This document shows positions 1 through 41,286 of a stretch of 41,286 bases of DNA, in pieces. The number at the start of each line of letters is the position of its first letter. Position 1 is the first letter of the stretch. Below the pieces are notes generated by a model. It saw nothing but the letters and a program-made list of their open reading frames with translations, had not been told where the DNA came from and did not search any database. The stretch is from a virus, in the IMG/VR virus record IMGVR_UViG_3300047462_000747, positions 1-41,286 of that record. One strand, 5' to 3'. Made by a program: the position numbers and the translations under genes.

Positions 1-61
1 ATGGGTGAAAATCGCAAAAGAAAAATCATTAAAAATCAATTACTTAGAATCAAAAACAAAT
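1..61. other. A-rich sequence left of the att core, probably another integrated element
   Basis: No gene is visible. The stretch is A-rich and lacks a tRNA 5' half, so the sequence left of the tRNA fragment is not the original tRNA locus. The simplest reading is the far end of a second element integrated in tandem at the same tRNA. Confidence 0.4.
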
Positions 62-106
62 CTACGAACCAAGGGGTCGTGGGTTCGATTCCTGCCAGCC
101 GCACCA
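62..106 (+). tRNA. 3' half of tRNA-Arg(ACG); attachment-site core
   Basis: This is only the 3' part of a tRNA. The anticodon loop CTACGAA (anticodon ACG) is at 62-68, followed by the 3' strand of the anticodon stem CCAAG, a 5-nt variable loop, the T arm (GTGGG, loop TTCGATT, CCTGC), acceptor strand CAGCCGC, discriminator A and CCA at 104-106. The matching 5' half is absent: bases 1-61 are A-rich and do not form a D arm or acceptor strand. Tyrosine-recombinase elements commonly integrate in a tRNA 3' half and leave such a fragment. The 3' end of an integrase gene lies 40 bp downstream, which fits. It is not a functional tRNA. Confidence 0.85.
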
Positions 107-124
107 GTTTTATGCTTTAAGATC

Positions 125-155
125 AACGGGTTAGATCATTACGATCTAGCCCGTT
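125..155. terminator. Hairpin between tRNA fragment and integrase end
   Basis: Arms at 125-137 (AACGGGTTAGATC) and 143-155 (GATCTAGCCCGTT) pair over 13 bp with one G-T pair around the loop ATTAC. The plus strand continues TGTCTTT. The hairpin overlaps the original integrase stop codon (TAG on the minus strand, 146-148). It could terminate transcription from either side. Confidence 0.55.
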
Positions 156-188
156 TGTCTTTGTGTGGGTGACTTTTGGGTGAGTCGC
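146..188 (-). pseudogene. Severed 3' end of the tyrosine integrase gene
   Basis: Read on the minus strand from the GTCGC repeat, this piece continues the frame of the integrase fragment that ends at 39056 on the other side of the prophage. Joined across one copy of the repeat, the codons read N-A-E-R-L-T-Q-K-S-P-T-Q-R-Q-T-G followed by TAG at 146-148. The tail with a KSPT motif resembles the C-termini of this integrase family. The Mu-like phage therefore cut off the last 11 residues and placed them 38.9 kb away. The tandem TGGGTGA words at 166-172 and 177-183 on the plus strand are this coding sequence. Confidence 0.85.
184..188. repeat. 5-bp target-site duplication, left copy (GTCGC)
   Basis: GTCGC directly abuts the TGT terminus of the prophage and is repeated at 39052-39056. 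Mu-type transposition duplicates 5 bp of target. Confidence 0.88.
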
Positions 189-237
189 TGTAACGGCGCG
201 TTTGCTTTTGCACTGATTTGCGCCGCTTTCTGCACAC
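189..237. repeat. Phage right end with transposase-binding motifs
   Basis: The terminal TGT is followed by two tandem motifs, GCTTTTGCAC (205-214) and GCTTTCTGCACA (225-236). The first sits at the same distance from the tip as the motif at the other end, in inverted orientation. In Mu such sites are bound by transposase A to assemble the transpososome; binding here is inferred from position and repetition. Confidence 0.75.
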
Positions 238-238
238 G

Positions 239-1030
239 CTAGAACAGCCCGACAGGCTCTGCTTTGCGATCCCAACTGTAGATAATCAACTCCTTCCTGG
301 CTGCTGCCTTATCTCCACCGCCAACGGTATAAGCAATATCAACCGTATCCATTTCAAAGCCTTTGAACGCTTCCCGGATGTCTGGATGATCATTCAAGGA
401 TACGATGGCCTTACCTTTGATCTCCCGCAGTACAGCCGCCATCTGGACATACTGGTCGTACCCAAATTCAACGCCATATCCTGCCGTTCCCCAATATGGC
501 GGGTCTAAATAGAAAAATGTATGTGGCCGGTCGTATTTCTTGATGCATTTCTGCCAATCAAGATTTTCGATGTAAGTTGCTGCCAGGCGCAGATATGCAC
601 TGCTAAGGTTTTCCTCAATGCGCAATAGATTGATTGGCGGCTGTGTCGAGCATGCACTCCAATACTGATTTTCTACGCTGCCGCTGAAGCTGTGATGCTG
701 TAGGTAGAAAAACCTTGCAGCGCGTTGAATGTCGGTTAGCGTTTCTGGCGGCGTATCTTGCGTCCACCTGAACACCTCCCGGCTGGAAAGCGCCCATTTG
801 AATTGCCGGACGAACTCTTCCAGGTGGTTTTTAACGACGCGGTACAGGTTGACTAATTCCCCATTGATGTCATTTATGACTTCCACCTGGGCTGGATGAC
901 GCAGAAAATATAAGGCCGCACCGCCCGCAAATACTTCTACATAGCAGGTATGGTCTGGAAAACGGTTGATAAGGGTTTCGGCAAGACGACGCTTGCCGCC
1001 CATCCATGGAATTATCGGTGATGCTGACAT
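239..1030 (-). CDS. D12-class DNA N6-adenine methyltransferase (Dam-like)
   Basis: This 263-aa protein transfers a methyl group from S-adenosylmethionine to adenine N6 in DNA. Visible motifs: PWMGGKR at residues 8-14, the SAM-binding motif EVFAGGAAL at 32-40, INDIN at 52-56, and the catalytic DPPY at 176-179, in the order of the Dam/D12 family. It is the last phage gene; its stop codon is 50 bp from the right terminus, the position where Mu carries its mom DNA-modification gene. A role in protecting phage DNA from restriction is therefore likely, but the target sequence cannot be read from the protein. The ATG at 1030 has AAAGG about 7 nt upstream. No Com-like regulator is visible just upstream. 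Confidence 0.92.
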   Translation of the reverse strand: MSASPIIPWMGGKRRLAETLINRFPDHTCYVEVFAGGAALYFLRHPAQVEVINDINGELVNLYRVVKNHLEEFVRQFKWALSSREVFRWTQDTPPETLTDIQRAARFFYLQHHSFSGSVENQYWSACSTQPPINLLRIEENLSSAYLRLAATYIENLDWQKCIKKYDRPHTFFYLDPPYWGTAGYGVEFGYDQYVQMAAVLREIKGKAIVSLNDHPDIREAFKGFEMDTVDIAYTVGGGDKAAARKELIIYSWDRKAEPVGLF

Positions 1031-1181
1031 TACGAACCTTTTGTTTAACGGTGTGATAGACTGCCGCCCGCTGTGTACACGGTCGGGAGTCTTTGCTTGG
1101 TTCGCAGCCCTTAACTGCTTATTGAGGGCGGCTGCGGTGTTGACGCACCGTCGCCGTCGCTCTCGTTTTTAACGCTTTCTG
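1031..1181 (-). other. Intergenic gap upstream of the methylase
   Basis: This is about 150 bp with no supported gene. It contains three CGTTAAA/TTTAACG heptamers in or at its edges (1044, 1168, 1218). A short frame encoding an acidic tail runs through it, but no credible start could be assigned. Confidence 0.4.
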
Positions 1182-1601
1182 TTAGATCATCGCGATCAAT
1201 TGTGCCGCCCGCGCTGCCGTTAAACACGGCGTAGACGCTGGCACGGTTTGCAAGTAATTCATCGCGTCGATTAGGTCGGGATCGGTTGAAACGACGTCAT
1301 ACCCCGCCGAAATACACATTTCCAAAACATGCATAAAGGCGACAACTCTCGCATCCGTGTTTGCCAATTGGAGGATTGCCGTCCGTTCGGCCTCCGTAAA
1401 CATCCGATACCACTTATATGCATTGCACCTGGTGGGCAATCCTTGCAGCGCGCTAGGCGCTGTAAAAACGAGGCAAGCCCATCCCTGCCCCGCCCATATT
1501 GGTTGTTCGCCGCTTGGACAGGATGGCGGCGCTTGATCTGTTTCGCGTGTAGGGTCAACAATCGTTGTTGGCCGACCGCAGTTGTCATAGTAGTAGCTCA
1601 T
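1182..1601 (-). CDS. Small phage protein after the tail fibre, possible fibre-assembly factor
   Basis: This 139-aa protein is not recognised with certainty. It begins with a Tyr-rich segment and a Cys/Pro-rich stretch around an IWAGQGW motif. It ends in a helical region with a conserved-looking block, YKWYRMFTEAERTAI, common to small proteins encoded right after tail-fibre genes in many prophages. The ATG at 1601 is one base after the stop of the fibre gene and is preferred to a TTG 9 bp upstream. Position suggests a fibre chaperone or accessory tip protein; this is inference from neighbourhood. Confidence 0.6.
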   Translation of the reverse strand: MSYYYDNCGRPTTIVDPTRETDQAPPSCPSGEQPIWAGQGWACLVFTAPSALQGLPTRCNAYKWYRMFTEAERTAILQLANTDARVVAFMHVLEMCISAGYDVVSTDPDLIDAMNYLQTVPASTPCLTAARAAQLIAMI

Positions 1602-1602
1602 A

Positions 1603-2832
1603 TCAGGCAACTTTCACCCATTCTTGGTTATTTGCGACGGAATAAATATGGTTTGCTCCCGCCGCTGTCGTTGAGGCTCTGCGCGAACTTGGCAAATACA
1701 TTTGCGCCGTATTTTCAGTAGAAGTTACTATCTGTGCAGTCCCTAGCGATGCCGTCGTAGCAGTCACATAATTACCGCCCAGGTACACCGTAGCCGATGC
1801 ATAACTTTGATTTGCCACCCCAGGCGTCATAAACGCAGGGACAAGGAACCAGGTGTTTAAATCTGCCGACATGGCAGCAGAACCGTTTTGGAGTCCTTGC
1901 CCATTTTCGACGGCGAAACACGGAACGATCCACCGCCCATTGGCGTAACTACAATTTGTAGCCGCAGGATATGGCAACAGGACAGGCCGCCAATTTGCGC
2001 CGCTGTTGTTGGATACCCAGGCAATCGAACTGCTCGCAATCACAGCAAGAACATTTCCAGCGCCATCGCTGCAAGCCCCGGTAATGTTTGACTGCCCCCA
2101 AGGCGCTCCAAATGAAGATGACCAAGTTCCAGATGCGCCGGTCGGTGAAGACTGCACACCGCCGCATCCCATTCCAGTTACGCCAAACAGCAGGAATTGG
2201 CTTCCAGTCCATAACATCGGCGAACCGTATGAATACGGCGCGCCAGCGATGCCAGCAATATTAGAAAAGCTAGGGTTTGCCGCATTGGTAGATATCGCAA
2301 GAGCGCCCCAGCTAAATCCGCCAGCAATTACGGTGCCTGATGGGTTTGCAACAAGTTGACCGACTGGCGCGGATGTACCGCCAGCAGTAGCCCACGGCCC
2401 AGCGGGGTTAGCCGCGTAAATCGGCGAAGGATTTGCCCCTTGTGGTGTGGCGACGAAGACGGTGCCGTTATAGACCACACCGTATGGGTTATTCAAGTTG
2501 GGGTGCGTCGTGGTATTCCACGATACGCCATTATTCAGTGAATATATCAACGCTGAAGTGCCGCTGGTTCCGCCCACGCCGACAATAGCGGTGCCATTGG
2601 TCGCAAGAAGTTGCCCCGCCCCACCCAGCGCGCCACCTGTTACGGTTGAGCGTAAAGTCGATGTGAAAGTACCGACGCCAGGCATTGCCATTGAAAACGC
2701 CTGATACAAAGCCCTTGTGATAATCGAGTTGTCACAGCGCATCCAGGATGGATCGTTAATGTTTCCAACAGCCTGAATGATTGATGAAACGGGAAGAGAT
2801 GAAAGAAACTGCGAAGCGTTACCTACACTCAT
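1603..2832 (-). CDS. Tail tip/receptor-binding protein with Asp-box-like repeats
   Basis: The protein is 409 aa, low in charge and rich in Gly, Ser, Thr and Asn. Repeated units of the type S-x-N-x-G-x-x-W (YSLNNGVSW, WVSNNSGANW) and motifs such as MSADLNTW resemble the Asp boxes of sialidase-like beta-propellers. An N-terminal helical segment could attach it to the tail. It lies at the distal end of the tail operon where host-recognition proteins are encoded. The ATG at 2832 overlaps the preceding TAA (TAATG) and has GGAGAA 4 nt upstream, so it is chosen over a TTG further up. Enzymatic activity is not implied; carbohydrate binding is an inference. Confidence 0.7.
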   Translation of the reverse strand: MSVGNASQFLSSLPVSSIIQAVGNINDPSWMRCDNSIITRALYQAFSMAMPGVGTFTSTLRSTVTGGALGGAGQLLATNGTAIVGVGGTSGTSALIYSLNNGVSWNTTTHPNLNNPYGVVYNGTVFVATPQGANPSPIYAANPAGPWATAGGTSAPVGQLVANPSGTVIAGGFSWGALAISTNAANPSFSNIAGIAGAPYSYGSPMLWTGSQFLLFGVTGMGCGGVQSSPTGASGTWSSSFGAPWGQSNITGACSDGAGNVLAVIASSSIAWVSNNSGANWRPVLLPYPAATNCSYANGRWIVPCFAVENGQGLQNGSAAMSADLNTWFLVPAFMTPGVANQSYASATVYLGGNYVTATTASLGTAQIVTSTENTAQMYLPSSRRASTTAAGANHIYSVANNQEWVKVA

Positions 2833-3632
2833 TAAATTCTCCAATCGCCAAGTGAGGCGTCGTAAGTGAATACCTGATGAAAGTTGCGTACATTCAGGTT
2901 CAAAGTCGTATATCCCATGACGGTTTTGCCGTTACCGAGCAACGAGCAATTAGCCTGTGAAAAGTTAGATTTAACGTCCATGATTTCCACTGGATCGCCG
3001 TCGTTGGGGTTGGGCGGAAACGTGATGTTGAATGCACCATTGGTCAAGGTGTCGGCCTTGATGCGATCACCCGCTAGAGCCGTATAAGCGCTGTTCTTTG
3101 TGGCCCACATGATATTGGCAGGGATAGGCGGCGATAACGCCACTAGGCCATCGTTAAACGTGCCGCTGCCGCCCATCACAACAGCATTGAGCGTCAGCGC
3201 ACCGGTTGCCGCGTTGTAGGCGGTGATCTGCGCGCCGACATATTTGGCAGGCGTGGCCGTCGATGCGACAGTGACGAAAGACCCGACAACGAATGCTTTA
3301 TTGACCTGAATCGCAATCGTCAACGGCCCCAACGCAATGACGACCGGCGTCGTCGTGGTCGCGTTTGTACCTGGTGCGGCAGCGGCACTTGCCGCGCTCG
3401 CTGCTGCCGCATTTGCCTGCGCCGTCGCCAATGTGACCTGTTGTTGTGCCTGCGATACTTGCTGCGCCGCAGATGTCACCGAATTGGAAGCGGTGTTCAA
3501 GTTTGCCAGCATGTTTATCATCAGGTCGCTGATCATTTTCAGCAGATTGACACGGAATCCGCCCGCCTGCATATCGTGCGATGTCGTGCCATCGTCCGAG
3601 TAAGTATTTCCGTTCACGGTGACTTGTGTCAT
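2832..3632 (-). CDS. Tail fibre/tip protein with Ala-rich coiled coil
   Basis: The protein has 266 aa. Residues 1-25 look folded; residues 30-90 form an Ala/Gln-rich helix (SAAQQVSQAQQQVTLATAQA and following) likely to trimerise. After an Ala/Pro/Thr linker, the C-terminal 150 residues are beta-rich and end in FTYDASLGDWRI, a type of ending seen in short fibre or tip proteins. It starts at an ATG overlapping the previous stop (ATGA), so it is translationally coupled to the gene upstream. A structural role at the tail tip, linking the hub to the propeller protein encoded next, is inferred from order and composition. Confidence 0.65.
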   Translation of the reverse strand: MTQVTVNGNTYSDDGTTSHDMQAGGFRVNLLKMISDLMINMLANLNTASNSVTSAAQQVSQAQQQVTLATAQANAAAASAASAAAAPGTNATTTTPVVIALGPLTIAIQVNKAFVVGSFVTVASTATPAKYVGAQITAYNAATGALTLNAVVMGGSGTFNDGLVALSPPIPANIMWATKNSAYTALAGDRIKADTLTNGAFNITFPPNPNDGDPVEIMDVKSNFSQANCSLLGNGKTVMGYTTLNLNVRNFHQVFTYDASLGDWRI

Positions 3633-4486
3633 AGCAGTTCCTTGAATTCAAATGCTTGTTTGTTCTGGTTGAAATAGGGATTTTCGATAGGGTTCAATGT
3701 CCGCATCCGGCTTAGGAAGCGACGGCGCAATGCATGCACTGTGTCGTCGGGGTCGTGGATGTACATCACTTCTTGATCAATACCGGCGCGGCGCGTGATC
3801 TCGAAAGCATTGGTCATTGCTTCGTCCGTCGCCATCCAATCGAATGACACCTTGGCGACGCGGTACGGCAAGCGAACATCGAAATATTCAGCGCCGCTAA
3901 TCGCTTCATCGACGACCGTCTTGGTTTCCCATGCCAGCGAATTGCTGTAGCTCATGTTGTTGGTCGGTTGCCAGGCCGGGCCAATGAACAAGCGTCCGGC
4001 CTGCACATAGCCTGCCAGGTTGGTCGTATCGTTCAACTCGATCCGCCAATACTGCACGACCTTACTTGTCGGCAGGATGTGCGTTAAAGACGTCGTGTAA
4101 CCGGCGATTTGCTCTTGCGTGTATTGGCCTGTCCAAAAATTATCGTCTTCCCATTCCAGCGACGAATAGGGATAAACCTGCGGCCACACTGGCAACCAAC
4201 CAGAATCATAGGCAAGCGTGGCATAGGCAGAATCAGGCGAAGCCGTGATGCGATAGGTCGCACCGAGCGACAGATTGTGATTGGTCAAATTCACCAGGCG
4301 CGTGTTTTTGCTGGTGCCGAGATTGATGTCGATCCGCGTGCTTGTTAAAGCGGTGTCCGTTGTGCGCGCAACTTGACCAATCAAACGGCGCTGCAAGTTC
4401 GTCAGCGGTAGCGACGCGACCCATGAACCATTGGACAGCATTGCCGTATCGACGCGATTTGGAAAGCCCAACATGATATTGCCCAT
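3629..4486 (-). CDS. Distal tail/baseplate protein
   Basis: This 285-aa protein has no catalytic motif. It has a beta-rich make-up with many aromatic residues (WLPVWPQVYPYSSLEWEDDN, YWRIEL, WQPTNNM) and a conserved-looking phrase DPDDTVHALRRRFL near the end. Proteins of this size and style sit between the tail hub and fibre genes of transposable siphoviruses. It starts at ATG 4486, 1 bp after the stop of the 510-aa hub gene, and overlaps the next gene by ATGA. The call of structural tail protein is firm from context; the exact position in the tip is not. Confidence 0.65.
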   Translation of the reverse strand: MGNIMLGFPNRVDTAMLSNGSWVASLPLTNLQRRLIGQVARTTDTALTSTRIDINLGTSKNTRLVNLTNHNLSLGATYRITASPDSAYATLAYDSGWLPVWPQVYPYSSLEWEDDNFWTGQYTQEQIAGYTTSLTHILPTSKVVQYWRIELNDTTNLAGYVQAGRLFIGPAWQPTNNMSYSNSLAWETKTVVDEAISGAEYFDVRLPYRVAKVSFDWMATDEAMTNAFEITRRAGIDQEVMYIHDPDDTVHALRRRFLSRMRTLNPIENPYFNQNKQAFEFKELL

Positions 4487-4487
4487 G

Positions 4488-6020
4488 TCAGCCCCACACC
4501 GTCACAGTGGCGCTATTCGATGCGTAGTCGGCTTCGATGCCCAACACACGCACCAACTTGCCGTTATTCATGCCGAAGCGATTAACCTGGACGCCGACCA
4601 CTACACCGAGGTCAAGCGCCGCTATAGTCGGCTGGTCGAGTTTGACATTGACCGTATAGAAATTGCGCGCCACCCCGAAGATGCTCAATACCCGCGCACT
4701 TTCCGCCTGGGCGTCTGCCTGGTGTATCAGCAAAGTGTCTCTTGTCATCGCTGGGGACCATTGGTACTTGACCGGGATCGTCAAGTCTTGCGCGACCGCA
4801 TTTAACGATGGCTGGCCGATCACCAATGCCCGCGCAGGCGTCACCGATCCGGCCACACCACTGGTTTGCGTCGTGTAGTTCCGTGCGTAGGTCAGCGTGA
4901 CGCTATAGGCGGGAATGCCGTTGTTGTTGTCGTTGCTGCGCACGCGGTCGATGTCCTTGACCGATTCCAGGGAAAACGTTGCAACGGGCGCACCGCTCGG
5001 AATATCAAGACGCCCCATGCGCAGCATGCCGAGCCGGTCAAAGCCGAAATAAGCGCCGATGCTCGGTGCAACCGCGTCCATGATATTCAGGCCGGTCGAA
5101 TCGTCTTGTACCCATACACCACATTCCGCGCTGTTCAATGCGTCTAGCGCGACCACGTCTGCCGCTGAGATGTCCGCAGCAGTCAGCCCCATGTCTATTG
5201 CGATCTGTTGCAGGATTTGCGCGCAAGTGCGATTCGCTGCGGTTGCGCCTTGCGATGCATCGCAAGTGATTTGCCCCGCTGGAGTTGAACCCAGGCGGAA
5301 ATAGCCGCCAGCAGGATACACGCAATATTGCCCTGCTGCGGGCGCAATGGATTCGACGGCTGCTGCCGACGTATAGTCCGGGCCTCTGGTCAATGCGACA
5401 CCGCAATCGTAGACATTGGAAACCGTGGCGATTGCGCCGTCGTGTACCTGGTATATCAACAAGCTGGTGTTGCACAGGATAGGCGCGAAATTTAACGCCG
5501 TGCCGTACAAGCGCGGCACGGCAGCGCCAGCAATATCTGCGGTGCCGTCTTTCCCTGCTGGCAGGACATTGGTGCCGCCGTAGCGGTGACGGCATAGCAG
5601 CATGTCTAGCTCTAGCTGGCGGTCGCGCAGGATGATAGACAGGCTTTTGTATGTGATTTCAGCCTGTTGCATCGTCAGTCGTTGCGCGACGGTGAAGGTG
5701 CTATACGGCTGCGACGGATCGCCGACCAACAGGCGCAGCTTGCGCTTATCCAGGCTATAGCCCAACACATAATCCAGTTCGCCGTCCACGTTTTCCAGTT
5801 CGCAGGTGCCGTATGCAACCTGCGACTGGCCGCCTGTCGTGGCGTCCTGGTACATCATGCGCGTAAGGCTACCTGGTTGCGTGAGACGCGGCAGATAGGC
5901 CGTCGATGCTGGTGTGTCTGTTGGTTGCGTCACGTAATTGCCCGATGAAAAATACAAGGTATTCACGGTGCCAACGGCATCGACCGCGCAATCAACTTCC
6001 ACAAGGTAAATCATGGTCAT
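4488..6020 (-). CDS. Tail hub/tip structural protein
   Basis: This 510-aa protein is encoded immediately after the tape measure, the usual place of the tail-tip hub. The N-terminus (MIYLVEVDCAVDAVGTVNTL) reads like a beta-strand domain, followed by repeated beta-rich segments and a final domain ending SATVTVWG. There is no lysozyme or peptidase motif. GGAAC lies about 5 nt before the ATG at 6020; a second ATG two codons on is also possible. It probably forms the ring on which the fibres assemble and through which the tape measure leaves, based on synteny with long non-contractile tails. Confidence 0.65.
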   Translation of the reverse strand: MTMIYLVEVDCAVDAVGTVNTLYFSSGNYVTQPTDTPASTAYLPRLTQPGSLTRMMYQDATTGGQSQVAYGTCELENVDGELDYVLGYSLDKRKLRLLVGDPSQPYSTFTVAQRLTMQQAEITYKSLSIILRDRQLELDMLLCRHRYGGTNVLPAGKDGTADIAGAAVPRLYGTALNFAPILCNTSLLIYQVHDGAIATVSNVYDCGVALTRGPDYTSAAAVESIAPAAGQYCVYPAGGYFRLGSTPAGQITCDASQGATAANRTCAQILQQIAIDMGLTAADISAADVVALDALNSAECGVWVQDDSTGLNIMDAVAPSIGAYFGFDRLGMLRMGRLDIPSGAPVATFSLESVKDIDRVRSNDNNNGIPAYSVTLTYARNYTTQTSGVAGSVTPARALVIGQPSLNAVAQDLTIPVKYQWSPAMTRDTLLIHQADAQAESARVLSIFGVARNFYTVNVKLDQPTIAALDLGVVVGVQVNRFGMNNGKLVRVLGIEADYASNSATVTVWG

Positions 6021-6030
6021 AAGATGTTCC

Positions 6031-9000
6031 TTACTTCGCCGCTGCCAAAACAGCTTTTTTCTTGATACCGTCTAACGCGGAGTTCGATCTATCCAGTCTC
6101 GCCAGTAGCGCCTGGTAACCAGCGGAATGCAGCGTCACCAACGCCTGCAATTGCCTGACTTGTTCATTGAGTGCCGCAATCGTGGCACCGTCATTGCTGG
6201 CCGACCTGGAAGGCGCAGGCGCGTTAAAGTAGCGACGGATAGCCGCCATTGCTGGCGCATCGATGACGCCTTCGCCCTCGTGCAACTCGGCGCGATAGCC
6301 GTCGAATGGCACACGCTCCAAGCCGTCAGCATGCGAGCCGTCTAATTGCATCGTCGCATCCGCATCCTTGATGTTTGGCCGACGCGAAGGGCCAGGGCCA
6401 CCAGTCTTGTCTGGTGCCGAAACGTTACTAGCGCCGGTGTTCGCATGCGCCGCCGTGTTGGCCGCTTGCTGCGCAGCGATATTGATCGCCTGTTGCGCAA
6501 GTGCTGCCGCAACCGCTGCACCGATGCGCGTATCAAGCGTATTCAACGACGCCGTGATAGTCGCCAGGGCCGTAGGGATCGCCACCACAGCGGTGGCCTG
6601 ATCGGCCAGTTGCTTTTGCAGATCGGCTTGCCATTTCTTCGTGACGTCCTGTATCCCGGTTAGCTGGTCGTTCGCCTTGGTTTGCAAGTCGTTCAACTGC
6701 TTTTGCAAATCAGCCGACATCTGGAACCCGGCTTGCGTAATCGACGACACCGATGCATCGCCTCTGCTGCCTAGCGAACTCAATGCCTGTTGCACGCTCT
6801 GGAAAATAGCGTCGTACTGCGAACCGGACGCATAGTAAGAACGGCTTTGCGTCAGATAGTTGTTTGCATCGTTCTGCAACGCCTTGGCTGCGGTGGCGTC
6901 CCCATTCTGCGCTGCGGCCAGTGTGGTTTGATATTGCTGTTGCGATGCTGCCAGCTTCTGCTGATTCGACAGCGGGGACAGTTCGCTGGTCAGCAAAGAC
7001 TGCGCGTAAGTACCCAGGCTCTTGAACGTCTGCGACAACTGATTGGCGGCTTGCTGCGCTGCCTGGTATGCCTGCTGTTGCGCCTGCACCTGCGTCTGCA
7101 ATGCCGAATATTGGTAGTTGTAGGACGCCATGATTGCGTTCTGCAAATCCGAAGCGGCAGAGATGCGCGCAGTCAGCGACGAACTGGACGTGTCGTCGGC
7201 TATGCCGTCAAAGGCCGTTTGCGCTGTATTCACGTTGTCGTCAAGGTGCGCGCCCATGTCGTAGCCGATGCCGTTTTGCGCAACGGTCTGCAATGAGCCG
7301 GCAAGCGACTTTTGCAAAGTGCCAACCTGATCCATTTGCTGTGTAATCGCGCTCATCGCATCGGCTGCGCCGGTGCTGGCCGTCTGCAATGCGTTGGCAT
7401 GGTCAACGGCATCCGAAAATGCGCCGGACAGGTTTAGCAGTTTGCCGACCAGCGTTTGTCCCCCCGTCGTGCTTGTATCGATGCTGGCAACCAGTTGACG
7501 AAAGCCGTCCTTGGTCGCTGGCATCTTCAATCCCAGTGCAGTAAATTGCGCGTTCAAGTCTTTCATTTCAGCGGCTGATTGCTCGGCGGGTGAAAAGAAG
7601 TCTTTCAAGTAATCAGATAGGCCGCTACTCAATTGCGACGTACCGCCCGCGCCCTGGATCATGGCCGAAGTCAGGCTATTGCCGTTGAGCGCAACGTCGT
7701 TCATTGCCTTTTGAATCGACAACAGGTTTTGATACAACGTCACCATGTCAGCGGCAGAGCCAGTAAACGCTTGAATGATCTGGCCGATACCGCTCACGAC
7801 GGAATTGGTCACCAGGCGCAACTGCGGCGACAATCCTCCGGTGCGTGTGAATAGCTGTGTGGTTTCGGTCGTCACCGTTTGCGCGGCGACTATGGTTTGT
7901 CGTTCAATCTCTGTTGCGATGTCGCCTTGCTTGTTCACGATGTCGGTGAAGCTGACCGCAGTCAACCCTAAGCCTTGCATGGCGACGTTGGCTTGTTCAA
8001 CGCCGGTCGCGACACGAACAAGGGTCGTTAAATACCCTTCGCCGACTTGCGCAAACTGCGACAAGTTCGGCAACAGGTTTTGCGATATCAGCGAATTGAC
8101 AATCTTGTCTGTCGTCGCAGACAGTACGGAATTTAACGCCGTGGTCAACGCAGTGCCAGTCAATCCTTGCAACGATATGTTGGTCTGAATAGGGATATTG
8201 GCAACCGCTTTGCCGACATCGGTTGCACTGCTACCGATAGCGGTTGCAGCAGCCTGTAACGTCGATTCCAGCGACGAAAATATCAATGCGAACTGTTGCG
8301 ACGTTTGCGCAGAAGCTGCTTGCGTCACCTGCGAATCGCTATTGCTGCTCTCGTGGAACCAGCCGCCATCTACGTGCGTGTTGACGGTCGCGTAGTCGTC
8401 AACGCCCTGGCCCTGCGCGAGCGCCCCAACCGTCCCCGACAACTGCAAGCCGCTATCAATCACCGATTTGGAAGTGCTACCCCCGAAAAAATTACTGATG
8501 CGATTGGTCAGCCCGCCCAACAGATTATTGATCGCGCCACCAACGACATTCCCAAGCAAGCCATTGGTCAAGCTATCGACAGCAGTTGTCAGCGCCCGAC
8601 TGGTCGCAGAACTTGTCTTGCCGGTTTCAATGCCCATGTTGGTGCCTGATATGCCCTGCCCTTGCAAGATGTTGGACACGCCATTGATGCCGTTCTCAAT
8701 AGCTTGCAACGACGTCGCCATCTGACTGGTCAGCGGCAGCAACGCGCCGGAATTGTTGACAAGCAGTTTCATGCTGGCCGCGATGGAATCGCTTTGCTTC
8801 TGCGCATCGCCGTAGCTTGTGCCTGTGCCTTGCGCGGCCTGCTGTTGCGCGGCTGAATTTGGATCGGGCGCGCTATCACCGCCGGTCTTGACGACAAAGC
8901 CCAGCCCGACCATTACAGCGGCCATAGCGGCCATGCGCGCCCAGGCGGTATAGGGATCACCCATCGATTGATTTGCAACGCCAGCAGCAGCCGCAGAGTT

Positions 9001-11616
9001 ACCAATCAGCCAGTTAGCGGCGGCGATGATCGCGCTACCGCCTGTCGCTGCATCGGCCTTGGCCGCTTCGCCAACGACGACGGCGCTTGTCTCGGTATTG
9101 ACGGCAAACAGCTTCTTAGCCAATGATTCGACTGTCAATGCCATCTCGGCCACGCGATAAGCCTTCTCCACGTCTTCCATGAGCTTGTAGCCCCTGGAGT
9201 TCTTATCAAAGAAAGATGCGGCAGCAGCGGCGATGTCGCCGTACTGCTTGATCTGTGCTGCTGCCGAATTTTGATTCGCCTTATCCTGCGCCGCCTGGAT
9301 GACTGCCTGGTCACCATTGGCCGCATCCGTTTCGGCTTTTAGCTTGGTCTGAATTTCGTGCGTGGTGTTGCCGTAGTCAACGAAAGCCGATGTCATCTTG
9401 CCGATGGCCGTACCGATATTGCCGAATGATGTCGTCAACTCGGTTTCCATCTGCTTGACGGCTGTGATCGCATCCTTGAATTGTTGGGTGTCGATCTTCT
9501 TTTGTTCTTCGGCAGCATCCAGCGCAGCGCCTTGCTGCTTCAGTTCCATCAATTGCTTTTGCTTGTCGATTTTCTGCTGCGTCACCGCCAGCAATTGCGC
9601 ATCGATAGCAAGCGAATTGCCGTCCAGTGTGTTGCTGGCGATCATTTCGGTCAGGTATTGCGCATAGCTTTCGGACTCGGCCAGCTTTTCCGCTTCGATC
9701 TGCTTTAACGCCAGGTCGCGCTGCGACGCTGTCTGCCCAATCAGCGCATTGTGTTGCTTCTGCTTGGCAATGGCGTTATCCAACTGCGTGTTTTGCGTAG
9801 CGCCTACTTGTTCGATAGCCTTCGATATCGAATCGTAGATTGCTTCCTGGTCGATCAGGAATTTATTGACGCCGGAATTCTCGATTTCGGTGGCTTGCGC
9901 TTGCAGGCGCGTCAACTCGTTTTGATGCGCCTGGCGTTGCGTGGCGTCCAGGCCCGCGACCTGCAACATCGCTTGCTCGTATTGCTGTTTGGATGTGTTG
10001 ACTTCCAATGCATTGTTGGTCATCTCTGCATCGAATTGCGATTGCGTGATCTGGTGACGCTTCAATTGTGCGCTGAGGTCGTCGGCCTCGGTCTTGATTG
10101 CAATCTCGCGCAATGCTTCCGCTGCTTTTTGTTGCGCGTCGATCTGCGCTTGTGCGCTGTTGTCCGCATACTTGGCAACGATCTTGGCTTTTTCTTCGGC
10201 CAGGGCTTCTTCGCCAATACCCGCCTTTTGCGCAGCGGCGGTAACCGCCTCGATCTCATCGACCATCTGCTCATGGCGGCTGCGATTGGCCTGGACGATC
10301 TTGTCCCACGCCTGCTTGCCTTGTTCCTGGATTTGTTCGTGCTTCGTCTTTTCGGCTTGGAGCGCTGCCGCTTCGTCTTCAGCGCGTGCTTGTGCCTTCA
10401 GTTGCGCCATCTGCGCAAGGTCATCTTTCAAGCGTTGCATTTCTGCTTGCGCGGCGGTGCTTTGGGTGTCTCCCTTGTACGTAGTGTTAAGACGGTTCGT
10501 ACTATTGTCGATATCGGCCTGCAAGCGTGTGATTTGCTGGCCGACAGTGTCATCACCTGCCGCGCCTTTCATCGATTCCCATGCGCTCTTGGCCGCATTG
10601 GACAACTTGATCCAGGCACCTTCCAGCGTGCCGACCTTTTTTGCATGTCCTGCAAAGTCGTCATAGAACGCGGCCATCACAACGCGGATAGCTTCGGACT
10701 CGTTGCCTTGCGCAACCAGTTGGCGCACGTAGTCCATGTCACTAGCAGACATCGCGTGATACTGCTTGTTGTGTTCTTCGGCCCAGGCGACGACGTTGTC
10801 GCTCATCTTGACGAATTCTTTAACGACTGCGTCCGACGATGTGCCGGTAGCCTGGGCGAACGCAACGGCGGTCTTGCCGGTGGCTTCAAAGGTGTCAGAA
10901 GTAAAGCGGCCACTGGCGGCAAGCCCTGTCAAAATCTCGCGTGCCTTCCCGGCACCAGCATTGTCGATATTGCCCATCGACTGCGCCATCGTATTGATCT
11001 TGTCTTCGGTCAGGCCCGCCATGTTGCCAGTCAGGTCAAGGGCTTGCCGGATGGCTTCTTGCTCTTGCGAGGCTTCATAGGCAGCAACGCCGAACGCAGC
11101 AACTGCTGCAACGATTGCCATGATGCCCAGGCCGACCGGTGTAAAAAGCGCGGGCAGCAATCCCATGCGACTTGCAAGCACCGTTGCGCTGCCTGCCATC
11201 TGATCAAAACTGCCCGACGCGAATTCGCGGCCCAACACCATGACTTCGCGTGTTGTGCCAGCGGTCGCAATGCTCAAGCCGTTTTGCGCAGCAGTGGCCG
11301 CCGCGATCTGCGCAATCATCGGCGCGGCTTCTTCGGTTAAGCCTAACTCTGCGGCGCGCATTTCCAGCAACTGCGCTTTGTTCAAGCCGATGGCGGCGGC
11401 TTGCTCGCGCAAGCTGTCCAGGTAGGCAAGCTGGCCGACCGTCAATTGCGCGGTGGCATTGCTCAAATCCTTTTGCGCTGCCGCCATTGACGCACCGACG
11501 TTCTGGGCCGACGCGCCCATCCTGGTAGTGGCTTCGGTAACCTGGTCGATACCGTCAACAGCATCCTTGTTGCCGTCAACGCTGATCTTGATACCTAATT
11601 CCACCACTTGCGCCAT
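6031..11616 (-). CDS. Tail tape measure protein
   Basis: At 1861 aa this is by far the largest gene. Residues about 70-350 match the pattern of prophage tail-length tape measure proteins, with a hydrophobic segment at about 155-185. Long Gln/Ala/Lys-rich coiled coils follow (about 350-530, 540-770, 1440-1640), with a second hydrophobic patch near 860-920. The C-terminus has GPSRRPNIKDAD and a basic end (KKKAVLAAAK). Tape measures fix tail length at roughly 0.15 nm per residue, which predicts a tail near 280 nm. GAGGA lies 7 nt upstream of the ATG, and the gene follows the chaperone frames as in siphophages. Confidence 0.93.
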   Translation of the reverse strand: MAQVVELGIKISVDGNKDAVDGIDQVTEATTRMGASAQNVGASMAAAQKDLSNATAQLTVGQLAYLDSLREQAAAIGLNKAQLLEMRAAELGLTEEAAPMIAQIAAATAAQNGLSIATAGTTREVMVLGREFASGSFDQMAGSATVLASRMGLLPALFTPVGLGIMAIVAAVAAFGVAAYEASQEQEAIRQALDLTGNMAGLTEDKINTMAQSMGNIDNAGAGKAREILTGLAASGRFTSDTFEATGKTAVAFAQATGTSSDAVVKEFVKMSDNVVAWAEEHNKQYHAMSASDMDYVRQLVAQGNESEAIRVVMAAFYDDFAGHAKKVGTLEGAWIKLSNAAKSAWESMKGAAGDDTVGQQITRLQADIDNSTNRLNTTYKGDTQSTAAQAEMQRLKDDLAQMAQLKAQARAEDEAAALQAEKTKHEQIQEQGKQAWDKIVQANRSRHEQMVDEIEAVTAAAQKAGIGEEALAEEKAKIVAKYADNSAQAQIDAQQKAAEALREIAIKTEADDLSAQLKRHQITQSQFDAEMTNNALEVNTSKQQYEQAMLQVAGLDATQRQAHQNELTRLQAQATEIENSGVNKFLIDQEAIYDSISKAIEQVGATQNTQLDNAIAKQKQHNALIGQTASQRDLALKQIEAEKLAESESYAQYLTEMIASNTLDGNSLAIDAQLLAVTQQKIDKQKQLMELKQQGAALDAAEEQKKIDTQQFKDAITAVKQMETELTTSFGNIGTAIGKMTSAFVDYGNTTHEIQTKLKAETDAANGDQAVIQAAQDKANQNSAAAQIKQYGDIAAAAASFFDKNSRGYKLMEDVEKAYRVAEMALTVESLAKKLFAVNTETSAVVVGEAAKADAATGGSAIIAAANWLIGNSAAAAGVANQSMGDPYTAWARMAAMAAVMVGLGFVVKTGGDSAPDPNSAAQQQAAQGTGTSYGDAQKQSDSIAASMKLLVNNSGALLPLTSQMATSLQAIENGINGVSNILQGQGISGTNMGIETGKTSSATSRALTTAVDSLTNGLLGNVVGGAINNLLGGLTNRISNFFGGSTSKSVIDSGLQLSGTVGALAQGQGVDDYATVNTHVDGGWFHESSNSDSQVTQAASAQTSQQFALIFSSLESTLQAAATAIGSSATDVGKAVANIPIQTNISLQGLTGTALTTALNSVLSATTDKIVNSLISQNLLPNLSQFAQVGEGYLTTLVRVATGVEQANVAMQGLGLTAVSFTDIVNKQGDIATEIERQTIVAAQTVTTETTQLFTRTGGLSPQLRLVTNSVVSGIGQIIQAFTGSAADMVTLYQNLLSIQKAMNDVALNGNSLTSAMIQGAGGTSQLSSGLSDYLKDFFSPAEQSAAEMKDLNAQFTALGLKMPATKDGFRQLVASIDTSTTGGQTLVGKLLNLSGAFSDAVDHANALQTASTGAADAMSAITQQMDQVGTLQKSLAGSLQTVAQNGIGYDMGAHLDDNVNTAQTAFDGIADDTSSSSLTARISAASDLQNAIMASYNYQYSALQTQVQAQQQAYQAAQQAANQLSQTFKSLGTYAQSLLTSELSPLSNQQKLAASQQQYQTTLAAAQNGDATAAKALQNDANNYLTQSRSYYASGSQYDAIFQSVQQALSSLGSRGDASVSSITQAGFQMSADLQKQLNDLQTKANDQLTGIQDVTKKWQADLQKQLADQATAVVAIPTALATITASLNTLDTRIGAAVAAALAQQAINIAAQQAANTAAHANTGASNVSAPDKTGGPGPSRRPNIKDADATMQLDGSHADGLERVPFDGYRAELHEGEGVIDAPAMAAIRRYFNAPAPSRSASNDGATIAALNEQVRQLQALVTLHSAGYQALLARLDRSNSALDGIKKKAVLAAAK

Positions 11617-11626
11617 GTCTCTATCC

Positions 11627-12040
11627 TCATTGTTGCTGCTGTTTGTCTAACTGTTCCTGCCACTGCTTGCGAATCACTTCCAGGGCCGCCGCTTCCATGA
11701 TCCGAATTTCGTTAAAAATTTCCGGCCACTTCCTTCGCCTGACGTCCGGCCTGTAGCGTTCAACGATGGGTAACGCCGCATACTTGATGTTTGTTCGCAC
11801 GCCGTCTGCATTGACGTCCCATTGCGTTGACAGCGCCAGGAATACTTCCAGCGTCGTGCGATTGTCGCGATGTACTTCGTAGCATTCGCGTTCCGTCGTG
11901 GCTTCGACCGGCGCATCGGCAATTTCATCTTCCAGGCCAAAGGCGCGCATGTCTTCGGCCAATTCGTCGCTGATGTGGGCGTTGTCGAATCCGTCATTGC
12001 TGCGTCCGCCGCCCGCCCACCAAGCGGCGGCCCCTTCTAG
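11627..12040 (-). CDS. Tail assembly chaperone, downstream (T-like) part, reached by -1 frameshift
   Basis: This frame lacks its own good start and is in the -1 frame relative to the chaperone upstream. It is entered at the A AAA AAC site at 12040-12046. Translation after the slip reads L-E-G-A-A-A-W-W-A-G-G-G and runs 137 residues to TGA at 11627-11629, giving a 250-aa fusion. The phrases EVFLALSTQW and IKYAALP match the DUF1799 family, the second half of tail chaperones in this phage type. In lambda the G and GT products coat the tape measure during tail assembly. A TTG at 11962 could in principle start a shorter 111-aa form. Confidence 0.85.
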   Translation of the reverse strand, partial: LEGAAAWWAGGGRSNDGFDNAHISDELAEDMRAFGLEDEIADAPVEATTERECYEVHRDNRTTLEVFLALSTQWDVNADGVRTNIKYAALPIVERYRPDVRRRKWPEIFNEIRIMEAAALEVIRKQWQEQLDKQQQQ

Positions 12041-12046
12041 TTTTTT
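12005..12046 (-). promoter_or_regulatory. Programmed -1 frameshift site with downstream stem-loop
   Basis: On the minus strand the codons GCA AAA AAC TAG contain the canonical heptamer A AAA AAC (12046 to 12040) in the correct phase. After a 9-nt spacer, CCGCCGC can pair with GCGGCGG in an all-GC stem. The zero-frame stop follows at once (12037-12039), and the -1 frame is open into the DUF1799-type sequence. This matches the frameshift arrangement of tail assembly chaperone genes. Confidence 0.88.
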
Positions 12047-12378
12047 GCCTTGGCCCCGGAGATGGAAGCAAAGAAGGTTTTAACGATGGTCATTCGCGTC
12101 GGGAAAACGTTCAACACGGCGGCGAGATTGGCTTCGTTAAATTCCAGCAGAGTGCCGTTCTCGTCCTGGACGTCCTTCCAGCCGACCAACACTTCATCAA
12201 TGAGACCTTTATCGGTTAATGTCTTCGCGCCCAAGCGATCAGTAACGTCATCCAGTTCTTCCTGCGACAACCGCTTGAAAGTCGCGGTGAAGGCTTTTTG
12301 CTCGGTTTTGCCGTTATCGCCTGGTACATCGACCTTGACCGGCGTTGTGTATGTTGGGGTGGTTGAAATTTTGAACAT
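12037..12378 (-). CDS. Tail assembly chaperone, upstream (G-like) part
   Basis: This 113-aa protein is encoded between the tail tube gene and the tape measure, the fixed position of the G-type chaperone in long-tailed phages. The sequence (FTATFKRLSQEELDDVTDRL, then ...FNEANLAAVLNVFPTRMTI) fits the phage tail assembly chaperone pattern: a beta-rich start and an acidic helical middle. It ends AAA AAC TAG at a slippery site, so most ribosomes make this short form and a fraction continue into the next frame. Both products are expected to act in the cytoplasm during tail assembly and to be absent from the mature virion. Confidence 0.85.
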   Translation of the reverse strand: MFKISTTPTYTTPVKVDVPGDNGKTEQKAFTATFKRLSQEELDDVTDRLGAKTLTDKGLIDEVLVGWKDVQDENGTLLEFNEANLAAVLNVFPTRMTIVKTFFASISGAKAKN

Positions 12379-12404
12379 GTGTGTTTCCTTGTTGGGTACT
12401 GCGG

Positions 12405-13349
12405 TTAGATATTGATCATGGTGATTTCATCGTTACCGACGACAGGCGTCGGCTCCAGCGTCAGCTTGTAGGCCAGCATGTCATCGATCTTGTCGTAGTT
12501 CGCATCGAGAACACGGCACAGCATGTTGAGCTGGATTTTCTTTCCTGCTACGCTGCCGTGCGTGGTCGTAACCGGCACCACCACGCCGGAACTTGCGAGC
12601 GTGAACGGATTGAATGTGCCGAGGTCTGTCGCCAGCACTGTCGCCGTGGCCTGTGGCGCGCGATCAGAGATAACGATTTCCTTTTGCGGCCCAGGCAAAT
12701 CCATGCGGCTGACCTTGTTCCCGAAAGACCAATCAAGCTGTGACAGCGGCAATGCGACGCCGTTAATCGACAGCGGCAAGGTATTGGCGCTATTCGATCC
12801 TTCTTCAATCGGCCAGCCGGTACGCGTGACCGCAGGCGCGGCCTGGGGCGCTGGCACCACATATTGAAAATCGAAGGAGAAACTAAGCGTCGGTGTTCCT
12901 TTTGCGGCAATCTTGCCTTTCACTTCGCCCCGGCCACCCAGCAATGCATGCTGTGCGCCATCGATATTGATGTACGCGCAGACGCTGCCGAAATTGGAGC
13001 TAACCAGGTTATAGGCCGCCGACGTGGTGGCGGTGAGGGTTTCAGCCGTGCCGCATGCCAGCAGCAGCGGTGCCCACTTTGGCGACGTGCCAGCCGTGCC
13101 GGAACCGGCCAGCGCAACGTCAAACGTCAGCTTGGCCCAGGACGTCACGATAATGTTGCCGCTGTTGCCCAGGTAAGGCAGATCGATATTGCGTGCAACC
13201 TTGTCGTTATCCATCGGCGTCAACACCACGTTGCGCGCCTCGATCCAGTTGGCCGCGCCGGTTGGGATCGCATCGACGCCATAGGTCGCTTCCGGTTTGA
13301 TCAAGACGGCCTTGTTGCGCCAGCGGCGCGGTGTAATCAGGTTGGGCAT
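12405..13349 (-). CDS. Major tail tube protein
   Basis: This 314-aa protein starts MPNLITPRRWRNKAVLIKPE, followed by TYGVDAIPTGAANWIEARN, the typical opening of siphophage tail tube subunits of the Mu-like group. The body is beta-rich and low in Cys and ends in TLEPTPVVGNDEITMINI. It would polymerise as stacked rings around the tape measure. The start ATG overlaps the previous gene by 13 bp and has AAGGGG about 7 nt upstream. The gene lies between the tail terminator and the frameshifted chaperone, as expected. The absence of a sheath gene next to it is evidence for a non-contractile tail. Confidence 0.85.
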   Translation of the reverse strand: MPNLITPRRWRNKAVLIKPEATYGVDAIPTGAANWIEARNVVLTPMDNDKVARNIDLPYLGNSGNIIVTSWAKLTFDVALAGSGTAGTSPKWAPLLLACGTAETLTATTSAAYNLVSSNFGSVCAYINIDGAQHALLGGRGEVKGKIAAKGTPTLSFSFDFQYVVPAPQAAPAVTRTGWPIEEGSNSANTLPLSINGVALPLSQLDWSFGNKVSRMDLPGPQKEIVISDRAPQATATVLATDLGTFNPFTLASSGVVVPVTTTHGSVAGKKIQLNMLCRVLDANYDKIDDMLAYKLTLEPTPVVGNDEITMINI

Positions 13350-13519
13350 TGTTGTTCCCCTTCATGTGTAACGATTTGCGTGTCGGACGCCGGAATCTCG
13401 GCCACTTGCTCAGTTACCGGCGCATCCGTGGCCGCGACTGGTGTGCGCTTGCCGGTTACCGGATCGGCGATATAGCGCCCACCGATTCCCCAATACGGGC
13501 ATTTTGAAAAGTCGTTCAA
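13337..13519 (-). CDS. Small conserved phage protein between terminator and tube genes
   Basis: This is a 60-aa protein starting at a TTG (13519) that overlaps the previous stop (AATTGA), with AGGAG 6 nt upstream; a longer reading frame starts inside the neighbouring gene and is less likely. The sequence holds FSKCPYWGIGGRYIADPVTG, a short Cys/Gly motif I associate with small proteins at this point in Mu-like siphophage genomes, followed by an acidic Thr/Pro/Val tail. Function is unknown. Tight overlaps on both sides mean it is cotranslated with tail genes. Confidence 0.7.
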   Translation of the reverse strand: MNDFSKCPYWGIGGRYIADPVTGKRTPVAATDAPVTEQVAEIPASDTQIVTHEGEQQCPT

Positions 13520-13938
13520 TTTGCACTCCTGTCGATGTACGACGTTAAATAGATGTCTTGCCACCACATATGCATGTCCTTGAAAGCCAGGAGGCCGCTA
13601 CGGCCACGCGCCAGTGGGTCATAGTCGGGTGCCGCCTGCCAACCTAGCAACGCCGTCTTGACTGCTGCGCGCAGTGTTTCCAAGTCCTGCCTGGCCGCGA
13701 CGCCTTTCGGGTCGCTGACGTTGCGCACTACCAGAATTACGCCAAGCGTCACGGACACGCGCTGGATAACCAAATCGCCCATTGCGCTATTGCCGGGGTT
13801 TTCTTCCAGGGGGATGACAAACGCGGCGGGTGTACCTTTTGGCAAACTCTCGGCGGCATTCTGGAACTGTGCAGCACCGCCGACGTGCTTGAGCAATGGC
13901 ACATTGGTTTCCAGCCTGGCGATGACGGCGTCAATCAT
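13516..13938 (-). CDS. Tail terminator/completion protein (Mu gp37-like)
   Basis: This 140-aa alpha/beta protein carries MIDAVIARLETNVPLLKHVG at the start and a beta segment IQRVSVTLGVILVVRNVSDP. This is the arrangement of minor tail terminator proteins that cap the tube and connect it to the head. It sits between the gp36-like connector and the tube gene, consistent with that role. The start ATG overlaps the previous stop by ATGA. No catalytic residues are apparent. Assignment rests on order and overall pattern. Confidence 0.65.
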   Translation of the reverse strand: MIDAVIARLETNVPLLKHVGGAAQFQNAAESLPKGTPAAFVIPLEENPGNSAMGDLVIQRVSVTLGVILVVRNVSDPKGVAARQDLETLRAAVKTALLGWQAAPDYDPLARGRSGLLAFKDMHMWWQDIYLTSYIDRSAN

Positions 13939-14333
13939 ATGAAGCGATCCCGCTTAAAAACCGATGGCACTGGTTCCACGATGGCGACAATAGACGGCGC
14001 ATAGTCCTGGATCGGCGCAGCGGCTTGCAGCACTACTACGCCGTCTTGTACGTCCTTCAGCCATGCCACAGCATCAGTGAAGTCATTACGCGCCCGCTCC
14101 GTGACGGCGTCGCCTAGCAAGTAATAGCGTGCGATAGCGCATGCAACTTGCGTAAGCTTCGCCGGAACCGTGTTTAACGGCAGTGTGTAGCCGCCGACCA
14201 GGTAACCGTCAATCATCGCGTTGGCATCGGCCAGGATGACGTTTAACGCGCCAGGGTCTAGCATCGCTTCGCGTTGGGCGATCTCGTCTGCCCCATAGCG
14301 TTGCGTCAGATCGGCGCGGGCTGCGTAGGTCAT
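13935..14333 (-). CDS. Head-tail connector, DUF1320/Mu gp36-like
   Basis: This 132-aa protein begins MTYAARADLTQRYGADEIAQ, the hallmark start of the gp36/DUF1320 family, and has the matching middle (ADANAMIDGYLVGGYTLPL, then ACAIARYYLLGD). The family forms an adaptor ring below the portal of Mu-like and related phages. The gene overlaps both neighbours by 4 bp. The C-terminus ends in VFKRDRFI, also usual for the family. Confidence in the family is high; its structural role is known from relatives. Confidence 0.88.
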   Translation of the reverse strand: MTYAARADLTQRYGADEIAQREAMLDPGALNVILADANAMIDGYLVGGYTLPLNTVPAKLTQVACAIARYYLLGDAVTERARNDFTDAVAWLKDVQDGVVVLQAAAPIQDYAPSIVAIVEPVPSVFKRDRFI

Positions 14334-14644
14334 GCCGATTCGCCTTGAGACTCGTTATCGGCTGCTTCGGCCTTGTCGTCAGCGTTGACTGCATCGTCCG
14401 CCTGGTCGTCTTCCATCTCGATTTCCTTCACGGTCAGACCTGGGCAACGCTTGATTTCCTTGATTTGATCTTCGGTCAGATCGGACACCTTGACCTTTGT
14501 CGGTCTGTCGCTCCAGGACAAACCGGCGCGGCTGAAACCGTGCAGGATTGCCGTGACTTCCAAACCGGGAACGGTGCCGCTCGTATCTTGCCCCTGGTCT
14601 TTGCCCTTCTTGTTGCCTTGTGCATCCTTCTTCGTCGCTGTCAT
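14330..14644 (-). CDS. Mu gp35/HI1506-like head protein
   Basis: The product has 104 aa from the ATG at 14644, which has AGGAG 6 nt upstream; an in-frame start 48 bp further up lacks such a site. The N-terminus is Lys/Gln-rich, the middle reads LEVTAILHGFSRAGLSWSDR, then VKVSDLTEDQIKEIKRCPGL, the core of the HI1506-type family. The tail is strongly acidic (EMEDDQADDAVNADDKAE). It lies between the capsid and gp36 genes, as gp35 does in Mu. Exact function is not established; a minor head or connector role is likely. Confidence 0.72.
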   Translation of the reverse strand: MTATKKDAQGNKKGKDQGQDTSGTVPGLEVTAILHGFSRAGLSWSDRPTKVKVSDLTEDQIKEIKRCPGLTVKEIEMEDDQADDAVNADDKAEAADNESQGESA

Positions 14645-14725
14645 GACTACTCCTGTTTGTTGATTCATTGATTTGACGTCACGGCTGCGCAAGCACAGCC
14701 GGACGCATTAGGCCGTGGTGGCCGG

Positions 14726-15658
14726 TTAGTTGTTATTCGCTTGGGTGCCGTCCGAGCCGTAGCACAGTTGCCAGAAGGCGTAACCGCCTGCTGCACGCGC
14801 TTCGCAGCCGAACTTGTACATCTTGCGATTGAAGACGTCTGCGGCCTGCGGATCGATCTGCTGCACGAATACAGGTGCCTTGCGTTGTTGATAGATGAAC
14901 GGCTTGACCGGCTTTGTCGTGTCCAGCAGGAACCAGGCTGTTTTGGACATCAAGCGTTGATCGACCACGACTTCATAAGCGCCCTTGAATGGATTGGGCT
15001 TGCCATCTTGCAGGCGGTCGGTCGTCATCAGCGCGTTGGCGGTTTGCTTCAACGCTGGCGGCACCAACAAGATGTTGCCCTGAATGTTCAACGGTCGGCC
15101 CTGGTCGTCAACCATGCTCATCAACACAGTATCCGCTGCGCCCAGGCTGGCCTGCGCTGCTGTCAAGCTGGAGACAGATAACGCCAAAGTGCCGCGATTG
15201 CTCATCGTGCCAGGGGTGCCATCGGGATTGGTAATCGGATGATTGACGTCGCAAAAGAATTGCTTGTCGTAGCAGAAGGACGTAAAGGCACCATTGACCA
15301 ATCCCGATACGATTTCATCCGGCAACTGCTTGGCAGAGAGGCCCGCCATTTGTGCTTGCGGCGCGTAGATGCCGAGTTGATCGTCTTCGATGTCGTTGCG
15401 GTCTACTTCGACAGTCGCTTCCCAATCGTTATTGACAATGTTGTAGTTGAATGCGGACAGCGCCTTGACTGCTTTTTCACCGATCCACTGGCGCATGCGC
15501 GGGAACGTGGACAGCCAGTAATAGTTATTCTGCCTGGCGGTGGATGGCACCAGCATGGCGATCTTTTGCCAAGTCGTCGACGCATTGTCGAATGCGTTGT
15601 TGAAGTTGGTCTTCAGACTGATGAATAGGTTTTGTATGTTTTCCTGATTGACTAACAT
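14726..15658 (-). CDS. Major capsid protein (Mu gpT-like)
   Basis: This 310-aa protein matches Mu-like major head subunits: MLVNQENIQNLFISLKTNFN at the start, WLSTFPRMRQWIGEKAVKAL in the N-terminal part, then VEVDRNDIEDDQLGIYAPQ and LLVPPALKQTANALM further on. It forms the icosahedral shell, probably with a HK97-like fold. The gene follows the decoration protein and protease/scaffold genes as in other transposable phages. Length is the usual one for the family and no frameshift is present. Confidence 0.93.
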   Translation of the reverse strand: MLVNQENIQNLFISLKTNFNNAFDNASTTWQKIAMLVPSTARQNNYYWLSTFPRMRQWIGEKAVKALSAFNYNIVNNDWEATVEVDRNDIEDDQLGIYAPQAQMAGLSAKQLPDEIVSGLVNGAFTSFCYDKQFFCDVNHPITNPDGTPGTMSNRGTLALSVSSLTAAQASLGAADTVLMSMVDDQGRPLNIQGNILLVPPALKQTANALMTTDRLQDGKPNPFKGAYEVVVDQRLMSKTAWFLLDTTKPVKPFIYQQRKAPVFVQQIDPQAADVFNRKMYKFGCEARAAGGYAFWQLCYGSDGTQANNN

Positions 15659-15713
15659 GCGGTGTTCCTTTGCGAATGATGTTTAGATGCGCGGGTGTTT
15701 GTTTGTTGTTTGT

Positions 15714-16115
15714 TTATTCGATCCAAACACCATCGGTATCGATGCCGACCAGCTTACCGCCCGGCGAGCGTGTGTTCGTACCGTTGGTTTTGGCGACGGT
15801 GAAGTCGTCCACGATGTAGACCACCTGGCCCATGCTCGCTTGCGTGATTGGATCGGCGGCGCTATTGACCCACTTGAAAGCCTTGCGACGTCGCACGATG
15901 ATATTCACCGCGCCATCGGTGCCGTTGGTGTTATCGGCATAGGACTCGGCGCGACCGAGATATGTCAGCGTCGTAGCGGTTGCGCCTGGCGTCGCCATTC
16001 CGTTTGCATTGGCGCATACCATCGCGCCAACAAAGATTTTTACGCCGCCCGCTACCGGAACGTTGAGCATTTCGGTTTCCTTGAACGGGGTATTGCGATC
16101 AGCAGTTAAAGGCAT
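15714..16115 (-). CDS. Capsid decoration/cement protein (DUF2190-like)
   Basis: This 133-aa, Gly/Ala/Val-rich beta protein contains AGGVKIFVGAMVCANANGMA, then YLGRAESYADNT and GKLVGIDTDGVWIE, typical of small head-stabilising proteins encoded before the major capsid gene. It would bind the outside of the shell. It lies between the scaffold/protease and the capsid gene. No transmembrane segment or enzyme motif is present. I rely on composition and position more than on a firm family match. Confidence 0.7.
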   Translation of the reverse strand: MPLTADRNTPFKETEMLNVPVAGGVKIFVGAMVCANANGMATPGATATTLTYLGRAESYADNTNGTDGAVNIIVRRRKAFKWVNSAADPITQASMGQVVYIVDDFTVAKTNGTNTRSPGGKLVGIDTDGVWIE

Positions 16116-16177
16116 GTTTGATCCTGGATAGTGTTAAACGGGTTGTAGCTACTGCGTGGCGCGGTGCGTGCCTGTGC

Positions 16178-16750
16178 TTAGGCGGTGCGCTCGGCGTTCA
16201 ATGTCTTTTGAAAGTCTTCCTGCGTAACTCCCAGGGCCGCGCACATTTCTTTCTGACTCGCAGTCAACGCCGCATTGCCGTTGCCGCCGTCCGGCTGCTT
16301 GCCGCCTGTTTGCATACCGTTGAGTAGTGCGATAGGCGGCGCGTTCTTGAGGAAGGATGTCAGCGCGGCCAGGTCTTTTGCGCCGTATTCACGCGCCCAC
16401 GCTTCCTGTGCCGGAAGCAGCTTGCCCGCCTCCAATGCGCCCTTGACGATTGCATCCACGCGGGAGGTGTTGACCTCTGCCGACAGCGCCGAATAGCGGC
16501 CCTGTAGGTCTCGCATGACAGCGATAGGCACATACTGGGTCGGATCGGGTGTCGTCGCGCTCAACGATGCGATAGTGGCGCGCTGCGTGCTGATCAGGCC
16601 AATGAGATCGGTCGAAGCGGCGGCGCTGGAATCCTGTCCTTGTTTGACAACTGCGGTCAAACTCGCAAGCTGGCTTTGCATGTCAGCGTCGGTAGCTGTG
16701 GCCGGGAGGTTGAGCAAAATGCGAAGTTGCTCGCGCAAATTCAAATCCAT
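16178..16750 (-). CDS. Nested scaffold protein (Mu gpZ-like), internal start in the I gene
   Basis: The ATG at residue 185 of the protease frame is preceded by AGGAG with 6-nt spacing, a much better site than the one at the main start. The 190-aa product starts MDLNLREQLRILLNLP and contains only the helical scaffold half. In Mu, gene Z is nested in I in the same way. The sequence directly shows the start and its ribosome-binding site; separate production of the scaffold is inferred from the Mu model. Confidence 0.82.
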   Translation of the reverse strand: MDLNLREQLRILLNLPATATDADMQSQLASLTAVVKQGQDSSAAASTDLIGLISTQRATIASLSATTPDPTQYVPIAVMRDLQGRYSALSAEVNTSRVDAIVKGALEAGKLLPAQEAWAREYGAKDLAALTSFLKNAPPIALLNGMQTGGKQPDGGNGNAALTASQKEMCAALGVTQEDFQKTLNAERTA

Positions 16751-17302
16751 CGGATTCTCCTGTGTAGATAGTTGGGTTGGTGTTGTTGCGAAATGCGCTG
16801 ACGCAGCGGCCAGCAGCACGGCATCCATGCCATCGATGGCGGGATTGTTGGTAATGGCCGCCATGAACAAAGCGGTAACTGCGCCGCTCTTGTCGTAGCC
16901 GATCACTGGTGAGATATAGCGGTATTCGTGCGCCGCAATCATTGACTTGGCCCGATCTGTCCATTGCACATCGGTCGCAAACAGGCCGACGCCTTCGCGC
17001 CACTCCAATTTGCTGAACCAGCCCGCAGCAGGTGCTGGCTGGCCATTCTGACGCGCCAGCATGGTCTGGTGTTCGTAGTCGATGACGTAAGGCGTCACGC
17101 GGGCCGCTGCGTTGGCAATCAATGTTTGAGCCAGGGCCGCATCGATGTGCCAGGCCGGTGCATCGTTTGGACGTCCGTCGCGTGCGCTGAAGGTTCCAGC
17201 AGGCAGCAATTGCAGTTCGCTGCTTGCGGTCAGCGCCATCGAGCAAGCGGCGACTGCCAACAAGCTGGCTGCGGTGATTTGATGTGGTGTTGGTTTCGAC
17301 AT
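16178..17302 (-). CDS. Mu gpI-like prohead protease with C-terminal scaffold
   Basis: The protein has 374 aa. The N-terminal half (LQLLPAGTFSARDGRP at about 31-46, YVIDYEHQTMLA at about 72-83, then EYRYISPVIGYDKSGAVTAL) is the protease-type domain of Mu I proteins. The C-terminal half is helical and Ala/Gln/Asn-rich, as in scaffolds. A second start at 16750 yields the scaffold alone. In Mu the protease matures the head and removes the scaffold. The gene is directly downstream of the inverted cargo block rather than next to G, so its late transcription must pass through about 3.6 kb of antisense cargo or come from a local promoter. No strong ribosome-binding site is seen before the first ATG. 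Confidence 0.88.
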   Translation of the reverse strand: MSKPTPHQITAASLLAVAACSMALTASSELQLLPAGTFSARDGRPNDAPAWHIDAALAQTLIANAAARVTPYVIDYEHQTMLARQNGQPAPAAGWFSKLEWREGVGLFATDVQWTDRAKSMIAAHEYRYISPVIGYDKSGAVTALFMAAITNNPAIDGMDAVLLAAASAHFATTPTQLSTQENPMDLNLREQLRILLNLPATATDADMQSQLASLTAVVKQGQDSSAAASTDLIGLISTQRATIASLSATTPDPTQYVPIAVMRDLQGRYSALSAEVNTSRVDAIVKGALEAGKLLPAQEAWAREYGAKDLAALTSFLKNAPPIALLNGMQTGGKQPDGGNGNAALTASQKEMCAALGVTQEDFQKTLNAERTA

Positions 17303-17515
17303 GCCGCCATCTTCGCCTTTGGCGAAAATGGGGGGATCGCGATAGGTTTCAGTGGGTTAAAGCATTCCCGCCATCGTGGGAAAGCCTTGAAATGCGGGGA
17401 TTTGCCTACCTGTCAAAATTGACAGGTAGTCAAGTTTTTACTTGCAGTTCTGCTTTCGTAAACGATACCATCCTCGCCGCAATTACTATTTACAAATTAC
17501 TAACTAGACAATCAA
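17303..17515. other. Divergent intergenic region between protease and toxin genes
   Basis: About 210 bp separate two genes transcribed apart. It has a short hairpin (TTCGCC-TTT-GGCGAA) just upstream of the protease start and a perfect 24-bp palindrome at 17406-17429. A weak promoter reading toward the toxin (TTGCAG near 17443, GATACC near 17465) is possible but not convincing. No gene is seen. Confidence 0.5.
17406..17429. promoter_or_regulatory. Perfect 24-bp palindrome
   Basis: Arms CTACCTGTCAA and TTGACAGGTAG are exact reverse complements around a central AA. It lies between two divergent transcription units and is followed on the plus strand by TCAAGTTTTT. It could be an operator for a dimeric regulator or a bidirectional terminator marking the edge of the cargo. 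Confidence 0.6.
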
Positions 17516-18850
17516 ATGGGTGACAGTTCGTATTGGGATGCCGCAATAAGGCGATTGAAAGACATAGAGAAGAAATGGTTGGAGCGGCCTGCATATGGCG
17601 GCAGCATTCAGACTTCAACCTCTCGGCCAATGTTCGGTTCGGGCATCACCACATCATCCAGCGGATGGGGCAGCGGCATATGGCGGGCCGCAGAAGAAAC
17701 TGCATTGCATGCAAAGTTTCGCGTGGTGCATGTAACGGATGCAATCAATAGCAGTTTTCCTGCTGCCTTCGCCGAGATTGAAACAAGGCTCGGCGGCATC
17801 AAGATAGACACGATCAAAGATGTTTTGCGCAGCATGCTAAAAGATGTTGCGCTGATCCTGGGCGGTTCTACCGTTCTCGGCTCAGGTGTTGGTGCTGCGG
17901 TAGGCTCGCTTGCCTTCGGCGTCGGTGCCGTTCCCGGTGCGGCAATCGGAGCCACCGCTGGCTTTGAGATGGGTAATCTGATTCTCACGTTTACCGGCTT
18001 GAAGTCGATTGCTACCTTTATGGCCGGTGCCGTACCTGCTGCTATCCGATGCTATGGAGATGGTTTTCGCGAAGCCTGGGGCGAACCTGACGGCAAAGCG
18101 ACGTGGGCGCATATTGCGTACAAGGATTTTGCGAAAGGTCACGTATTGTTTGTCATGGCGATCCTGATGGGAATCGTCGGCTATCTAACACGCGGCAAGG
18201 GTAATTTTCCGATTCTCATGGGTGAGATTCGCGCCAGCGCGAAATTAGGGCCAAAATTTGCGGATTGGATTGAGTTGAACCAAGGTTCGCTAATGAGGAA
18301 TCCGGCCTTGCAGCAAGGCATGCGAATGAGCGCAGGCGCAGCGAGTGACGAAGCACCTGCGGTGGCTCCGCAAATACAAGGGCCAATACGTGGGCAACAG
18401 TTGCCCAACGCAATCGATCCAGACGCGCCTATCTCCGCTGCTCCCGCCACTCCTGCGGAAACGCTGGCGAAAGTGAATAAAGGGAGGGCACCATTTTCTG
18501 AGTTGAACGCTGCGGTTGCGGAGGCACAGGGTTACAAGTATGCGACCGAGACACTAGGACAAGATGCGATATCAGGGCCAGGGAAGGCGTCTGTACAAGG
18601 CCCAGACTTCCTTACATTAGGGAAAACCAGGGATGGCTTACCCGCAATCAATGTATGGGATGCAAAATACCGTGGGCCGAACAATCCGTACTACCCGAAT
18701 AGCATCCCTCAGAACCAATTGGATAGTTGGTTGCCAGATATAACCGATGCAGTCAATAATATGGCTCCTGGTGAAGCTAAAGATGCAGCACTCGATGCCC
18801 TGCAAAATGGGCGTATTCAAGGACAGATTTTCAAATGGCCCCCGCAATGA
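17516..18850 (+). CDS. Polymorphic toxin-like effector with PD-(D/E)XK nuclease-like C-terminus
   Basis: The protein has 444 aa. Residues 1-60 are Trp/Gly/Ser-rich (SGWGSGIWRAAEETA). Residues 105-175 are a glycine-zipper-like hydrophobic region (GSGVGAAVGSLAFGVGAVPG), with a second hydrophobic segment at about 208-226. This N-terminal layout is that of DUF6861-type domains on type VI secretion-linked toxins. After a Pro/Ala linker (about 285-325), the C-terminal domain has GPDFLTL (D364) and VWDAKYR (D382-x-K384), the signature of PD-(D/E)XK nucleases. DNA or RNA cleavage after delivery to a rival cell is the inferred role. It is on the strand opposite to the late phage operon, so it is cargo rather than a virion gene. 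No strong ribosome-binding site precedes the ATG. Confidence 0.75.
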   Translation: MGDSSYWDAAIRRLKDIEKKWLERPAYGGSIQTSTSRPMFGSGITTSSSGWGSGIWRAAEETALHAKFRVVHVTDAINSSFPAAFAEIETRLGGIKIDTIKDVLRSMLKDVALILGGSTVLGSGVGAAVGSLAFGVGAVPGAAIGATAGFEMGNLILTFTGLKSIATFMAGAVPAAIRCYGDGFREAWGEPDGKATWAHIAYKDFAKGHVLFVMAILMGIVGYLTRGKGNFPILMGEIRASAKLGPKFADWIELNQGSLMRNPALQQGMRMSAGAASDEAPAVAPQIQGPIRGQQLPNAIDPDAPISAAPATPAETLAKVNKGRAPFSELNAAVAEAQGYKYATETLGQDAISGPGKASVQGPDFLTLGKTRDGLPAINVWDAKYRGPNNPYYPNSIPQNQLDSWLPDITDAVNNMAPGEAKDAALDALQNGRIQGQIFKWPPQ

Positions 18851-19368
18851 ATAAGATAGACCCAACCAAATTGCAAGAAGCTATGTCGTACAAGAAGGGA
18901 ACGCCGATAGCATCAATCGTTTCGGACTCGACACCAGAAGCGTTTGTTCTTAAAGGAATGTACCGCTTTGCGCCTGGCATTTACATGACATTTTCCGAGT
19001 ATATGCCGAACTCGTTCAAGCGCAATCCTGAAGGTCTAAATCTAGCATCCTTACTATTGGCCCCAGATGATAGCGCTGTAATGCGCGTAACTAAGATGGA
19101 TATAGAGCATGATGCTAACGCTCTGCTTGAAGTACCGACTGCGGCGCTACCAAGCGGGGCTGCTGCAACATATGGGGAAATTCTGAAGGGGCTTAAGCGT
19201 GAAAATGGAAAGGGAAGCCTAGAGTCGGCGGAATATCGTCTTGGTTCGGATGGTCTATTCGTTCATCGCACAATTCAAACAGGATTAGTCGATTACTTCT
19301 TCCGTGGTCGAGCGGAGAATGACAACGAGGCACCATACGCTATTTGCTACAAATACGAGCGTCCATGA
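18847..19368 (+). CDS. Candidate immunity protein for the adjacent toxin
   Basis: This 173-aa cytosolic-type protein has no signal peptide. The ATG at 18847 overlaps the toxin stop (ATGA), so the two are translated together, the usual arrangement of effector and immunity genes. It has no motif I recognise; the middle holds YRFAPGIYMTFSEYMPNSFK and the end holds FFRGRAENDNEAPYAICYKY. Acidic clusters (DIEHDANALLE, ENDNEAP) would suit binding to a basic nuclease domain. The immunity role is inferred from the overlap and order only. An in-frame ATG 12 bp upstream is possible. Confidence 0.65.
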   Translation: MNKIDPTKLQEAMSYKKGTPIASIVSDSTPEAFVLKGMYRFAPGIYMTFSEYMPNSFKRNPEGLNLASLLLAPDDSAVMRVTKMDIEHDANALLEVPTAALPSGAAATYGEILKGLKRENGKGSLESAEYRLGSDGLFVHRTIQTGLVDYFFRGRAENDNEAPYAICYKYERP

Positions 19369-19593
19369 ACCATTTCAAGACCTGCGCAGCGTCCAGAGCG
19401 GGCGTGACAATTCGTGATACAAACGGCGTTACCTATCCACACCCGAATTTAAGGCGTTAAACAAGCGTTAATAGCTCGCAATGCGGTTTGGATGGGGAAA
19501 GTGCCAGCCGCACATTTTTATCGTGTTTGCGCTCGTTTAATCCATTCTTGAAACCGCCGACCCAAAGCGGTCGGATTTTCGACACAAGAGATT
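19369..19593 (+). other. Intergenic stretch after the toxin/immunity pair
   Basis: No gene is seen. It contains a 12-base word TGCCAGCCGCAC (19502-19513) identical to the 3' end of the tRNA-Arg fragment at 93-104, and a hairpin with a T tract near its end. A CGTTAAA heptamer is at 19455. Confidence 0.45.
19557..19579 (+). terminator. Rho-independent terminator candidate
   Basis: CCGACC (19557-19562) pairs with GGTCGG (19569-19574) around CAAAGC and is followed by ATTTTC. It would end transcription from the toxin and immunity genes. Confidence 0.55.
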
Positions 19594-19890
19594 ATGCCAA
19601 GAGCGACCGCCGTTAAAAAAATCAAGGGAATATTGGAGCCTGCCGAACTTCAAGAACTTTTGAGGACGATGTATCCAAGATTCCCATCAAAGGTAACTCG
19701 CGTCGTTGTTCCAACAGTGGATGCACCATCAAGCGAGTATGCCCCTGCAATGGCAATGTATAAGCAGGCGTTCAAAAAGAACGAAAGTCTGCACCACAGT
19801 TATTTGAAATGGTTCGGCCTGCACTGGTCGATGGGGGTTAATGCCGGTAAAATGTTTTCGGACTATCGCTACGAAGCCCATATCGCGTAG
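19594..19890 (+). CDS. Hypothetical cargo protein
   Basis: This 98-aa protein is not recognised. It begins with a basic helix (MPRATAVKKIKGILEPAELQ), has a middle VTRVVVPTVDAPSSEYAPAM, and an aromatic C-terminal part (HHSYLKWFGLHWSMG). No membrane segment or Cys pairs are present. AGAG lies just before the ATG. It follows the toxin pair on the same strand but beyond a terminator-like hairpin, so it is probably a separate unit. A defence or regulatory role is possible but nothing in the sequence shows it. Confidence 0.5.
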   Translation: MPRATAVKKIKGILEPAELQELLRTMYPRFPSKVTRVVVPTVDAPSSEYAPAMAMYKQAFKKNESLHHSYLKWFGLHWSMGVNAGKMFSDYRYEAHIA

Positions 19891-20022
19891 GGGTTGAAAT
19901 ATCACTCCACGGGAAACCGGGCAGACTTCTATCTGGTCTATCGTCGCAAGACGGCTGACCAACCCTTTTAAACTTGATAAAATTTGGTATCAGTTTGTTA
20001 AATATCAAAGGATTCTGAGAAT

Positions 20023-20229
20023 ATGGCAAACAAAGAAATTCAGGAGTTGCTCGATAGAGTTGCCGATGGATGCGGTTACGGTGATCCAGAAGCACGGCTC
20101 AATGATGACCGAAAGCTTCAGGTTTTCATTGCGCGAGAGCAAATCAAAACAGGAACCAGACAAAATTGGTTAACTTTTGTCTTGGTTGTTGTGGGAATTC
20201 TTCAGGCTGCCGCAACTTGGTATAGATAG
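20023..20229 (+). CDS. Small single-span membrane protein
   Basis: The protein is 68 aa. Residues 1-46 are polar and charged (EIQELLDRVADGCGYGDPEA); residues 48-66 (NWLTFVLVVVGILQAAATW) form a C-terminal membrane helix ending in YR. AAGGA lies about 10 nt before the ATG. A possible promoter, TTGATA with 18 bp to TTAAAT, lies upstream around 19974-20003. The topology resembles small phage-encoded membrane effectors, but I do not recognise the family. A 13-bp hairpin follows about 80 bp after the stop. Confidence 0.55.
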   Translation: MANKEIQELLDRVADGCGYGDPEARLNDDRKLQVFIAREQIKTGTRQNWLTFVLVVVGILQAAATWYR

Positions 20230-20311
20230 TGATTTAACATTGCGTTTGGGGGAAATGCGTCGCAAATGGCGCATCCATCACCTTTACGCCGATATCATCG
20301 AATGGATATTT

Positions 20312-20344
20312 CCCTTGTGGGAGCGAGTTATGCTCCCACAAGGG
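20312..20344 (+). terminator. Strong 13-bp hairpin
   Basis: CCCTTGTGGGAGC (20312-20324) and GCTCCCACAAGGG (20332-20344) pair perfectly around GAGTTAT. No T tract follows immediately, so it may be a terminator for the small membrane gene or a remaining piece of intron structure. Confidence 0.5.
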
Positions 20345-20395
20345 GCGTACTTTGCTTACCACTTGGGAATTTTTTTCTCAAGGAGGAAAGCAGCA

Positions 20396-20616
20396 TGAGA
20401 GTACATACTTTAACAAGTGTGTATGTTGATCAAGGCGGGCTTTGTGCAGTGTGCCAATGCAAGATGACGAAGGCAACGGGCTGGCATGACCATCACATAG
20501 AATATCGTGTGCATGGAGGTTCGGACGCTCTTGGAAATCGCGTATTGCTACATCCTAATTGTCATGCCCAAGTGCATAGCAATGGTTTGAAAGTAATCAA
20601 GCCGGTTCCCTTATAG
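20396..20616 (+). pseudogene. HNH endonuclease remnant of a group II intron-encoded protein
   Basis: The 73 residues match the C-terminal HNH domain of group II intron reverse transcriptases: GGLCAVC then WHDHHIEYRVHGGSDALGNR and VLLHPNCHAQVHS, with the Cys pair, the HH pair and the final NCHxxVH. The reverse transcriptase and maturase domains are missing. An ATG at 20396 has AAGGAGG 8 nt upstream, so the fragment could still be translated as a free HNH protein. Domain V of the intron follows 53 bp after the stop, which confirms the origin. Confidence 0.82.
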
Positions 20617-20744
20617 GGGGCTTTGAAAATACGGGTTTCTTTTTTTTAGAAACATTGTTAAATAGGCTTGAGCCGTGTGCGGTGAAAGCCGCAAGCACGG
20701 TTCTCAGGGGGGAATGGGCCAGTAATGGCCTGTTCCTACCCTAC
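20617..20744 (+). ncRNA. Group II intron 3' end (domains V and VI)
   Basis: Bases 20670-20703 form a 34-nt domain V: it starts GAGCCGTGTGCGG with the AGC catalytic triad, has a GAAA tetraloop between GCGG and CCGC, and ends CACGGTTC. Domain VI follows as GGAATGGGCCA-GTAA-TGGCCTGTTCC. The sequence TACCCTAC marks the likely 3' splice boundary near 20744. Domains I-III and most of the reverse transcriptase gene are absent, so the intron is a 5'-truncated relic. Confidence 0.88.
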
Positions 20745-21040
20745 TATGCAGAGGGAAGCATTGTCGAGTGTGGCGATACCGATCCATCCAGTCTTGTCAT
20801 ACCCCTTGCGGCCAGGATGGCAAAACATGTCTTATGGCTGCCTCACCAACACAAGGATTTGCGTTCTAAATGGCCCGAATCCTCATTGCAATGTCAAGCG
20901 TTGTTAGTCGAGCGGCAAACTGGTATTTGCAAACCTGCGCGGCGAGCAAATCTGTATACGATGCGAACAATAGACCAAGGCGGATGCCTCCATTTCATCG
21001 GGGATCGCATTGCGACGATCCAATTCCAATCCGAAAAAGT
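20745..21040 (+). other. Region between intron relic and gene G; no intact gene recognised
   Basis: About 300 bp. Several frames are partly open but none has a clean start and a recognisable product. One frame ends FIGDRIATIQFQSEKV before TAA at 21042; another holds ANLRGEQICIRCEQ with a CxxC pair. The frames change in the middle, which would suit a decayed small zinc-finger gene, but this cannot be shown here. Confidence 0.4.
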
Positions 21041-21571
21041 CTAACCTTGAATATACCTGGTCAAACCTTCCACAATCCGACTTTCCTCATCCGGGTACAG
21101 CGCCCCCTCCGGCGTGATCGGCAAAAATGGTCGCGCCGCAATATCACCCCACAGATTCGGAAACTGCGCCTTGGTGCCGCCAAACTGTTGCATGGCCGCG
21201 TAGATCATGGTCGAGCCAAGCAGCAACGTCGTGCCGCCAGCAACCAAAGTGCTGAACTGTCGTTCAAGGTCGCCGCTTTCCCCTTGTAGTGGCCGCTTGC
21301 CCATTGCAAGCGCCTGGCCCTTCTTCGTTATCTTCCCGGTCTTATCAGAAAATCCTCCGCGCTTCTCAATATAGGCAATCAGCGTCGCCTGGGTATTCGG
21401 CAGCCAGGGCGTACCGTCCGGCCCTGTGCCGGACGCAAAGCGTTGCTTGGTACGATCCACGATGTCATCACCGAGCGCCATCAATACCGGCGACACATCG
21501 CCGATGCGCGCCCCAAGCGCGTTTAACGCTGCTGTAACCGCTGCGCTATTGACGTCGATGGCGTTACTCAT
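21041..21571 (-). CDS. Phage virion morphogenesis protein (Mu gpG-like)
   Basis: This 176-aa protein belongs to the phage virion morphogenesis family (Mu G/P2 S): ALGDDIVDRTKQRFASGTGP in the first third, then GTPWLPNTQ, and the C-terminal YAAMQQFGGTKAQFPNLWGD leading to ARPFLPITPEG. Such proteins act late in head or tail completion. It is coupled to F by a 4-bp overlap. In Mu the next gene is I; here the next 3.7 kb is the antisense cargo, so this is the upstream border of the insertion. The TAG stop is at 21041-21043. Confidence 0.9.
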   Translation of the reverse strand: MSNAIDVNSAAVTAALNALGARIGDVSPVLMALGDDIVDRTKQRFASGTGPDGTPWLPNTQATLIAYIEKRGGFSDKTGKITKKGQALAMGKRPLQGESGDLERQFSTLVAGGTTLLLGSTMIYAAMQQFGGTKAQFPNLWGDIAARPFLPITPEGALYPDEESRIVEGLTRYIQG

Positions 21572-22809
21572 TTCACCGCCTCATACAAGCCGTTTGCAAG
21601 CCCGCTTGCGATGGCGGCATTCAATAGCTTCAGTGCAGCCGATAAGAGATTCGGCCCGCTCTTGTCTTGCTCAGTTTGGCAATCGAGTTCCACCGCCAGC
21701 CTGGCCGCTTGCAGATCGGGGGAAACGTCAGGCGGCGCATCGACGTACACCAGTTTGCCATTGGCAGTGTTAAGCAATACCTGGCCGGGGTTCGCCAATA
21801 GCGACGGCAGGCTGGCCCATTCGTTCGCGCTCCAGGCGTTACTGGCAACCAGACTATCCGGCACGGCGATTGCCGCCGTCGCTGGCTCTATGTCAGTGTT
21901 CGCAGACAACCAATCCAGCGTGGCCGGATCGATGGCCCCGGCCACCGCCGAACGGCCATCTTTGACCGGATCGGCCAGCACTTCCTGGACGAATGTGTCA
22001 ATTGCTGCATTTGTCTCTGCGGCTAGAACGGGCTGCATGGCTTGGTACATCGCAGCGCCGACCGGCGCATTCAAGTTGATCAACTTATCGCCGATGAAGT
22101 CCGCAAGCGGGGTATCAGTATTCGCGCCTGGCGCATAGCCGAAGCCTTTATCGATTCCGACCGGCACACCTGTTTTCGGGTCGGTCTCGTTCCAGCCATC
22201 AGACGGCGCGGTGCGCCCCTCTGCCTGTGCGGAAGCGTATTCGTCGGCGTCGGCTGATGTGACGCGACAATGACACAGCCAACCGTTAGGCGGGTAATGC
22301 GTATCCCAAAAGTTGGCGTCATGCGGCAATACCAAACCGTTCCAGGCTAAATGCAATGGGCGCGGATGCGCAACACCGTCCGCATGCACATAGCGCCAAT
22401 ACGGGCGGATTGCCAGCATGGCCGGACTTTTCAGTTGCTGATATCGGCCCGCCGCGTAGCTGGTGGACATGTTGGTCTGATAGATGATGCGCGTGCGCCA
22501 GGCTTGACCGGCCTTGCTGCCCTCACCCGTCCAACCTGTCCAGCCGTTTTTCAAAACGATGGCGTTAAAATCCTTGCGGAATGCATCCAGGCCGGTGCCG
22601 TTCTGGATGGCGTTCTCAATTGCTCCATACAGGTCGCTGACCAGGTCGGCCTGGGCAGCGCCAGCGACAACAAAGGCCCGATCATGCGCCGCCTGCATGA
22701 TGTCATCCCAGCGGCTGCTGGGCAGCTTCAGCTTGTTCTGGAAAAATTCTAATTGCTCGGCAAACGGATTCGCAGCGTCCTTATTGCTGAAACCAATGTT
22801 AAGGGGCAT
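21568..22809 (-). CDS. Head morphogenesis protein (Mu gpF-like)
   Basis: This 413-aa protein is of the phage head morphogenesis/SPP1 gp7 family. It has the typical IIYQTNMSTSYAAGRYQQL segment, then YWRYVHADGVAHPRPLHLAW and YPPNGWLCHCRV, the His/Cys motif of Mu F. It is a minor head protein bound to the portal. The ATG at 22809 follows one base after the portal stop (TAG C ATG) and is preferred to a start 45 bp upstream inside the portal gene. A long C-terminal region (about 230-413) is less conserved and Ala/Leu-rich. Confidence 0.92.
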   Translation of the reverse strand: MPLNIGFSNKDAANPFAEQLEFFQNKLKLPSSRWDDIMQAAHDRAFVVAGAAQADLVSDLYGAIENAIQNGTGLDAFRKDFNAIVLKNGWTGWTGEGSKAGQAWRTRIIYQTNMSTSYAAGRYQQLKSPAMLAIRPYWRYVHADGVAHPRPLHLAWNGLVLPHDANFWDTHYPPNGWLCHCRVTSADADEYASAQAEGRTAPSDGWNETDPKTGVPVGIDKGFGYAPGANTDTPLADFIGDKLINLNAPVGAAMYQAMQPVLAAETNAAIDTFVQEVLADPVKDGRSAVAGAIDPATLDWLSANTDIEPATAAIAVPDSLVASNAWSANEWASLPSLLANPGQVLLNTANGKLVYVDAPPDVSPDLQAARLAVELDCQTEQDKSGPNLLSAALKLLNAAIASGLANGLYEAVK

Positions 22810-22810
22810 G

Positions 22811-24421
22811 CTATTGGCCGTCCTGCACGTCGGACATACCCTTGAGTTCTGCAAGGGCGAATGCTGCGGCCATCAGCTTGACCATCTTGTCTTGCGGCTG
22901 GCCGCCGTATTGGTTGACCAGGTTGGTTTGCAGTGCCGTTAAATCGTCGGCCTGGTCAACTAGGGCTTTAACGTCGTCCAGTACATTTGTCCAGATCGGC
23001 GCGGCAGTCGATGCCAATTGTGCCGTGATCTGCCCCGCTGGATCGTCGGCAATTGGCGTTGTCGTATTCAGCGCCTTGGCATTTGCTGGCAGCTTTGCAG
23101 ACATAGCCGATGCAGAGGGATCGCCCGCAGACTGGATCAGTTGTTGGCCTTGTTGCGTTGGAATGGTCAGCACCTTTTCATTATCCTGGGGCAGCGGTAT
23201 GCGCAATTTCTCTTGCGCCCACTCCAGCGGCACCTGGAATCCAACAGCGACCAGCTTCGGCAATGCATCGGCATATGCAGTCATGTCGTCAGGCTCGCCA
23301 TCATCCAGGACGAAGCGCGGGCAGCGTTGCATTCCTTCGACGCCACCACGATTTAACGCAAGCAGCGGATACACCAGGTCGCGGGTCAGCGTGGCACCAA
23401 GTTGGCGGGCATCGCTGCACATGATGTCGTGCCTGACTTCGTTATGCACTTTGCCCAAAGCCAGGCCACCGCTGCCCCGGTTACCGTCGTCGGCTGATAA
23501 CGTTTGCCCCAGGATGCCCTTGGAAAGCGCCTTTTCAGCCCATTCAATCATGGTCATGTGACCAGTCGCATTGCCGCCAGTCGTGACTGACTGAATTTCC
23601 ATTTGCATCTCGGCGGGCATGATTGCGCGGGCGTCATGCCCCAACGCAGCCACCGCACGCATCAGGCTCGCTTTTTCGTCCGCTGATGCACCAGCAAAGT
23701 ATTTACCGACGATGATCGGCAAGCCGTAGGTTTCCAGGAATTCGGCAAAGTCGCCGACCGCATAGGCTTTGTACAGGAAAGGCCAAACTAACGTGCGATA
23801 CAAGCCCATGCGCCCAAGGTATCCCGTTTTCGCCTTGCCCTGAGTATGCATGATCCAGCCGAACGGCAACAGCGAAATGCCGTCAATACTGGCATCGCGT
23901 AGCGTCAACTCAGTACGCAACATATTCATGCGGAACCATTCTTGTGGGCGCGGATGAAACGCGGGCAACAGCATGTTGTCTTCCTTACGCCATTCCAGTT
24001 CGACCGGCGCAAAGCCGTGGCCCACACCGTCCATCAGTGCAAGCAACAAATCTTCAATTGGGTCAACAGCGTCTTGCAACACCTCGCGCACCCAATCTGC
24101 ATTGGCTTTTTCGGCTGCACTTGGATTGCGTGGCGGGATGATGTCCCAGGCCAGGCCGACGATGGCATTTTTTCGTTTGTCCATCTCTGCGCGCAAATGG
24201 GCGTCGCGTTCTTCCATATCGGCAAATAGTCGGTGTTGCTCCAACAGGTTGCCATGATCTGCGGCCTGCAACGTGGTCGCCAGCCTGGCCGGTGTCAGGC
24301 CGCCCAGCATCGGGAATAGGTATTGATTTTGTAGTGCCGCGATTTTGGCCGTCTGCGGCTCTTGTAATACGGCCTGGTCTATCGGCTGGCCGAATTGGTC
24401 AAGGATTTTACTCGGTGTCAC
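22811..24421 (-). CDS. Portal protein (Mu gp29-like, DUF935)
   Basis: This 536-aa protein has the family landmarks: ERDAHLRAEMDKRKNAIVGL at about 71-90, FAPVELEW, the KAYAVGDFAEFLETYGLPII block, and EVRHDIMCSDARQLGATLTR. It forms the dodecameric portal through which DNA enters and leaves the capsid. It starts at GTG 24421, overlapping the terminase stop, with AGGAG about 7 nt upstream. The C-terminal 120 residues are Ala/Thr/Gln-rich and end near the F start. Confidence 0.93.
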   Translation of the reverse strand: MTPSKILDQFGQPIDQAVLQEPQTAKIAALQNQYLFPMLGGLTPARLATTLQAADHGNLLEQHRLFADMEERDAHLRAEMDKRKNAIVGLAWDIIPPRNPSAAEKANADWVREVLQDAVDPIEDLLLALMDGVGHGFAPVELEWRKEDNMLLPAFHPRPQEWFRMNMLRTELTLRDASIDGISLLPFGWIMHTQGKAKTGYLGRMGLYRTLVWPFLYKAYAVGDFAEFLETYGLPIIVGKYFAGASADEKASLMRAVAALGHDARAIMPAEMQMEIQSVTTGGNATGHMTMIEWAEKALSKGILGQTLSADDGNRGSGGLALGKVHNEVRHDIMCSDARQLGATLTRDLVYPLLALNRGGVEGMQRCPRFVLDDGEPDDMTAYADALPKLVAVGFQVPLEWAQEKLRIPLPQDNEKVLTIPTQQGQQLIQSAGDPSASAMSAKLPANAKALNTTTPIADDPAGQITAQLASTAAPIWTNVLDDVKALVDQADDLTALQTNLVNQYGGQPQDKMVKLMAAAFALAELKGMSDVQDGQ

Positions 24422-25929
24422 ATCATGCTCCTGGAACTGGATTGGTAATCGTCGGCGTTGCTGCTTTTGTTGCCACGCCTGGCGAGAGATTCAAAGCCGG
24501 TACAAACGCCGGTCGGCTCCATGCGCAAGGCCGCATGCGTCGACAATGCCAAGGCAATAGCAGAGTCGCCGTGCCGGTCGCGGCCATCGCTGCCGCGTGT
24601 GCGCGAACTGTCCGGCACCTTGGCGACGCCTTTGTCTAGCTTGACTTCGCGCAGATCGGCCAGGATGTCCGCATCCTTTGGAATCGATAGGGTCTTATCT
24701 TCAAATGCCGCTTTGAACTGCGGCATGTTTTCTCGATACCATTCTGTCGATAGCATGACTTGGGCAATGCGAGACTGGCCGTATCGCTGCATGGCGACTT
24801 CGGCCAGGTATTGACCATTACCCCGCGCATCCATTGCGCCAGCGCGAAAGCGTGGTAAGCGATCAACCAAATAAAAGAGAATTTGCTTTTGCTGCTCAAA
24901 AGGCACATTGCGCAGTTCCAGGACGAACGGCGTTGCAAGCCGCAGCGCCTTGGTTTGGATCAGCGGCCACACGACCGTTAAGTCGCCCGACCGTGCAAAG
25001 TCTTCACCGAAGAAGTGATCAAGATTCAACGGCAACAGCTTTAACAGTGGCAATAGCCGTTCCTCGCACCAATCGTCTGTTTCAGCTTCGCGCAAGTGCT
25101 TTTCCATCAGCGTGAAACTATCGTTAAGAACAAGGCGCACGACCGGGATGTCTGCGGCCTGGCAAGATTCGATCAAAACACGAGGAAGATAGGTTCCGCT
25201 CCCCGATCCGGGGATAACGTCCAATTCTTCGTTGGCGTGGTCGCCGTAGAATGCGTACATCGACGCGACCCACTCGGCCTGTGCTTCAGGCGTCCAGGTG
25301 CGCCCTGTCGCAAGACAAATGCGACGATACAAACCTTGTTCGACTGCCACCATGAACTCGATACGATGCAGGCTATAAGGCAGTTTCTTGGCGCGGCATT
25401 CCAGCACCAATTCATTGAATGCGTTCGTGTCGCCGTCATGGGTGGAAATGATGCGAACCTTGCCGCCCCACATCAGCAATGCCATCGCGGCCTTGATCAG
25501 TCCTGGAAGGTCGTCATGGAACGCGGCTTCATCAATGACGACGACGCCTTGCTTACCGCGCAGGTTGGACGGCCTGGACGACAAGGCAGTAACGCGGAAG
25601 CCGGATGCAAAGCGAATGGCGAAAGTAAGGATGTCCTTATCTTCATCCTTGAAAACCGTTTCTTCCATCTCGCCAGCGGCAAGCTGGTAATGCTTGGCCC
25701 AGAAAGCGACGTCGCGAATAAACTCTTTCGCCATGTCCTGATTGTAACCAATGTACCAGGTATCATCGCCGCCAGCATCGGCAGCGGCTGCGCCGGTCAA
25801 TGCCGCGTCAGCCGCTTCCGCCCAGGACAAGCCAACACGGCGCGATTTCTCGCAGACCTTGACTTGCGCACGGTCGGCAATCCATGCCTGCTGATACGGC
25901 AATAGGACAGTTGGAACCATAACCGTCAT
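24418..25929 (-). CDS. Terminase large subunit (Mu gp28-like)
   Basis: This 503-aa packaging motor has a Walker A-type motif CEKSRRVGLSW (residues 26-36), Walker B VVVIDEAAF (129-137) and coupling motif ISTHDG. The C-terminal nuclease half shows acidic residues in FGEDFARSGDLTVVW, GAMDARGNG and RHGDSAIALAL. Mu-type terminases package host-linked DNA by a headful mechanism. It overlaps both neighbouring genes by 4 bp. The Lys of a classical Walker A is replaced by the SRRVGLS form common in terminases. Confidence 0.95.
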   Translation of the reverse strand: MTVMVPTVLLPYQQAWIADRAQVKVCEKSRRVGLSWAEAADAALTGAAAADAGGDDTWYIGYNQDMAKEFIRDVAFWAKHYQLAAGEMEETVFKDEDKDILTFAIRFASGFRVTALSSRPSNLRGKQGVVVIDEAAFHDDLPGLIKAAMALLMWGGKVRIISTHDGDTNAFNELVLECRAKKLPYSLHRIEFMVAVEQGLYRRICLATGRTWTPEAQAEWVASMYAFYGDHANEELDVIPGSGSGTYLPRVLIESCQAADIPVVRLVLNDSFTLMEKHLREAETDDWCEERLLPLLKLLPLNLDHFFGEDFARSGDLTVVWPLIQTKALRLATPFVLELRNVPFEQQKQILFYLVDRLPRFRAGAMDARGNGQYLAEVAMQRYGQSRIAQVMLSTEWYRENMPQFKAAFEDKTLSIPKDADILADLREVKLDKGVAKVPDSSRTRGSDGRDRHGDSAIALALSTHAALRMEPTGVCTGFESLARRGNKSSNADDYQSSSRSMM

Positions 25930-26465
25930 CCCGCGATGCCTAGAATCTGGCTGCGGATAGCGTTCACTGCATCAGTGCCAAGGCCCGCCTTTTTGGTGAT
26001 CTGCGTAACGGCTTCGGCTGCGGACAGGACGCGGCTTTTCACTTCGGCTGCATATCGCTTGCCGCTGATCGATGCGCGGGACAAGTCGGCAATAGCGCGA
26101 GTGATGCCGGACAGGTTAAGTTTGGCCGGGTCTACTTCCAGGTCAAGCACAACGTTAAACAGCTTTTCCTGCGTCATGCGGATTAACGCCTGGCTGACCG
26201 CATCTTCGTCGTCCGGGCTGCCATCAATCAACGCCTTGGCCTGCTCGCTGACCAGCTTTAACGCCTTGACGCGATCTTCAAATTGCGAGCCATACCGATG
26301 CAAGCTGCTCTTGCCGACTTTAAAATCGGCGTGCGCAAGTTCCAGTCGGCGGTTGACTTCCGCTTCCAGCAATTCATAACCGGCAAAGCCGCCTTTGATC
26401 AATTCAGCATCCAGCCACTGCTTGATCGATTCCGGTAATTGCTCTACTTTGGAGCGTGGCGGCAT
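25926..26465 (-). CDS. Terminase small subunit (Mu gp27-like, DUF3486)
   Basis: This 179-aa, mostly helical protein begins MPPRSKVEQLPESIKQWLDA, with GGFAGYELLEAEVNRR just after, the signature of DUF3486/gp27 proteins. An N-terminal helix-turn-helix would bind the pac site on phage DNA and recruit the large subunit. It ends AGLGTDAVNAIRSQILGIAG. The overlap by ATGA with the large subunit is usual. The ATG at 26465 has GGGG about 8 nt upstream. Confidence 0.9.
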   Translation of the reverse strand: MPPRSKVEQLPESIKQWLDAELIKGGFAGYELLEAEVNRRLELAHADFKVGKSSLHRYGSQFEDRVKALKLVSEQAKALIDGSPDDEDAVSQALIRMTQEKLFNVVLDLEVDPAKLNLSGITRAIADLSRASISGKRYAAEVKSRVLSAAEAVTQITKKAGLGTDAVNAIRSQILGIAG

Positions 26466-26468
26466 AAG

Positions 26469-26777
26469 TTAGCCCCAAGACTTCGCGGGCCGCGCAATGC
26501 CTGGCTCGCAATCAATCGTGTATTCGGCAAGGTCGATGCCGACGCGGGTCAACTGCGCAAACCAACGCCCTCCTGGTTCGTGTTCCAGTTGGATCAATTC
26601 TCGCGACTTCAGGTATGTGGCTTCTCGGCGAACTTCCATCGCCGTAGTATCGGGGTACAAGGCGCTAAGGGTCGATAGCAAAAGTTCTTCATAGCAGCCG
26701 GTAGGTTGCGCGTTGTAAAGCGTCAGAATCAAATACCAGCGCAGCGATTCGCGCCTCACTTTCGCGTGGTCAATCAT
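26469..26777 (-). CDS. Mu gp26-like protein, winged-helix type
   Basis: This 102-aa protein (RWYLILTLYNAQPTGCYEEL, then EVRREATYLKSRELIQLEHE) has the helix pattern of a small winged-helix protein. The family is found just before gp27 in Mu-like phages. Its function is unknown. GAGG lies 8 nt before the ATG, and the gene overlaps the end of the preceding one by 8 bp. Confidence 0.75.
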   Translation of the reverse strand: MIDHAKVRRESLRWYLILTLYNAQPTGCYEELLLSTLSALYPDTTAMEVRREATYLKSRELIQLEHEPGGRWFAQLTRVGIDLAEYTIDCEPGIARPAKSWG

Positions 26778-27147
26778 GTCTACCGCCTCTCATTTGCAAG
26801 TTACTCAATTGTTCCCCCAGGCGGTCTAGCTTTCCTTCCAAGACGACTTGGTTGCGGATATAGTCTTCGCGCCGCACATACAGATTCGGCATTTCGGCTT
26901 GGAATTTCAGGAAGTCACGTTCCAGCGCCTGCATTTGCAGAAGCGCCTTGCCTTCTTCCTGCATGTGCCGGTTCAATGCCTCGTGCAAGTTTTTGTTTGA
27001 CGCGTTCGATGCCTCCTTCTGTGCATCAAACCTGTCGTCAAGGCTCTTATTCATTTGCGATAGAAACATCCGCGCCGCGATGCCTACAGCCGCAAAGAAA
27101 GCCAGTAGCAGCGTAATTAGCTGCCACAATTCCAATTGCACCGTCAT
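26770..27147 (-). CDS. Mu gp25-like membrane-anchored coiled-coil protein
   Basis: The protein is 125 aa. An N-terminal membrane segment (LWQLITLLLAFFAAVGIAA, residues 7-25) is followed by a long charged coiled coil (about 30-90) and a short C-terminal part. The position directly after lysis-type genes and before gp26/gp27 is that of Mu gp25. It might serve at the membrane during lysis or head assembly; function is not known. It starts at an ATG that overlaps the zinc-finger gene's stop. Confidence 0.7.
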   Translation of the reverse strand: MTVQLELWQLITLLLAFFAAVGIAARMFLSQMNKSLDDRFDAQKEASNASNKNLHEALNRHMQEEGKALLQMQALERDFLKFQAEMPNLYVRREDYIRNQVVLEGKLDRLGEQLSNLQMRGGRHD

Positions 27148-27380
27148 GCCTTATTCCTCTCTGTTGCGCGCTCTAATTCGCCCTGGCAAGCGATGCAAGT
27201 GCGCACGCCAGGCAGTGCTGTGCGGCGCGCAAGCGGGATTGCGTCGTCGCAGATCGCGCAGGCCGACGCCGAATCATCGACGGTTTTGCCGGTCAACCCT
27301 GCGCGCTGCGCCTGGCACTGGATGGCCTGTTGCCGGTGTTGTTCTTCGGTTTCGGTGGCGCGGTCGTAAATATCGGTCAA
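27144..27380 (-). CDS. DksA/TraR-type zinc-finger protein
   Basis: This 78-aa protein has a C-terminal four-cysteine zinc finger: CAICDDAIPLARRTALPGVR then TCIACQ, as in TraR and phage DksA-like proteins. These bind in the secondary channel of RNA polymerase and change promoter choice together with or instead of ppGpp. The start is TTG 27380, with AAGGGG 7 nt upstream. Short N-terminal helices replace the long coiled coil of host DksA, as in TraR. It is cotranscribed with late genes. Confidence 0.88.
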   Translation of the reverse strand: MTDIYDRATETEEQHRQQAIQCQAQRAGLTGKTVDDSASACAICDDAIPLARRTALPGVRTCIACQGELERATERNKA

Positions 27381-27391
27381 TCCCGTTCCCC

Positions 27392-28219
27392 TTACGCTGC
27401 CGCGACGCTTTGCGATGCGATGATGTCGGCCAGGACTTTTTTCGTCGCCTCATAGCCGTCATTCAACAAACGCCGACGCACGACCGGCGACAGGTTGCGG
27501 TCAAGACCGCCTGCGTAGCCTGTTTCCACAAAGGCGAAATGCGCGCCTTGCAGTTCGTCCATGTCTACATGCGTGTTTTCATTTGCAGACAGCATCATGT
27601 TCAAGTCACGGGCCAGCAGATCGCCCAGCGATGCGCCGCCGTTCGATATCGGTGTCGTCTTCGATACCAATTGAATGCCCAGGCGCGGTACAGCGTCGTT
27701 CTTCAGCTTGTCAACGGGGATGTTGTTGACCATGCCGCCATCCTGCAATGTCGCTCCCTGGAATGGGACAGCGGCATAGACCAAAGGAATGCTTGCGGAG
27801 CAACGGGCGGCAAATGCAATCGGCGTTGTGCCTGTCATCTTGCGGCTGAATTCAAAGCCGGTTTCAATCGACGCATCCGACGACATGATTGTCAGCGGCA
27901 CGTTCAAATCGTTAAACGTGACGCCCTTGGTCTTCTCAAGCATCCAATTGAATAATGCATTGCCGGAGCAATAGCCCTGCCCTCGTAACGCAGTAAGCAG
28001 GCTAAACGTCAGCATGTCCGACCAGTCGAGGGTCAACGTCAACCTTTTCATTTCGTCCAAGTCCATGCCGCAGGCGGCCAGGGCCGCAATGATGGAACCC
28101 CCAGACGTACCAGCATATTCGACAGGTGTTAAACCTAAGTCACGGATGGCGAGCAATCCGCCAACCAGGGCCGGGAATTTGAATCCCGACCCGCTCAGTG
28201 CCACGCGGATCGGGCGCAT
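27392..28219 (-). CDS. Patatin-like phospholipase
   Basis: This 275-aa protein has the patatin fold motifs: a glycine-rich oxyanion loop SGSGFKFPA (9-17), the nucleophile elbow G-T-S-G-G with Ser39, and the D-G-G motif with Asp160 (ATLQDGGMVNN). The Ser-Asp dyad is intact, so lipid acyl hydrolase activity is likely. No signal peptide or membrane helix is seen, so action on the inner leaflet from the cytoplasm is the default. It lies between lysis genes and packaging genes and overlaps the previous stop (TAATG). It could help membrane disruption at lysis or modify host membranes during lysogeny; the late position favours lysis. Confidence 0.9.
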   Translation of the reverse strand: MRPIRVALSGSGFKFPALVGGLLAIRDLGLTPVEYAGTSGGSIIAALAACGMDLDEMKRLTLTLDWSDMLTFSLLTALRGQGYCSGNALFNWMLEKTKGVTFNDLNVPLTIMSSDASIETGFEFSRKMTGTTPIAFAARCSASIPLVYAAVPFQGATLQDGGMVNNIPVDKLKNDAVPRLGIQLVSKTTPISNGGASLGDLLARDLNMMLSANENTHVDMDELQGAHFAFVETGYAGGLDRNLSPVVRRRLLNDGYEATKKVLADIIASQSVAAA

Positions 28220-28620
28220 TACGACACCTTTGCTTCGGTTGGCGCTGCCGGGGCTGCTTGTGCAACTGGTGCAGTCTGTGTCGTGCCAGGCGCTGCTGCG
28301 GTCGCTTCTACTGCCGGTGCTGCTGCATTTGGCGAACTGTCTGCTGTTGGTTCTTGCGCGGGGACAAATGCCGGATTCTTTTCGGCTTTGTATCCGGCGA
28401 CCAAGGCATTGATTGCGCCGGTCAACGCCGGTTTAATGGCTGCAAAATCGACCGCCGCTTCTTCGGCAACAATGATCGCGCCTTCAATCGTTCCCAAGAC
28501 AACATTCAATTTAGTGCTGCCCGCTGCATCGGGAATAGCAGCTTGCACCTTGCGCACGCCCACATCGGCGGCTTCCAAAATATTAAACGCCATTACTGCG
28601 TTGGCTAGAATTTGCAACAT
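28219..28620 (-). CDS. Hypothetical protein with Ala/Pro-rich tail
   Basis: This 133-aa protein starts at ATG 28620 with GGAG 6 nt upstream; a longer in-frame start has no such site. Residues 1-75 look helical (MLQILANAVMAFNILEAADV, then LNVVLGTIEGAIIVAEEAAV), weakly amphipathic but not a clear membrane helix. The last 50 residues are low-complexity Ala/Pro/Thr. It is coupled to the patatin gene by TAATG. I do not recognise the family. It could be a partner of the phospholipase or a lysis accessory. Confidence 0.65.
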   Translation of the reverse strand: MLQILANAVMAFNILEAADVGVRKVQAAIPDAAGSTKLNVVLGTIEGAIIVAEEAAVDFAAIKPALTGAINALVAGYKAEKNPAFVPAQEPTADSSPNAAAPAVEATAAAPGTTQTAPVAQAAPAAPTEAKVS

Positions 28621-28630
28621 ATAAGACTCC

Positions 28631-28831
28631 CTAGTCGTTGTAACTGCATTGAACAAAACTGATTGACTCGATATCGTCGAGTCTTTCGCGGACGGTAGGC
28701 TGTCCGCTTTCTTCAACGGGAACCCCATAGAGCGGTTTCCACGTATGAATGACAAGCACGGGCTTGCAAGCGATGCTGGTGCAACCTGTGCATAGCGCGA
28801 CGATGAAGACGCTAAGGCGTCGCATCCGCAT
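28631..28831 (-). CDS. Small lipoprotein-like protein of the lysis cassette
   Basis: This 66-aa protein starts at ATG 28831, with AAGGA 8 nt upstream, inside the end of the holin-like gene in another frame. Basic start MRMRRLS, hydrophobic VFIVALC, then CTGC as a possible lipobox; the mature part is short (TWKPLYGVPVEESGQPTVRE). The nesting recalls Rz1-type spanin genes embedded in a neighbour, but the Pro-rich Rz1 signature is weak. Outer-membrane attachment is inferred. Confidence 0.6.
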   Translation of the reverse strand: MRMRRLSVFIVALCTGCTSIACKPVLVIHTWKPLYGVPVEESGQPTVRERLDDIESISFVQCSYND

Positions 28832-29012
28832 CGTCGCCGTCCTTTTTTGACGACTGCATATCCCGCAAAACAATCGCCGCCGTCGTCATCACTGCGGTAC
28901 TGGTGATGTGCAAGAACTCGCTACGCTGCGCGGGATCGAAATACGCCATTACCGCCCACACGCCATAACCAAGTAGGCCGATGAATGCGAAAAACTTGTC
29001 CCTGGTTTTCAC
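28812..29012 (-). CDS. Holin-like small membrane protein
   Basis: This 66-aa protein has two hydrophobic segments (FFAFIGLLGYGVWAVMAYF at residues 7-25; ITSTAVMTTAAIVLRD at about 36-51) and a charged C-terminus (SSKKDGDDADATP), the layout of class II holins. It starts at GTG 29012, overlapping the endolysin stop. Holins form the membrane lesion that releases the endolysin. The position next to the endolysin supports the call. Confidence 0.72.
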   Translation of the reverse strand: MKTRDKFFAFIGLLGYGVWAVMAYFDPAQRSEFLHITSTAVMTTAAIVLRDMQSSKKDGDDADATP

Positions 29013-29476
29013 GCTGGAACCATGTCGTATTGCGTCAAGTCGTGAACCTTGATGACGTTGGCAATCTTCGCCAGGTAGTCAGGGTCGGTGCAGTAACCAG
29101 CCTTGACGATGGCGGCAGCAAATGCCAGCGGATCACCGCGTACTTTCAAGGCTTCTGCATAGCGCGGGTTGTCAAAGAAAAACCGTGCGTGATCGTCCAG
29201 GCATGCCTGCCAGGTCGGATACTTGCGCCATTGCGCATGCACCTTCACCCAGGCGTGATTGATGAATTCGTCGGTATCGAGTGCGACTGTAGGGCCGTGC
29301 CAGGATGGATCGGCCTTCACGCCGAATAGGTTGGATGCGGACAGCCCCAGGATGGAATCATCCCATCCCGATTCCAGTGCGCCCTGGGCGATGACAAATG
29401 AGGCGGCTATGCCGGTGATGCGGGCCGACGCGACGGCGGCTGGAGCGATTGCATTGATAAACTGCGTTGGTGTCAT
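29009..29476 (-). CDS. Endolysin, glucosaminidase (FlgJ-like) family
   Basis: This 156-aa protein has the glucosaminidase pattern: MTPTQFINAIAPAAVASARI at the start, then FVIAQGALESGWDDS with the catalytic Glu, ASNLFGVKADPSWHG, and YPTWQACLDDHARFF followed by NPRYAEAL. It cleaves peptidoglycan sugar chains. No signal peptide is seen, so release depends on the holin. The ATG at 29476 overlaps the previous stop (ATGA) and is chosen over a start 60 bp upstream lying in the neighbouring gene. Confidence 0.9.
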   Translation of the reverse strand: MTPTQFINAIAPAAVASARITGIAASFVIAQGALESGWDDSILGLSASNLFGVKADPSWHGPTVALDTDEFINHAWVKVHAQWRKYPTWQACLDDHARFFFDNPRYAEALKVRGDPLAFAAAIVKAGYCTDPDYLAKIANVIKVHDLTQYDMVPA

Positions 29477-29685
29477 TCTGATGGCCTGCGTTGTGATTGT
29501 TCGGCCCGCTTGAAACGGGAAGGTGTGAACACACACACCTCCGTAACGCTGCGAAAGGTCGAGGCGGTCAGGCGCTTACAGTTGTAGAACCCGCTTGCAG
29601 CCATTTGCTTGGCGTGCTTCGTCGCTGGCTCACGTAGCAAGCACTTGCAGGAGTGACAGGTTTCGGGAAGTGGTGGCGTGTGCAT
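29473..29685 (-). CDS. Small Cys-containing phage protein before the endolysin
   Basis: The product has 70 aa. The N-terminus has CHSCKC (a CxxC pair), a further Cys in FYNCKRL, and a conserved-looking end STFRSVTEVCVFTPSRFKR. It may bind zinc. It is the first gene after the Mor-type activator and may therefore be the first gene of the late lysis unit. The ATG-TGA overlap with the endolysin shows it is a real translated gene. Function is unknown. Confidence 0.68.
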   Translation of the reverse strand: MHTPPLPETCHSCKCLLREPATKHAKQMAASGFYNCKRLTASTFRSVTEVCVFTPSRFKRAEQSQRRPSE

Positions 29686-29759
29686 GCCCCAACTTTACGG
29701 GGCGCACGTCTTGCGGATAATTGGAATGGTTTCAGTCGGTTAGCGACTGAGGATGTTGA
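29686..29759 (-). promoter_or_regulatory. Intergenic region downstream of mor; hairpin and possible late promoter
   Basis: A perfect 7-bp stem (TCAGTCG 29732-29738, CGACTGA 29744-29750, loop GTTAG) lies between the mor-like gene and the lysis genes. In Mu the activator's target promoter lies just after its gene. No clear -35 box is seen, as expected for an activator-dependent promoter. Either terminator or activator site is possible. Confidence 0.45.
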
Positions 29760-30176
29760 TCAGAACAAGCTACGCTGCGCGTCTTGCAAAAGCGTTTCGC
29801 TGCTTTCGCTCATGTCTGTGGTCTTGAGAATTTGCCACACGCGGCGGTCGCTCATTTTGTTTTCTGAGGCGAGTTCCCACACCGATTTGTTACCGCTTGC
29901 GTAGGCATTGACGATTGCGCGATTGCGTTCGGCCAGGTGGAAGTTACTCAACAACGGAACATAGATGTTTTCACCGCCGAAGTGCTTGGATATCAGTTTC
30001 GCGTTGTCGTTGCCGACGACTTCCGCCAGCGCAGCGAATGCTTGTTCACCGCGCCCGATTTCGCCCTTTGGTACAAGGTAGCTTTTGCCGCCGAAGTTCG
30101 CAGGCTCCATCATGCGCAGCGCGGCACTTGGGCCGATCAAGCGCAACAATAGGACGGCCATCGACGGCAGCTTCAT
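29760..30176 (-). CDS. Mor/C-family transcription activator
   Basis: The protein is 138 aa from ATG 30176. The C-terminal half carries a helix-turn-helix: NRAIVNAYASGNKSVWELAS then MSDRRVWQILKTTD, as in the Mor transcription activator family. The N-terminal half (LIGPSAALRMMEPANFGGKS, then GGENIYVPL) is the dimerisation part. In Mu, Mor activates the middle promoter and C the late ones. It lies between the GemA-like gene and the lysis operon, so it probably switches on the late genes that follow. Confidence 0.85.
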   Translation of the reverse strand: MKLPSMAVLLLRLIGPSAALRMMEPANFGGKSYLVPKGEIGRGEQAFAALAEVVGNDNAKLISKHFGGENIYVPLLSNFHLAERNRAIVNAYASGNKSVWELASENKMSDRRVWQILKTTDMSESSETLLQDAQRSLF

Positions 30177-30178
30177 AG

Positions 30179-30628
30179 TTAGACGCTCTCGCTTGCTTTT
30201 GCGGCGCGACGCTTTGCATCGAGCGCCAAGGCGCTGATGATCTTGGACAGGTCGGCACCGTCGCAAAAGTTGATTGAATCTTTCTTGCAAAGCTTCTTTG
30301 CAAGCGTATCGGCATAGCTCCAGGGATAGCCTGCACTGGTCAATTGCGCTTCAATCTTGCGCATGCGTGGTTGACGATCTTCGCCAACATTCGGGCGCGA
30401 GCGATCGACAGTTTTAGCCTTGGCCTTGAAACCGATTTTTCGAAAATGGGCAAGCAGCTTTTCGCGACCGCAACTATCCAATTCTGCCGCGCTGGTCTTG
30501 CCGGTGACGGCAAGCATGATGCTACGATATTCGTCATCAGCCAGCGCCAAGGTTTTCTTGGCGACATGGATTTTTGCAAGTTCGCGCTTGCGGATTGCTT
30601 CTGCGTCCTGCGGTTTCATGCGTTGCAT
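30179..30628 (-). CDS. GemA/gp16-like regulatory protein (DUF1018)
   Basis: This 149-aa basic protein has the features of the gp16/GemA family: KTLALADDEYRSIMLAVTGK near the N-terminus and the C-terminal YPWSYADTLAKKLCKKDSIN. In Mu, GemA modulates host gene expression and DNA topology. GAGG lies 5 nt before the ATG. It is followed at 2 bp by the mor-like gene, the order known from other Mu-like phages. Confidence 0.85.
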   Translation of the reverse strand: MQRMKPQDAEAIRKRELAKIHVAKKTLALADDEYRSIMLAVTGKTSAAELDSCGREKLLAHFRKIGFKAKAKTVDRSRPNVGEDRQPRMRKIEAQLTSAGYPWSYADTLAKKLCKKDSINFCDGADLSKIISALALDAKRRAAKASESV

Positions 30629-30717
30629 TATTCCTCTTGTCGATTGGTACGGCTGCTCATCAGTGCCAGGCCACCACGCCAGGCAGATCGGGCAGACAAT
30701 CGCTGCCCGATTTCGCT

Positions 30718-31029
30718 TTACTTCTTCTTGCTACCCTTCTTGGCCGGTGGCGCGTTGGTCGCATCCTTCAACGCCTTGGCCGCGCTGAACTTCGGCGACT
30801 TCTTCGCGGCGATCTTGATTGCTTCGCCGGTCGCCGGATTGCGGCCAGTGCGCGCTGCCTTGTCGGCAACGCTGAACTTGCCCAGGTCGGCAATACTCAA
30901 TTCATCGCCTGCACGCAAGGTATCGTGGATAGTCGTTACCAAGGCGTTCAAAACGCTTTCCGCTTGCGCCTTGGTGACTTCGGCTTCGGTGGACAGGTGT
31001 TGGATCAATTCTGCTTTTGTGATGCTCAT
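30718..31029 (-). CDS. HU-family DNA-binding protein
   Basis: This 103-aa protein is a complete HU homologue: MSITKAELIQHLSTEAEVTK, DELSIADLGKFSVADKAART and the beta-arm motif GRNPATGEAIKIAAKK, with an extra Lys-rich tail APPAKKGSKKK. Mu needs host HU and IHF to build the transpososome, so a phage-encoded HU could supply the DNA bending needed for transposition or shape the repressor complex. The basic tail may add non-specific DNA binding. Confidence 0.93.
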   Translation of the reverse strand: MSITKAELIQHLSTEAEVTKAQAESVLNALVTTIHDTLRAGDELSIADLGKFSVADKAARTGRNPATGEAIKIAAKKSPKFSAAKALKDATNAPPAKKGSKKK

Positions 31030-31073
31030 GTTTACTCCGTTAAATGATTGCCGGTGACCGACCGGCGCGGTTG

Positions 31074-31346
31074 TTAATCGTTGTGCTGCAATGTTGGTGC
31101 TGCGGCTGCCATGGATTCTTGACTTGCTCCATCGCGTATCTGCGTGTTGCTTACTATCGTTACGCCTAGCTCCAGCATTTGCTCGCGGATAAAATACAAC
31201 TGGCTATCGAAAAATCGCTTCTGACATGGCACCGCGTCTTTTAACAACTCTACAACGCGCAATCCCTTATCTGCTGGCAATAGGAAGTCTTGATAGCCGA
31301 TAGTCACGCAACATGTCGAAACCTTCTTTGGTGATCTTGTCGCCAT
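31074..31346 (-). CDS. Early-region hypothetical protein
   Basis: This 90-aa protein starts at ATG 31346, one base after the stop of the DUF3164 gene. It contains STCCVTIGYQDFLLPADKGL and VELLKDAVPCQKRFFDSQLY, followed by EQMLELGVTIV. The fold looks alpha/beta. I do not recognise a family; such proteins are common in the early region of transposable phages. Confidence 0.6.
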   Translation of the reverse strand: MATRSPKKVSTCCVTIGYQDFLLPADKGLRVVELLKDAVPCQKRFFDSQLYFIREQMLELGVTIVSNTQIRDGASQESMAAAAPTLQHND

Positions 31347-31347
31347 G

Positions 31348-31974
31348 TCAGACCGCCGCAAAGTCTAGGCTGATCGGCGCGTATTGCTCCGTATCCCCGA
31401 CTCGCTGGTAGAAGCGCACATACTGCTTGCTGCCGACTACCTGTACAGACTCACCTATCGCAGTCATGGCGCGTTGCCAGCGTTCATCCTTGATTTCCAG
31501 GCGGCGCAATCCGAGAATGCGGCCTGTATTGAGATTACCCTCCCGATCAGTCTGAAACGCTTGCTGTACTAGGACTTTGATTTCGGGGCTGCTACCCTGG
31601 CTCCATTCGTTGATGCAGTCGTCAATCAGTGACTTGGCCGCTTGCAAGCGTTCGTCAAACGTGATGTTGTCGGCGGTAGCGACCTGCACTTTGTAACGAC
31701 CGTCATAGCTCACCAGTGTGACGTTGCCTTTCTTTCCGCCCAGGTTTGCGCCGTACTGCTCCGCCGACAGTTGAACGAAAGCCGCGACATCGCCAAACAC
31801 GCGCAGCTTGAATTGTGCGAGTTGTTCGCTCATCGTCTTGGCCGCCGCGATGAGTTCTTGTGTCAGCGTGTCGCGGGCAAGGTCGATAGGTTTAACGATG
31901 CTTTGCGGCACAAGGCGGCCTTGCGCGTCCTGCAAGTAGCCAGTGGGGATAATGTGTTGCGTGGTCGGATTCAT
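31348..31974 (-). CDS. DUF3164 family early protein
   Basis: The protein has 208 aa. The pattern GYLQDAQGRLVPQSIVKPID, then LGGKKGNVTLVSYDGRYKVQ and DERLQAAKSLIDDCINEWSQ is that of DUF3164 proteins, widespread in early regions of Mu-like phages. The molecular role is not established. It is coupled to its neighbours by short overlaps in the early operon. Confidence 0.82.
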   Translation of the reverse strand: MNPTTQHIIPTGYLQDAQGRLVPQSIVKPIDLARDTLTQELIAAAKTMSEQLAQFKLRVFGDVAAFVQLSAEQYGANLGGKKGNVTLVSYDGRYKVQVATADNITFDERLQAAKSLIDDCINEWSQGSSPEIKVLVQQAFQTDREGNLNTGRILGLRRLEIKDERWQRAMTAIGESVQVVGSKQYVRFYQRVGDTEQYAPISLDFAAV

Positions 31975-32567
31975 TCCGTCGCCTTTCTGTTTGTTAGTTG
32001 GTTCAACTGTTCTCTGATGTGGTGTGGCATTTCGCGCTTGGGCAACGTCGCATCCAGCTTTACCGGCCCGCCGTGCTGTGCTGTGACGGGACGACCCGGC
32101 AGCGATCCAAGCCCTGCATGACCGGCGCGCTGTTTTTCGGTGACAGTTTCTGCGGCGGCCTCGCTCTTGTTGGCGTAGCCCATGACCACTTCAAGCAAAT
32201 AACCGTGCGACGTTAGCGGCAAGCGCAATCCGCTGGTGCCGTGGGCGCGGTTGACGACTTCCTCCATCCCTTGACGCCAATAGTCCACTGGTGCCGCCCA
32301 GGTACGGCCTGCGCGCTCAATTGTTGCGGGCCGGATCATTTCCACCAGTTCATTGGACAGGCTGGCGACGCGTTCATAGCGCAACGCTGTCTTGGCCGGG
32401 GCGAACAAGGTCACGTAGGAAAGCAGCGGGCGCAGCAACTTGCGTCCCTCGCTATGGGCATTGACCAGGGCGAGCATGGCATCACGCACGCCCTGGTGCG
32501 CAAATACGACATCCCAGGTCAGCGCGTTACGGCAGACAGGGCAATCGAACGTGGGCAAGTGCGACAT
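31971..32567 (-). CDS. Conserved early protein with N-terminal Cys pair
   Basis: The protein has 198 aa. It begins MSHLPTFDCPVCRNALTWD, a CxxC zinc-type motif, followed by a helical body (SLSNELVEMIRPATIERAGR, WAAPVDYWRQGMEEVV) and a flexible Pro-rich end. The helical part recalls proteins of the same position in other transposable siphophages. The function is not known; a DNA-associated role in replication is plausible. Confidence 0.65.
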   Translation of the reverse strand: MSHLPTFDCPVCRNALTWDVVFAHQGVRDAMLALVNAHSEGRKLLRPLLSYVTLFAPAKTALRYERVASLSNELVEMIRPATIERAGRTWAAPVDYWRQGMEEVVNRAHGTSGLRLPLTSHGYLLEVVMGYANKSEAAAETVTEKQRAGHAGLGSLPGRPVTAQHGGPVKLDATLPKREMPHHIREQLNQLTNRKATE

Positions 32568-32582
32568 GGTTTCAAATTCCTT

Positions 32583-32870
32583 TCAATGCGGTTTGTCTTT
32601 TTTTAACGATGCAGCGAAAACGATGCGGCGGGCCGACATGCTTTCCAGGATCGAACGAACCATTTCATAATCATTTCTGTCGTGTGCATCGATGATCTGG
32701 CCGAAACTCAATTGCTGGTTATGCGCCACGTTGACGATGCTATGCAGCCGCAACGACAAATCCATGATGCGCCCGTTGGCTTGACGCAATTCGACTTTCA
32801 GCGTCTTGATGTCGTTGATTTCGTCCGGGTTGCGCAAAGTTCTGGCAATTGCGTCAGTCATTTTTTTCAT
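32583..32870 (-). CDS. Early-region hypothetical protein, helical
   Basis: This 95-aa protein starts at ATG 32870 with AAGGAG 8 nt upstream; the start overlaps the previous stop (ATGA). Composition is charged and helical: DAIARTLRNPDEINDIKTLK, then RIMDLSLRLHSIVNVAHNQQ. No known motif is seen. It might be a small regulator or nuclease inhibitor, but nothing confirms this. Confidence 0.6.
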   Translation of the reverse strand: MKKMTDAIARTLRNPDEINDIKTLKVELRQANGRIMDLSLRLHSIVNVAHNQQLSFGQIIDAHDRNDYEMVRSILESMSARRIVFAASLKKDKPH

Positions 32871-33172
32871 TGCTGCATCTCCTTCCAGGACACGCAACAG
32901 CCGTCGATATCGATGCTGACCACGGCTTCACCATTACCCAGGCGGCGCGTTGATGTGCCGCCTTTTGGGGCGCGCAGATTTGCCGCCGTTGCGCCATCGA
33001 TACGAATCGACAATTGACTATCCAGTTTCGCTTCCAACACTTTGCAACCGAGTTCGCGCAACAGTCGCAAGACGCTGTTTTGCAAGCCGATGCGTTGTGT
33101 TTGCACTGCTGTAAATACGCGGATACTTGGCATGATCGTTGCGATATTTCCTTGCGTTGTTTGGTTTCTCAT
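32867..33172 (-). CDS. Early-region hypothetical protein
   Basis: This 101-aa protein begins at ATG 33172, with AGGAG 5 nt upstream and an overlap with the stop of the HTH gene. Content is beta/alpha: PSIRVFTAVQTQRIGLQNSV, RELGCKVLEAKLDSQLSIRI and a C-terminal AVVSIDIDGCCVSWKEMQQ. No family is recognised. It is part of the tightly overlapping early operon. Confidence 0.6.
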   Translation of the reverse strand: MRNQTTQGNIATIMPSIRVFTAVQTQRIGLQNSVLRLLRELGCKVLEAKLDSQLSIRIDGATAANLRAPKGGTSTRRLGNGEAVVSIDIDGCCVSWKEMQQ

Positions 33173-33723
33173 ACATACTCCTGTGCTATCTGCGGTGCGC
33201 CGACTTCTGGCAGCGGCAACGTGACCGTGTCGATGATGCCTGCTTGCTGCGATTTTTCCTTCGGCGCGTCGCCTGGCTGTTTGCTTGTTGCCCTAGCCCG
33301 CTTGGTGGATCGAACCGCGATCACGTCTGCCCTTGGCATTTCCGCGTCAGGCTTGAACGGGCAAAGCTGGCAAGCCTGCCATTGCTGCATTTGACGCGGA
33401 TTGTGTGTCGGCGCAGCGCGCAATGCCGTGCTGCGGCAATGATCGATGCCGACTTGTCCATTGGTATGCGGGCATGTCAACTGCTCATAGACGCGACGAT
33501 AAGCCAACTCGATATTTTTGGTACTGGCTTTCCCGTTACCGTATGGGCCGCAGCCATTGCAGATTTGGGAAATGCTCGCACGGTCGAAGCCCAACTTTCG
33601 CGCCACGGCTGTTTTACTGGAGCGACGGACTTCGTCCATCAGTCCAGCAAACCATGCCGTTTCCATGTAGGGCTGGCGTTCGATCTGGCTGTCCGCACTG
33701 GTGTCAGACTGCTTATTGATCAT
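33169..33723 (-). CDS. HTH DNA-binding early protein
   Basis: The protein is 184 aa. Residues about 28-60 (LMDEVRRSSKTAVARKLGFD, then RASISQICNGCGPYGNG) form a helix-turn-helix of the phage-repressor kind. A Cys cluster (CQLCPF) lies in the middle, and a low-complexity basic segment (KRARATSKQPGDAPKEKSQQ) leads to the C-terminus. It may regulate early transcription or act in replication. Overlap with both neighbours is short. Confidence 0.65.
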   Translation of the reverse strand: MINKQSDTSADSQIERQPYMETAWFAGLMDEVRRSSKTAVARKLGFDRASISQICNGCGPYGNGKASTKNIELAYRRVYEQLTCPHTNGQVGIDHCRSTALRAAPTHNPRQMQQWQACQLCPFKPDAEMPRADVIAVRSTKRARATSKQPGDAPKEKSQQAGIIDTVTLPLPEVGAPQIAQEYV

Positions 33724-34348
33724 CGTCCAACTCCATTTTCTCTTGCCATACGATCATATTCAGATTCGGGTCAAACACGGTTTTGGTGCGTTGGATCATT
33801 GGCGCTCTGCGTCCGGTATCCATTGCATGATTCAGGCGGTAGCGCGCTGGAAGCGCCTTGCGACCCTTCACCGCAGGTTGCACGCATTGCAGGTATCCAG
33901 CAGATGCCAGGGCCAGCATGTATGTCTTGGCGCTCTGTTCCGATATTGGATTGCGCTGTGTTCCTGCGAACGCGGCAAGCTGCCGATAATCCACAGATTC
34001 CATTTTGAACATACGACGCAACGTTCCCCACATCGCCTCATTGCCACCGCCCTGCGTGACTTCTTCGCCGGTCTTGGTCAGGCGTGGTGCTTCCGCCCCG
34101 TTGTCACGGATCAGGCGGTAGGTACGTTTAACGCATAGGGTGTTGATCTTCTCTTCAGACACAACCTCGATGTATCCTCCCACCTCCAGGACTTGCAGGA
34201 AGTCGCGCACGACGTCCTTGGTAACGTCACCATGCTCTACGATCTCGTCAGGGACAAAGCCGTCGCGTCGCTGGCGGATCGCTTCCCATGCGCGTTGACG
34301 CGGTGTCTTGCCGCCGGTCATTTCCATATGAATAGGCTTGCGTGGCAT
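33713..34348 (-). CDS. Conserved early protein, winged-helix type
   Basis: This 211-aa protein lies directly after the B gene. It has two helix-strand units that read like winged helices: RQRAWEAIRQRRDGFVPDEI to FLQVLEVGGYIEVV, and VDYRQLAAFAGTQRNPISEQ to LALASAGYLQCV. Such proteins follow A and B in D3112/B3-like phages and may aid transposition or replication. The function is not known from the sequence. Confidence 0.7.
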   Translation of the reverse strand: MPRKPIHMEMTGGKTPRQRAWEAIRQRRDGFVPDEIVEHGDVTKDVVRDFLQVLEVGGYIEVVSEEKINTLCVKRTYRLIRDNGAEAPRLTKTGEEVTQGGGNEAMWGTLRRMFKMESVDYRQLAAFAGTQRNPISEQSAKTYMLALASAGYLQCVQPAVKGRKALPARYRLNHAMDTGRRAPMIQRTKTVFDPNLNMIVWQEKMELDDDQ

Positions 34349-34350
34349 GC

Positions 34351-35145
34351 TTAAACCCTCCGCTCCGGCGCTCGGTCACTCGGTAATGCAATGCTCGCCA
34401 GTGCGGCCCCGGTGACTTCATCAATTGCGTAAGTCTGGCAATGCTCGTGAATCACGGTCAAGTAATTGACCACGCGACGCACGCTGCCCTTGGAAGAAAC
34501 CACAAGCCTGTTTAACGCATCCGTGTCAATGGCAACACCAGGGCAATAGATCGGGGCCAGCTTGATGGTGTCTTCCATCGAAACTTTTTGCGCGGGTGCC
34601 CAAGTGGACACGCGGGAGTGAAAACGTTCCCAATGTTCCAATTTTCGCGGCAACAGTTCTTCGCCGACCAGCAGCAGCGACCCCTGCGAGCCTTCGTAGA
34701 TGTCGCGGGTCAATTCAACCAGCTTGTCATTTTTGGTCGCGTGGTCGAACTCATCGATAATCAGAGTGCGGCGCGACGCGGACAACTGTTGCGTCACCAT
34801 GTCGAGCAACTTGGATACGGTCGCTTTGCCGTGCGCGATGCCCATTTCAGACAGAATTTTTTCCAGCAAGTCCTTGCTGCGCCAAGCGGACAGCATTTGC
34901 ACGTAGTAGGCGCGGCTCTCGTTGGCAAGTGCATTTGTCGAGAACGTTTTGCCCCAACCCGATGGGCCGTATAGCACGCCGATCCCAGGCACGCCAGCAC
35001 GACGACCGTTCAACCGTTCCAGCGTGGCCGCTACCATGTCTAGGGTGGCGATATTGGCGATTCCGCCGACTGGACGATGCATAGTGTTGAATTCTGAATT
35101 GCGTGTTGCGTTGTTTTTGTTCATAATCCGATTCGTTCGTTTCAC
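34351..35145 (-). CDS. Transposition target-selection ATPase (MuB-like)
   Basis: The protein is 264 aa with Walker A GPSGWGKT (residues 60-67) and Walker B TLIIDEFDH (127-135). It belongs to the AAA+ ATPases that bind target DNA, stimulate the transposase and confer target immunity. It directly follows the transposase gene. The start may be GTG 35145, overlapping the A stop (translational coupling), or an ATG 21 bp downstream; neither has a strong ribosome-binding site. The C-terminal domain (IDTDALNRLVVSSKGSVRRV) suits DNA binding. Confidence 0.93.
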   Translation of the reverse strand: MKRTNRIMNKNNATRNSEFNTMHRPVGGIANIATLDMVAATLERLNGRRAGVPGIGVLYGPSGWGKTFSTNALANESRAYYVQMLSAWRSKDLLEKILSEMGIAHGKATVSKLLDMVTQQLSASRRTLIIDEFDHATKNDKLVELTRDIYEGSQGSLLLVGEELLPRKLEHWERFHSRVSTWAPAQKVSMEDTIKLAPIYCPGVAIDTDALNRLVVSSKGSVRRVVNYLTVIHEHCQTYAIDEVTGAALASIALPSDRAPERRV

Positions 35146-37445
35146 TTAGTTGTTTTAAATTCGCCCATCACGGTGCCAGCCGTGCCGGGAACATCCGACG
35201 CCGCCAAGCTCTCTTGGTGGCGTTTGATCATTGATGCATGCTCTGCTGTCTGCGGATAGGTGCCGTACCATTTGGTAAGTTTGGCGTCGTCAATCGTTCC
35301 TCCTAGCGTTAAAAGTTCATCCAGTTCCAACCATTTCCTAAACCGCAGTTGCGGCGATTCCGGGATAACCGAAACATTTGTCGGTTCGACTTCTACAGGC
35401 GTGTCGCGCTCTGATTGACGCCGATCCATGATCGCTTGCAAGTTGCCTGGCACCGTGTTTGCAGCGACAGGACTTGCTATTACTCGCATGCCTTCTGTAT
35501 GTGCAATGGCGCGATTTCCTGCTGTCGAATTGGCGCTGTTTTCCAGTGCTACCGGCGCGTCGTAAATCTCGCGCTTCGGCGGGCCTTCCAACTCGTCCAG
35601 CACTTCCTGGCGCTTGGCATCCAGACGCGACAAACGGCCTTCGCTGCGCTTTCTCGCTGCTTGTTCCAGGAAGGCTTCCGGGAAGTAAGCACGCTTGTTT
35701 GCTTCAAATTCAGCGATACAAATGAAACGGCCTTGCGTGTCATATATCCAAACTTGGTCGGCGTTGTGGATGTCATATGCGACACGCACGAATTCGCCGT
35801 GATACTCGGTAAGGGCATGCGAGAAATACTGGTTATTGAAAAGTCGCACTTCGCCACGCAAGACTTTTGCTTCCTTCATCGGACGGAACAACTCGCGGGA
35901 ATCTTCCGGCGTGATGGTCGCCAGTTGCGCACCCGCGTTGACGCCGTCTGCCCATGCCTCATTTGGTGTCATGTGTCGCTTGCGGCCTAATTCCGCGTCA
36001 TAGACCATTTTGAGACTGCGATGCGGGCGGTTGTTGTAGCGGTCGGCGTGTGCTTTCACGAACTCAAGAAAACGTAGCCAGGGCATCAGATATTTGCTGG
36101 TGCCGCCAGCCTTGATCGCCTTGCGGGTGATTTTGAAAACCTTATTTTTGGCTTCGGCATCCATATCCTTGCCCATATAGGTAGGCAATTCCTTGGCCGC
36201 ACGCACCCAAATGTCACGATGGCCTTTTTCCACGATGCCGCGTGCCTGGGAGTTGTAGGCTATCGAATGCGTCATCGTGAAGCCCAGGCGCGATGCCATG
36301 CCCGTACCGGATTGACTCATCATTGCGTTTTTGTAGCCAGAACCGTTATCCACATAGAACACGGAACATATCCCGCCTGTTTCGCATGCATGGCGCAGGG
36401 CATCAAGCACGGCCAGCCCGCTTTCTGCCAGGTCGATACTCCAGCCAACTAACCGGCGCGTGGCGGTGTCGCGTACCGTCGTAATTTCAGGGCGGAACGG
36501 CTTGCCGTGCGCCGGATGCGCCACCTCTGCATCAAATGTATGGCCGTCCGCGCTGTAGACTTCGGCGGGCCATAGCATGCTGCTGTCACGGCGAATAAAG
36601 GGCTTGATATTCTTGATGTCACGCTGGCCCATACGTCCGGTCATCGATTCGACATTGCCCATTCGCTGCATAAAGCGGCGGGCGCGATGGTATAGCTGCT
36701 GCTCATTGATGCCATGCCGAGGCGCGATCTGCTCCACCGCCCATGCCAAGCTAGGCTTTTGCGGGCGCTGGTATTCGGCTAACAGATCAGTAGCCCAAAC
36801 GGGGATTTGCGCAACCGCATGCTGGTCTTTTGGTGCCAGAGCGTTCACGGCTTGCACAGTGCCGACCGCGCTACTTGCCTTGTAAGTCGAAAACCAGTCA
36901 TAAATGGTGCGGCGGCTCAACGTGCGCTTGCCTTCGCGACCGGATCGGGCGTTTGCGACCGGCACCAGTCTTGCCAGATGTTCAGGCAATGTGCCGTCCT
37001 GGGCCATGATGACGACTTTCAGGATGGCTTTTTCACGTCCAACAACCTGCGCAATGCGTTCAACTTCTTGCAACAAGGCGACACGCGCTTCCGCGATTCG
37101 CTTCTGCCAGTCTTTTAACGCGCCGGATTGGGTGGAAACCGTTACAACGCCACGCGCTTCGCGCACAACGGACGGCATTTGAATTGTCGGCTGAGTGGTC
37201 GCCGCAGAAAGCGATGGAGACTGCGCCAGAACCTGCTCAAGCATCCGGGCCTTGATTGACGCCATAACCTCGGCTGGCGGCGCAAATTCGCGACGTCTGC
37301 CACCGACGCCTGTACTTTCGATAAATGCCCATCCTTCGCGTTCGGACTTAGCTAAAACTTTGCCTTTGCTACCAGGAACGCCCGGCAATTGCATAGATGC
37401 TAGTTCCGCCGCGCTGTAGTAGCTTTTTATTTCGACCTGATTCAT
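35142..37445 (-). CDS. DDE transposase (MuA-like)
   Basis: The protein is 767 aa. Residues 8-65 form the Mu-type winged-helix domain (YYSAAELASMQLPGVPGSKG), closely similar to the repressor N-terminus. Residues about 105-285 hold the end-binding helical domains. The catalytic core shows D300 (VYSADGHTF), D366 (FYVDNGSGY) and E406 (GIVEKGHRD). A beta-barrel follows (RGEVRLFNNQYFSHALTEY), and a tail that would contact B. It cuts and joins phage ends during integration and replicative transposition. The ATG overlaps the stop of a 50-aa gene by ATGA. All catalytic residues are present. Confidence 0.97.
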   Translation of the reverse strand: MNQVEIKSYYSAAELASMQLPGVPGSKGKVLAKSEREGWAFIESTGVGGRRREFAPPAEVMASIKARMLEQVLAQSPSLSAATTQPTIQMPSVVREARGVVTVSTQSGALKDWQKRIAEARVALLQEVERIAQVVGREKAILKVVIMAQDGTLPEHLARLVPVANARSGREGKRTLSRRTIYDWFSTYKASSAVGTVQAVNALAPKDQHAVAQIPVWATDLLAEYQRPQKPSLAWAVEQIAPRHGINEQQLYHRARRFMQRMGNVESMTGRMGQRDIKNIKPFIRRDSSMLWPAEVYSADGHTFDAEVAHPAHGKPFRPEITTVRDTATRRLVGWSIDLAESGLAVLDALRHACETGGICSVFYVDNGSGYKNAMMSQSGTGMASRLGFTMTHSIAYNSQARGIVEKGHRDIWVRAAKELPTYMGKDMDAEAKNKVFKITRKAIKAGGTSKYLMPWLRFLEFVKAHADRYNNRPHRSLKMVYDAELGRKRHMTPNEAWADGVNAGAQLATITPEDSRELFRPMKEAKVLRGEVRLFNNQYFSHALTEYHGEFVRVAYDIHNADQVWIYDTQGRFICIAEFEANKRAYFPEAFLEQAARKRSEGRLSRLDAKRQEVLDELEGPPKREIYDAPVALENSANSTAGNRAIAHTEGMRVIASPVAANTVPGNLQAIMDRRQSERDTPVEVEPTNVSVIPESPQLRFRKWLELDELLTLGGTIDDAKLTKWYGTYPQTAEHASMIKRHQESLAASDVPGTAGTVMGEFKTTK

Positions 37446-37594
37446 TCCATCGCACCGAATAGTTCTTGTTCTTGCTCAACCGCCTTGAGGACATTGATTT
37501 GCCAATAAGCAATATGAATAAGCGTTCCGTTAAGCGTGTCAACTGTTCCGCTAACCGACTCGACAAATCCAAATTGTCTTTTTTTCATTGTCAT
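37442..37594 (-). CDS. 50-aa small protein between ner and transposase
   Basis: The protein starts MTMKKRQFGFVESVSGTVDT and ends VEQEQELFGAME; its TGA overlaps the transposase ATG. A middle segment (LNGTLIHIAYWQINVLKAVE) is amphipathic. The ribosome-binding site is weak; an ATG two codons in is also possible. Tight coupling with A argues that it is translated. It may set transposase expression by coupled translation or act as a small regulator. An AAGCGTTCC repeat lies inside it. Confidence 0.6.
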   Translation of the reverse strand: MTMKKRQFGFVESVSGTVDTLNGTLIHIAYWQINVLKAVEQEQELFGAME

Positions 37595-37667
37595 TTCGTG
37601 GTGTGTGTGGAACACTTAGATAGCGTTAAAGTGTGTTGTCGCCTATGATTCAGCCTATGGAAATAGC

Positions 37668-37952
37668 TTAAGGAGTGGGCTGAAAGAATTTCCGATTTAA
37701 GGACGGCGTAAAGTTACGCTTTTCGTAACGGCTGGGCCAGATTGTCTCGGGTGCAAGGTTTAACGCACTTGCGATGATGCCTTCGGCCTTCAGGTAAGGC
37801 ACATCTAAAGCGGTTTTAAGTGTTCCGGCGCTTAGTCCATTTTGGCGTGACAATTCGCGTAACGACCAGCCCGCTTTGTGCAGCGCTGCAACAATATCCG
37901 CTCTATGCCAATCCGTTGGGGCGGTTTTTTTTGGGGTGTTTTCTACGCTCAT
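37668..37952 (-). CDS. Ner-like DNA-binding protein
   Basis: This 94-aa protein is of the Ner/Nlp family: TDWHRADIVAALHKAGWSLR, RELSRQNGLSAGTLKTALD and PYLKAEGIIASALNLAPETI followed by WPSRY. In Mu, Ner dampens both repressor and early transcription after the lytic switch. It is the first gene of the early operon, 33 bp downstream of the -10 box of the early promoter. AAGG lies about 10 nt before the ATG. Confidence 0.93.
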   Translation of the reverse strand: MSVENTPKKTAPTDWHRADIVAALHKAGWSLRELSRQNGLSAGTLKTALDVPYLKAEGIIASALNLAPETIWPSRYEKRNFTPSLNRKFFQPTP

Positions 37953-37984
37953 AACTAAATACCTTTCTGTTAGTTGATGGGCGT

Positions 37985-38013
37985 ATCTTAAGTGTTCCTA
38001 AGCGTTCCGTCAA
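37985..38013 (-). promoter_or_regulatory. Early promoter for ner-A-B
   Basis: On the minus strand TTGACG (38013 to 38008) and TAAGAT (37990 to 37985) are separated by exactly 17 bp, a near-consensus sigma-70 promoter reading into ner. Two AAGYGTTCC repeats fill the spacer, so a bound repressor would block polymerase. Confidence 0.82.
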
Positions 38014-38149
38014 TAGAAACATAGGAACACTTTAAACTTATGTCTATTGAAGAATGTTCGATTTAATGCATTGATTTACATATGAATTTTATGAGTGTTC
38101 CGCTTTTTATTCATTAGGCTAAAAAGGGAACGCTTAAAGCGAGGTAAGT

Positions 38150-38578
38150 GTGCCGACAAAAGAACTGCATTCCGCATCCGAGATAGCCGCTATGCAACTC
38201 CCAGGATTGCCAAAAACGAAAGCGAGAATCATCGACCGAGCCGCGAATGAAGGCTGGTCGTTTGAAGAGATAAAAGGGGTTGGTGGCACCCGCAAAGTCT
38301 ACGATGTGCCTAAAAAATACCTTGCCAGCAGTGTCGTTTCAGGCGAAATGCCGATAGACAACCCGAACACAGGTAGGGTGATTGGCACCATCGCTGGCGG
38401 CAAGGTTGATCCCAAGCTACTAGAAACAGTAATTCGTGTGATGGACGAATGGGCTATCGAGCAAGATATTTCTTGGGTGCCTGAGCGAAAAGCCTCTATT
38501 GCTGTACTACTTTATGACTATATCGACAAGGGCGCAAGCGACGAAGATGTAACAAGGCTGTTACAAGCTGTTAAATAA
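38150..38578 (+). CDS. Mu-type lysogeny repressor (c-like)
   Basis: This 142-aa protein diverges from the early operon. Residues 5-58 (LHSASEIAAMQLPGLPKTKA through VGGTRKVYDVPKKYL) are a Mu-type winged-helix domain with about half its positions identical to the transposase N-terminus, including SAxExAxMQLPGxP, EGWxF and GVGG. The C-terminal part (LLETVIRVMDEWAIEQDISW) would mediate oligomerisation and control by host proteases, as in Mu. GTG start with GAGG 5 nt upstream. It is transcribed toward the phage left end, as in Mu. Confidence 0.9.
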   Translation: MPTKELHSASEIAAMQLPGLPKTKARIIDRAANEGWSFEEIKGVGGTRKVYDVPKKYLASSVVSGEMPIDNPNTGRVIGTIAGGKVDPKLLETVIRVMDEWAIEQDISWVPERKASIAVLLYDYIDKGASDEDVTRLLQAVK

Positions 38579-38588
38579 TTGTTTACAT

Positions 38589-38606
38589 ATCCCATATTTA
38601 TGGGAT
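38589..38606. promoter_or_regulatory. 18-bp palindrome downstream of the repressor gene
   Basis: ATCCCATA and TATGGGAT are exact reverse complements around TT, 11 bp after the repressor stop. A small TTTCC-TTTT-GGAAA hairpin follows. No T tract is present, so an operator is as likely as a terminator. Confidence 0.5.
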
Positions 38607-38666
38607 GTGGTTTCCTTTTGGAAATGTTATTGTTTGGCAAGTTTATAGTAATGCCAAATAGCAATA

Positions 38667-38975
38667 ATGATAAGAAATGACGACGAGATCGCCACTCGAC
38701 TGAGAGAGGCGCTTGCCGGTGCAATTGAACAAGTTCCATCTGGAACGCTGCAAATACTTAGACGGACACGCGTGGGGAATCATTTCCCTGCGATGCAGTC
38801 TGCAAATGATGCTGTTTTTAGCTCTGGCGGTGAAGCGACACCCGACGAAATAGATAAAGGGCCATCAACTGGCCCTTTATGTGCAGAATCCCCCGCAAAA
38901 TTTGTACAATCCGCCGATTTGCGCCGTGGTGATTTGCACTGCACGCAATCTGCTAACTATTCCCTGCGAGCCTAA
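38667..38975 (+). CDS. Doubtful small gene at the phage left end
   Basis: A 102-codon frame starts MIRNDDEIATRLREALAGAI and continues through GTLQILRRTRVGNHFPAMQS. The first 60 residues look coding, but there is no ribosome-binding site and the frame runs through a strong terminator hairpin (38854-38880) and a transposase-binding motif. It may be a decayed or truncated accessory gene, or chance. Confidence 0.3.
   Translation: MIRNDDEIATRLREALAGAIEQVPSGTLQILRRTRVGNHFPAMQSANDAVFSSGGEATPDEIDKGPSTGPLCAESPAKFVQSADLRRGDLHCTQSANYSLRA
38854..38880 (+). terminator. Rho-independent terminator of the repressor transcript
   Basis: ATAAAGGGCCA and TGGCCCTTTAT pair over 11 bp around TCAAC. It is the last strong signal before the phage end and would stop repressor transcription from running into the host. 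Confidence 0.8.
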
Positions 38976-39051
38976 GACTGGCGCGGCCTTTCCGGCTTTT
39001 TCCCGGCTTTTCCCGTTTCTTCCCATGTGCAGAAGCATTCACCCCCTCACA
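38880..39051. repeat. Phage left end with transposase-binding motifs
   Basis: Read inward from 39051 on the minus strand: terminal TGTGAGGGGGTG, then GCTTCTGCACATGG (about 39022-39035), and a second copy GGATTCTGCACAT (38879-38891) 140 bp further in. These match the TTTTGCAC and TTTCTGCACA motifs at the other end in inverted orientation. A third related word TTTGCACTGCAC is near 38933. The spacing resembles the multiple A-binding sites of Mu ends. Confidence 0.75.
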
Positions 39052-40024
39052 GTCGCTCCGCATTTGCTTCATGTATCAGGCTCCTCAGACTGATATTCCA
39101 CCGATTCGCCTCGTCCTTGATCTTTTCCAACGCTTCAAACACTTCCACCAATTGCGCCATGCTATAGTGCGCGGTCATTGTTTTACCGCTATGCCAAAGA
39201 ATTGCATCCTGCGTACGATCAGATGCCCCCGCCTCACGCAAACGCAAACGCAGTCCTACGGTATGACGCAAGTCGTGGACATGTAAATCACCCGGCCCTG
39301 CCTTTTTGCGTGCGTTCTGCCACGCAGTATTGTTCATGGTCTGGATCGGTCGATATGGCATCACTGGTGGACGATCTTTATTCTTGACACGCTCGCGGCG
39401 GTACGTAAAAACATGTGTTGCATGCTTACCCCGCTGACGCTCCGCGATCGATTGCGCAACCGAATTACACACCAGCACCATGTCAGTTTTCTTCGCGACT
39501 ACTCCTTTGACATGCGCCGCCGGCACAACAAATACCGATATACCCAATTGCCGAACCGGTATTTCCCAACTCCATTGTAGATTACACACCACGTCGTCTC
39601 GCACGCCAGTATTCAAATCGAACAATGCCATTTCCCCCAAATGATCCGGCAATAACGGCAGGAGCCGTCGTTGCTCATCCCACATGATTGGCCTTGGTGG
39701 TCGTTGATCTATCAAAGGCAATAACGTAATCATCGGGGTTTGCGCCAACCACGTCATGCCATTAGCATCACGCCAGTCGCGTGCAGCAAGGTTCAAGATT
39801 TTTCGTACCATTCCGAGGGAATGGTTGATTGTCTTGCACTTGCGCCCTTCTGCTTTTCGGGCTTCAACAAATGGCACGAGGGCATCGTTATATATTTGAT
39901 CCAACAACAGGTGCCCGATATATGGCATGACCGCTGCCAGATGAAAAATTTCAGACTCTAGAGATTTTTTCGCTTCTGCCCGTTCCAGATAATGCGTTGC
40001 CGCTTCCTCAAATGTTCTTGCCAA
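39047..40024 (-). pseudogene. Tyrosine recombinase (integrase) broken at both ends
   Basis: The frame carries the full catalytic domain: R142 (NTGVRDDVV), K173, H250-x-x-R253 (HDLRHT), H278 and Y287 (TAHYS), numbered from the TTG at 40024. The N-terminal core-binding part is present from RTFEEAATHYLERAEAKKSL, but the arm-binding domain (probably 50-70 residues) is missing because an IS3-family element abuts it at about 40025-40050; the TTG is not a natural start. At the C-terminus the Mu-like phage replaced the last 11 residues with a TGA that comes from the phage end (CGA CTG TGA). The lost tail is at 146-188. This was the integrase of the tRNA-Arg element. Confidence 0.9.
39052..39056. repeat. 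5-bp target-site duplication, right copy (GTCGC)
   Basis: Second copy of the direct repeat flanking the prophage; it lies within the integrase codons GAG CGA C. Confidence 0.88.
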
Positions 40025-40109
40025 CCGCTGTCCAACAACGTTGGACTGACCTTGCCCCCGAAAACCGAATCCCTTGCTGAAGGATTAAAATTCAGTCAAG
40101 GAGAGAAGC

Positions 40110-40403
40110 ATGTCACAACAGAAGCGAGCGAGTTATACGCTGGAATACAAGATCGAAGCGGTACGTTTGGTGCGTAGCGGGCAAAGCATAGCAGCAGTAT
40201 CGAAGACACTGGGGATTGCCGATCAAACGCTACACAACTGGATCAAGGCAGACGACAAAGGCAAGCTGACAGGCAGCGCCAGCAAGCCTGTGAGCGAAGA
40301 ATAGATGGAAATCAGCCGTCTGCGCGCCGAATTGGCGCGGGTCAAGATGGAGCGCGACATTCTAAAAAAAGCGACGGCGTACTTCGCCAAGGAATCGACG
40401 TGA
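40110..40403 (+). pseudogene. IS3 orfA with premature stop
   Basis: It starts MSQQKRASYTLEYKIEAVRL with a helix-turn-helix (QSIAAVSKTLGIADQTLHNW) and has GGAG before the ATG. A TAG at 40302-40304 interrupts the frame after VSEE; the next codons continue the family sequence (MEISRLRAELARVKMERDIL, then KKATAYFAKEST) to TGA at 40401-40403. The TAG probably replaced CAG. The leucine-zipper half is therefore lost from the product. An A7G slippery tract is at 40364-40371. Confidence 0.85.
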
Positions 40404-41286
40404 AGTACGCATGGGTATTGCACAACAAGGAGCATTGGCCGGTATCCTTGCAATGCGAAGTGCTGGGCGTCAGCCCAAGCGGCTATCATGAGCATTTCGC
40501 CAGACGCGCCTCGCCGCAACAACGCAAGCATCTGAGCGACGATGCACTGCTGGTGCATATCAAGGCTATCCACGCTCAATCGAAGGCAGAATACGGGTGG
40601 CCGAGGGTATGGAAAGAACCGTTGATCCGGGGTATTCCGGTTGGCAAGGAACGCGTTCGCAAGCTGATGCAACTGCACGGCATCAAGGCACGTAGCAAAC
40701 GCAAGTACAAGGCGACGACGAACTCCAATCACAGCCTGCCGATTGCACCGAACCTGCTGGATCGGCAATTCGCTGTTACGCAGCCAAATCGTGTCTGGAG
40801 CAGCGACATCACCTATATCGCCACCGACGAGGGTTGGCTTTATCTGGTGGTGATCCTGGATTTATTCAGCCGTCAGATCGTTGGCTGGTCGATGAAGCCG
40901 CACATGAAGACCGATCTGGTTGCCGATGCGCTACGCATGGCCTGGTTCCGACGTCATCCTGAGCCTGGACTAATCTTCCACTCGGATCGGGTAGCCAGTA
41001 TTGCAGCCACGAATTCCGCGCTGTGCTACAAGGTTACGGCATGCAATCCTCGATGAGCCGCAAAGGCGACTGCTGGGACAATGCGCCTACGGAAAGCTTG
41101 TGGGGCTCCCTGAAGGTGGCGCGCATCCATGGCAGGCGCTTTGAAACACGTCGGCAGGCCATGGATGAAGTCATTGATTGGCTGGTGTTCTATAACCATC
41201 GTCGGCTACACTCGACATTGGGTTACGTCAGTCCCATGAAGTTTGAAGCAAATTGGATTGCCAGTCAGTCCCGACAGGCAGCTTAA
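40400..41286 (+). pseudogene. IS3 orfB transposase with frameshift
   Basis: The DDE transposase part. Codons from 40400 give HTH_21-type sequence, then WSSDITYIATDEGW (first Asp) and FHSDR (second Asp). One base is missing between 40989 and 40990 (GATCGGGTAGC where the family has GATCGCGGTAGC), which diverts the frame to a stop at 41056. In the other frame the sequence resumes as GSQYCSHEFRAVLQGYG and contains the catalytic Glu in TESLWGSLKV, ending at TAA 41284-41286. No functional product is expected. Confidence 0.9.

Follow-up and report, generated by a model that had tools for sequence, protein, structure and literature searches.

A predicted -1 frameshift joining two tail assembly chaperone frames in a Mu-like phage, with the slippery heptamer adjoining the zero-frame stop

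In phage lambda, gpG and gpGT are described as being made in a ratio of 30:1, with separate roles set out for the two proteins (PMC5009743), and frameshifting of about 7% is reported for one tail assembly chaperone cluster (PMC3711429). In Acinetobacter phage vB_AbaS_Loki, the heptamer of the gp12/gp13 pair is printed beside the stop (PMC5313236), and Burkholderia phage KL1 is described with GGGAAAC immediately 5' of the TGA stop at gp18/gp19, followed by a predicted downstream stem-loop (PMC3483164). The heptamers given for phiCbK and Colossus are AAAAAAC and GGGAAAC, respectively (PMC3556154). A test for in-phase heptamers, applied here to further systems, places TTTTTTG 18 nt before the stop of P2 E and a candidate GGGAAAA, which is not an annotated site, 21 nt before the stop of TM4 gp15, and finds no in-phase XXXYYYZ, the pattern used here, within 100 nt of the stop in HK97. 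A wider set of tail assembly chaperone frameshifts was reportedly presented by Xu, Hendrix and Duda in 2004, according to papers that cite them.

The stretch of DNA analysed here, hereafter the window, is the virus record IMGVR_UViG_3300047462_000747, of 41,286 bases. The window contains Mu-like portal, protease, head protein gpT, F protein and transposase genes and is thus assigned to a Mu-like transposable phage, with tape measure and chaperone genes such as are found in long-tailed siphoviruses. The features of the locus are the following:

12405..13349, minus strand: adjacent upstream gene; from its position, probably that of the tail tube protein (phrog_290 'minor tail protein', 1.7e-15)
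12037..12378, minus strand: zero-frame tail assembly chaperone (G-like), 113 aa, ATG start, TAG stop
12040..12046, minus strand: slippery heptamer A_AAA_AAC, in phase, its last base adjoining the stop
12037..12039, minus strand: zero-frame stop TAG, 0 nt past the heptamer
12006..12030, minus strand: stem of 10 bp with a 5-nt loop, from folding; 12030-12021 pairs with 12015-12006
11627..12040, minus strand: -1 frame extension (T-like), 137 aa from the slip site, stop included; DUF1799
6031..11616, minus strand: tape measure protein gene, directly downstream (TMP_2 2.1e-31, phrog_24 1.8e-61)

Judged from its sequence, the locus is of a known kind, a predicted tail assembly chaperone frameshift of the lambda G/GT type. 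It shares with G/GT the gene order, the in-phase XXXYYYZ heptamer close to where the first gene ends, the -1 extension and the place just before the tape measure gene, but the GGGAAAG of lambda G lies 15 nt before the stop, whereas the AAAAAAC of the window adjoins it. By its published description, Loki gp12/gp13 has the same architecture as the window, although Loki is a lytic siphovirus and the window a Mu-like transposable phage (PMC5313236). In KL1, as published, the heptamer differs from that of the window in its first three bases, and an additional gene separates the fusion from the tape measure gene. The first half also has homologues in Rhodobacter phage RC1, Rhodovulum phage RS1, Cronobacter phage CS01 and the Synechococcus phages S-CBS1, S-CBS3 and S-LBS1 (records L005-L010), in all of which AAAAAAC or GGGAAAC adjoins the stop; these share about 27-33% first-half identity with the window and are annotated as two separate genes.

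Both frames belong to families that fit this reading. The zero frame matches PF08748 Phage_TAC_4 over residues 2-113 with 29 bits against a gathering cut-off of 21.1, and the -1 frame matches PF08809 DUF1799 over residues 54-123 of its 138 aa with 33.3 bits against a cut-off of 26, which bears out the earlier proposal that the -1 frame encodes a DUF1799-type protein. Among PHROG families, the first half matches phrog_313 (Tail assembly chaperone) and phrog_569 and the second half phrog_680 and phrog_17368; phrog_17368 matches both halves in order, at 10-107 and then at 138-211 of 213. The gene order is of the chaperone type, with the tape measure gene (TMP_2), whose product is the expected client of a tail assembly chaperone, directly downstream of both frames and a gene upstream that is only probably that of the tail tube and has no Pfam match at 0.1. 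Phage_TAC_4 and DUF1799 side by side, the tape measure gene next door and a heptamer kept in the informative relatives support the first-pass annotation in its reading of the locus as a frameshifted tail assembly chaperone. The interval that it gave, 12005-12378, holds the first gene, the slippery site and the stem and is incomplete at the other end, where the -1 part extends to 11627.

The 113-aa ORF, read on the minus strand from 12378 to 12037, terminates in GCA AAA AAC TAG, and the heptamer at 12046-12040 is in the phase required for tandem -1 slippage and directly precedes the TAG at 12037-12039, as had been claimed. The -1 frame reads on from the slip site for 137 codons until a stop at 11629-11627, and the predicted fusion has 113 + 137 = 250 aa, the length previously given. 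AAAAAAC is rare in the window, with two copies where dinucleotide shuffles average 8.4, and one of the two stands exactly in phase against the stop. The other copy, on the minus strand at 37924-37930, lies close to the beginning of an HTH_35 (Ner-like) ORF (37668-37952) and, read by hand against that ORF, is out of slippery phase.

A -1 programmed ribosomal frameshift at this site very probably yields two tail assembly chaperones from one start. We infer that slippage occurs and that its rate is low: most ribosomes would terminate at the TAG, yielding the 113-aa protein, while in a minority the Lys-tRNA on AAA and the Asn-tRNA on AAC would shift back by one base onto AAA AAA, a slip that the stem 9 nt downstream may aid, and reading would resume with CTA (Leu) in the DUF1799 frame to give the 250-aa fusion. 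By analogy with lambda gpG, the short form would coat the tape measure protein, and by analogy with gpGT, the fusion would recruit the tail tube subunit. By the established mechanism of tandem slippage, AAC has already been read as Asn when the slip takes place. The main junction is therefore expected to read A-K-N-L-E-G, with NLEGAAAWWAGGGR as its expected tryptic peptide, and the junction K-K-L-E-G, put forward in the first-pass annotation, is corrected to K-N-L-E-G for the main form; K-K-L-E-G would be expected only where slippage precedes the decoding of AAC, with LEGAAAWWAGGGR as the tryptic peptide.

Conservation of the heptamer, which the earlier annotation had made a point to be checked, was found in relatives collected by three routes. 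First, viral contigs were scanned with a profile of the DUF1799 half, and the best 80 of 189 confirmed relatives were used; 78 of the 79 informative loci in this set have a heptamer at zero distance from the stop (44 GGGAAAC and 34 AAAAAAC), followed by TGA in 59, TAA in 13 and TAG in 6. A filter that combines the zero-spacing heptamer with a zero frame longer than 60 codons is passed by 75 of the 80; L015, L075 and L082 have the zero-spacing heptamer and lie too close to a contig end for the filter, so they are included in the 78, and L035 is uninformative because its locus starts within the second half. Over 500 nt, L014 and L015 show no difference from the window and so are not independent, which leaves 76 of 77 without them; the largest cluster has 34 members, many of which are likewise not independent. 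Second, a search with the first half returned 18 phage records, and all nine of those fetched have AAAAAAC or GGGAAAC adjoining the zero-frame stop; some of the remaining nine duplicate these, and the record L011 ends before the second half is reached. Third, an independent protein search with the second half returned 22 phage records, and eight of the nine fetched have zero spacing. Grouped at 50% identity, 89 loci form 16 clusters, each with at least one zero-spacing member. A heptamer is present in every informative relative examined, including the two exceptions to zero spacing. One of these, the only such viral locus among the best 80 of 189, is L078 (IMGVR_UViG_3300033816_000155, 2468-2494), in which AAAAAAG precedes the stop by 18 nt, whereas in close relatives of this locus GGGAAAC or AAAAAAC sits at the stop. 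The other is Pseudomonas phage PseuP_222 (L099, 963-974), in which a single sense codon, TCC, stands between GGGAAAC and TAA, a spacing of 3 nt.

The heptamer counts also bear on the idea that the polymerase, and not the ribosome, slips on the run of six A residues and so yields mixed products. Six A residues are within the range discussed for polymerase slippage, and the run is present in 34 of the 78 zero-spacing viral loci (best 80 of 189), but the other 44 have GGGAAAC, in which the tandem-slip pattern is kept and the homopolymer is lost, and transcriptional slippage is exceedingly improbable as the source of the two products.

Ribosomal frameshifting has also to be weighed against two separate genes, in which the DUF1799 protein would start at the TTG at 11962, by translational coupling or from an internal ribosome site, leaving the heptamer incidental. 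Two genes are what both ORF lists and public annotation show, and the TTG is, as previously remarked, the start that the mechanical ORF list assigns to the second frame and the only one it offers, 26 codons into the -1 frame. Yet this codon is CTG in L016, the nearest distinct relative, in a gap-free part of the alignment, and among 87 zero-spacing loci, which are partly redundant, the first start within 40 codons of the -1 frame is TTG in 31, GTG in 20 and ATG in 13, while 23 have none, and a Shine-Dalgarno-like 4-mer precedes it in only 12 of the 87. Moreover, the heptamer is retained across 16 clusters. Independent initiation of the second half is thus poorly supported, and the reading as separate genes is very improbable. 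Over the 26 codons between the slip site and the TTG, the window and L016 differ by 2 synonymous and 11 non-synonymous changes, which on their own do not point to purifying selection; since the differences are few and mostly non-synonymous, this comparison was set aside as evidence for the frameshift and stands among the points against it.

The stem begins 9 nt after the heptamer, at the distance first described, and consists of 8 G-C and 2 G-U pairs in the order of seven G-C, two G-U and one G-C, so that the description 'GC-only' holds for the basal 7 bp and not for the whole. It lies in a GC-rich stretch, and its gain over shuffled sequences is only moderate: the folding of the window gives z -1.14 over 80 nt (24 of 200 shuffles equally good), z -1.56 over 55 nt (14 of 200) and z -2.15 over 50 nt. 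In L016, the fold is stronger (z -2.53, 2 of 200 shuffles equally good). Across 16 cluster representatives, the 50 nt that start from the stop have the lowest mean folding energy of 35 offsets, -17.8 kcal/mol, and a mean z of -1.59, with 10 of the 16 below -1 (Wilcoxon p 0.005), whereas the mean z at -100, -50, +50 and +100 nt is 0.33, -0.59, -0.43 and -0.10; the 50 nt upstream are thus also slightly structured (p 0.047). Conversely, 6 of the 16 representatives, the locus of L017 included, are not below z -1 and show no convincing stem, and in an alignment of 14 sequences only 1 of 15 pairs has changed on both sides, which leaves folding energy as the support for the stem. Stimulatory structures downstream of the site are common in frameshifts of the lambda G/GT type and not obligatory, and the stem is likely a dispensable stimulator of the predicted frameshifting. 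In E. coli, A_AAA_AAC is described as weaker than A_AAA_AAG (PMC5009743), and this weakness, a stem that is not universal and the poor covariation count against the frameshift model.

Zero spacing looks like a feature of the Phage_TAC_4/DUF1799 family, in a contrast drawn from lambda, P2 and TM4 only. A statement of it as a family rule was not found in the open literature, outside which most subscription papers lie, and we do not claim that it is absent from print; the near-fixed distance across the family would be the only new point here, and a mildly new one. It raises the testable question of termination competing with slippage, and one reading, which we regard as rather unlikely, is that the zero-frame stop is itself part of the frameshift signal in this family. 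If so, slow decoding of the stop after AAC would offer a second chance to slip and keep the spacing at zero, and termination efficiency would set the ratio of the two chaperones. L078 fits this reading because its AAAAAAG, the heptamer that is stronger in E. coli, stands without stop adjacency, as predicted, and PseuP_222, with GGGAAAC 3 nt off, speaks slightly against it.

For annotation, the stretch 11627-11962 would be the tail of the predicted 250-aa fusion and not a separate gene started at TTG. Pipelines had been expected to list two short genes at such loci, and this is what is found: in 17 of the 17 phage records with both halves in view the halves are not given as a joined CDS, so that the same error recurs in every one of them. 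The near-fixed zero spacing could serve as a simple rule by which pipelines call such fusions automatically. The label 'tail length tape measure protein' is attached to phrog_569, phrog_680 and phrog_17368, which match the chaperone halves, and also to chaperone halves in several RefSeq phage records. Lastly, in Synechococcus phage S-LBS1 (L009), the chaperone homologue at 1495-1875 carries the label of an ABC-type cobalamin/siderophore transporter ATPase, with its second half divided between a short ORF and an antisense ORF.
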